Assembly (NCBI GenBank): GCA_945921235.1
Contig: CAMEKH010000005.1
Location: 1-39,213 of the forward strand
Direction of reading: 5' to 3'
Source: an uncultured Prevotellaceae bacterium
GTDB taxonomy: Bacteria; Bacteroidota; Bacteroidia; Bacteroidales; Muribaculaceae
Length of the DNA stretch: 39,213 bases
A program made the translations under genes and the position numbers. Below, piece by piece: positions 1 to 39,213 of the stretch. Under the pieces are notes generated by a model. The model was not told the origin of the DNA. It saw only the letters and a list, made by a program, of their open reading frames with translations, and ran no database searches. Position 1 is the stretch's first letter. The number at the start of each line of letters is the position of its first letter.

Positions 1-551
1 CCAATATGTTCACCATGTTCATAGGTATTTTCTTGGGAATTATTGTTGGGTCTATTCCTATTGCTTTCCCCGGAATGTCGGTGCCTATGAAACTCGGATT
101 GGCGGGCGGACCGCTTATTGTGGCAATTCTTATGAGCCGCTGGGGATATAAAATCAAGTTGATTACCTACACTTCAACTTCGGCGAGTATGATGCTCCGA
201 GAGGTGGGTATCTGTCTGTTCCTTGCATCGGTGGGAATCGGAGCGGGAGAGAATTTTGTGGGCACGGTGTTTAATACTACCGGTGCACAGTGGGTTCTCT
301 ACGGCTTTTTGATTACGTTTATTCCGTTGATAATTGTGGGGTGCATAGCTCGTGCCAAGTATAAATTAAATTATTATTCAATACTCGGACTCCTGTCGGG
401 AAGTTACACTGACCCTCCTGCACTTGCCTACGGTAACAAGACCGCGAACAACGATGCGCCTGCGGTGGCTTATTCTACCGTGTATCCACTCACAATGTTC
501 TTGCGTGTGGTGACGGCGCAGATTTTGATTCTTGCGTTAGCGAGCTTCTGA
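1..551 (+). CDS. AspT/YidE/YbjL-family transporter, C-terminal part (5' end outside window)
   Basis: The reading frame is open from the window edge to the TGA at 549-551, so only the last ~182 residues are visible. They are very hydrophobic, with about five membrane segments. The stretch [16 protein letters not shown], followed by a run of small residues and a final membrane helix, matches the second half of the duplicated domain of the AspT/YidE/YbjL antiporter family, which exchanges anions such as aspartate/alanine. The substrate cannot be told. The ATG at 6 is probably internal, because the family normally has two such domains and over 500 residues. A strong stem-loop follows at 593-631. 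Confidence 0.75.
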
Positions 552-592
552 GAGAGTAGCTGAATAATAAAGGAATAATAAAAATACCTTGA

Positions 593-631
593 GAGGGTGT
601 ATCAAAAAAAATCAGTTTTTGGTACACCCTC
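593..631 (+). terminator. Stem-loop terminator after the AspT-like gene
   Basis: A 16-base arm (GAGGGTGTATCAAAAA, 593-608) pairs with 616-631 with one mismatch around a 7-base loop. It lies 42 bases after the stop codon. The arm sequence recurs in related form at 2843-2876 and more loosely at 21680-21716. Confidence 0.65.
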
Positions 632-689
632 TTGTGTTATGCCTAATGAGAATGCGCCGATATAAATGCGGCATAATCGATTGCTGTTG

Positions 690-720
690 TTTGAGAATCA
701 GAATTATTTGCTTATATTTG
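690..720 (+). promoter_or_regulatory. Bacteroidetes-type promoter for the MORN/Sel1 gene
   Basis: TTTG at 690-693 and TATATTTG at 713-720 are 19 bases apart, matching the Bacteroidetes sigma-ABfr pattern. Transcription should begin near 726. This rules out the in-frame ATG at 666 and supports the ATG at 759 as the start of the next gene. Confidence 0.7.
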
Positions 721-758
721 TATGGAAATACCAAACTAACACCCTAATATCAGCGATT

Positions 759-2696
759 ATGAATCTATATCCACAAGAATGGCTTGCGCTGCCCGACGGC
801 AGACGCTACCAAGGCGAAACTATAGAAAACTCCTGCATTCCTCATGGTTTGGGAATAATCACACTTGACAATGACCAACACTTCTATGTGGGAGAGTTTG
901 CCCACGGCAAGCGTCATGGTCGAGGCTTCACGCTCACTCACAAGCAGTGGGAAGCAGTGGAACCGGTGTGGGTGAATGGCACCTACGAGGAAGTGATGGC
1001 AACCGCAATGTTCGACTCCTGCGGCAGGGTGATTCATACCGACCGCGTAGGACATTATGAGAACTTTACCGTGCATCACGAGCAGTGGATAAAGGACAGT
1101 GACGGAGTGTGGGCAGACGACAACTTCGTTGAGCCATGTGACGCAAATGCGCTGAAACGCGCCCCGTGGAAATATGCAATGACACTTTACGACTACGACC
1201 ATTACGGACGCCCTATAGATAACTATCGCGATGTTTTTACAAAGCACATTGCCGATGCCGACCCCGATGGCTGCTATTCATTCAATGGCAGAGCCTACGT
1301 CACCGTGCTCGATGATGAGCACCTGCTATTCTGCGACCGCTATGGACATGTGTTCAAGTTGGGATTAGATGAAACTCACGACTACTACCGGGGTGAAGAG
1401 CTACACTCGGTGCATCTTTGCCTCGACGAGCCGCGCTATGGCGAGATGTACGAAAATATGCGCTTCGATGAACTCGTAAACACTGCCCTCACATTCGCCC
1501 CTAATATGAGCGAGAAGGCTTCAAAATACTTCCTGCGAGTGTTCTATATGAATAGTTCAGCGTTTATGCTCTCCGATGAATCAATAGCACTGATTAAGCA
1601 GGCTGCCGATGCCGGCAACCGCTATGCGCAGTTTGCCTATGGCCGATATCACTGCATCAAGAATGCAGATGAGGACTCGATAATCAAATCGCTGCGCTAT
1701 CTGCAAGATGCTCGCGAACAAGGACTCCACGATGCCACAGCCGCTCTTGCTGAGTCGTGGGAATATGGCGATTTTGGCTTGGTAAATCGCTTAAAGGCAA
1801 AACAACTCCTCCGGGAAGCGCTGGAGCATGAAAGCGACTTTGCTGCAATTATCCAACTGACGTATCTGATTTTTGGGCACATAGAAAGTACGCCGCAACC
1901 ACAACTTGCCATTGACATTGTGCGGGATTTGCACGACCGCGATGCTCGGGCAGGAATACCATCGGGTATTTGGCTATACTATTATGCCTTGGCGTTGAAA
2001 GAACTCGGCAAGAGTAGTGAAGCAAGAAACTATTTTGCCCATGCTGCACGAATGGGTGTTGCCAGAGCTTGGTATGAACTTGCGTTGCTTAAGGCTGAAT
2101 TTCACGACGATGGCACAGTGACCAATCTTTCAGAATTAAGCGATGCTCTTTCCGAGGGTGTAAAGCATAATAGCGCAGAATGCATGTCGATGCTTGCTGC
2201 CATTGAATATGACGAATTTTCTAATCTAAGCGATGAGGAGCGCACTGATGAACTTGGAGCGGAAATCGTGAGTATGTATGAGGACGCCTATTCCATGGGT
2301 GCCGCCTACGCCGCTGTCATGCTTGGTGACGTTTATTATTACGGTTCGCTCAACCAAGAAGAGGATAACGAAAAGGCGTGGATGTGGTATGCTCGCGCCG
2401 CACTGTGGAATAATTGTGAGTCTTGCGAAAAAATGTATGCCATGGTACACGACCACTACATCGATGTAGAACCAAGTTTCTGTGACACTCTCGCTCTCCG
2501 TGGTGCCCGCTTGGGGTCGAAGAAGCTCCTTGCCGAAATCGTAAAAGCCTACAACCAAGGTCGCCTCACCGAGTATGCAGCCGAAATCGAGCAATATTAC
2601 TGCCCCATCGTCAATTCCGAAGACTTTATCCTCGATGACGATGATAGCACGCCGGAGCCGCCCGACGATGACGGTCGCTTTGATGCTTGGGCATAG
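759..2696 (+). CDS. MORN- and Sel1-like-repeat protein
   Basis: A 645-residue protein with no signal peptide, probably cytoplasmic. The N-terminal ~60 residues contain two MORN-like units (PHGLGIITL, then YVGEFAHGKRHGRGF). From about residue 240 to 600 it is mostly helical with Sel1/TPR-like repeats, for example IKQAADAGNRYAQFAYGRYH and ALAESWEYGDFG. It ends in an acidic tail rich in Asp, Glu and Pro. Such repeat proteins usually act as interaction scaffolds; the partner is unknown. The ATG at 666 would add 31 residues, but it lies upstream of the predicted promoter at 690-720, so 759 was chosen. It appears to be transcribed alone. Confidence 0.75.
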   Translation: MNLYPQEWLALPDGRRYQGETIENSCIPHGLGIITLDNDQHFYVGEFAHGKRHGRGFTLTHKQWEAVEPVWVNGTYEEVMATAMFDSCGRVIHTDRVGHYENFTVHHEQWIKDSDGVWADDNFVEPCDANALKRAPWKYAMTLYDYDHYGRPIDNYRDVFTKHIADADPDGCYSFNGRAYVTVLDDEHLLFCDRYGHVFKLGLDETHDYYRGEELHSVHLCLDEPRYGEMYENMRFDELVNTALTFAPNMSEKASKYFLRVFYMNSSAFMLSDESIALIKQAADAGNRYAQFAYGRYHCIKNADEDSIIKSLRYLQDAREQGLHDATAALAESWEYGDFGLVNRLKAKQLLREALEHESDFAAIIQLTYLIFGHIESTPQPQLAIDIVRDLHDRDARAGIPSGIWLYYYALALKELGKSSEARNYFAHAARMGVARAWYELALLKAEFHDDGTVTNLSELSDALSEGVKHNSAECMSMLAAIEYDEFSNLSDEERTDELGAEIVSMYEDAYSMGAAYAAVMLGDVYYYGSLNQEEDNEKAWMWYARAALWNNCESCEKMYAMVHDHYIDVEPSFCDTLALRGARLGSKKLLAEIVKAYNQGRLTEYAAEIEQYYCPIVNSEDFILDDDDSTPEPPDDDGRFDAWA

Positions 2697-2842
2697 AAAT
2701 GCAGAGGGATAATGCCGGATTGCAAGGTATATCGCATATATCATGCAAATATAATAGATTCTACTCGCATGTAATCCTCTACTGACGAATCATTAGTGTA
2801 CACTGATGTGCGGGAATAACAGGTTGTTACAAACAAAAAGAA

Positions 2843-2876
2843 AGGGTATAACAAAATCGGAATTTTGATACACCCT
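2843..2876. terminator. Bidirectional stem-loop between convergent genes
   Basis: Arms 2843-2857 and 2862-2876 pair with two mismatches around a 4-base loop, and T-rich tracts flank both sides. It sits between the MORN/Sel1 gene (+) and the fructokinase gene (-), so it can end both transcripts. Its 3' arm read on the minus strand is AGGGTGTATCAAAAT, the same motif as in the stem-loop at 593-631. Confidence 0.6.
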
Positions 2877-2950
2877 ATTCTTTTGCTTAAGTATTATCCC
2901 TAATCGTAGTTAGAAGCTTTCTGCAATAACACTTTTACATGAAAATTATG

Positions 2951-3829
2951 TTATTTAGTGAATTCCTCGGGGAGCACAGGCATAGCACCTTTCTTAGTGC
3001 ACACGAATGCTGAAGTCTGCACGGCGAGGCTGTGAGCTTCAGCCACAGACTTACCTTTGATAATTGAAGAAATAAATGCAGCAGTGAAAGAATCACCGGC
3101 TCCTACGGTGTCGGCAACTTCCACTCTCGGAGTAGGTTGGAACGACACAGTGCCCGGAGTGAAAACGTAGCTGCCATTAATTCCGCAAGTCAGTATAAGC
3201 ATTTTCAGATTGTATTTACCGAGCAAAATCCAGCATTTGTCTTGGAGGTCAATACCGGGATATCCAAACATACGGCTCACTGTGACAAGTTCTTCGTCGT
3301 TGATTTTCAATATGTTGCATCGAGTCATCGAATTGCAAAGAATTTCCTTGTTGTAGAATCCTTGACGCAGGTTCACATCAAAAACTACCAGAGTGTCGTC
3401 GTTTTTAGGCATAGCATCGAGGAAGCGGTTTATTGTGTTGCGCGACACTACATTGCGCTGAGCAAGAGAGCCGAAGCACACAGCTTTTGTTCTGCTTGCT
3501 ACCACCTCAAGATTAGCTGTGTAGGGAATATTGTCCCATGCAACATTTTCCTTAATTTCATATTGCGGAATACCGGCTTGGTCGATTTCCACCTGCACGG
3601 TTCCTGTGGGATAAGGCACTTTTTCGATGAGCTGATTAAGACCTTTCGAAGTGAAATTCTCAATAATTTCGTTTCCGAGAGCATCATTGCCCACTGCACT
3701 AACCACGCAGCTATTCAAGCCGAATTGCGACACATGATAAGCGAAATTGGCAGGTGCACCACCTATTTTTTTCCCTTCGGGGAGCACGTCCCATAGTGCT
3801 TCGCCCATTCCAACTACTATATCGTTCAT
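2951..3829 (-). CDS. PfkB-family fructokinase
   Basis: A 292-residue sugar kinase of the PfkB/ribokinase family, expected to phosphorylate fructose with ATP in the cytoplasm. It begins with the substrate-binding strand VGMGEALWDVLPEG and the KIGGAPANFAYH loop typical of fructokinases. The second PfkB signature DTVGAGDSFTAAF carries the catalytic base, Asp246. Length is normal. It is the last gene of a leftward operon after the GH32 enzyme and the MFS transporter (31-base gap), the same gene set as in the Bacteroides thetaiotaomicron fructan locus (BT1757-BT1759). Fructose as substrate is inferred from context; the motifs alone would also allow another hexose. Confidence 0.9.
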   Translation of the reverse strand: MNDIVVGMGEALWDVLPEGKKIGGAPANFAYHVSQFGLNSCVVSAVGNDALGNEIIENFTSKGLNQLIEKVPYPTGTVQVEIDQAGIPQYEIKENVAWDNIPYTANLEVVASRTKAVCFGSLAQRNVVSRNTINRFLDAMPKNDDTLVVFDVNLRQGFYNKEILCNSMTRCNILKINDEELVTVSRMFGYPGIDLQDKCWILLGKYNLKMLILTCGINGSYVFTPGTVSFQPTPRVEVADTVGAGDSFTAAFISSIIKGKSVAEAHSLAVQTSAFVCTKKGAMPVLPEEFTK

Positions 3830-3860
3830 AATTAACAGAGAGTTTAATTTTTATGTTAGT

Positions 3861-5033
3861 TTATTTAATGGTTTTAATTTTCAGTGTGTAATAAATCAAG
3901 TAAATTACGCCAACTGTCATTACGGCTACGGAGCCGATTTGTCCCATAGCATCGGCAGCATAACCCATGGCGAGAGGGAAAATGGTACCTCCGAAGAGTC
4001 CCATAATCATCAGTCCCGAAACTTCGTTCTTTTTGTCGGGCACAGCCATAAGGGCTTGCGAGAAAACAATAGAGAAAACATTTGAGTTGCCGAAGCCAAT
4101 AAGACCAATTCCAATATATATAGGAGTGAGAGTGTGGCAAGTGAAAAGAATGCACATTGCGACAAGCATCAAGGCTACACTGATAGCAAAGAACACTTTA
4201 GGCGACATTTTGCGCAAAATGAAAGCTCCGATGAAGCAGCCTGCTGTTCTGAAAATGAAGTAAACGCTTGTGGCGAAGCTCGCATCTTCAAGAGGCAGGT
4301 TGAGCCGCTCCATAATTATTTTGGGCGCAACGGTGTTAGTTCCGACATCAATACCGACATGGCAAATAATGCCAATAAAACAAAGAATAATGAATGGAGA
4401 GCCGAGAAGCTTGAGGCATTGGGCGAAACCTGAAGCCTTGTCGGGCTTCTCTTCACTTATAGGAGTAGCGGCGAGCACCGAAAGCGATATGAAGCACACC
4501 ACTGCGTAGATTGCAAATAAAGCTCTCCACCCGAGTCCGAAAGTGGGCATATAGGTTGTGGCACCCCAAGCAGCGATAATCGGAGCGAGGAAAGAAGCTA
4601 TAGCTTTCACAAATTGTCCGAAGGTGAGAGTCGAAGCCAGCTTGTCGCCGTTAATAAGATTAGTAACGAGCGGATTGAGCGACGTCTGCATAATAGCGTT
4701 GCCAATACCAAGTAGAGAGAAAGAAAGGAGCATAGTGATGTAGCTATCGCCTGTAACCGGAATGATTAGCGATATCAAAGTAACGGCAAGGCTCACGAGG
4801 ACGGTGTTTTTACGCCCGATTTTGTTCATTAACACACCTGTAGGAACCGAGAAAAGCAGGAACCAGAAGAATACGAGAGAAGGAAACAGGTTAGCTTCGG
4901 AGTCGGATAGTCCGAGGTCTTTTTGTACATAATTCGAGGCAGTGCCGACGAGGTCAACGAACCCCATTGCGAAGAAGCAGAGCATCACAGGGATTAATTG
5001 CATCAGCAAGCCTTTATTTTGAGTTGAGTTCAT
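3861..5033 (-). CDS. MFS monosaccharide transporter (FHS type), probably fructose importer
   Basis: A 390-residue inner-membrane protein with about 12 hydrophobic segments. The loop MNKIGRKNTV between helices 2 and 3 is the major-facilitator signature, and GIGNAIMQTSLNPLV resembles the conserved helix of the fucose/hexose:H+ symporter (FHS) branch. It lies between the GH32 gene (27-base gap) and the fructokinase gene (31-base gap) in one operon, so the likely cargo is fructose released in the periplasm. The matching position in the B. thetaiotaomicron fructan locus (BT1758) also holds an inner-membrane monosaccharide importer. Substrate is inference. Confidence 0.85.
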   Translation of the reverse strand: MNSTQNKGLLMQLIPVMLCFFAMGFVDLVGTASNYVQKDLGLSDSEANLFPSLVFFWFLLFSVPTGVLMNKIGRKNTVLVSLAVTLISLIIPVTGDSYITMLLSFSLLGIGNAIMQTSLNPLVTNLINGDKLASTLTFGQFVKAIASFLAPIIAAWGATTYMPTFGLGWRALFAIYAVVCFISLSVLAATPISEEKPDKASGFAQCLKLLGSPFIILCFIGIICHVGIDVGTNTVAPKIIMERLNLPLEDASFATSVYFIFRTAGCFIGAFILRKMSPKVFFAISVALMLVAMCILFTCHTLTPIYIGIGLIGFGNSNVFSIVFSQALMAVPDKKNEVSGLMIMGLFGGTIFPLAMGYAADAMGQIGSVAVMTVGVIYLIYYTLKIKTIK

Positions 5034-5060
5034 ATTAATTGGAATTTAAATTTATCGATA

Positions 5061-6905
5061 TTATTGCTTAATAGAGAATACTTTAAAATCGCTCACTTTG
5101 GCTTTTCCGCCAACGGCTTGAATAGAGAGAGTAGAGTAGGGTATTGTGGGGAATACGAGATTAGTCATAACAAATTGTCCATCATTGCCGAAGAGTTCAA
5201 TGCTTGAGCGGTCGATGAAAAGGCGCAAAGCGATGTTGCCGTTGTTCTCGCGAGTGGGAGCTATGGTAACAGCCGGGAAGTGAGTGCTGAAGTCGACTTT
5301 ACCGCTTTTAGTGCGGTCGAAAGACATTGAGTGATTTTTAACATCGTATGTCATCACCACTTTATCGCCGTTCTTATTATCAAGTTCGATATTGAAAGCC
5401 TGAGCTTTGCGGGCATCAACATTTAAAAGAATCTCGCATATTCCGTCGTTGGCGGCAGGTAGTTTGTAAACGCTTTTCTTTGAATTGGCTGTAACTTTTT
5501 TCACATTCACAGAAAGAGTGCTGCGCAAAGCAGTAAGTTCAGGAACGGGAGCACTTGCCACATAAATATCGCCATCGGCACCGCGGAAGAGCTTCAAGTC
5601 GCGAGGCAATGTGTTGGCACTGCGATATTGCATGGTCGGTACCTCATTGGCATATTGCCAATTGCTCATCCAGCCAATCACGGTGCGGCGGTTGTCGGGG
5701 CAATTGCTCCAGCTAACAGTGGCATAATGGTCTTTTCCGTAGTCGAGCCACTTAGTTGGTACGTTGCCCGAAGCATCGGTGTCGGGCGTAAACTTCTTGC
5801 CGTCGAAATCGCCGATGAAATATTGAGCGGCACTACCACCGAATGGGCAACCGGGATTAATATTGCATATAAGAACCCATTTAGAGATGTTTTCGCCTTC
5901 GAGCGGCAATTCAAAGAGGTCGGGGCATTCCCACACACCGTCTTGCGAGCCGAGGCCTTTTCCAAAAGAGCTTTGCAGAGTCCATTGCTTCAAGTCAGGT
6001 GAAGTGAAAATCAGCATTTCGTGGTCGAGAGCGTGAGCGAGAATAAGATTCCATTCACCCGTCTTTTCGTTCCAAAACATATTTGGGTCGCGAGCTTCAC
6101 TTTCGAGAGTAATTACCGGATTAGCATTATGAATTTTAAAAGTAGTTCCGTTGTCGTTGCTTGCGGCGAGGCTTTGCATTTGGCTTGTTCCGGCTGAAGT
6201 GTAGAGGGCTATTACTGCATTTTCGCCATAACCGGCAGAGCCTTGACGGTCGATAGCGCAACTTCCGCTGAACACTGTGCCAAGACCGTTGGGCTTAATG
6301 GCAACGGGGAGGTGTTCCCAGTGAATAAGGTCGGACGAAACCGAGTGCCCCCAACTCATATTTTGCCATTTTGAGCCATAAGGGTTGTATTGGTAATAAA
6401 GATGCCATTTGCCGTCTTTATAGAACATTCCATTAGGGTCGTTCATCCACCCGTAGAGTGGAGTATGGTGGTAGGCCGGGCGGTATTTCGATTCTGCGTC
6501 GGCGAAATCGAAAGTGTCGGCAAGTTTCAAATCCACCCAGCAAGCGTCCTCTTTCGATTCGCGCACTGAAGCCCTTCCTTGAGGCGTCACCACATCGAAC
6601 ACCACATTTTTGCCCTTGTAGGGAGATAAATCATAGGGGACAAAGAAGTCGGTTCTTGATTTTGCAAGCCGAGCGAAAAAAGTTTCTTCCAATTTGCCAT
6701 CTACGAGTACATTGATTCGGGCATCATCGTTAGAGTCCTGAATGGGCAAGAGCAGATAATTGGCATTGCCGGTGATGCGCACCAAAGTGTTGTTTACGCC
6801 GAGACAGTTAATTTCCACGCCTTCAGCAGAGTGGGCAAAAGGCGAGTAAGCAACTGAAGCTACGAGCATAGAAATAGCCACAAGGCCGGTTGATAATTTC
6901 GTCAT
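5061..6905 (-). CDS. GH32 beta-fructosidase (levanase/inulinase type), periplasmic
   Basis: A 614-residue exported glycoside hydrolase. It has a signal peptide (to about residue 27, AHSA before Glu), an extra N-terminal beta domain (~30-140) as in Bacteroides levanase-type enzymes (possibly DUF4980), the five-bladed GH32 catalytic domain, and a C-terminal beta-sandwich (~480-614). The catalytic triad is visible: Asp156 in WMNDPNG (nucleophile), Asp273 in ARDPN (transition-state stabiliser) and Glu326 in WECPDL (acid/base). There is no lipobox Cys, so a soluble periplasmic enzyme is expected rather than a surface one. An in-frame ATG at 6935 would put ten residues before the signal peptide; 6905 (MTKLSTG) is preferred. 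First gene of the GH32-MFS-fructokinase operon. Inulin versus levan preference cannot be read from sequence. Confidence 0.92.
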   Translation of the reverse strand: MTKLSTGLVAISMLVASVAYSPFAHSAEGVEINCLGVNNTLVRITGNANYLLLPIQDSNDDARINVLVDGKLEETFFARLAKSRTDFFVPYDLSPYKGKNVVFDVVTPQGRASVRESKEDACWVDLKLADTFDFADAESKYRPAYHHTPLYGWMNDPNGMFYKDGKWHLYYQYNPYGSKWQNMSWGHSVSSDLIHWEHLPVAIKPNGLGTVFSGSCAIDRQGSAGYGENAVIALYTSAGTSQMQSLAASNDNGTTFKIHNANPVITLESEARDPNMFWNEKTGEWNLILAHALDHEMLIFTSPDLKQWTLQSSFGKGLGSQDGVWECPDLFELPLEGENISKWVLICNINPGCPFGGSAAQYFIGDFDGKKFTPDTDASGNVPTKWLDYGKDHYATVSWSNCPDNRRTVIGWMSNWQYANEVPTMQYRSANTLPRDLKLFRGADGDIYVASAPVPELTALRSTLSVNVKKVTANSKKSVYKLPAANDGICEILLNVDARKAQAFNIELDNKNGDKVVMTYDVKNHSMSFDRTKSGKVDFSTHFPAVTIAPTRENNGNIALRLFIDRSSIELFGNDGQFVMTNLVFPTIPYSTLSIQAVGGKAKVSDFKVFSIKQ

Positions 6906-6991
6906 TGTATAAATCGGTTTAATGTTAAAAATCAAAAATTTTCATGGAAAGGTGATATTGCGAAGAATATGGCATTCGCCTTTCGACAATG

Positions 6992-6999
6992 CAAATCTA
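6992..6999 (-). promoter_or_regulatory. -7 box of the GH32 operon
   Basis: TAGATTTG on the minus strand fits TAnnTTTG. Transcription would start near 6986, giving a leader of ~80 bases. No -33 TTTG sits at the usual spacing (the nearest, 7014-7017, is 14 bases away), which suits an activator-dependent promoter. Confidence 0.5.
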
Positions 7000-7031
7000 C
7001 AACAACAATAACTCAAAGCGTTATAAAAAAA

Positions 7032-7067
7032 CGTGCAATTAATATCAAATTTGATGATGCACATCAT
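7032..7067. promoter_or_regulatory. Candidate operator cluster upstream of the GH32 operon
   Basis: Dense dyads lie just upstream of the GH32 -7 box: CGTGCA (7032-7037), the perfect 12-base palindrome ATCAAATTTGAT (7044-7055), TGCAC (7058-7062) pairing with GTGCA (7033-7037), and ATGATG/CATCAT around two bases (7054-7067). CGTGCA followed by TTTGAT also occurs upstream of susC (9958-9979). Binding by the adjacent hybrid regulator is inference. Confidence 0.4.
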
Positions 7068-7107
7068 TTTTAATACACTATACCACTATTTTTATGGTTT
7101 TTGTTTT

Positions 7108-7115
7108 TATATTTG
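7108..7115 (+). promoter_or_regulatory. -7 box of the hybrid regulator gene
   Basis: TATATTTG fits TAnnTTTG, 33 bases before the ATG at 7149. No clear -33 TTTG is present. TAAGGAAA just before the ATG is a plausible ribosome site. Confidence 0.5.
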
Positions 7116-7148
7116 CAATGAGCATAAACCAAAAATACCATAAGGAAA

Positions 7149-9872
7149 ATGAATATAAAAAATACATATTACATATCAGCTTTATTAACCATATTGCTTG
7201 CTCTATCTGCATGCACCGAGAAAAGGATATATAAAATAGGAGTGTCGCAATGCAGCGATGATGACTGGCGCCTTAAGATGAATGAGGAAATTAATAGAGA
7301 GGTGGTTTCGCATGATGATGTGATAGTGGAAATTCGTTCAGCCGATGATAGTAATGCGAAGCAGATAGCCGATATTGACTATTTTGTAAAAAATAAATTC
7401 GATATTCTTATTGTAGCACCCAACGAGGCGGCAGCGTTGACTCCGGCAATAAAAAAAGTGTATGATAGCGGAATGCCTGTTATAATTTTCGACCGCAACA
7501 TAATAGGAGATTCCTACACTGCCCGAATCGGTGTGGACAATGTGGGACTTGGCAGGCTGGCGGCACACTATGCACTGCATTTGCGCCGGACGGGAGCAAA
7601 AGCTATAGAAATCTATGGCTTGCGAGGTTCAACACCCGCTGAGGACCGCCACATAGGATTCGTTGATGAATTTGAGCGAAAAGGCGGTGATGTGGTGGCA
7701 GGAGCGGCAGGCAATTGGAATAAGGAAGGTGCCATAATCGTAGCCGATTCATTGCTACGCGCCCATCCCGAAGTAAACCTCATTTATGCCCATAATGACC
7801 GTATGGCAATCGGTGCAAGTGAAGTAGCGAGTCGTATGGGCAAGCGTGGCGATATAAAGATTATAGGAATCGATGCTGCCCCCGCTATAGGCTTACAAGC
7901 CGTAGCCGATGGTGTGATTGATGCAACTTTCGTCTATCCTACAGAAGGATATAAGCTCATTCAGCTGGCTCTTGATATCCTCAAAGGGAATCCTTATGAG
8001 CGTGAGGAGATGCTTCCCATATCATCGGCAGTCGACAAGTCGAATGCCGACATTCTTTTGCTACAGAATGAAACTCTAAAGGCGGAAACGAGGAAAATAA
8101 GATTACTGAAAAATGAAATTGACCGATTTGTCGAGCGGCACGACTCGCAAACGTCGCTGTTCTATGCAAGTATAGTAATAATAGTTCTACTTGTGGGTGT
8201 GGGATTTCTTATGCTACGAGCTTTCTGGCAGCACAGGAAGCATCAGGCTGTGCTGCTTGAGCAGAACAAACTGCTTGAGGAGCAGCGTGACCGGCAGAAG
8301 GAGCTTAACGAGAAATTAGAGCAAGCCACGCAGTCGAAATTAGTGTTTTTCACTAATGTCTCGCATGATTTGCGTACGCCGCTTACTCTGATAGCCGAGC
8401 CGGTGTCGCAACTTGCCTCGGCGGCAAATCTCACGCCACAGCAACAAGTGCTGATGAAAATTGCCGACAAAAATGTGCATATACTGCGGCGTCTAATCAA
8501 CCAGATTCTCGATTTCAGGAAGTATGAGAATGGGAAATTATCTCTTAATTTAGCGGAAATAGATTTTGTGCAGGCAGTAAGAAACTGGATGGAATCGTTC
8601 AACACCATTGCTCGCAAGCGCGACATAAGGCTTACGCTGCAAGAGCCTTCAGATGGTGAGAGTGTGACAATAGCTGTCGATGCTGAGAAAATGGAGCGAG
8701 TGTTGTTTAATCTTCTTTCAAATGCATTTAAATTTACGCCCGATAATGGTGCAATAACAGTGAGCATTGAGTCGCGCAATGATATACTCACGTTAAGTGT
8801 TGCAGATACGGGTGCGGGCATCAGCGAGAACGATATCGACAAAATATTCGACCGCTTCTATCAATCCGAACGTATTCACCATAGCGGGTCGGGAATAGGA
8901 TTAGCGTTGGTGCGAGCCTTTGTGGAACTTCATGGTGGAAAGATTTCAGTGGAAAGTGCGCAAGGAAAAGGCTCGAAATTTATTGTGGAAGTGCCTATAA
9001 AGAGAATTGAAATAGCACCGGTTGAGATAGAGACACACATTGATGATGCTACAGTGAGCGCAGAACTTGGCATAATAGACAGTGAAGTGGAATTTGAGTC
9101 GGAAAAGCCGGTACTACTCATAATCGACGACAATAAAGATATGCAGAAGCTCATATCGGCATTGCTTGGAGCCGACTATAATGTGATATCGGCATCGAAT
9201 GGAAGCGAAGGCTTGCGTCTTGCGTCGAAATATGTGCCCGATATAATAATATGCGATGTTATGATGCCGGTAATGGACGGGCTTGAGTGTTGCCGGCGCA
9301 TCAAGGCAGAGGTTATTACATCGCATATACCTGTGCTTATGCTCACGGCATGTTCGCTCGATGAGCAACGCGTGCAATGCTACGAATGTGGCTCCGATGG
9401 CTATATTGCCAAGCCATTCAATAGCGAAGTTCTCAAGTCGCGCTGTGCAAGCCTTATAACCAATCGCAAGCGCATCAAGGAGTTGTGGCAAGGTCCTGCA
9501 TCTGCACCGGCTTCACCTAAGCTACGACAACAGGTAACCGACATTGACAATGATTTCTACAATCGTTTCATAGAGATTTTCACTGCTGAAATGGGAAATC
9601 CCGAAATCAACGTCGATGCTATAGCGCAAAAAATGGGGCTTGAACGTTCGCAGTTCTATCGCAAAATCAAAGCTCTTACTAATTATTCGCCTGTGGAGCT
9701 TATCAGGAATCTCCGCTTGAAGCAGGGAAGGCGTCTGCTTACATCTACAGAAAAAACGGTGAGTGAAATAGCCTATGAAATAGGATTCTCCACTCCGGCT
9801 TATTTCACCAAGTGCTATCGTGATGCATACGGCGAAACACCATCGGAAACGCGTCAGACAATATCGGGCTGA
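7149..9872 (+). CDS. Hybrid two-component system sensor/regulator with periplasmic sugar-binding domain
   Basis: A 907-residue one-protein two-component system. In order: a lipoprotein-like N-terminus (LLALSAC, Cys21 region); a type I periplasmic-binding-protein sensor domain (~29-300, IGVSQCSDDDWR, VIIFDRN, IYAHNDRMAIGASEV); one membrane helix (~335-360); a coiled coil; a histidine kinase dimerisation domain with His406 in SHDLRTPL; an ATPase domain (LLSNAFKFTPD, DTGAGI, GSGIGLALV); a receiver domain with Asp703 in ICDVMMPVMDG and Lys in IAKPF; and a C-terminal AraC-type DNA-binding domain (~815-905). The sensor is the sugar-binding-protein type, not the beta-propeller type common in polysaccharide sensors. 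In B. thetaiotaomicron, BT1754 of this type binds fructose, so fructose is the likely signal here. It lies between the GH32 operon and susCD and probably activates both. Confidence 0.93.
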   Translation: MNIKNTYYISALLTILLALSACTEKRIYKIGVSQCSDDDWRLKMNEEINREVVSHDDVIVEIRSADDSNAKQIADIDYFVKNKFDILIVAPNEAAALTPAIKKVYDSGMPVIIFDRNIIGDSYTARIGVDNVGLGRLAAHYALHLRRTGAKAIEIYGLRGSTPAEDRHIGFVDEFERKGGDVVAGAAGNWNKEGAIIVADSLLRAHPEVNLIYAHNDRMAIGASEVASRMGKRGDIKIIGIDAAPAIGLQAVADGVIDATFVYPTEGYKLIQLALDILKGNPYEREEMLPISSAVDKSNADILLLQNETLKAETRKIRLLKNEIDRFVERHDSQTSLFYASIVIIVLLVGVGFLMLRAFWQHRKHQAVLLEQNKLLEEQRDRQKELNEKLEQATQSKLVFFTNVSHDLRTPLTLIAEPVSQLASAANLTPQQQVLMKIADKNVHILRRLINQILDFRKYENGKLSLNLAEIDFVQAVRNWMESFNTIARKRDIRLTLQEPSDGESVTIAVDAEKMERVLFNLLSNAFKFTPDNGAITVSIESRNDILTLSVADTGAGISENDIDKIFDRFYQSERIHHSGSGIGLALVRAFVELHGGKISVESAQGKGSKFIVEVPIKRIEIAPVEIETHIDDATVSAELGIIDSEVEFESEKPVLLIIDDNKDMQKLISALLGADYNVISASNGSEGLRLASKYVPDIIICDVMMPVMDGLECCRRIKAEVITSHIPVLMLTACSLDEQRVQCYECGSDGYIAKPFNSEVLKSRCASLITNRKRIKELWQGPASAPASPKLRQQVTDIDNDFYNRFIEIFTAEMGNPEINVDAIAQKMGLERSQFYRKIKALTNYSPVELIRNLRLKQGRRLLTSTEKTVSEIAYEIGFSTPAYFTKCYRDAYGETPSETRQTISG

Positions 9873-9926
9873 CGATTTGATGTAGATAGAATGCTCTTTG
9901 AGTGCTATAATAAATTAATGCAATTC

Positions 9927-9979
9927 TTGCAAAAATGTTGCAAAAACGATGAAAAATCGTGCACTACAAAAATTTTGAT
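9927..9979. promoter_or_regulatory. Candidate operator upstream of susC
   Basis: Within the 208-base gap before susC there is a direct repeat TTGCAAAAA at 9927-9935 and 9938-9946, one helical turn (11 bases) apart, then ACGAT/ATCGT (9946-9960) forming a short dyad, then CGTGCA (9958-9963) and TTTGAT (9974-9979). The last two elements recur in the GH32 promoter region. The cluster ends 44 bases before the susC -7 box, a reasonable place for an AraC-type activator site. Confidence 0.4.
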
Positions 9980-10023
9980 AGCTGTCACAACATAAGTTAT
10001 ATGTATATTAATAATGATGAACT

Positions 10024-10031
10024 TAAATTTG
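10024..10031 (+). promoter_or_regulatory. -7 box of the susCD operon
   Basis: TAAATTTG fits TAnnTTTG, 49 bases before the susC ATG. No -33 TTTG is seen at 19-21 bases, which fits activator dependence. Confidence 0.5.
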
Positions 10032-10080
10032 CGGCAGAATTCATTATTTAACTTAAACCAATAAACTAAAAAGTGACAGC

Positions 10081-13000
10081 ATGAAAAGATTCAATCTTAG
10101 TGCCATTATCTTCTTTGTAATGGCAATTGCAACACAAGCGCAAAATATCACAGTGCAAGGAGTTGTGGTTTCAGCTACAGATTCCGAGCCGCTGATAGGA
10201 GCAAGTGTGGTCTCAAGTTCAAAAGGTACAATGGGAGTTGCGACCGATTTCGATGGCAAATTCACAATTACAGTGCCTGATGGCTCAAGCCTCACAGTGA
10301 CTTATGTAGGCTATAAGCCTATTACTATGAAAGCGACCCCCGAAATGACTATCAAGCTTGCCGAGGATACGGAGATGCTTGATGAGGTGGTTGTGGTGGG
10401 TTACTCTACTGAAAAGAAGTCGGACCTTACCGGTTCTGTTTCGGTGGTAAAAATGAAAGACGTCGCCGATACGCCCACAGGCAACGTAATTCAATCGTTG
10501 CAAGGACGTGTGGCAGGTATGACAATCACTACCGATGGTACTCCCGGCGGACTTAGCACCGGTACTTCTATACGAGGAGCATCGTCGTTTCGTAGCGAAG
10601 CCAATGGTCCACTCTATGTAATCGATGGTGTGATGACGCGTGAGAATCCCGGAACAATACTCAATAGCAACGATGTGGAGTCTATTCAGGTGCTAAAAGA
10701 TGCCGCTTCTGCTTCAATATATGGAGCACAAGCAGCCAATGGCGTTATTATCATCACCACAAAGCGAGCAAAGAAGGGTGAAGCAAAGGTTACTTTCGAT
10801 GCTACACTGACGGCTCAGACTTATAATAGCGGACTCGATTTGCTCGATGCTTACCAGTGGGGCGATGTTTACTGGGCTGCATATAAGTATTCGCACAACG
10901 GTGCTACTCCATCGTCGTCGGTCTATGGAAATGGTCCACGCGCTCAATTACAGACATATAAGAACCTTAATGGCATTGACGTGGCTCCGCAAACGACCGA
11001 TTGGGAGGACGAAATTCACCGCACTGCGCTTATGCAGACTTATAGCATAGGACTCTCGAAGGGTGCTGAAAATGGTTCATCATCGCTGTCGCTTAGCTGG
11101 CTCGACCACGATGGTATAGTAAAGGGTTCGGATTTTAAGCGCTTGAACACTCGCTTCAGCAGCGATTACGGCTTCCTTAACAATCGCCTGCGTGCAGGAG
11201 GTAATGTGGCAGTCAACTGGTGGACTGCACACTATATGCCCGATGGAGCTGAGGAAAATGCAGTGAAACAGCATCCGGCAAAAGCCGCCTACGATGTTAG
11301 CGGTGTGTATGTTGACCAAATTAATGACGTGCTTGGAGATGCTCCAAATATGCTTCGCTTAATCGAGAATAATAAAGGAAACAAACATGAATATTGGAGA
11401 ATATTCGGAAATGCATATCTACAGATAGAACCGATTAAGAGCCTAATTGTAAAGACAAATTTCGGAGTAAATTATTACAATGAAAATAACAAGACGTTTG
11501 AACCGATGTGGCTACGCGATGCGGTGAACAAATTGACACAATCTACAGGTAAAAATGTGGATTGGGTGTGGACCAACACTGCACAATATGACCGTAGCTT
11601 CGGCAAAAGCTCTGTAATGGCAATTGTGGGTGTTGAGGCAAAGAAGTACCACAATGAGAGCTTCTTAGGCTATGGTACAGGACTTTCTATCGAAGACCCC
11701 AACTATCTCTACCTTAGCGGAGTCACCTCAGGCAAGAAAGTAGATGCCGGAGCGTCAAATTACTCTATGTTCTCGGGCTTCGGGAAAATCAACTATACAT
11801 GGGACGAGAAGTATCTTGCATCATTCACGCTGCGTAGAGATGCATCGTCGCGCCTTTCGAAAGCGCACAATTACGATTGGTTCCCATCGTTCTCAATGGG
11901 CTGGCGCATTTCCAATGAGAAATTTATGGCAAATACTCGCTCATGGCTGTCGGAGTTGAAGATACGCGGCTCTTGGGGTATAAATGGTAATGACCTTATC
12001 GACAACGAGGCATTCTACTCAAAGTATATTATGAGCCTTAATCGCGGTTCATATAATATAAGTGGAGATGGAACAACATTAGCACCCGGAGCTTATCGAA
12101 CCCGTGCTACCAACCCCGACTTGAAGTGGGAAAAGACATATCAGACCAATGTGGGAGTTGATGCATCATTCCTCAACAATCGCCTCACGGTATCTCTCGA
12201 TTACTTCTTCAAGGAGACGAAGGATATGCTTGTGGAGAAAGACTATATAGCAACAATAGGCGAGGGCGGTAAATGCTGGTACAATGGTGGTGAAATGACT
12301 AATAAGGGATTTGAGGGTCAGATTAACTGGCGTAGCAAAATAGGAAAGGACTTCAGTTATGAGGCAGGATTGAATTTCACAATCCAGAAGAATAAAGTTA
12401 CCGACCTTCTTGAAGACATTTACTACAATTATGGAGGTGGCTACGATGGTCATTCACTCGTGGGACAGCCGCTTGGCTCGTGGATGGGATTCAAGACCGA
12501 TGGAGTGTTCCACACACAAGCCGAAGTTGATGAGTATTGCTCGAAATATGCGGTAGAATTCGGAAAACCCGAAGTGGGACGTATAAAATATGTTGATGAG
12601 AATGGAGATGGAAGAATTAACTATAACGACCGCACATGGCTCGGTTGCGACCTTCCGAAAGTTCAGTTAGGATTGAATCTTGGAGCAAGTTGGCGCGGCT
12701 TCGACTTAAATATGTTCTTCAGCGCTATATTCCGCGACGCATTTAATAATTCAAAGTATTACACCGATTTGTTCCAATGCTGGAATGGCAACCATGGAGT
12801 GCGCTTGCTTGAGGCGGCAAATGCCTATGAGGAATTTTTGACAACCGGTTACTATAATTGTGAAACACCGGCTCCTACCACCGATAATTCCAATAATGAG
12901 CACGAAGTGTCGGAATTCCACATTGAGAATGGTTCGTTCTTACGCTTGAAAACGCTTACGCTTGGCTATTCGTTGCCTACGGGATTGCTCTCGAAGCTGC

Positions 13001-13140
13001 GTATGACTAATGCTCGTGTATATTTCCAAGCACAAAACGTGTTTACAATCACCTCTTATAAGGGAGCTGACCCCGAAGGCCTTGGCTATCCTTATGCAAT
13101 GCCTCGTCAGTATACATTCGGCATACAATTCGGGTTCTAA
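10081..13140 (+). CDS. SusC-family TonB-dependent outer-membrane transporter
   Basis: A 1019-residue outer-membrane transporter. A signal peptide (to about residue 20, ATQAQ) is followed by a carboxypeptidase-regulatory-like domain (~24-100, GVVVSATDSEPLIGASVV), a TonB box region (EMLDEVVVVGYSTEKKSDLTG), the plug (~115-225, SLQGRVAGM, PLYVIDGV, IQVLKDAASASIYGAQAANG) and a 22-strand barrel ending in an aromatic residue (FGIQFGF). Length is typical for SusC. It forms the import complex with the SusD homologue 35 bases downstream. Substrate is inferred to be oligofructan from the adjacent GH32, fructokinase and sensor genes. Confidence 0.95.
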   Translation: MKRFNLSAIIFFVMAIATQAQNITVQGVVVSATDSEPLIGASVVSSSKGTMGVATDFDGKFTITVPDGSSLTVTYVGYKPITMKATPEMTIKLAEDTEMLDEVVVVGYSTEKKSDLTGSVSVVKMKDVADTPTGNVIQSLQGRVAGMTITTDGTPGGLSTGTSIRGASSFRSEANGPLYVIDGVMTRENPGTILNSNDVESIQVLKDAASASIYGAQAANGVIIITTKRAKKGEAKVTFDATLTAQTYNSGLDLLDAYQWGDVYWAAYKYSHNGATPSSSVYGNGPRAQLQTYKNLNGIDVAPQTTDWEDEIHRTALMQTYSIGLSKGAENGSSSLSLSWLDHDGIVKGSDFKRLNTRFSSDYGFLNNRLRAGGNVAVNWWTAHYMPDGAEENAVKQHPAKAAYDVSGVYVDQINDVLGDAPNMLRLIENNKGNKHEYWRIFGNAYLQIEPIKSLIVKTNFGVNYYNENNKTFEPMWLRDAVNKLTQSTGKNVDWVWTNTAQYDRSFGKSSVMAIVGVEAKKYHNESFLGYGTGLSIEDPNYLYLSGVTSGKKVDAGASNYSMFSGFGKINYTWDEKYLASFTLRRDASSRLSKAHNYDWFPSFSMGWRISNEKFMANTRSWLSELKIRGSWGINGNDLIDNEAFYSKYIMSLNRGSYNISGDGTTLAPGAYRTRATNPDLKWEKTYQTNVGVDASFLNNRLTVSLDYFFKETKDMLVEKDYIATIGEGGKCWYNGGEMTNKGFEGQINWRSKIGKDFSYEAGLNFTIQKNKVTDLLEDIYYNYGGGYDGHSLVGQPLGSWMGFKTDGVFHTQAEVDEYCSKYAVEFGKPEVGRIKYVDENGDGRINYNDRTWLGCDLPKVQLGLNLGASWRGFDLNMFFSAIFRDAFNNSKYYTDLFQCWNGNHGVRLLEAANAYEEFLTTGYYNCETPAPTTDNSNNEHEVSEFHIENGSFLRLKTLTLGYSLPTGLLSKLRMTNARVYFQAQNVFTITSYKGADPEGLGYPYAMPRQYTFGIQFGF

Positions 13141-13175
13141 ACACAAATGTAAAATTTATTAATAATCAGAATACA

Positions 13176-14948
13176 ATGAAACTACATAATATATTTTTAG
13201 CAATCGGCTGTGCAGCAATTCTCACTGCTTGTAGCGATGATTTTTTGGAAAATAAGCCTCAGGGCAGCCTATCAGATGCTGTGATGACTCCCGATTCGGA
13301 AGTTGCTATTGAGCTACTTGTAAATTCGGCTTATGCCGGACTTTCGGGATTTACTAACGAGCAGGGTGACCCGTGGGTGCGTCCTACTTCCAACTGGAGC
13401 TTTGGAGAAGTGCGTGCCGACAATGCCTATAAAGGTGGTGGCGGAGAAGGTGATATTTGGGATGTTCATGCGATGGAAACATTCCAGGTTCAGGCTAATA
13501 ATGGTAATATTGACGGGAAATGGTTTAATCTCTATAGCCAAATATCGCGATGCAATAATGCTTTGCGTGTGTTGAATGCCGCCGATGAGAATGTAATCAA
13601 AAACAAGCAAATGCGTATTGCCGAGATGAAGGTGCTCCGCTCACATTTCTATTTTGAATTGGTGCGCATGTTCAATAAGATTCCATATATCGATGAGAAT
13701 CTTGCAACAAATGATTACGTCAAAGTTAGTAATGATGTATATACCCGTGATCAGCATCTCGACCGCATAGCAAATGAGCTGATACAAGCTGCCGAGAATC
13801 TGCCGGAAAGACAAGCTGAGGTGGGACGCATAAATAAGAATATCGCTCTTGCTTACGCTGCTAAGGTGCGCTTGTATCAAGCCTATGAGCAGGACCCTAA
13901 CACACATGCCGTGGTAAATATCAATAAGGACCGGCTTCGCGAGGTTGTAAAACTTATTGACAAAGTGCAGGGTTATGACCTTCTCAGTGATTTCCAGCAG
14001 CTCGACCTTATTGCTTACGAGAATGGCGTGGAATCAGTGTGGGCAATACAATACTCTATGAACGATGGCTCAGATGATTCCGGACGTGTGAACTGGAGTA
14101 ATCTGCTTAACTCGCCGGGTGGTAACAGTCCATATCATGGCGATGGATTCTTCTTGCCTTCGCAAGATTTGATAAATGCATATCAGACAGACGAGAATGG
14201 CTTGCCGGTATTTGATTACCAGTCGCGCCCTGATTATGCAGTAGTTACTTTTACGAACGACGAAATCCAGACACTGAGCAATACAGAGCCTACTGTCGAC
14301 CCACGACTCGACTTTGTGACGGGACGCCCTACAATCACTTACAAGACTTATAGGAAAACTCCTTGCCAATCGTGGGTGCGCGAACGTGGAGTGTACGGAC
14401 ATAACTGTGCAAAGCGTTTCTGGCTGTCGCCTGAATCGAGTGAAATGTTGCAGGGGTGGCCGTGGGGTGCATCGCAACTTAACTGGCAGATTATCCGATA
14501 TGCCGACTTGCTGCTTTACAAGGCTGAGGCTCTCATAGAGCTTGGAGAAGAACTTGACACTGCTCGCGACCTTATCAATCGTGTTCGCGCTCGTGCTATG
14601 AACAGTGAATATGTGAAAGATTTCAACGACCCATCGAAGAATGCTGCCAACTACAAGATTGGGCTTTATCCTGCCGAGGGCTGGACTCAAGATTATGCTC
14701 GCAAGGCTCTTCGCACTGAGATGCGCCTTGAGAAGGCTCTTGAGGGTGAGCGTTACTTCGACCTTGTTCGCTGGGGAGTGGCAAAAGAGGTGATGACGGC
14801 ATATTTCAATGCCGAGAAGGACACTCGCATTTATTACAAAGATGCTACATTCGAGACAGGTGAAGAATATTATCCTATCCCTGTACAACAATATAATTTC
14901 TCAAAGGGATTGTACACACAAAATCCCGGCTATCCGGCATTTAAATGA
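13176..14948 (+). CDS. SusD-family glycan-binding surface lipoprotein
   Basis: A 590-residue lipoprotein, the lid of the SusCD importer. The lipobox LTAC is followed by SDDFLENKPQGSLSD, a typical SusD start. TPR-type helices (KVLRSHFYFELVRMFNKIPY) and the C-terminal RagB/SusD region (ADLLLYKAEALIELGE, EGERYFDLVRWG, YYPIPVQQ, NPGYPAF) are present. It is 35 bases after susC and is the last gene of the pair. No SusE-like or other surface glycan-binding gene follows; a terminator lies at 15039-15070. Confidence 0.95.
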   Translation: MKLHNIFLAIGCAAILTACSDDFLENKPQGSLSDAVMTPDSEVAIELLVNSAYAGLSGFTNEQGDPWVRPTSNWSFGEVRADNAYKGGGGEGDIWDVHAMETFQVQANNGNIDGKWFNLYSQISRCNNALRVLNAADENVIKNKQMRIAEMKVLRSHFYFELVRMFNKIPYIDENLATNDYVKVSNDVYTRDQHLDRIANELIQAAENLPERQAEVGRINKNIALAYAAKVRLYQAYEQDPNTHAVVNINKDRLREVVKLIDKVQGYDLLSDFQQLDLIAYENGVESVWAIQYSMNDGSDDSGRVNWSNLLNSPGGNSPYHGDGFFLPSQDLINAYQTDENGLPVFDYQSRPDYAVVTFTNDEIQTLSNTEPTVDPRLDFVTGRPTITYKTYRKTPCQSWVRERGVYGHNCAKRFWLSPESSEMLQGWPWGASQLNWQIIRYADLLLYKAEALIELGEELDTARDLINRVRARAMNSEYVKDFNDPSKNAANYKIGLYPAEGWTQDYARKALRTEMRLEKALEGERYFDLVRWGVAKEVMTAYFNAEKDTRIYYKDATFETGEEYYPIPVQQYNFSKGLYTQNPGYPAFK

Positions 14949-15038
14949 TTCGTTCAATAATGCGTTATAGATTTTAACTTAGGACTTTAATAGAGTTTAG
15001 TTAGTAAAAAAGATTGATTGGTTTTTGTTTTAGTTATG

Positions 15039-15070
15039 ATGGCGGTGTACGTGAGTATATCCGCCATTAT
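15039..15070 (+). terminator. Terminator after susD
   Basis: ATGGCGG (15039-15045) pairs with CCGCCAT (15061-15067). The arms can extend inwards with one bulge, and TATTTTG follows. It lies 90 bases after the susD stop. Confidence 0.55.
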
Positions 15071-15115
15071 TTTGATGTAAAGGTTGATAAAATGGTGTAA
15101 TTGCGAGAAAATGGG

Positions 15116-15123
15116 TAACTTTG
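15116..15123 (+). promoter_or_regulatory. -7 box of the dipeptidase gene
   Basis: TAACTTTG fits TAnnTTTG. It ends only 12 bases before the ATG at 15136, so the transcript would have a very short leader, or translation starts at a later ATG (15148, 15154 or 15160). Confidence 0.5.
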
Positions 15124-15135
15124 CGGAGTGAATAA

Positions 15136-15870
15136 ATGGCGAATAATATGTTAATGGGAATGTTGAGGCGAATTATTGCGGTGACGGCGATGTGCGCTTG
15201 TGTGCCTTTTGTGGCTGAGTCGGCAGGAGCTAATGCTACAGTTGGCGATGTGAGAACCTCGGAGAGCGATGCTGTGGAGGCGAAGATGCGTGAATATGGG
15301 CTTGTGGATATTTCGGAGCTTGATGCCACGATTTGTGTGGAATTGAAGTATGCTACTGCCGATAATTTTGTAGGTAAGAACATGTATGGAGGGTTACGCA
15401 AGGCGTTTTTCCGACCTGAGATTGCACGTGCCATTGTGGCTGTGCAGCGTGAGCTGAAGCGGATAGATAGCCGATATTCACTTGTGATATATGATGCAGC
15501 ACGGCCGCAGAGTGCCCAGCGCACTATGTATGATATGGTGAGAGGTACACTGAAGCAACGTTATGTGGCAAAGCCGGCTCGCGGCGGGCATCATAATTTT
15601 GGCATTGCAGTGGATTTGTCGATTTTATATGATGGGAAGCCTGTGGATATGGGCAGTGGATTCGACACGTTTACGGAGGTGTCGCACATCGATAATGAGG
15701 TGTGGCTGTTGCGTAAGGGATTGATAACGCGTGCGGCATACGACAATCGCCGATTGCTGCGAAGGCTGATGCGTGCGCAAGGGTTTACTACCTATAAGCG
15801 CGAGTGGTGGCATTTTCAGAAATATGACATTAATTATGCTCGCCGGCGGTTTAAGTTGCTGTCGTTTTAA
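15136..15870 (+). CDS. VanX/DdpX-family D-Ala-D-Ala dipeptidase (peptidase M15D), exported
   Basis: A protein of up to 244 residues with an N-terminal hydrophobic export signal (RRIIAVTAMCACVPFVAESA). The zinc-site motifs of the M15D family are intact: HNFGIAVD (His153, Asp160) and EWWHF (Glu223, His226), plus the substrate-site run YDAARPQSAQ. The family cleaves D-Ala-D-Ala; an exported copy would act in the periplasm, probably in peptidoglycan peptide recycling. The true start could be 15136, 15148, 15154 or 15160, since the -7 box is very close to the first ATG. It stands alone, convergent with priA. Confidence 0.88.
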   Translation: MANNMLMGMLRRIIAVTAMCACVPFVAESAGANATVGDVRTSESDAVEAKMREYGLVDISELDATICVELKYATADNFVGKNMYGGLRKAFFRPEIARAIVAVQRELKRIDSRYSLVIYDAARPQSAQRTMYDMVRGTLKQRYVAKPARGGHHNFGIAVDLSILYDGKPVDMGSGFDTFTEVSHIDNEVWLLRKGLITRAAYDNRRLLRRLMRAQGFTTYKREWWHFQKYDINYARRRFKLLSF

Positions 15871-15896
15871 GAGAGTAAGTCAGATGGAAGGAGCGA

Positions 15897-18356
15897 TTAG
15901 TCGACGTCGTAGTAGAGAATGGTGGATTTCATTCGGGAATCCACTTTGAGCATATTCTCGTAGATAGTTCGCAGAATGTTTTTTACTTTCGACATAGAAG
16001 CCTCATTTTCCATTTTCAGCACAATCTGGCGTATGTGCAGATTCTGCACGCGAGCAATCATTGGAGCCTCCGGTCCGAGCACACGGTGAGCGAACACTTG
16101 TCGCAACATATTGCTGTAGCGCACCGACATTTCGGTGAGCACATTGTCGTCGCGGTGCTTCATATAGATTGTTATGATTTTTGTGAAAGGCGGATATTTG
16201 AAACGCTCGCGGTCGGCTATTTCCTCGTTGAAGAAGCCTGTGTAGTCGTGATTTCGCACGAATCTAATCACAGGGTTCTCGGGTTCGGAAGTCTGAATCA
16301 CCACACGTCCCTGCTTGTTTTTTCGCCCGGCACGTCCCGCCACTTGTTCCATCATGTTGAAAGCCCGTTCATGCGAGCGGAAGTCGGGGAAATTAATCAT
16401 GGAATCGGCATTAAGAATACCCACGGTGCTCACGCCATCGAAGTCGAGTCCTTTGGTAACCATTTGTGTGCCAACGAGGATATCGGCTTTTCGTGAGGAA
16501 AATTCGTCGATTATTTTCTCATATCCATTTTTGTTGCGAGTGGTGTCGAGGTCCATGCGCAGTATTTTCGTGTCGGGGAAAATGGCATCGATGTCGTCTT
16601 CAATTCGTTCGGTGCCATATCCGAAAACTTCAATTGAAGGTTGCTTGCAGGCAGGGCATAAGTCGGGCAGAGTTATAGTGAATCCGCAGTAGTGGCACGA
16701 AAGAGTGTGCTGATACTTATGGTATGTGAGCGAAACATCGCAGTTTTCGCATTTAGGGACCCAGCCGCACTGCTTGCATGAAACCATAGGCGCATATCCG
16801 CGGCGGTTTTGGAATAGAATGGCTTGTTCGCCGGCTTTAATCGATTCGCGGCACAAAGCAATGAGTCGACCTGAGAAAGTGCCGTTCATCTCTTTTTTCT
16901 TTCGAGCCTCGCGCGTATCTACAATCTCCACCTGTGGCAGCTTGATGTTTTCATATCGCGAAAGGAGCGAAACGAGTCCGTATTTACCTTGTGAGGCATT
17001 ATAGTAGCTTTCGATAGCCGGTGTGGCAGACCCGAGGAGAGTTTTGGCTCCATGCATCTGCGCAAGCACAATAGCCACATTTCGTCCGTTGTAGCGAGGA
17101 GCGGGGTCTTGCTGCTTATAGCTGGTGTCGTGTTCTTCATCTACAATCACGAGTCCGAGAGCCGAGTAGGGAAGAAATACCGCCGAGCGCACGCCAATCA
17201 CTACACAAGGCTCATTGCTGCGAAGCAGACGTTTCCAGATGTCGACGCGTTCGTTGTCGGAAAATTTGGAGTGATATATAAGCAATTTGTCGCCGAAAAC
17301 GCGTTGTAAGCGTTGTGTTAGTTGGGTGGTAAGTGCAATTTCAGGCACCAAATAAAGGGCTTGTCTTCCCATTTTCAGCACCTCGTCGATAAGGTGCATA
17401 TAAATTGATGTTTTTCCGCTTGAGGTGACACCGTGAAGGAGCGTAACTGCGTGCGACTTGAAAGCTTCAAGAATCTCGCTTTTAGCTCTCGATTGTTCTT
17501 CAGAGAGCTTAGGTAATTCGTCGTTAGCGAAGCCCAAATTAGCGAAACGGTTCACTTCTTTCTTGTAAATCTTGAAAATACCTTTGTTAACGGCGCCGGT
17601 GAGTACTGCTTGACTTGCTTGCGCACGTTCAAGCAAATTCTTTTTAGTAACTTCGGTAATATCTCCTTTACGCAACCAATGGGATATGTCGAGAAAAGCA
17701 AGTAGCAGAGCTTCCTGCTTTTTGCTTCGTGCGGCGAGGTCGAAGAAATGGTGCAAGCCGTCGTTGTCGCCACGCTCGAGATTTAGTGCTACACAAGTTT
17801 CGGTGAGCGGGCGGTAATTGTCGACTACTCTTTCGGCAACGTACACTGCTCCCTTTTCAATCATACGGCTCACAATAGCCTCAATGTTGCGGAATCCGGT
17901 AGCGTTGGCAAGCTCGGTGAGCTGCACGCGGTTGCGGCTTGCCACGAGGTTGAGGATAATCTTTTCGCGCTCATTAAGCTCGCATGATTCAGTTTCTTCG
18001 AAATCGGAGTCGGCACCTACAAACGTTTCACTTTCCACTTTAAGGCCCGAAGGGACGGCAGCCTTGTAGACATCGCCCGTGGAGCAGAGGTAGTATTTTG
18101 AAATCCAGTCCCATAGCTTCAGCTGAGGGTGCTTCACTATTGGGTATTCATCGAGCATGGAAATAATTTCTTTCACTTCATAACCTTCGGGTTTTATGCC
18201 ATGAATCATGGCAACGATGGCAGTGTAGAATTTTTTTCTGCCGAAAGGAACAAGCACACGGCAACCGATGCTTAAATTTTTTAAGCTGTCGGGCACACTA
18301 TAGGTGAAAGTGCTGTAGAGCGGCAAAGGCAATATAACCTCGGCAAAGAGAGCCAT
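15897..18356 (-). CDS. priA: Primosomal protein N' (replication restart helicase PriA)
   Basis: An 819-residue superfamily 2 DNA helicase that reloads the replisome at stalled forks. The N-terminal 3'-DNA-binding domain (AEVILPLPLYSTFTYSVP) is followed by Walker A GVTSSGKT (about residues 308-316), Walker B-type DEEHDTSYKQ, and the PriA-specific zinc-binding cysteine cluster (CKQCGWVPKCENCDVS, CHYCG, CPACKQ) inserted between the helicase motifs. Motifs GTQMVTKGLDF and QVAGRAGR close the helicase core. Length is normal for Bacteroidetes. It begins 24 bases after the stop of the upstream barrel-protein gene, so the two may be co-transcribed. Confidence 0.97.
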   Translation of the reverse strand: MALFAEVILPLPLYSTFTYSVPDSLKNLSIGCRVLVPFGRKKFYTAIVAMIHGIKPEGYEVKEIISMLDEYPIVKHPQLKLWDWISKYYLCSTGDVYKAAVPSGLKVESETFVGADSDFEETESCELNEREKIILNLVASRNRVQLTELANATGFRNIEAIVSRMIEKGAVYVAERVVDNYRPLTETCVALNLERGDNDGLHHFFDLAARSKKQEALLLAFLDISHWLRKGDITEVTKKNLLERAQASQAVLTGAVNKGIFKIYKKEVNRFANLGFANDELPKLSEEQSRAKSEILEAFKSHAVTLLHGVTSSGKTSIYMHLIDEVLKMGRQALYLVPEIALTTQLTQRLQRVFGDKLLIYHSKFSDNERVDIWKRLLRSNEPCVVIGVRSAVFLPYSALGLVIVDEEHDTSYKQQDPAPRYNGRNVAIVLAQMHGAKTLLGSATPAIESYYNASQGKYGLVSLLSRYENIKLPQVEIVDTREARKKKEMNGTFSGRLIALCRESIKAGEQAILFQNRRGYAPMVSCKQCGWVPKCENCDVSLTYHKYQHTLSCHYCGFTITLPDLCPACKQPSIEVFGYGTERIEDDIDAIFPDTKILRMDLDTTRNKNGYEKIIDEFSSRKADILVGTQMVTKGLDFDGVSTVGILNADSMINFPDFRSHERAFNMMEQVAGRAGRKNKQGRVVIQTSEPENPVIRFVRNHDYTGFFNEEIADRERFKYPPFTKIITIYMKHRDDNVLTEMSVRYSNMLRQVFAHRVLGPEAPMIARVQNLHIRQIVLKMENEASMSKVKNILRTIYENMLKVDSRMKSTILYYDVD

Positions 18357-18380
18357 ACTCTGTGGAGAAAAGGGCGTTTA

Positions 18381-19001
18381 TCAGAACATATAGCTGACGG
18401 CAATGCGCCAATAGCGGTTTTTGGCACTATATTGGTCGAGCTTAGCCGTTTTTAATGCATAAGTCAACCCCCAGTTATAGCTGCCGGTAATTTGCACTTT
18501 GCGCATTATCTCGAAACCGAAACCGGTGTGAACGCTGAATTCGCCGCCGGCATATTTGAAAGCCTCTACATCGCTGTGCCCGATGAGAATGGTGAAAGTG
18601 GGACCTGCAAACGCAATGGGTGCCACATAGTTTTCTATACCATTGAGGTTTGTGTATTTGAATTTCAAGTTGAGCGGAATTTCGAGGTAGTGTTGATAGG
18701 TTCGAGGAGTGGTGAAGCCATCGGAATTCCACACCGGATAGTTCTCGAGGTGAACTTTTCCACCGAGCTGAGTGTAGAGCAGAGAGCCATCGATTCCGAA
18801 CCCTATGCCGGGAATCATAAGCTCACCGGTTACACCGATGCTGAAATTTGCCACTTTATCGGTAGGAGTAAGGTCTTGATTGAATTTCATTGTGGAGATG
18901 TTTGTGGCAGCCGTTACACCCCAACGTGTTTCAGCCGATATTTTGCCTGAAAAGAGCAAAGCCGAGCAAGCGGCAACTATTATCAACAGTAATTTTTTCA
19001 T
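18381..19001 (-). CDS. PorT-like outer-membrane beta-barrel protein (copy 1)
   Basis: A 206-residue exported protein with a signal peptide (MKKLLLIIVAACSALLFSG, cleaved near AETRW) and alternating beta strands ending SYMF, typical of the small outer-membrane beta-barrel domain of PorT-like Bacteroidetes proteins. Function is unknown. The ATG at 19001 is preferred over an upstream in-frame ATG at 19064, because a good promoter (-33 19062-19065, -7 19034-19041) lies between them. A paralogue lies immediately upstream. Confidence 0.75.
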   Translation of the reverse strand: MKKLLLIIVAACSALLFSGKISAETRWGVTAATNISTMKFNQDLTPTDKVANFSIGVTGELMIPGIGFGIDGSLLYTQLGGKVHLENYPVWNSDGFTTPRTYQHYLEIPLNLKFKYTNLNGIENYVAPIAFAGPTFTILIGHSDVEAFKYAGGEFSVHTGFGFEIMRKVQITGSYNWGLTYALKTAKLDQYSAKNRYWRIAVSYMF

Positions 19002-19033
19002 CGTCATTCTTTGTAAAAATATATTTGTGAGTG

Positions 19034-19065
19034 CAAATCTACCACATTTTATTGTCATCGGCAAA
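19034..19065 (-). promoter_or_regulatory. Promoter of barrel-protein copy 1
   Basis: On the minus strand, TTTG (19065-19062), a 20-base spacer and TAGATTTG (19041-19034) match the Bacteroidetes promoter. The start point near 19028 supports the start at 19001. Confidence 0.7.
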
Positions 19066-19142
19066 AAAAATCGGCATTTCCGTGCAAACCATAATAGGTA
19101 ATTGCCGAAAAATGCCGATTTTTTGAGGTAATCAACAAAAAT

Positions 19143-19760
19143 TTAGAAAATGTAGGCAGCCGTTACGGTCCAGTATTTGTTTTTGCCTTCGATTTTCTCG
19201 CCGTTTGTCACCGTGCCTACGGCTTTCAGCGTGTTTGTCAATCCAAGTCCGTAGCTTGCAGCCACCTGAACGTGCTTAAGCAATTCCACACCGAAGCCGA
19301 AGTTCCAAGCAATATCGGTGGTTTTGTTCTCAAGAGCTTCGTCAATGCCCTTTTTGCTTGCAAGGAAAGCGAAGCTCGGACCGGTGGTTACGAAAGGACG
19401 GAGCACATTGTCGATAACCGGAATGCTGAATTTGTATTTAAGATTGATAGGAATGTCGATGTAGTCGCGCTTGATATTGTCGGTTGACGATTTTACTTCG
19501 CGATGCACATAGAGCAATGATGCATCAACTCCTACACCTATTACGGGCACGGTGAATTCCACCATTGCACCACCCACGAATCCTGCGCGGTTGTCGGTGT
19601 TGAAACTCCCTTTGAACTCCTCAGCGCTTGTAAATTTCAAACTGTTGATTGCTACACCGGCTTTAAGACCGAATCTGAACTGTGATGCCGCCGGCATAGA
19701 CGTTGCAAATGCAACAATGGCAATTATTGCCATGGTGATAGAGCGTGTAATTTTCTTCAT
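19143..19760 (-). CDS. PorT-like outer-membrane beta-barrel protein (copy 2)
   Basis: A 205-residue exported protein with a signal peptide (ITMAIIAIVAFATSMPAASQ) and barrel strands such as FRFGLKAGVAINSLKF and VGVDASLLYVHREV. It shares layout and motifs with the gene just downstream (GVDASLLY versus GIDGSLLY, DIPINLKYKF versus EIPLNLKFKY, a similar ending), so the two are tandem paralogues. Function is unknown. It has a possible -7 box of its own at 19788-19795. Confidence 0.75.
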   Translation of the reverse strand: MKKITRSITMAIIAIVAFATSMPAASQFRFGLKAGVAINSLKFTSAEEFKGSFNTDNRAGFVGGAMVEFTVPVIGVGVDASLLYVHREVKSSTDNIKRDYIDIPINLKYKFSIPVIDNVLRPFVTTGPSFAFLASKKGIDEALENKTTDIAWNFGFGVELLKHVQVAASYGLGLTNTLKAVGTVTNGEKIEGKNKYWTVTAAYIF

Positions 19761-19787
19761 AATAATTGATTTGTTATGTTATCGATG

Positions 19788-19795
19788 CAAAAATA
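19788..19795 (-). promoter_or_regulatory. Possible -7 box of barrel-protein copy 2
   Basis: TATTTTTG on the minus strand fits TAnnTTTG, 28 bases before the ATG. No clear -33 element. Confidence 0.4.
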
Positions 19796-19914
19796 ATGAA
19801 AAAAACCGAAATTCGCACCTATTATGATATGAAAACGCTTGGTTATTTCGATGATAGATGTGAATGAACTGAAATAAAATGTGCGTGCTGCTTTATAATT
19901 GAGCGAAATTGTAT

Positions 19915-19922
19915 TACATTTG
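19915..19922 (+). promoter_or_regulatory. -7 box almost touching the DUF59 start codon
   Basis: TACATTTG fits TAnnTTTG and ends 7 bases before the ATG at 19930, which would place the transcript start within a few bases of the start codon. Confidence 0.5.
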
Positions 19923-19929
19923 CAGAACT

Positions 19930-20250
19930 ATGAATGAAGAGAAAAAATTGCAGATAGAAGAGAACATAGTGAAGATGCTGAAAACTGTGTTCGACCCCGA
20001 GATACCTGTAGATATCTATAGTCTCGGATTGGTATATGGAATAGATGTAGATGATGCCGGAATGGTGAAAATAGAAATGACACTGACGGCACCGAATTGC
20101 CCTGCATCTGATTTCCTTATGGAGGATATAAGAATGAAGGTGGAGAGCGTTGACGGGGTGAAAGGCGTCGATGTGCAACTTGTGTTTGAGCCTGAATGGA
20201 CTCAGGATATGATGACAGAGGAAGCGAAGCTCGAACTCGGGTTACTGTGA
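19930..20250 (+). CDS. DUF59/MIP18-family protein (SufT-like iron-sulfur assembly factor)
   Basis: A 106-residue protein consisting of one DUF59 (MIP18) domain: VFDPEIPVDIYSLGLVYGI and MTLTAPNCPASDFL, with the conserved DPE and the Cys of the NCP motif. Members help mature iron-sulfur proteins in the cytoplasm. The C-terminal extension (VFEPEWTQDMMTEEAKLELG) is typical of the Bacteroidetes form. The ATG at 19930 is chosen over an upstream in-frame codon, because the family normally starts shortly before EENIV. Followed at once by the LpxH-type gene, probably in one operon. Confidence 0.85.
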   Translation: MNEEKKLQIEENIVKMLKTVFDPEIPVDIYSLGLVYGIDVDDAGMVKIEMTLTAPNCPASDFLMEDIRMKVESVDGVKGVDVQLVFEPEWTQDMMTEEAKLELGLL

Positions 20251-20280
20251 ATAAATTTGAACTCCATAATGCGGGGAATT

Positions 20281-21033
20281 ATGGCTGAGGGAAAGAAAGT
20301 GTACTTTTTATCTGATTTGCATCTTGGAGCACGCTATTTTGCCGATGAGAGGGCGAAGGAGTGTGCAGTGGTGCGCTGGCTCGACAGTGTGAAGCACTCG
20401 GCAGCCGAGATATATCTGCTTGGTGATATACTTGATTATTGGTATGAATATCGCTATGTGGTTCCGCGAGGATATGTGCGTTTTTTCGGAAAATTGGCAG
20501 AACTGAGCGACTCGGGGGTTAAAATTCATTGGTTCATCGGCAATCATGATATATGGATATTCGATTATCTTCCGACGGAGCTTGGCATAGAGGTGGTAGA
20601 CGGCAGTGTGGAGCGCAATATAATGGGAAAGCGATTTTTCATGGCTCATGGCGATGGAGTGGGGAGGCACAGCCGCACCTTTGCATTCTTGCGCAGCCTG
20701 TTTCGCAACCGATTCTGCCAGTTGCTTTTTGCGGCAATACACCCGAGGTGGACTATCCCGTTTGCTCACGGCTGGTCGAAGCACAGCAGGCAGTCGCACA
20801 CCGAGTGCTGTGTTCCATCTGAAAAAGCGGTGCGATGCATTCATGACTTTGCTGAGGAATATTCTGCAAAGCACAAGGAGATAGATTATTTCGTGTTTGG
20901 TCATCTTCATTTGTTAGAAGATGCTCCATTAAGCGATAATGCACGGTTGATAGTGCTTGGCGACTGGATAACAAAAAATTCTTATGCCGAATTCGATGGA
21001 GAGCAGCTCACCTTGCATCGCTATGAGGGGTAA
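20281..21033 (+). CDS. lpxH: UDP-2,3-diacylglucosamine diphosphatase (LpxH-type phosphoesterase)
   Basis: A 250-residue calcineurin-like metallophosphoesterase. All metal-site motifs are present in order: SDLHLG, GDILDYW, GNHD, AHGDG and GHLH. The GRHSR run after HGDG and the overall length match LpxH, which makes lipid X from UDP-2,3-diacylglucosamine in lipid A synthesis at the inner membrane. The ATG at 20281 follows a GGGG-rich ribosome-site-like stretch; ATG 20269 and TTG 20257 are in-frame alternatives. It starts 30 bases after the DUF59 gene. Confidence 0.85.
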   Translation: MAEGKKVYFLSDLHLGARYFADERAKECAVVRWLDSVKHSAAEIYLLGDILDYWYEYRYVVPRGYVRFFGKLAELSDSGVKIHWFIGNHDIWIFDYLPTELGIEVVDGSVERNIMGKRFFMAHGDGVGRHSRTFAFLRSLFRNRFCQLLFAAIHPRWTIPFAHGWSKHSRQSHTECCVPSEKAVRCIHDFAEEYSAKHKEIDYFVFGHLHLLEDAPLSDNARLIVLGDWITKNSYAEFDGEQLTLHRYEG

Positions 21034-21390
21034 ACAATAGCTAAATTTAATATGACTTAGGAGTGGTGCAATATAGTGGTGTGCTAAAAATAATTAAGAT
21101 ACATTTTGCCATTCTATTTATTCAATTTCAGGAAGATTATATGTATATTTGTGCAGAAATTGCTGAATAATGTGCCGGATATTAGCAAATTTCTCAATTT
21201 TTAGTGTTGAAGATTTTTATCATATTTATAAGAATAGTATAAAGACTAGGTGAATTAACAAAGATTAACATACTTAGGTAGTATAGCTAAAAATTGATAT
21301 TATTAATTGAAAATAAGTTAGTTAGCTATGCAAATCGCAAAATTGATGTTTAAAGAAAATAAAAAACATATTATAAAACATATTTTTTTA
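21034..21390. other. AT-rich gene-free stretch after lpxH
   Basis: No convincing gene. A TATATTTG box at 21144-21151 could be a promoter, but no supported reading frame follows (a 27-codon frame at about 21169 has no ribosome site). AACATATT-type AT-rich repeats near 21365-21386 lead into the promoter at 21391. Confidence 0.4.
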
Positions 21391-21423
21391 TTTGTTTAGA
21401 ATGGAAATAAGGCGTTATCTTTG
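21391..21423 (+). promoter_or_regulatory. Promoter of a candidate small RNA
   Basis: TTTG at 21391-21394 and TATCTTTG at 21416-21423 are separated by 21 bases. No start codon follows before the terminator at 21481-21511. Confidence 0.65.
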
Positions 21424-21428
21424 CGCCA

Positions 21429-21511
21429 TAAACCTAAAACAATCTTTTTTACCTTAAAAAATTATACCTATTGAAGACCTAAAAAGGGACTTTGTTGAAA
21501 AGTCCCTTTTT
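21429..21511 (+). ncRNA. Candidate ~83-base small RNA
   Basis: It is bounded by a good promoter (21391-21423) and a perfect 13-bp terminator hairpin. The stretch between contains no ATG and no rRNA or tRNA fold. The 5' half is AT-rich and probably single-stranded. I do not recognise the family. A remnant of a lost leader is also possible. Confidence 0.45.
21481..21511. terminator. Perfect 13-bp terminator hairpin
   Basis: AAAAAGGGACTTT (21481-21493) pairs fully with 21499-21511 around a 5-base loop. Its A/T-rich ends make it work in both directions: for the candidate small RNA (+) and for the zinc-ribbon remnant (-), whose restored stop codon overlaps it. Confidence 0.8.
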
Positions 21512-21634
21512 ACATTTCAAAGAGGCTGCCAATAGAGCCAAAAGCTAAAGCGCCAAGTAGACCTTTGCCAAGGCTATAGCCTTTTTCAGTGCAAAAATAT
21601 CTCGGCTACCGCAATTAGGACAACAGTATGCCAT
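21510..21634 (-). pseudogene. Frameshifted mini zinc-ribbon protein gene
   Basis: From ATG 21634, preceded by an AGAGGAAG ribosome site, the frame reads MAYCCPNCGSRDIFALKKA and stops at 21545 after 29 residues. Shifting by one base near codon 24, inside GCAAAGG, continues as GLLGALAFGSIGSLFEM to a TAA at 21510-21512. The joined product (~41 residues, CxxC zinc knuckle plus Gly-rich hydrophobic tail) resembles short bacterial zinc-ribbon proteins. The 125-base span is one short of a multiple of three, as a single-base loss would give. A sequencing error is possible. Confidence 0.45.
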
Positions 21635-21679
21635 AATTCTTCCTCTTTTAGAACAATTAGTTTTTCAGCTTAATGTGAA

Positions 21680-21716
21680 AGGCTGCACCGTAACCTTTTT
21701 TATTACGATACAGCCT
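21680..21716. terminator. Stem-loop resembling the AGGGTGTATC hairpins
   Basis: Arms 21680-21693 and 21703-21716 pair except for two positions, with a T-rich loop. It lies just downstream of tRNA-Arg on the minus strand and could end that transcript. The arm AGGCTGTATCGTAA is similar to the AGGGTGTATCAAAA arms at 593 and 2843. Confidence 0.5.
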
Positions 21717-21726
21717 CTATTGTTAG

Positions 21727-21798
21727 TATGCCTGTAGGGAGTCGAACCCTAATCAAAAGAACCGGAATCTTTCATTCTATCCATTGAACTACAGGCAC
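21727..21798 (-). tRNA. tRNA-Arg (CCG)
   Basis: A full cloverleaf of 72 bases on the minus strand: acceptor GTGCCTG with CAGGCAT (G1-T72 wobble), T8-A9, D arm GTTC/GAAT, anticodon stem AAAGA/TCTTT with loop TTCCGGT (anticodon CCG), and T arm TAGGG/CCCTA with loop TTCGACT. CCA is not encoded. Confidence 0.93.
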
Positions 21799-21836
21799 TT
21801 ACGTTGTTTTTGTTTTTGGCAATCTCTTTTGCCGAT

Positions 21837-21867
21837 TTTGTTTTGCAATCAAAAAATGCTATCTTTG
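21837..21867 (+). promoter_or_regulatory. Promoter, probably for ung
   Basis: TTTG (21837-21840), 19 bases, TATCTTTG (21860-21867). This would give ung a ~126-base leader. A second box TATATTTG at 21964-21971, nearer the ATG, could serve instead but lacks a -33 element. Confidence 0.55.
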
Positions 21868-21951
21868 CTGTGAAAAGACACTTGCACCGAGCAATTAATA
21901 TAAAATAACTTGAATAGAGGTTGCGTGTGCTAATTGTCGCTTTTCGCATGG

Positions 21952-21983
21952 CAAAAGTAATAATATATTTGTTGTTACGCAAA
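21952..21983 (-). promoter_or_regulatory. Promoter towards tRNA-Arg
   Basis: On the minus strand TTTG (21983-21980), 20 bases, TACTTTTG (21959-21952). It points at the tRNA about 150 bases away and overlaps the ung upstream region. Confidence 0.5.
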
Positions 21984-21998
21984 TTTTTTTGAGGCATT

Positions 21999-22661
21999 AT
22001 GAATGTGAAAATTGAGGATAGCTGGAGGCAAGAACTTGCTGCTGAGTGGGATAAGAGTTATTTCGCTCGGCTTGTAGATTTTGTGAAGAGTGAATATGCC
22101 ACTACCACGGTGTATCCTCCGGGAGGGGAGATTTTCGCGGCATTCAATGCAACGCCTTTTGATAAAGTGAAGGTAGTGATACTTGGGCAAGACCCATATC
22201 ACGATGTAAATCAAGCTAATGGGCTTTGCTTTTCGGTTCGCGATGGGGTGCCGTTTCCACCCTCGTTGATGAATATTTTCAAGGAAATACATGATGATTT
22301 AGGGAAGCCTGTACCTCAGAGCGGAGATTTGTCGAGGTGGGCAAGGCAGGGAGTCTTGCTTCTCAACTCCACCCTCACGGTGCGTGCGCATTGTGCCGGG
22401 TCGCACCAGAACAAGGGCTGGGAGCAGTTTACCGATGAGGTGATATTGCGTCTTGCCAATGACCGAGAGCATCTTGTCTTTATCTTGTGGGGTTCGTATG
22501 CCATAAAAAAAGGAGCGTTTATCAACAGAATGAAGCACTTGGTGCTGACGTCACCGCACCCGTCGCCATTGTCGGCTTACAGAGGGTTCTTTGGCAACAA
22601 ACATTTTTCGCGTGCGAATCAGTATCTTGTGGAGCATGGAATAGAGCCGATAGATTGGTAA
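21999..22661 (+). CDS. ung: Uracil-DNA glycosylase
   Basis: A 220-residue family 1 uracil-DNA glycosylase that removes uracil from DNA in base excision repair. Signature motifs are intact: GQDPYHD with the catalytic Asp65, the uracil-pocket segment GLCFSV, LLLNSTLTV, and the HPSPLS leucine-loop motif with its His near residue 188. Length is normal. Start ATG 21999 follows GAGGCATT. Confidence 0.97.
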   Translation: MNVKIEDSWRQELAAEWDKSYFARLVDFVKSEYATTTVYPPGGEIFAAFNATPFDKVKVVILGQDPYHDVNQANGLCFSVRDGVPFPPSLMNIFKEIHDDLGKPVPQSGDLSRWARQGVLLLNSTLTVRAHCAGSHQNKGWEQFTDEVILRLANDREHLVFILWGSYAIKKGAFINRMKHLVLTSPHPSPLSAYRGFFGNKHFSRANQYLVEHGIEPIDW

Positions 22662-22672
22662 TTGACACTTGA

Positions 22673-23974
22673 ATGATGTTACGGAACGATATGGATAAAG
22701 TGAGAAATATTGTAGCATTTATTGTTATGCTTTCAGTAGCGGTGTTTTCGCTTAGTGCCGATGCCGCCGAGCGCATGGAAACGCGCACAATGACTTTTGA
22801 CCCGAATTTTCGCTCTTTGCAGGTAAAACTCGAGGGGAATGACTATTTCCCGCCTATTATTACGCGCGGCAACGATGACCACATAACTATTTCCTTCGAT
22901 GAGCTGAAGGACGATGTAACATATTTGCGCTACAGCCTTGTGCACTGTAATGCCGATTGGCAGCCGTCGGACCTTGTGGAATCGGAATACGTCGATGGCT
23001 TCAATTATGCCGAAATCGACAATTACGAGTACTCGAGCGGCACGTTTTCTCAATTTATCCACTATTCATTCACTTTACCCAATGAGGACATGCAGATGCT
23101 TGTGTCGGGCAATTATTTAGTGAAAGTATATAGGGAGAACGAGCCTGAAAAGACGCTGTTGCAGGCTCGCTTCTCGGTGTGTGAGAATGAGGTGTCGGTA
23201 GCGGCAACAGTCACATCCCGCACCGATATAGATTATAATCGCGAGCATCAGCAGGTGTCGTTTGTGGTCGATACGAAGAACTATCATGTCAGGGACATGT
23301 ATAGCGACCTGAAAGCCTACGTTACGCAAAATTCACGAATAGATAATGAGGTAATGGTGTCGCACCCGATGATGGCTACATCGACAACAGCCACCTTCAG
23401 CCACATTCGTAGCCTTATTTTTCCTGCCGGCAATGAATTTCGCCGCATAGAGACGGTAGCTACCAATTATCACACCATGGGAGTGGAGCAAATGGAGTAT
23501 CATCACCCGTTTTATCATGCCACACTGCGCACCGATTATCCGCGCAGCGGCGAGGCTTATCTCTACGACCGCACTCAATTCGGAAGGTACACCATCAGGA
23601 ATGCCGAAGCCGATAATTCGGCAACGAGTGCCGACTACATTGTGACACATTTCGTGCTCAACACCGGAGGTCCTGTTACCGGAGGCAAAATATATCTCGA
23701 TGGCGAATTTACCAATCACCTGTTCACTCCGTCATCGCTTATGAAGTATGACTCGGCGTCGGGGTGCTATGTGGCAGATATGTTCCTGAAGCAAGGAGCC
23801 TATAATTATCAATATTTGTTTTTACCCGATGGTAGCGACAAGGCGATAACAGCGCACATTGAGGGCGATAAATATCAGACAGTTAATGAATATCTTGTGC
23901 GCATATATAATCGCAAGCCCGGCGAACGCTATGACCGCTTTATCGGTTACGGTATAGCATTCTCGGGCAAGTAG
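22673..23974 (+). CDS. DUF5103 protein (type IX secretion plug-protein family)
   Basis: A 433-residue exported beta-rich protein with a signal peptide (IVAFIVMLSVAVFSLSADA). The sequence FDPNFRSLQVKLEGNDYFPPI, the stretch LRYSLVHCNADWQPS and the C-terminal GAYNYQYLF beta-sandwich fit the DUF5103 family, whose Flavobacterium member plugs the SprA channel of the type IX system. Similar genes also occur in Bacteroidales where a complete type IX system is not evident, so the role here is unclear. The start may be 22673 or, with the better ACGGAA ribosome site, 22691. It begins 11 bases after ung. Confidence 0.75.
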   Translation: MMLRNDMDKVRNIVAFIVMLSVAVFSLSADAAERMETRTMTFDPNFRSLQVKLEGNDYFPPIITRGNDDHITISFDELKDDVTYLRYSLVHCNADWQPSDLVESEYVDGFNYAEIDNYEYSSGTFSQFIHYSFTLPNEDMQMLVSGNYLVKVYRENEPEKTLLQARFSVCENEVSVAATVTSRTDIDYNREHQQVSFVVDTKNYHVRDMYSDLKAYVTQNSRIDNEVMVSHPMMATSTTATFSHIRSLIFPAGNEFRRIETVATNYHTMGVEQMEYHHPFYHATLRTDYPRSGEAYLYDRTQFGRYTIRNAEADNSATSADYIVTHFVLNTGGPVTGGKIYLDGEFTNHLFTPSSLMKYDSASGCYVADMFLKQGAYNYQYLFLPDGSDKAITAHIEGDKYQTVNEYLVRIYNRKPGERYDRFIGYGIAFSGK

Positions 23975-24011
23975 ATTATTAATGAGTGATGTCACAGAGC
24001 ATACGCTGATG

Positions 24012-24983
24012 CTACAGCGTAATGAGCAAGTAGGCTATGTAGGCGCAGTAGATAGCTACGAGAATCACGCCCTCGATGCGGTCGAGAATGCGCTTTCTGA
24101 AAGTGAAAGCAAAGATAAATGTGAGCACCGAGCTGAGAATCATCACGCCGAAATCTATCATATTGATTCCTTGCAGCACTATCGGCTTAATCAGCGATGA
24201 GATGCCGAGAATCATAAGCACATTGAAAACGTTTGAGCCGAGGACATTGCCTAAAGCGAGCTGCTGATTGCCTTTTCGGGCAGCAATTATGCAAGTTATA
24301 AGTTCGGGCAAAGATGTTCCCACGGCTACTATAGTGATAGAAATCACTTTCTCTGACATTCCCGCCATTTTTGCAATTTCAACGGCTGAATTCAGAAACA
24401 AGTTCCCGCCGAAAAGCAATCCGGCGAGAGAAATCAGAGCCGAGGGAATTAAAATCCACATCGGTCGGTCGGTGAAAAAAGACTTTGCGGTGTCGGACTT
24501 TTGCTCAGCCGGTTTTTCGCCTTTAGAAGCCAATGTCACATATCCCATATAAGCGGCGAAGATGATTAGCAGAAACGCCCCATCTATACGCCCTACTTCA
24601 TTCTCGAAAATGTGCGGAAAGATATTGTCGCAGCATAGCAGCATCAGCAGAAACGACACGAAAATACCGAAAGGAATATCGCGGCGCAAGTTAGGGCGAG
24701 TGATAGCAAACGGAGCAATGATAGCAGTGACTCCGAGAATCAGCAGAGTGTTGCAGATATTGGAGCCGATTACATTGCCCAGAGCCAAGTCGCCTTTACC
24801 TTCAATGGCAGATGCCGTGGAGATGAAAAGCTCGGGAGCCGAGGTTCCCATTCCCACAATTGTGATGCCGATGATGAAATCGGATATGTTGAGTCGCTTT
24901 GCAATAGCAACCGATGAATCCACAAGTTTATCCGCACCAAGCAGCAATAGCGCCAGCCCGGCAAATAATAGAATGAAAGTCAT
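24012..24983 (-). CDS. CaCA-family Na+/Ca2+ antiporter (YrbG type)
   Basis: A 323-residue inner-membrane cation exchanger with two inverted repeats, each carrying an alpha-repeat: GMGTSAPELF with GSNICNTLLILG, and AVGTSLPELITC with GSNVFNVLMILG. About ten membrane helices. The acidic residues of both PEL motifs, needed for cation transport, are present. ATG 24983 is chosen; a TTG at 24989 is in frame. It starts 12 bases after the stop of the Cys-rich protein gene, so the two are almost surely one transcript. Which cation is exported is not readable from sequence. Confidence 0.92.
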   Translation of the reverse strand: MTFILLFAGLALLLLGADKLVDSSVAIAKRLNISDFIIGITIVGMGTSAPELFISTASAIEGKGDLALGNVIGSNICNTLLILGVTAIIAPFAITRPNLRRDIPFGIFVSFLLMLLCCDNIFPHIFENEVGRIDGAFLLIIFAAYMGYVTLASKGEKPAEQKSDTAKSFFTDRPMWILIPSALISLAGLLFGGNLFLNSAVEIAKMAGMSEKVISITIVAVGTSLPELITCIIAARKGNQQLALGNVLGSNVFNVLMILGISSLIKPIVLQGINMIDFGVMILSSVLTFIFAFTFRKRILDRIEGVILVAIYCAYIAYLLITL

Positions 24984-24995
24984 TGGCAATACAGC

Positions 24996-25385
24996 TTATT
25001 TAGCCTCAGTTTTGCTACATTCCGTAGCTTGAGTGCATTGTTTAGCTTTAGCACATTCCTTCTTTGCACACTCTTTTCGGGCTTTATTGCATTTACGAGC
25101 ATTAGCTTTAGTGCATTTTTCAGCCTTGTTGCAAGTAGCGGCTTTAGCCTCCTTACAGCATTCAGCTTTTGCAGCTTGGGCGCAAGGTTTAGCCTTTGAA
25201 CACTCCTTTTTGACCTCGGTGCACATAGCCTTGGCATCTTTATCGCAAGGAGTAACTTTAGCGCATTTTTCAGTCTTGTTGCATGAAGCGGTCTTGGCAC
25301 AGCAAGTTCCGGCAGCATTTTGAGCCGCTAAATTCATTGAGAAAGCTGCCAAGATTGCGACAGCAAAAAATTTTAGATTTTTCAT
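24996..25385 (-). CDS. Cys/Lys/Ala-rich small secreted protein
   Basis: A 129-residue protein with a clear signal peptide (MKNLKFFAVAILAAFSMNLA, cleaved near AAQ). The mature ~108 residues contain 17 cysteines spaced mostly 5-8 apart, nearly all in the form C-x-K, with Lys, Ala, Glu and Thr between them (for example CNKTEKCAK and CNKAEKCTK) and almost no hydrophobic residues. I do not recognise a family. It looks like a repeat-built metal-binding or redox protein of the periplasm or surface. The ATG at 25385 is used; a TTG at 25394 would precede the signal peptide. Tightly linked (12 bases) to the cation antiporter gene downstream. Confidence 0.75.
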   Translation of the reverse strand: MKNLKFFAVAILAAFSMNLAAQNAAGTCCAKTASCNKTEKCAKVTPCDKDAKAMCTEVKKECSKAKPCAQAAKAECCKEAKAATCNKAEKCTKANARKCNKARKECAKKECAKAKQCTQATECSKTEAK

Positions 25386-25461
25386 TATTTGCAAAAATTA
25401 ACAGTTAAACAAATCGTTTTATTTAATGCCTGAGGGGAGCCTTTAGGCATGATTATTAATA

Positions 25462-26361
25462 CTAATACATAGCCGATATTATTTTTGTTCGCTCCGAAAG
25501 CGTTTTTTTGCCCGGAGTCAACTTTAGCCATTCGCCGCTCACGCCAATCATGAATCCATGAGTGAAAATCTGCGTGTTCAGGTTATGCACATAGCTCGTT
25601 TCGATAAGGTTGCGGTAGCCTATGCGCAAAATGCTTTTCCCGAAGTGTAAATCGGCGGTGACCAGATTTTCCATATCGAAGCGATTTCCCCACCACCCCA
25701 CGTTGACAATACCTTTGGTGTTGCCAAGATACAATTCATAGAAAGCCTCGCCGTAGTCGAGCGAAAAGAAAGCGCCGATAACCGGCAGAGTAGCTTGATA
25801 TCGGAGCGTTACGGGCAGCTTGTGCAGGCGCAATCGGTAGGTAGCCATTGCCGACAGATTCAAGCTCCAACGAATTTTTGCTGAAACCGGATTGTTGGAA
25901 TTATTGGCGTTGTAAATAGCCCCTCCGCGAAGTTGAGTGCTTCCACCTATCATGAGGGTAAGTTTCGGTGTGAACACGTTGTGCCGGCGGAGCATCATTC
26001 CCCACTTGCCTTCAATCATCAGTGAGTGCATAGTGTGATTTCCCGGCTGATTCTGCACATTGGCATATTCAATAGCGGCTACGCCCTGCATAATCCATCG
26101 TTCGGGATTGAATCCCATTGCTCGCATTCCCTCATAGCTCAGACGAGTGTTGATGCCGTGATAGCGAATAGGGGTGAGGTAAGTGTCGAGAATAGACGCC
26201 GAACCAATTTCGGCACAGTATGACGAAATAGATGGTCGCTCAATGCACACACTCTCATTGTCGCCACTATCACTTGCCGAATTATCGGCAAGCACCTTTA
26301 TTGACGAAAGAGCGACGGCTATCGCAAAGATTTGTAATATTTTATGCCTCGTCATTATCAT
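25462..26361 (-). CDS. DUF3316-family exported protein
   Basis: A protein of 299 residues (or 297 from ATG 26355) with a signal peptide (ILQIFAIAVALSSIKVLA). The body is beta-rich with repeated long amphipathic strands (SSYCAEIGSASILDTYLTPI, NPVSAKIRWSLNLSAMATYR, ETSYVHNLNTQIFTHGFMIG), suggesting an outer-membrane barrel, and resembles the Bacteroidetes DUF3316 family of unknown function. Its start overlaps the last 14-20 bases of parC, so translation is probably coupled. Confidence 0.75.
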   Translation of the reverse strand: MIMTRHKILQIFAIAVALSSIKVLADNSASDSGDNESVCIERPSISSYCAEIGSASILDTYLTPIRYHGINTRLSYEGMRAMGFNPERWIMQGVAAIEYANVQNQPGNHTMHSLMIEGKWGMMLRRHNVFTPKLTLMIGGSTQLRGGAIYNANNSNNPVSAKIRWSLNLSAMATYRLRLHKLPVTLRYQATLPVIGAFFSLDYGEAFYELYLGNTKGIVNVGWWGNRFDMENLVTADLHFGKSILRIGYRNLIETSYVHNLNTQIFTHGFMIGVSGEWLKLTPGKKTLSERTKIISAMY

Positions 26362-29026
26362 CGGTGCTATTCTGAGTGTCGAAAAGTGTCTGTTGCCCGG
26401 TCAGTTCATCGAAAATTTCCTTTTGGCTTTTTTCAAGCTCGGTTTCCGGAGCCGATTCGGCAGAGGACTCAGCGACATCTGATGCTTCTTCAGGCTCTTC
26501 AACAATGCGAGGTTCCAATTCTACAATAGAATCGATAGTGAAATTGGAAATTCGCTTGCCTTTGGCTCTGAAACTCTTGATGCCAATAAACTCATCGGCA
26601 TCGACAATGAGATTCTCACGGAAATTGTCGGCACCGCCGAATTTTACATCGAAACGTGCATATTTGTTGTCGCTAAGCAACATCAAGCGCGAATCGGGAT
26701 TACCGCCTGTGAAACTCTGTTTTTTTGCCGATGGCTCAAATTGAAAACGCTTTATATAAATGAACTTCTGGTCGGCATCGTAGAGCACGGCGGTCCATGT
26801 CTTGTCCTTGTCGAACTTCTCTATGCGCAGAATATTGTCGTCGTAGTGATTCTCGGTGTCGAAAGTCGAAGTGTAGAATTCACCGTTGTTTAGAATCACA
26901 AGCACAAGGTCGTTGCCGAGGAACTCACCGAGCGAGAATCCGCGGCGGTCGTAATTAAGTCGGAGCACATCGGGGTCGAACCACACTTCGCGCCCGCCAA
27001 GAGTAGAAGTGCCGTGCTCTTTGAGTGTGATGCGGTGAATCTCATTTTTAGTTACAAGGTTTCCTCTCGACTGCTTGCCCTTAATGGCAAGTTGCGAAAG
27101 GTCGACGTCGAATTGCAACACTTTCAAGCGGAATTTAGGCTTGAGGGTGATTTTCAGCACTTCGGCTTCGCCATTTGGGTTGGCAGTGAACCAAAGAATC
27201 TTCGAACCCGGTTTTCCCTGTGTGATGTCGTATTCCTTGTCGCGCGTTATACCCGTCACGGCGAAGCGTTTCATATAGACGATTCCGCCTTTGCCGTCTT
27301 GATAAAGCACATTGTAGATTGTTCGAGAGTCGTTACGCTTGAAAACGTTAAGATATTGAATGTTTTTGCCCACATAAATCTTGTCGGCAACTTTCGTAAC
27401 CTTATATTTTCCGTCTTTATAGAATATAATAACATCGTCGATGTCGGAACAGTTGCACACGAACTCGTCTTTTTTCAGCCCCATGCCAATGAAGCCCTCC
27501 TCGCGGTTGATATATAGCTTTTCGTTGGCTTCAGCCACTTTCGATGCTACGATATTGTCGAAATTTCGGATTATTGTTCGGCGTGGATATTGAGCGCCAT
27601 ATTTTTCTTTCAATCCTTCATACCAAGAAATGGTGTAATCGACCAAATGAGCCAATTTAAAGTCGATGTCGGCAATTCGTTCGTTCAGCGAAGCGATATA
27701 ATTGTCGGCAATATCGCTGTTGAACTTAATTATACGCTTCATCTTGATTTCCATGAGACGCAGAATGTCGTCGCGAGTGATTTCGCGGTAGAACGAAGGC
27801 TTAAAGGGAGCCAGACGGCTATCGATGTGCGCCACGGCTTCATCGACATTACGGCTCTGCTCATACTCGCGGTCCTTGTAGATTCGTTCTTCGATGAAAA
27901 TCTTCTCAAGCGAAGCAAAAAGCAGCGATTCCATATCCTCGTTGCGCTTAATCACAAGCTCTTGCCGTAGCATCTCCTTGGTGTGGTCTACACTGTGTTT
28001 CAGCACATCGCTCACACTCAAGAAGTGAGGTTTGTGGTCTTTGATTACGCAACAGTTGGGTGAAATGCTTGTTTCGCAGTCGGTGAAGGCATAAAGAGCG
28101 TCAATCATCTTGTCGCTCGAAGTGCCGGCTTGAAGATACACTATGATTTCAGCTTTGCTGGAAGTGTTGTCGTCGATTTTTCGAATTTTAATTTTTCCCT
28201 TTTCCTGTGCTTTGAGAATAGAGTCGATAAGCGTGCTTGTAGTCTTGCCGTAGGGGAGGTCGTTGATGACGAGAGTTTTGTTGTCGCGTTTCTCAATTTT
28301 GGCGCGCACTCTCACCTGTCCGCCCCGCTCACCGTCGTTGTAACGGCTCACGTCGATATAGCCACCTGTGGCTTGGAAGTCGGGGAAAAGAGCGAATTCT
28401 TCGCCGCGCAGATAAGCCACTGCGGCATCGAGCAGCTCATTGAAGTTGTGAGGCAGTATTTTGCATGATAAACCCACGGCAATACCTTCAGCCCCCTGTG
28501 CCAAAAGCAGAGGGAATTTCACCGGCAGAGTCACGGGCTCCTGCTTTCGTCCGTCGTAGGAAAGCGTCCAGTCGGTAATTTTCGGGCTATAGACAACGTC
28601 GAGAGCAAAATCAGAGAGGCGAGCCTCAATGTAACGACCGGCAGCCGCTCGGTCGCCGGTGAGCACGTTTCCCCAGTTACCTTGAGTTTCCACAAGCATT
28701 TCTTTTTGCCCGAGTTGCACTATTGCATCTTTAATTGAAGCGTCGCCGTGAGGGTGGTATTGCATGGTATTTCCCACGATGTTGGCTACTTTATTGAAGC
28801 GACCGTCATCGAGTTCTTTCATAGAGTGCAAGATGCGTCGTTGCACAGGCTTTAATCCGTCTTCGATGTGAGGCACTGCGCGTTCCAGAATAACGTAGGA
28901 AGCATAGTCGAGAAACCAGTTTTGGTACATTCCCGATAGTTGCAATTTCTTATCTTTAGGGACTTGATATGAAGAATGAGCTTCGCCACCTATCTCCTCA
29001 AGTTCATCATCGTAATCTTTTGTCAT
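26342..29026 (-). CDS. parC: DNA topoisomerase IV subunit A
   Basis: An 894-residue type IIA topoisomerase A subunit. The breakage-reunion domain has the catalytic Tyr132 in RAAAGRYIEARLS, preceded by YHPHGD (91-95) and QGNWGN. The C-terminal DNA-wrapping domain lacks a gyrase-box sequence (QRRGGKG), and the N-terminal motifs fit ParC rather than GyrA. The residue matching the quinolone-contact Ser of E. coli ParC is Ala96, which I believe is usual in this phylum. The acidic C-terminal tail is lineage typical. ATG 29026 is used because the in-frame ATG at 29083 lies upstream of the promoter at 29046-29077. No parE is in the window. Confidence 0.93.
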   Translation of the reverse strand: MTKDYDDELEEIGGEAHSSYQVPKDKKLQLSGMYQNWFLDYASYVILERAVPHIEDGLKPVQRRILHSMKELDDGRFNKVANIVGNTMQYHPHGDASIKDAIVQLGQKEMLVETQGNWGNVLTGDRAAAGRYIEARLSDFALDVVYSPKITDWTLSYDGRKQEPVTLPVKFPLLLAQGAEGIAVGLSCKILPHNFNELLDAAVAYLRGEEFALFPDFQATGGYIDVSRYNDGERGGQVRVRAKIEKRDNKTLVINDLPYGKTTSTLIDSILKAQEKGKIKIRKIDDNTSSKAEIIVYLQAGTSSDKMIDALYAFTDCETSISPNCCVIKDHKPHFLSVSDVLKHSVDHTKEMLRQELVIKRNEDMESLLFASLEKIFIEERIYKDREYEQSRNVDEAVAHIDSRLAPFKPSFYREITRDDILRLMEIKMKRIIKFNSDIADNYIASLNERIADIDFKLAHLVDYTISWYEGLKEKYGAQYPRRTIIRNFDNIVASKVAEANEKLYINREEGFIGMGLKKDEFVCNCSDIDDVIIFYKDGKYKVTKVADKIYVGKNIQYLNVFKRNDSRTIYNVLYQDGKGGIVYMKRFAVTGITRDKEYDITQGKPGSKILWFTANPNGEAEVLKITLKPKFRLKVLQFDVDLSQLAIKGKQSRGNLVTKNEIHRITLKEHGTSTLGGREVWFDPDVLRLNYDRRGFSLGEFLGNDLVLVILNNGEFYTSTFDTENHYDDNILRIEKFDKDKTWTAVLYDADQKFIYIKRFQFEPSAKKQSFTGGNPDSRLMLLSDNKYARFDVKFGGADNFRENLIVDADEFIGIKSFRAKGKRISNFTIDSIVELEPRIVEEPEEASDVAESSAESAPETELEKSQKEIFDELTGQQTLFDTQNSTDDNDEA

Positions 29027-29045
29027 GGGAAATAATGATTTGTGG

Positions 29046-29077
29046 CAAAGATACAAAAAAAAGCTCTCCCACGCAAA
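29046..29077 (-). promoter_or_regulatory. parC promoter
   Basis: On the minus strand TTTG (29077-29074), 20 bases, TATCTTTG (29053-29046). The start point lies close to 29040, which fixes the parC start at 29026. Confidence 0.75.
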
Positions 29078-29229
29078 TATCATATATTGTTATACCGCAG
29101 GTAAAGGGCAGTTGGTGCAGGTGTGAGGTGAAGTGTGGGGAGAGAAGTGTTATCAATGCTTATGAAAGGTGAAATATAGGCAATTTTTGCGTTTTGCGGC
29201 GTTAAGCAAATACAAATGAGCAATTAAAT

Positions 29230-29260
29230 TTTGATTCTGCTCTCATTTTCATTAACTTTG
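29230..29260 (+). promoter_or_regulatory. glyS promoter
   Basis: TTTG (29230-29233), 19 bases, TAACTTTG (29253-29260): a near-perfect match. It predicts a ~137-base leader before glyS. Confidence 0.75.
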
Positions 29261-29341
29261 CACCTTAAAATGATAATGCCCTGTTTCGTGGAATGGACAA
29301 CAGGTCTGCTGAAGAGCTGACGAATGGCGGAACCGGGAGAA

Positions 29342-29389
29342 ATAAAAGTGAAAAAATAAAAGTGAAAAAATAAAAGTGAAAAAATAAAA
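29342..29389 (+). repeat. 14-base tandem repeat in the glyS leader
   Basis: ATAAAAGTGAAAAA occurs three times in exact tandem (29342, 29356, 29370), followed by a partial fourth copy from 29384, ending 14 bases before the glyS ATG. Each unit carries a weak GTGA ribosome-site-like core in an A-rich setting. Confidence 0.9.
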
Positions 29390-29402
29390 ATAATTAAACA
29401 TA

Positions 29403-30947
29403 ATGGCACAACAAGAAGATACTTTCAAGAAAATTGTTTCACATGCCAAGGAGTATGGCTTTGTGTTCCAATCGAGCGAGATTTATGACGGACTTGCCGC
29501 CGTGTACGACTATGGACAGATGGGCGTGGAGATGAAAAACAACATCAAGCGCTATTGGTGGGAGGCAATGACACTGTTGCACGACAACATAGTGGGCATT
29601 GACTCGGCAATATTCATGCACCCTACCATTTGGAAGGCATCAGGGCACGTTGATGCATTCAACGACCCGTTGATTGACAATCGCGACTCCAAGAAGCGCT
29701 ATCGTGCCGATGTGCTGATAGAAGATGAGATAGCAAAATTCGACGATAAGATAGAGAAAGAGGTGGCAAAGGCAGCCAAGAAATTCGGCGAGAGTTTCGA
29801 TGCCGAGCTTTACCGCACCACTAATCCGCGCGTTCTTGAGCATCAGCGCAAGCGCGATGAGCTGCATGAGCGTTTTGCCAAGGCAATGAACGACAATGAC
29901 CTTGTGGAGCTGAAGCAGATAATTGTGGACTATGGTATCGTATGCCCGATTTCAGGCACTAAGAATTGGACCGATGTGCGCCAATTCAATCTAATGTTTA
30001 AGACCGAGATGGGTAGTACAGCCGATGGCGCCATGACCGTGTATCTGCGCCCTGAAACGGCACAAGGAATTTTCGTGAACTATCTTAACGTGCAAAAGAC
30101 GGGACGTATGCGCATACCTTTCGGTATAGCTCAAATAGGAAAAGCATTCCGCAACGAGATTGTAGCACGCCAGTTTATTTTCCGTATGCGCGAATTCGAG
30201 CAAATGGAGATGCAATTCTTCGTGCGTCCGGGCGAGGAGCTTAAGTGGTTTAATCAGTGGAAAGAAACGCGTCTGAAGTGGCATAAAGCATTGGGCATGG
30301 GCGACCAAAAATATCGCTATCATGACCATGAGAAACTTGCGCATTATGCCAATGCGGCTACCGACATCGAATTTGAAATGCCATTCGGCTTCAAAGAGGT
30401 GGAGGGAATCCACTCGCGTACGAATTTCGACCTCAGCCAGCATGAGAAATTCTCGGGCAAGAAGATACAATATTTCGACCCCGAATTGAATCAGTCGTAC
30501 ACTCCCTACGTGATTGAAACATCGATAGGTGTGGACCGTATGTTCCTCTCGGTTCTCTGCTCAAGCTATGAAGAGCAGAAGCTCGAAAATGGAGAAACAC
30601 GTGTGGTTCTTCATCTGCCTAAGCAGTTGGCACCGGTGAAGTGCGCCGTGCTTCCGCTTGTGAAGAAAGACGGACTCCCCGACAAGGCTCGTGAAATAAT
30701 GAATATGCTCAAGTTTGACTATGCATGTCAATATGATGAGAAGGATTCAATAGGAAAACGCTATCGCCGTCAAGATGCAATAGGTACGCCGTTCTGTATC
30801 ACGGTTGACCATCAGACGCTTGAGGATAACACCGTGACCATTCGTCATCGCGACTCGATGGAGCAGGAGCGAGTGTCGATAGATGCACTTGCCGGAATTA
30901 TCGACAATGAGGTTAGCCTCAATAAGTTGCTCAAGTCGCTCGCATAA
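29403..30947 (+). CDS. glyS: Glycine--tRNA ligase (homodimer type)
   Basis: A 514-residue class II aminoacyl-tRNA synthetase of the alpha2 type, charging tRNA-Gly. The N-terminus SSEIYDGLAAVYDYGQMGVE, motif 2 region (FRNEIVARQFIFRMREFEQM), VIETSIGVDRMFL (motif 3) and the C-terminal anticodon-binding domain (LPKQLAPVKCAVLPL) are all present. The insertion ISGTKNWTD lies where the glycine-specific insertion is expected. Length is typical. It has its own promoter and a long leader. The family can also make Ap4A. Confidence 0.97.
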   Translation: MAQQEDTFKKIVSHAKEYGFVFQSSEIYDGLAAVYDYGQMGVEMKNNIKRYWWEAMTLLHDNIVGIDSAIFMHPTIWKASGHVDAFNDPLIDNRDSKKRYRADVLIEDEIAKFDDKIEKEVAKAAKKFGESFDAELYRTTNPRVLEHQRKRDELHERFAKAMNDNDLVELKQIIVDYGIVCPISGTKNWTDVRQFNLMFKTEMGSTADGAMTVYLRPETAQGIFVNYLNVQKTGRMRIPFGIAQIGKAFRNEIVARQFIFRMREFEQMEMQFFVRPGEELKWFNQWKETRLKWHKALGMGDQKYRYHDHEKLAHYANAATDIEFEMPFGFKEVEGIHSRTNFDLSQHEKFSGKKIQYFDPELNQSYTPYVIETSIGVDRMFLSVLCSSYEEQKLENGETRVVLHLPKQLAPVKCAVLPLVKKDGLPDKAREIMNMLKFDYACQYDEKDSIGKRYRRQDAIGTPFCITVDHQTLEDNTVTIRHRDSMEQERVSIDALAGIIDNEVSLNKLLKSLA

Positions 30948-31008
30948 GATTTGCGTGAGGCTGTAGCCGCAAAAAGAACGACTATTGATTATATATTAAA
31001 AATAATAT

Positions 31009-31566
31009 ATGAAGAAATTACCGATTTTGTTATTTATTGCCGTGGCAGTGTTTCTCGGCGTATCGTGTGGTATGGACGACGAAAACTACTGGGAGCAATA
31101 TGCCGATTGGCGTAATGCTAACAATGCATGGTTAGAGCAGAAAAAAACTGAAACCGATGCAGCAGGCGAGGCTTATTACACTAAAGTAGTGCCTACATGG
31201 GACACGCAGGCTTATGTGTTAATGCGCTTTTTCAACGATACCGAGCTTACGAAGAATAACCTGTCGCCTCATTCCACATCGACAGTATATGTGAAATAGG
31301 TGGGCCGTATGTATAACAAAGTGGCATTCGATTCATCGTTTTTGAGAACCGCACCTGCCGACAGTGTGTATCGCGCCTATCTGCCCGATATGATTAAGGG
31401 GTGGAAGATTGCTCTGCAAAATATGCATATCGGTGATACTTGTGAGGTGGTAATCCCCTACGATTACGGTTACGGCTCAGCAGGCAGTGGCAGTATATTG
31501 CCTTATTCTCACCTTGTTTTTGGAATAAAATTGGTGGGAATACCGGGATATGAGATAAAGAAATAA
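31009..31566 (+). pseudogene. FKBP-type peptidyl-prolyl isomerase lipoprotein, broken by an in-frame amber codon
   Basis: One reading frame spans 31009-31566 except for a TAG at 31297-31299 (codon 97). Upstream: a lipoprotein signal (LGVSC) and an N-terminal helical region. Downstream, in the same frame: VGRMYNKVAFDSSF, NMHIGDTCEVVIPYDYGYG and SHLVFGIKLV, the core of an FKBP domain. The stop falls in VYVK-stop-VGRMY, where relatives have a conserved Tyr (VKYxGR), so a single change from TAT or TAC to TAG explains it. TAG is an ordinary stop elsewhere here (MORN/Sel1 and DUF5103 genes), so recoding is unlikely. Without readthrough, only a 96-residue lipoprotein lacking the isomerase domain is made. 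A sequencing error must be excluded. Confidence 0.8.
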
Positions 31567-31594
31567 GAAATTTATCTTAAAAAGTAGTGAAAAG

Positions 31595-31625
31595 TTTGCA
31601 GAATGAGAAAAAATTCTTAACTTTG
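31595..31625 (+). promoter_or_regulatory. tRNA-Leu promoter
   Basis: TTTG (31595-31598), 19 bases, TAACTTTG (31618-31625); the tRNA begins 12 bases later. Confidence 0.8.
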
Positions 31626-31636
31626 CACTCGCTTTT

Positions 31637-31718
31637 GCGCATGTGGCGTAATTGGTAGCCGCGCTAGACTTAGGATCTAGTTCCTGACGGAGTGGGGGTT
31701 CGAGTCCCTTCATGCGCA
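31637..31718 (+). tRNA. tRNA-Leu (UAG)
   Basis: A class II tRNA of 82 bases: acceptor GCGCATG/CATGCGC, anticodon stem CTAGA/TCTAG with loop CTTAGGA (anticodon TAG), a long variable arm (TTCCTGACGGAGTG) and T loop TTCGAGT. CCA is not fully encoded. Confidence 0.95.
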
Positions 31719-31721
31719 CAC

Positions 31722-31775
31722 AAGAAGAGGAAGATTAGCACGCTGATTTACAGCAAGCAATCTTCCTCTTGTGTT
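31722..31775 (+). terminator. Terminator after tRNA-Leu
   Basis: AAGAGGAAGATT (31725-31736) pairs perfectly with 31759-31770. The stem can extend to CACAAG/CTTGTG with a 3-base bulge, and TTTTG follows. Confidence 0.8.
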
Positions 31776-31845
31776 TTGTGCCTGCAAGAGTATGCCGGCA
31801 CAGCGGAATTGGGTGTGATGAAAGAAAAAAATGTGCCCCCCAAAA

Positions 31846-31940
31846 TAAAAAAATAAAGCCGCTTGTGCGGCTTCACCGAGGGGGTAGCGTAAGCCCCACA
31901 CCTCTAACAAGGGAACGTTGCCCTGACGGTCATTACTGAC
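31846..31940 (-). ncRNA. Candidate ~95-base structured small RNA
   Basis: The minus strand carries a complete transcription unit with no reading frame. A strong promoter (31945-31974) is followed by four predicted hairpins: GTCA/TGAC (31929-31940), AGGG/CCCT (31910-31924), a GAG-GGGG/CCCC-CTC hairpin with internal loop (31878-31904), and the terminator AGCCGC/GCGGCT (31857-31872) with a long T-rich run. The GC-rich core stands out from AT-rich surroundings, as expected for a structured RNA. I do not recognise it as SRP RNA, tmRNA or RNase P RNA; a 6S-like RNA cannot be excluded by eye, though it is short for one. Confidence 0.6.
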
Positions 31941-31944
31941 GACG

Positions 31945-31974
31945 CAAAGTTAATATCTTTTTTCCTTAGAACAA
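31945..31974 (-). promoter_or_regulatory. Promoter of the structured small RNA
   Basis: On the minus strand TTG (31974-31972), 19 bases, TAACTTTG (31952-31945), the same strong form as the tRNA-Leu and glyS promoters. Confidence 0.75.
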
Positions 31975-32061
31975 GCACTTAACCCGAAAAATAAATAATG
32001 AACGAAATCGGCTCTTTCAGTAAATTGTCGATAATTATTTTTTTGTGTTGAGTGAAATTTG

Positions 32062-32069
32062 TAACTTTG
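32062..32069 (+). promoter_or_regulatory. -7 box of the GH43-ispD-recG operon
   Basis: TAACTTTG fits TAnnTTTG. The nearest TTTG (32042-32045) is 16 bases upstream, shorter than usual. The leader to the GH43 start would be ~142 bases and contains a small hairpin ATGCAC/GTGCAT around 32119-32138. Confidence 0.5.
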
Positions 32070-32216
32070 CGAAAACGGATTTCACTCATCGTTTTTTATG
32101 CTGTGAGAAAATTTTCGTGATGCACTTCCGATGTGCATGGGAGTGAATTGACAATCACTGCTTGTGAGGGGTGATTAAAAATCTTTATGTTGACTTATAA
32201 CCATTATGATAGCAAT

Positions 32217-33266
32217 ATGAAACTGAGAAATTGTGTAATTGTAGCCTTGAGTTGGTTCGTGTGCGGCTGTACTCATCAGGCAAGTATGGGAACTGAATCA
32301 TCGAGTAAGGAATCAGAGGAAGTCGAATATCGCAATCCTGTGTATAAATTAGATTGCGCCGACCCAACCATTTGGCGTGCTGACGATGGCATGTTCTATT
32401 GTATGCACACTATGGGAACCAAACCCGGAACACTGCTTAGAAGTACTAATCTTGTAGATTGGGAAGATAGCGGCATAAAGCCGATAGACGAAACTGAATT
32501 TGCTAAATGCCGCAAATGGGGTGAACATGTGTGGGCGCCCGATGTGGCAGTGGTGAATGGGCGTCGCATGGCTTATCTGACGCTATATTTCGGGCTACAT
32601 GATGCAAGTATCGTGGCGCTGAAAGAGGTGTCGCCACTGCGTTTTGAGTATGTAGGTGTAATAACTCGAGGCGTTGAAACCGGTATTGACGATACAATCG
32701 ACCCCGAAGTGGTTACAGATGAAGCTACAGGCAAGGTGTGGTTGTTCTTCGGCAGTATGGGTGGCATACACCGCATTCAGCTGAATTCATCGGGTACGGC
32801 GCTTGCCGAAGGAGCGGAATATGTGCATGTGGCAGGTGTGCATGGCAGCACTAATCCCGACCGTAGCAAAGTGTTTGAAGGTTGTTATCTGCACTATCAC
32901 GAAGGCTATTGGTATCTCTTTTGCAGTAGCGGATTCTATAACGACCATACTTATACCACGCGTGTGGGACGCAGCAAGACGCTCGATGGAGTGTTTGTGG
33001 ACCGTAATGGCTTTAAGATGACCGAGGGCAATGCCGAAACGGTGATTCGCTCCGATGAAAATGATTATTTCTATGGTCCCGGACATGATGCAGAGATTTT
33101 TACCGATAAAAAAGGTAACGACTGGATTCTGTATCATTGCCACAATAAAGGCATAGACAATGCCGCACGTCCGCTGATGTTGCAGCAAGTGGCGTGGGGC
33201 AAAGATGGCTGGCCTGCGGTGAAAGGCGGGAAGCCTGTTTCGAGGGCTTCGGCTCCGGAGTTTTGA
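32217..33266 (+). CDS. GH43-family glycoside hydrolase lipoprotein
   Basis: A 349-residue five-bladed beta-propeller hydrolase. The three GH43 catalytic residues are visible: Asp49 in CADPTIW (base), Asp162 in DDTIDPEV (pKa modulator) and Glu221 in VFEGCYLHYHEGYWYLF (acid). The N-terminus MKLRNCVIVALSWFVCGC looks like a lipoprotein signal with Cys18. Families of this type cleave arabinofuranosyl or xylosyl links, often arabinan; the substrate is not readable. ATG 32217 is used rather than 32187, because the signal begins there. It has no SusCD partner here and sits 28 bases upstream of ispD. Confidence 0.85.
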   Translation: MKLRNCVIVALSWFVCGCTHQASMGTESSSKESEEVEYRNPVYKLDCADPTIWRADDGMFYCMHTMGTKPGTLLRSTNLVDWEDSGIKPIDETEFAKCRKWGEHVWAPDVAVVNGRRMAYLTLYFGLHDASIVALKEVSPLRFEYVGVITRGVETGIDDTIDPEVVTDEATGKVWLFFGSMGGIHRIQLNSSGTALAEGAEYVHVAGVHGSTNPDRSKVFEGCYLHYHEGYWYLFCSSGFYNDHTYTTRVGRSKTLDGVFVDRNGFKMTEGNAETVIRSDENDYFYGPGHDAEIFTDKKGNDWILYHCHNKGIDNAARPLMLQQVAWGKDGWPAVKGGKPVSRASAPEF

Positions 33267-33294
33267 TACTCATAGCGAGAAAGTAATAGAAAAA

Positions 33295-33975
33295 ATGAAA
33301 AGATTTGCGATTATAGTAGCCGGAGGCTCCGGTACACGTTTTGGGTCTAATATTCCCAAGCAATTTTTGCCGCTTTGCGGGCTTCCGGTGCTGATGCACA
33401 CGGTGAAGAAATTTGCGGCTTCAGGAGCGGAAGTCGTGCTTGTGCTTCCGGCGTCGCAGCAAGATTTTTGGCGTGAGCTGTGTGCCAAGTATGCGTTTGG
33501 AGAGCGGTGCAGGGTTGTAAGCGGAGGCAACAGCCGTTTTGCATCGGTGAAAAACGGACTTTCTGCAATCGATGTAGCTGAAGGCGATGTGGTGGCGGTG
33601 CATGATGGTGTGCGCCCATTGGTATCTTTGGCAGTTATAGAGAATGCATTTGCAGAGGCTGCACTATGCGGCAGTGCCGTTCCGGTGGTTAAAGTGACCG
33701 ATTCGATTCGCCGTGTTGCACCCGATGGCATTTCGCAAGCTATGCGTCGTGATGAATTGGTAGCTGTGCAGACACCACAAACCTTCGATGCATTGGCTCT
33801 CAAGCGAGCTTACGAAGTTGACTTTTCCGAGCTGTTCACTGATGATGCATCGGTGTTTGAAGCGGCAGGTCATGCGGTTCATCTCATTGCCGGAAATGTG
33901 GAGAATATCAAGATTACACATCCATGCGATATTTCGATAGCTGAGAATCTATTGAAAAATGGAACGACTTGCTAA
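33295..33975 (+). CDS. ispD: 2-C-methyl-D-erythritol 4-phosphate cytidylyltransferase
   Basis: A 226-residue nucleotidyltransferase of the MEP isoprenoid pathway, joining CTP to methylerythritol phosphate. The CTP-binding loop AGGSGTRFG with the following PKQFLPL, the segment VHDGVRPLVS, and the C-terminal KITHPCDISIAE match IspD; length is normal. Its last 17 bases overlap recG in another frame, so translation of the two is probably coupled. Confidence 0.95.
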   Translation: MKRFAIIVAGGSGTRFGSNIPKQFLPLCGLPVLMHTVKKFAASGAEVVLVLPASQQDFWRELCAKYAFGERCRVVSGGNSRFASVKNGLSAIDVAEGDVVAVHDGVRPLVSLAVIENAFAEAALCGSAVPVVKVTDSIRRVAPDGISQAMRRDELVAVQTPQTFDALALKRAYEVDFSELFTDDASVFEAAGHAVHLIAGNVENIKITHPCDISIAENLLKNGTTC

Positions 33976-36049
33976 GACCGACATAAAATATTTGCACGGC
34001 GTAGGTCCGAAGCGTGCCGAGCTGCTTGCCAAGCAGCTCGACATTCATTCTTATTATGATTTGCTCTATTATTTCCCTTTCAGATATGTCGACAAGAGTA
34101 AGATTCACAAGATATGTGAAATCACGGGCGATATGCCCTACATTCAGCTCAAAGGGCGTTTTGTGAGTTTCACTGTGAACGGTGAGGGTGCTCGCAGGCG
34201 GCTTAATGCTCTGTTTTCCGACGGAACCGGGCTTATTGATGTGGTGTGGTTCAACCGAGTGAAGCAGATTCAGGAAACATATACCACAGGCACTGAATAT
34301 GTGATTTTCGGGAAACCGACACTATTTAATAATCGCTATAGTATTTCACACCCCGAAGTCGATGTATATAAGCCCGAAAGTGTGGTACAAGGGTTTCGCG
34401 GGGTGTATAATATCACCGAAACACTTAGAAATCGCTCGTTTTCATCGCGAACTATTCAGCAGCTCGAGATGAACCTTATAGGTGCACTCGGACGCGTGGA
34501 AGAAACGTTGCCGCAATATATTGTGGAGCGGCAGCAGTTGATGCCCGTGCGTGATGCTCTTGTTAATGTGCATATCCCCGATTCGGTGGAAAAATTGCAG
34601 CGAGCACAATATCGCTTGAAATTTGAAGAGCTGTTTTATCTTCAGCTTAATATCTTGAAATATACCAAGCAGCGGAGTATGAGCATTGCAGGCTTTCGAT
34701 TCACGAAAGTGGGTGAGTGCTTTAATCGATTCTATCGCGAGGTGTTGCCATTCCCACTCACTGAAGCGCAAAAACGAGTGATTCGGGAGATTCGCACCGA
34801 TATGGGAAGCGGAAAACAGATGAATCGTCTGCTTCAAGGCGATGTGGGGAGTGGAAAGACACTTGTGGCACTTATGACAATGCTTCTTGCCGTGGATAAT
34901 GGCTTCCAAGCATGCATTATGGCTCCCACCGAGATTCTTGCCACTCAGCACTATCACACTATCAGTGAACTTGCGGTGAAAATCGGAGTCAGAGTAGAAC
35001 TGTTGACAGGTTCCACCCGGAAAAAAGACCGTGAAAACATACATCAGGGATTGCTCAGTGGCGATGTGAAGATACTTGTGGGCACGCATGCCGTGATTGA
35101 GGATACGGTAGTGTTTAAGAGCCTCGGAATGGCGGTGATTGATGAGCAACATCGCTTCGGAGTGGCGCAGCGAGCCAAGATGTGGCGTAAAAATGCTGTT
35201 CCACCGCACGTGCTTGTCATGACAGCCACCCCAATTCCTCGCACCCTTGCCATGACCGTGTATGGTGACCTCGACGTGTCGGTTATCGACGAACTTCCGC
35301 CGGGTCGCAAGCCGGTGCAGACCGTTTTGCGCTATGATACTCACAGGCAGTCGGTGTATCGCTTTGTGGGTGAGCAGCTGAAGCTTGGCCGACAGGTGTA
35401 TTTTGTGTATCCGCTCATTCAGGAGAGCGAGAAGCTCGATTTGAGGAATCTTGAAGAGGGATATGAGATAATAAGCGATATCTTCCGTGATTACAGGGTG
35501 TGCATGGTGCACGGCAAGATGAAACCCGATGAGAAAGATTACCAGATGAAAATCTTTGCCGAAAACAAGGCTCAAATTATGGTTGCTACCACCGTTATTG
35601 AAGTGGGAGTGAATGTGCCAAACGCATCGGTGATGGTGATAGAAAATGCCGAGCGTTTCGGATTGTCGCAGCTTCATCAGCTTAGAGGTAGGGTGGGGCG
35701 CGGAGCTGACCAGGCTTTCTGTATATTGATGTCGAATGTGAAAATCAATCGCGACACGCGTCATCGATTGGAAGTTATGACTCAGACAACCGATGGATTT
35801 ATCGTAGCCGAGGAGGACCTGAAGTTGCGCGGACCGGGCGATATGGAAGGAACGCAACAGAGTGGAATTGCCTTTGATTTGCGCATAGCAAATGTGGCAA
35901 AAGATGGTGCGATTTTACAGCAGGCGCGCGACCTTGCTATGGAGATACTTGATGCCGACCCTACTTTGTCGCAGCAGCAAAATCAGCTCCTAAACCGTCA
36001 TTTACAATTTCTATATCGTAGGCAAATCAATTGGAGTCTTATAAGCTGA
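33959..36049 (+). CDS. recG: ATP-dependent DNA helicase RecG
   Basis: A 696-residue branched-DNA helicase that remodels stalled forks and Holliday junctions. It has the N-terminal wedge/OB domain (PYIQLKGRFVSF), Walker A GDVGSGKT (near residue 298), the DEQHRFG box (near residue 396), TATPIPRTLAM, and the RecG-specific C-terminal motifs QLHQLRGRVGRG and LKLRGPGDMEGTQQSG. Length is normal. It overlaps ispD by 17 bases. Confidence 0.97.
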   Translation: MERLAKTDIKYLHGVGPKRAELLAKQLDIHSYYDLLYYFPFRYVDKSKIHKICEITGDMPYIQLKGRFVSFTVNGEGARRRLNALFSDGTGLIDVVWFNRVKQIQETYTTGTEYVIFGKPTLFNNRYSISHPEVDVYKPESVVQGFRGVYNITETLRNRSFSSRTIQQLEMNLIGALGRVEETLPQYIVERQQLMPVRDALVNVHIPDSVEKLQRAQYRLKFEELFYLQLNILKYTKQRSMSIAGFRFTKVGECFNRFYREVLPFPLTEAQKRVIREIRTDMGSGKQMNRLLQGDVGSGKTLVALMTMLLAVDNGFQACIMAPTEILATQHYHTISELAVKIGVRVELLTGSTRKKDRENIHQGLLSGDVKILVGTHAVIEDTVVFKSLGMAVIDEQHRFGVAQRAKMWRKNAVPPHVLVMTATPIPRTLAMTVYGDLDVSVIDELPPGRKPVQTVLRYDTHRQSVYRFVGEQLKLGRQVYFVYPLIQESEKLDLRNLEEGYEIISDIFRDYRVCMVHGKMKPDEKDYQMKIFAENKAQIMVATTVIEVGVNVPNASVMVIENAERFGLSQLHQLRGRVGRGADQAFCILMSNVKINRDTRHRLEVMTQTTDGFIVAEEDLKLRGPGDMEGTQQSGIAFDLRIANVAKDGAILQQARDLAMEILDADPTLSQQQNQLLNRHLQFLYRRQINWSLIS

Positions 36050-36325
36050 ACTGCGGTGACTTCTTGTGTAGATGAATTTTCATGATGCGGCAATGTGGCA
36101 GAATGATTGTATGCCGGATTGGAAGATATGTTAATGGAGTGAAAATTTAACATTTTTAGTGTGAAAATAATTCGCATTGAAAAGAAATATTGCAAAATAT
36201 GTTGTAAAACATATTTTATTTGTAATGACCTGTAGAATAAATGTTTAACACCTGCGTGGAACTGCGGCTGATGAAAGCTTAAAAAAAATAAGGTAGAAAA
36301 ATTTTCGCTTTTGAGAAAAATACTC
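36050..36325. other. Intergenic region recG-ndk with AT-rich palindrome
   Basis: No gene seen. AAAATATGTT (36194-36203) and AACATATTTT (36208-36217) form a perfect 10-bp dyad around GTAA. The right half plus ATTTGT (TAAAACATATTTT at 36205-36217) recurs at 21374-21386, just upstream of the candidate small RNA. Confidence 0.5.
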
Positions 36326-36333
36326 TAACTTTG
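36326..36333 (+). promoter_or_regulatory. -7 box of ndk
   Basis: TAACTTTG fits TAnnTTTG, 36 bases before the GTG start; GGAGGAAAG immediately after is within the leader. No -33 TTTG at normal spacing. Confidence 0.5.
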
Positions 36334-36369
36334 GAGGAAAGAAGTGTAACCATAAAAACTATTTAACAA

Positions 36370-36831
36370 GTGGAAGAGACATTAGTCATTTTGAAGCCGT
36401 CGGCAGTAGGTCGAGGTATTGCGGGAGAAATAATCACACGTTTCGAGCGTAAAGGCTTGATAATAGCAGGAATGAAGATGATACAGCTCAATGATGCATT
36501 GCTCGATGAGCACTATGCGCATCTCGTTGACCGTCCATTTTTCCCGCGAATTAAAGCATCGATGATGTCAACTCCGGTTGTAGTGATGTGTGTGAGAGGG
36601 AAAGAAGCCGTGCAAGTGGTGCGAGCCATGACCGGTGTTACCAACGGACGCAATGCAAATCCGGGCACAATACGTGGCGATTACAGCATGAGCGGACAAG
36701 AGAACATAGTGCATGCTTCCGACTCAGTGGAGAACGCAAAGATAGAGCTTGCGCGATTCTTCGCACCTGAGGAAATTTTTGATTACACTCCCACAGGGCT
36801 TAATTATCTTTACGCTTCCGACGAGGTGTGA
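36370..36831 (+). CDS. ndk: Nucleoside diphosphate kinase
   Basis: A 153-residue kinase that balances NTP pools by passing phosphate through a histidine. The active site His115 lies in ENIVHASDS, and the motifs VILKPSAVGRG, RPFFPRI and GVTNGRNANPGTIRGDYS are intact. Translation begins with GTG at 36370; no in-frame ATG near the domain start is available. Length is typical. Transcribed alone. Confidence 0.97.
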   Translation: MEETLVILKPSAVGRGIAGEIITRFERKGLIIAGMKMIQLNDALLDEHYAHLVDRPFFPRIKASMMSTPVVVMCVRGKEAVQVVRAMTGVTNGRNANPGTIRGDYSMSGQENIVHASDSVENAKIELARFFAPEEIFDYTPTGLNYLYASDEV

Positions 36832-36859
36832 TGCATAGATTGCGCTTGTAGTGATGTCT

Positions 36860-36916
36860 ATGCCGAGAATAAGAAACTCGGTGGATAATTATGCTGCATA
36901 TTGAATGCCGAGAATA
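36860..36916 (+). repeat. 12-base direct repeat between ndk and the M23 gene
   Basis: ATGCCGAGAATA occurs at 36860-36871 and again at 36905-36916. Each copy is part of a small hairpin (CCGAG/CTCGG and TGCC/GGCA). Confidence 0.7.
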
Positions 36917-37006
36917 GGCATTGATGTAGCTAAAGACGTAAAGGTGAATAAACTTTGATTGATTAAGAGAACCGGTAATTATTGACGCAGAAAACCGAAG
37001 AGGGTA

Positions 37007-37966
37007 ATGAATTTATTGAATAAAATAGGCTTGTGTGCAGGCTTTGCAGCAGCGATGCTGTGGAGTGGTGATTCGTTTGCACAAAATTTGCAATCGGTTA
37101 CCAACTATGCAAGCCGACATGATGAGCTCCTTGCACGCCAGAGCCACATTGGCGAGCAGATACGCCTTGAGGAGACGGAACAATATGCAAACTTGCTATA
37201 CGAGGAATGTGAGCCTGAGCCTGATATTTACACCGAAGGTTGGGAAAGCGGACTCGTGAACTCATATAAGAACGCAGTAGTCCCCGACCGTGCAGTAATC
37301 GACGTGAGAGATTTTGTTATGCCGTGTCCCGGCATTGTCACATCGCCTTACGGCTATCGTCCGCGATTCCGCCGTATGCACAAGGGTGTAGATTTGCGAG
37401 CAGCAATCGGCGACACTATATATGCCGCTTTCGATGGAAAAGTGCGCTTGACAAAATATGAGCGAGGCGGATATGGCTATTATGTCATAGTTCGTCATAC
37501 TAACGGATTGGAAACCGTCTACGGTCACTTGTCGAAATTCTTGGTTCACCCTGATGAAACAGTCAAAGCAGGAACACCAATAGCATTGAGTGGAAACACA
37601 GGGCGCAGTTTCGGTCCGCATCTGCATTTCGAAACGCGTTTTATGGGTTATGCAATTAATCCTGCTGCAATATTCGACTTTGAGAATCAGACTATCAGAG
37701 ATGAGGAATATACATTCGACAAGCGCACGTTTGAGGACGCGCCCGGCTACAACAGGTCGTCGCGAACTTACGCAAGAAAATCGAGTGTGTCGCGAAGAAA
37801 CAGCTACAAATCGGGCGGTTCAAAGGCAACCTACAAGATTCGTCGCGGTGATAATCTCGGCACGATTGCCGCTATCCATGGGACTACGGTTGCCAAATTG
37901 TGCAAGCTCAATGGAATTTCCAAGAACTCGAAAATCCAGGCAGGAAAAGTTCTGCGTGTGAAGTGA
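37007..37966 (+). CDS. M23-family peptidoglycan endopeptidase with C-terminal LysM
   Basis: A 319-residue exported cell-wall hydrolase. A signal peptide (to about residue 25, GDSFA) is followed by a linker, an M23 metallopeptidase domain with the zinc ligands His125 and Asp129 (HKGVDLR) and His207 of HLHF (with His205), and a basic Ser/Arg-rich linker leading to a LysM peptidoglycan-binding domain (~276-319, YKIRRGDNLGTIAAIHG). It probably cuts peptide cross-links during growth or division. No catalytic residue is missing, so it looks active rather than a scaffold like EnvC. ATG 37007 follows GAGGGT. Confidence 0.93.
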   Translation: MNLLNKIGLCAGFAAAMLWSGDSFAQNLQSVTNYASRHDELLARQSHIGEQIRLEETEQYANLLYEECEPEPDIYTEGWESGLVNSYKNAVVPDRAVIDVRDFVMPCPGIVTSPYGYRPRFRRMHKGVDLRAAIGDTIYAAFDGKVRLTKYERGGYGYYVIVRHTNGLETVYGHLSKFLVHPDETVKAGTPIALSGNTGRSFGPHLHFETRFMGYAINPAAIFDFENQTIRDEEYTFDKRTFEDAPGYNRSSRTYARKSSVSRRNSYKSGGSKATYKIRRGDNLGTIAAIHGTTVAKLCKLNGISKNSKIQAGKVLRVK

Positions 37967-37988
37967 GAGTAGATAACATAGCGCATAA

Positions 37989-38032
37989 CCGAGGGGTTGC
38001 ATCATAGACGATGTTGCCCCTCGGTGCTTTTA
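37989..38032 (+). terminator. Terminator after the M23 gene
   Basis: CCGAGGGG (37989-37996) pairs with CCCCTCGG (38017-38024), with further partial pairing inside, then TGCTTTTATG. Confidence 0.75.
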
Positions 38033-38100
38033 TGTGCATGAATAGAGGGTTAAAAGGCATCAAAATGATGATAGACGTGTGAAATATTGCGGAAATTTCG

Positions 38101-38108
38101 TAATTTTG
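38101..38108 (+). promoter_or_regulatory. -7 box of the PBP1A gene
   Basis: TAATTTTG fits TAnnTTTG, 57 bases before the ATG at 38166. No standard -33 element. Confidence 0.5.
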
Positions 38109-38165
38109 TAGATTAGTAAGGATTGAAAGCGATTTTTTATACTGAATAATAGCTACTTAGGAAAA

Positions 38166-39213
38166 ATGAGCAGGACTACACGACGGATAATTATAGCTAT
38201 GTGGACTATTTTCGGTCTGCTGATGGCATTTGTTGGAATAATGTTCTATCTGATATATAATGGAGTGATAGGCTACATGCCCCCGGTGGAGGAGCTGAAG
38301 AATCCCACTGATAGATTTGCATCGGTGCTCTACACCGACGATGGAGTGGAGATGGGACGATACTACCAAAGCAAGGGTAACCGTGTGTATGTTGACTACG
38401 ATGAGCTGTCGCCGCATCTATCAAATGCGCTGATAGCAACGGAAGATGAGCGATTTGAGTCGCATTCGGGCATAGACTTAAAGGCACTTGCACGAGCTGT
38501 GATAAAGCGCGGAATTTTCATGCAGAAGAATGCCGGAGGAGGAAGTACGATTACACAGCAGCTTGCCAAGCAGCTCTATTCGCCGCAGTCGTCGGGGATT
38601 ATGGAACGTATGCTCCAAAAGCCTATTGAGTGGATGATAGCAGTGAAATTGGAGCGATATTATACCAAAGATGAAATCATCAAGATGTATTTCAACCAAT
38701 TTGACTTCTTGAATAATGCAGTGGGAATAAAGACTGCGGCATTCGTGTATTTCGGTAAGGAGCCAAAAGATTTGTCGATAACGGAGTCGGCAACGCTTGT
38801 GGGTATGGCAAAAAATCCGTCATATTTCAATCCCGTGCGCTACAATGAGCGCACTCGCGGGCGCAGGAACGTAGTGCTCGAGCAGATGTATAAAGCCGAC
38901 ATGATAAGCAAGGAAGAACTTGAGGCACTGAAAGAACAGCCGCTAACGCTCGATTATCACAGGGTGGACCATAAAGATGGCATAGCGCCTTATTTCCGTG
39001 AAGAATTGCGCCGTATGCTCACTGCCAAGCGTCCTGACCGCGATGATTATCCGAGTTGGAACTATCAAGCCTACGTCGACGATTCAATAGCATGGGCTAC
39101 AAATCCACTTTTCGGGTGGTGTGAGAAGAATCGCAAGCCCGATGGCACGCTCTATAACATCTATACCGACGGATTGAAAATCTACACTACCATTGATTCG
39201 CGCATGCAGCATT
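38166..39213 (+). CDS. Penicillin-binding protein 1A, N-terminal part (3' end outside window)
   Basis: The frame stays open from ATG 38166 to the window edge (349 codons). A membrane anchor (~8-31) is followed by a GT51 peptidoglycan glycosyltransferase domain: catalytic Glu93 in ATEDERFESH, then GGSTITQQLAKQL, KIEW-type and YFNQFDFLNNAVGI segments, and ATLVGMAKNPSYFNP. The visible end (IYTDGLKIYTTID) is the linker before the transpeptidase domain. The full protein should be a class A bifunctional enzyme of roughly 750-800 residues. It polymerises and cross-links peptidoglycan on the outer face of the inner membrane. Confidence 0.93.
   Translation, partial: MSRTTRRIIIAMWTIFGLLMAFVGIMFYLIYNGVIGYMPPVEELKNPTDRFASVLYTDDGVEMGRYYQSKGNRVYVDYDELSPHLSNALIATEDERFESHSGIDLKALARAVIKRGIFMQKNAGGGSTITQQLAKQLYSPQSSGIMERMLQKPIEWMIAVKLERYYTKDEIIKMYFNQFDFLNNAVGIKTAAFVYFGKEPKDLSITESATLVGMAKNPSYFNPVRYNERTRGRRNVVLEQMYKADMISKEELEALKEQPLTLDYHRVDHKDGIAPYFREELRRMLTAKRPDRDDYPSWNYQAYVDDSIAWATNPLFGWCEKNRKPDGTLYNIYTDGLKIYTTIDSRMQH

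Follow-up and report, generated by a model that had tools for sequence, protein, structure and literature searches.

A Predicted Exported Cys/Lys-Rich Protein of a Muribaculaceae Bacterium as a Candidate Envelope Thiol or Metal Buffer

P0001 is a protein of 129 amino acids, rich in Cys and Lys and predicted to be exported, that is encoded on the minus strand of the window (the whole stretch of 39,213 nucleotides analyzed here, contig CAMEKH010000005.1 of assembly GCA_945921235.1, from an uncultured Prevotellaceae bacterium placed by GTDB in the Muribaculaceae). We consider it a probable envelope thiol or metal buffer because similar proteins are scattered through the order and some are fused to a stress-chaperone-like domain. 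Our more specific reading is tentative and falls a little short of even confidence: P0001 may be a disordered, basic, thiol-rich envelope protein that serves as a redox and soft-metal sink and belongs to a fast-evolving Bacteroidales class. The observations on which this reading is built are the composition of the chain, the regular spacing of its Cys residues, the scattered occurrence of similar chains, the Cys-rich segments that sit ahead of LTXXQ domains, and the gene contexts (rprXY and flavodiiron) found outside the host family. Export, thiol state, binding of metals or oxidants, and induction by stress are properties that we infer for P0001.

In the mechanism that we envisage, the mature chain would be disordered or loosely helical and strongly basic, with evenly spaced thiols. 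Located in the periplasm or on the cell surface, it would be a reservoir of sacrificial thiols that also chelates soft metals, its reduced Cys residues capturing oxidants, electrophiles, or Cu/Zn-type metals before envelope proteins suffer damage. The Lys residues would hold the chain in solution and preserve thiol reactivity.

The P0001 open reading frame (ORF), characterized by its translation, composition, shuffles, and profile comparisons, runs from an ATG at 25385 to a TAA stop at 24996 (24996..25385, stop codon included). Its N terminus, MKNLKFFAVAILAAFSMNLAAQ, reads as signal-peptide-like over approximately residues 1 to 22 (25320..25385, minus strand), with a short basic start, a hydrophobic core, and an A-A-Q end. 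The predicted mature chain of 107 to 108 amino acids contains 17 Cys, 25 Lys, and 24 Ala residues, 3 residues of the set ILVMFWY, and no His, and its net charge is +15. These values agree with what the earlier note had claimed for this ORF, namely a clean signal peptide, a mature chain of about 108 residues with 17 Cys, and a near absence of hydrophobic residues. The Cys-to-Cys spacing of 5 to 8 residues claimed there also holds, apart from two CC pairs, and only 0.06% of shuffles matched this regularity. The claim that nearly all Cys residues lie in C-x-K was slightly too strong: the pattern is enriched, but it occurs at 12 of the 17 Cys residues (shuffle expectation, 4.0; none of 5,000 shuffles reached 12). 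Within the chain there is a 51-nucleotide duplication, in frame and with a 150-nucleotide spacing, the two copies of which (AKTASCNKTEKCAKVTP at 25248..25298 and AKAATCNKAEKCTKANA at 25098..25148, both on the minus strand) are 80% identical. Modeled by AlphaFold without an alignment, P0001 had a mean pLDDT of 57.8, and its helices were of low confidence.

The earlier note had proposed a homologue search, and its outcome depended on stringency. Strict searches with P0001 found nothing beyond its own genome, either with phmmer against 61 genomes or in tblastn-confirmed scans of viral and genome collections, and plasmids gave no match. Empty strict searches are expected because search programs correct for the biased composition of low-complexity chains. 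P0001 is probably dispensable in the genus, because no homologue was found in four same-genus genomes (76 to 85% complete). The fixed C-x-K pattern was rejected as a genus-wide detector; it gave mostly chance matches, about as many as a reversed control. Lax and profile searches, in contrast to the strict ones, brought out a scattered Bacteroidales class. At lax thresholds, we found two host-family proteins with a Cys/Lys-rich segment ahead of an LTXXQ domain. Stand-alone chains in the host family are L114, L115, L116, L117, L131, L139, L170, L178, L186, and L187; with P0001, they occupy at least 11 genomes, a minimum, given how poorly such chains are detected. An order-wide profile search added seven more stand-alone members (L193 to L199), one each in seven other families and with 3 to 7 Cys residues.

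P0001 shows the features that define this class: a signal-peptide-like start, a low-complexity chain rich in Cys and Lys, and a likeness to the other members beyond what composition gives. Its own match to profile A1 is circular because A1 contains P0001. Against a leave-one-out profile, it scored higher than 998 of 1,000 shuffles with the HMMER bias correction and 976 of 1,000 without it. Pairwise scores were reached by 0 (L170), 3 (L139), and 4 (L193) of 1,000 shuffles, but the score against L196 did not go beyond those of shuffles. Because the leave-one-out and pairwise scores, that against L196 excepted, exceed those of nearly all shuffles, we judge homology of P0001 to the class likely but not certain; it is possible that low-complexity Cys/Lys chains arose more than once. 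Among L114 to L117, dN was 0.16 to 0.34, dS was >1.1 or saturated, and almost all Cys residues were kept, which shows purifying selection on the class. Two long variants from one genus (L186:1529-2248 and L187:1541-2155, both on the plus strand), with 20 to 21 Cys residues and repeats of the type ECKKGE..KCDKAAANH, are conserved next to a panB-like gene.

The association with LTXXQ proteins takes several forms. In 52 distinct LTXXQ-type ORFs, the number of Cys residues between the signal peptide and the domain ranged from 0 to 14 and was at least 3 in 35 of them. The motif C-x-K-T-E-Q-C lies just after the signal peptide in the stand-alone chains L114 to L117 and also in the fusions L055 and L134; the P0001 version is CNKTEKC. 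In genomes G079 and G187, a stand-alone gene lies directly 3' of an LTXXQ gene. The LTXXQ assignment of the fusions is based on PF07813 matches slightly under the cut-off (E = 1.5e-4), on a Spy-model match that is also under its cut-off (E = 8.9e-8), and on a fold search. The best matches in that search, none of them significant, included CpxP, CnrX, and Spy. The likeness to the CpxP/Spy/LTXXQ group includes the Cys/Lys-rich segment that host-family relatives carry between signal peptide and domain, whereas P0001 itself has no match to the LTXXQ domain; the genome that carries the window yielded no LTXXQ fusion. To our knowledge, E. coli CpxP and Spy have no such Cys-rich extension. A same-genus LTXXQ-like protein in genome G001 (L145:699-1208, minus strand) is without a Cys-rich extension, and its gene sits behind genes for an ECF sigma factor-like protein and a probable anti-sigma factor. 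Another type of Cys-repeat envelope protein, lipoprotein-like and with CDSCK repeats, is encoded in genome G074 (L082:691-933, minus strand), convergent with an LTXXQ gene and adjoining an ECF sigma factor-like gene.

The neighbors of the other stand-alone members varied, and most were identified by eye. They included an LTXXQ gene, the rprXY pair, a gene for a flavodiiron protein, and, named by eye, genes for a MATE-type transporter, ispF, and a glycerol kinase. The gene for the 22-Cys chain L178 in genome G333 lies, also by eye, between Cas9-like and polysaccharide-export-like genes. Outside the host family, a Cys/Lys-rich gene is divergent from rprX-rprY in three families and a Cys/Lys-rich gene lies upstream of a flavodiiron oxidoreductase gene in two families (60% identity), counts that are raw recurrences. 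The matches to the RprY model (E = 1e-80 to 1e-95) are under the cut-off yet are the best by far, and the kinases at the rprX-rprY loci are 45% and 32% identical. The divergent order resembles that of cpxP, which is located beside cpxRA. Both contexts belong to Cys-poorer members (3 to 7 Cys), for which the case for homology to P0001 is built on similarity of low-complexity sequence, and P0001 is in neither. These recurrent contexts suggest a role in redox and envelope stress. In Porphyromonas gingivalis, RprY regulates genes for oxidative stress (ahpC), chaperones (groES, dnaK, and clpB), and a sodium pump (nqrA) (PMC3646045, PMC5706477, PMC6032018). Control of a calcium exporter by RprY found no confirmation in the literature searched and plays no part in our reading.

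A more ambitious claim, which taken jointly we consider distinctly unlikely, is that the Cys/Lys-rich disordered chains, whether free-standing or fused to a CpxP/Spy-like chaperone domain, and encoded in some families next to the RprXY two-component system, would form an undescribed Bacteroidales envelope thiol-stress module. The chains would then act on periplasmic proteostasis as a switch operated by redox state or metal, the envelope counterpart of the Hsp33 principle. P0001 has no match of note in Pfam, NCBIfam, or the PDB and no PADLOC entry, and nine other stand-alone members had no Pfam match and only subthreshold NCBIfam matches. Neither the class nor its association with LTXXQ was present in Pfam, NCBIfam, or the literature searched (most subscription literature lay outside the search), and this Bacteroidales envelope class appears to be so far unnamed. 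The means by which gut-type Bacteroidales defend the envelope against metals and oxidants are poorly understood. Should the chains prove to be thiol sinks, a recurrent, unannotated part of that defense would have been overlooked because low-complexity filtering conceals it, and the fusions to LTXXQ would point to a periplasmic chaperone under redox or metal control.

Other functions were weighed against the sink reading. P0001 could instead be a dedicated periplasmic protein of the metallothionein or copper-storage kind, whose Cys clusters specifically bind Cu(I), Zn, or Cd and for which redox buffering is secondary, an alternative that we regard as unlikely but by no means far-fetched. Like the bacterial metallothioneins (SmtA/BmtA and MymT), P0001 is small, Cys-rich, and poor in hydrophobic residues; its 17 Cys among 107 mature residues amount to a high Cys content by the metallothionein criterion, and most stand-alone members are about 15 to 20% Cys. 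Several relatives (L114, L115, L139, and L178) contain 7 to 10 copies of CxxxC, a motif found also in CutF and in Cu-binding proteins such as Sco (PMC7558416). Csp1, too, is exported and has many Cys residues; its signal is of the Tat type, and its fold is a rigid four-helix bundle (PMC7558416). However, the P0001 chain contains no CxC, CxxC, or CxxxC and no His, and it differs from the metallothioneins also in its predicted export, its richness in Lys, and its even Cys spacing. No sequence match to metallothioneins and no match to solved metallothionein or Csp structures was found, the P0001 model (pLDDT 58) is of low confidence, and none of the inspected neighbors of stand-alone members was recognized as an efflux gene for Cu, Zn, or Cd. 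The lack of CxC, CxxC, and His makes P0001 a weaker candidate for a true metallothionein, and the relatives with CxxxC arrays would be stronger ones.

We give little credence to a second alternative, a basic disordered envelope protein like the acid-shock protein Asr that buffers charge or acts as a chaperone and in which the Cys residues are incidental. P0001 resembles Asr in being repetitive, basic, Lys/Ala-rich, and exported (as predicted), its net charge and few hydrophobic residues fit, as does the low-confidence helical model, and its relative L114 weakly matched the Asr model (E = 0.008, below the cut-off). But Asr is not Cys-rich, P0001 itself has no Asr match (NF033636), and the Cys positions are regular and are kept under purifying selection in the relatives. 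It is also quite improbable that P0001 forms a structural matrix in the envelope or on the surface, crosslinked by disulfides or otherwise. The even Cys/Lys repeats, the predicted secretion, and the variable chain length among relatives would suit such a role, but inspection of the P0001 sequence revealed no surface-anchoring signal and an anaerobic habitat, as inferred, disfavors disulfides.

The sink reading makes no use of the gene downstream of P0001. This gene (24012..24983, minus strand) encodes a CaCA family calcium/sodium antiporter-type protein, matching PF01699 (E = 9e-68) in two stretches that correspond to two Na_Ca_ex repeats and TIGR00367 above its cut-off (246.6 versus 179.65 bits). 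The junction TAA-GCTGTATTGCCA-ATG has the 12 bases claimed in the earlier note, counted to the ATG at 24983; a TTG at 24989 is a possible upstream start. Since the two genes are on the same strand and 12 bases apart, they are probably on one transcript. The note had proposed that an exported metallothionein-like or redox-buffer protein is paired with the cation exporter; its reading of the chain is still the most sensible one, but the pairing is unsupported. Antiporter homologues occurred in 76 of the 118 genomes searched, and a composition scan of 30 loci found a Cys/Lys-rich exported chain beside the antiporter in the window only. The gene order of the closest 15 other antiporter loci (L003 and L005 being cut short upstream) confirmed that none has such a neighbor, so the conserved linkage sought in the note was not seen. 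The same-genus loci L004, with its full upstream sequence, and L003, with 264 bases upstream, carry no P0001-like gene. In addition, no other stand-alone member adjoins a CaCA gene, and the ions that CaCA proteins carry, Ca2+ and Na+ among them, are hard, so that thiols, by general chemistry, are poor ligands for them. It is thus very improbable that P0001 delivers or buffers the cation moved by the antiporter, which is probably an incidental operon neighbor that may share a transcript with P0001 and not a functional partner. The tempting metal-exporter pairing is thereby removed, and the relatives give no support for it.

On its other side, the antiporter gene is tail to tail with a T9SS plug-domain gene (PF17116; 22673-23974, plus strand), an arrangement shared by G002, G003, G027, and G008, which are four of the six closest other genomes. 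Upstream of P0001, a DUF3316 gene (PF11777; 25462-26361, minus strand) follows parC, and parC, DUF3316, P0001, and the antiporter gene are on one strand with short gaps. A stem-loop with a weak T run lies between the DUF3316 gene and P0001 (25426..25450, no strand given); it is a possible terminator or attenuator but not clearly functional, because its fold z-score is only -1.5. The Bacteroidetes promoter TAnnTTTG was not found upstream of P0001 on the minus strand, and there was no Rfam and no defense-family match.

That P0001 is a bacteriocin- or defensin-like antimicrobial is hardly credible: it is cationic, Cys-rich, and predicted to be secreted, but its leader is of the Sec type and not double-glycine, it has no hydrophobic face, and no recognizable immunity or export genes are nearby. 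Least credible is that P0001 is merely an open frame in a low-complexity stretch; synonymous codon usage does not separate its frame from the others within the window and no same-genus homologue was found, but the clean signal peptide, the GroEL-leaning codons, the in-frame internal duplication, the purifying selection on relatives, and a likeness to them that exceeds composition all speak against it. Look-alikes of P0001 in frame 0 occur elsewhere. Judged from its sequence, P0001 is a real gene. As the reference for highly expressed codons we used the GroEL gene of the same genome, because ribosomal protein L4 was not found in the assembly (G000, 93% complete), probably owing to an assembly gap. 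Against this reference, the synonymous choices in P0001 lean to GroEL-like codons, with a score as high in only 7 of 2,000 null draws, and the window gene at 19143-19760 has about the same score.
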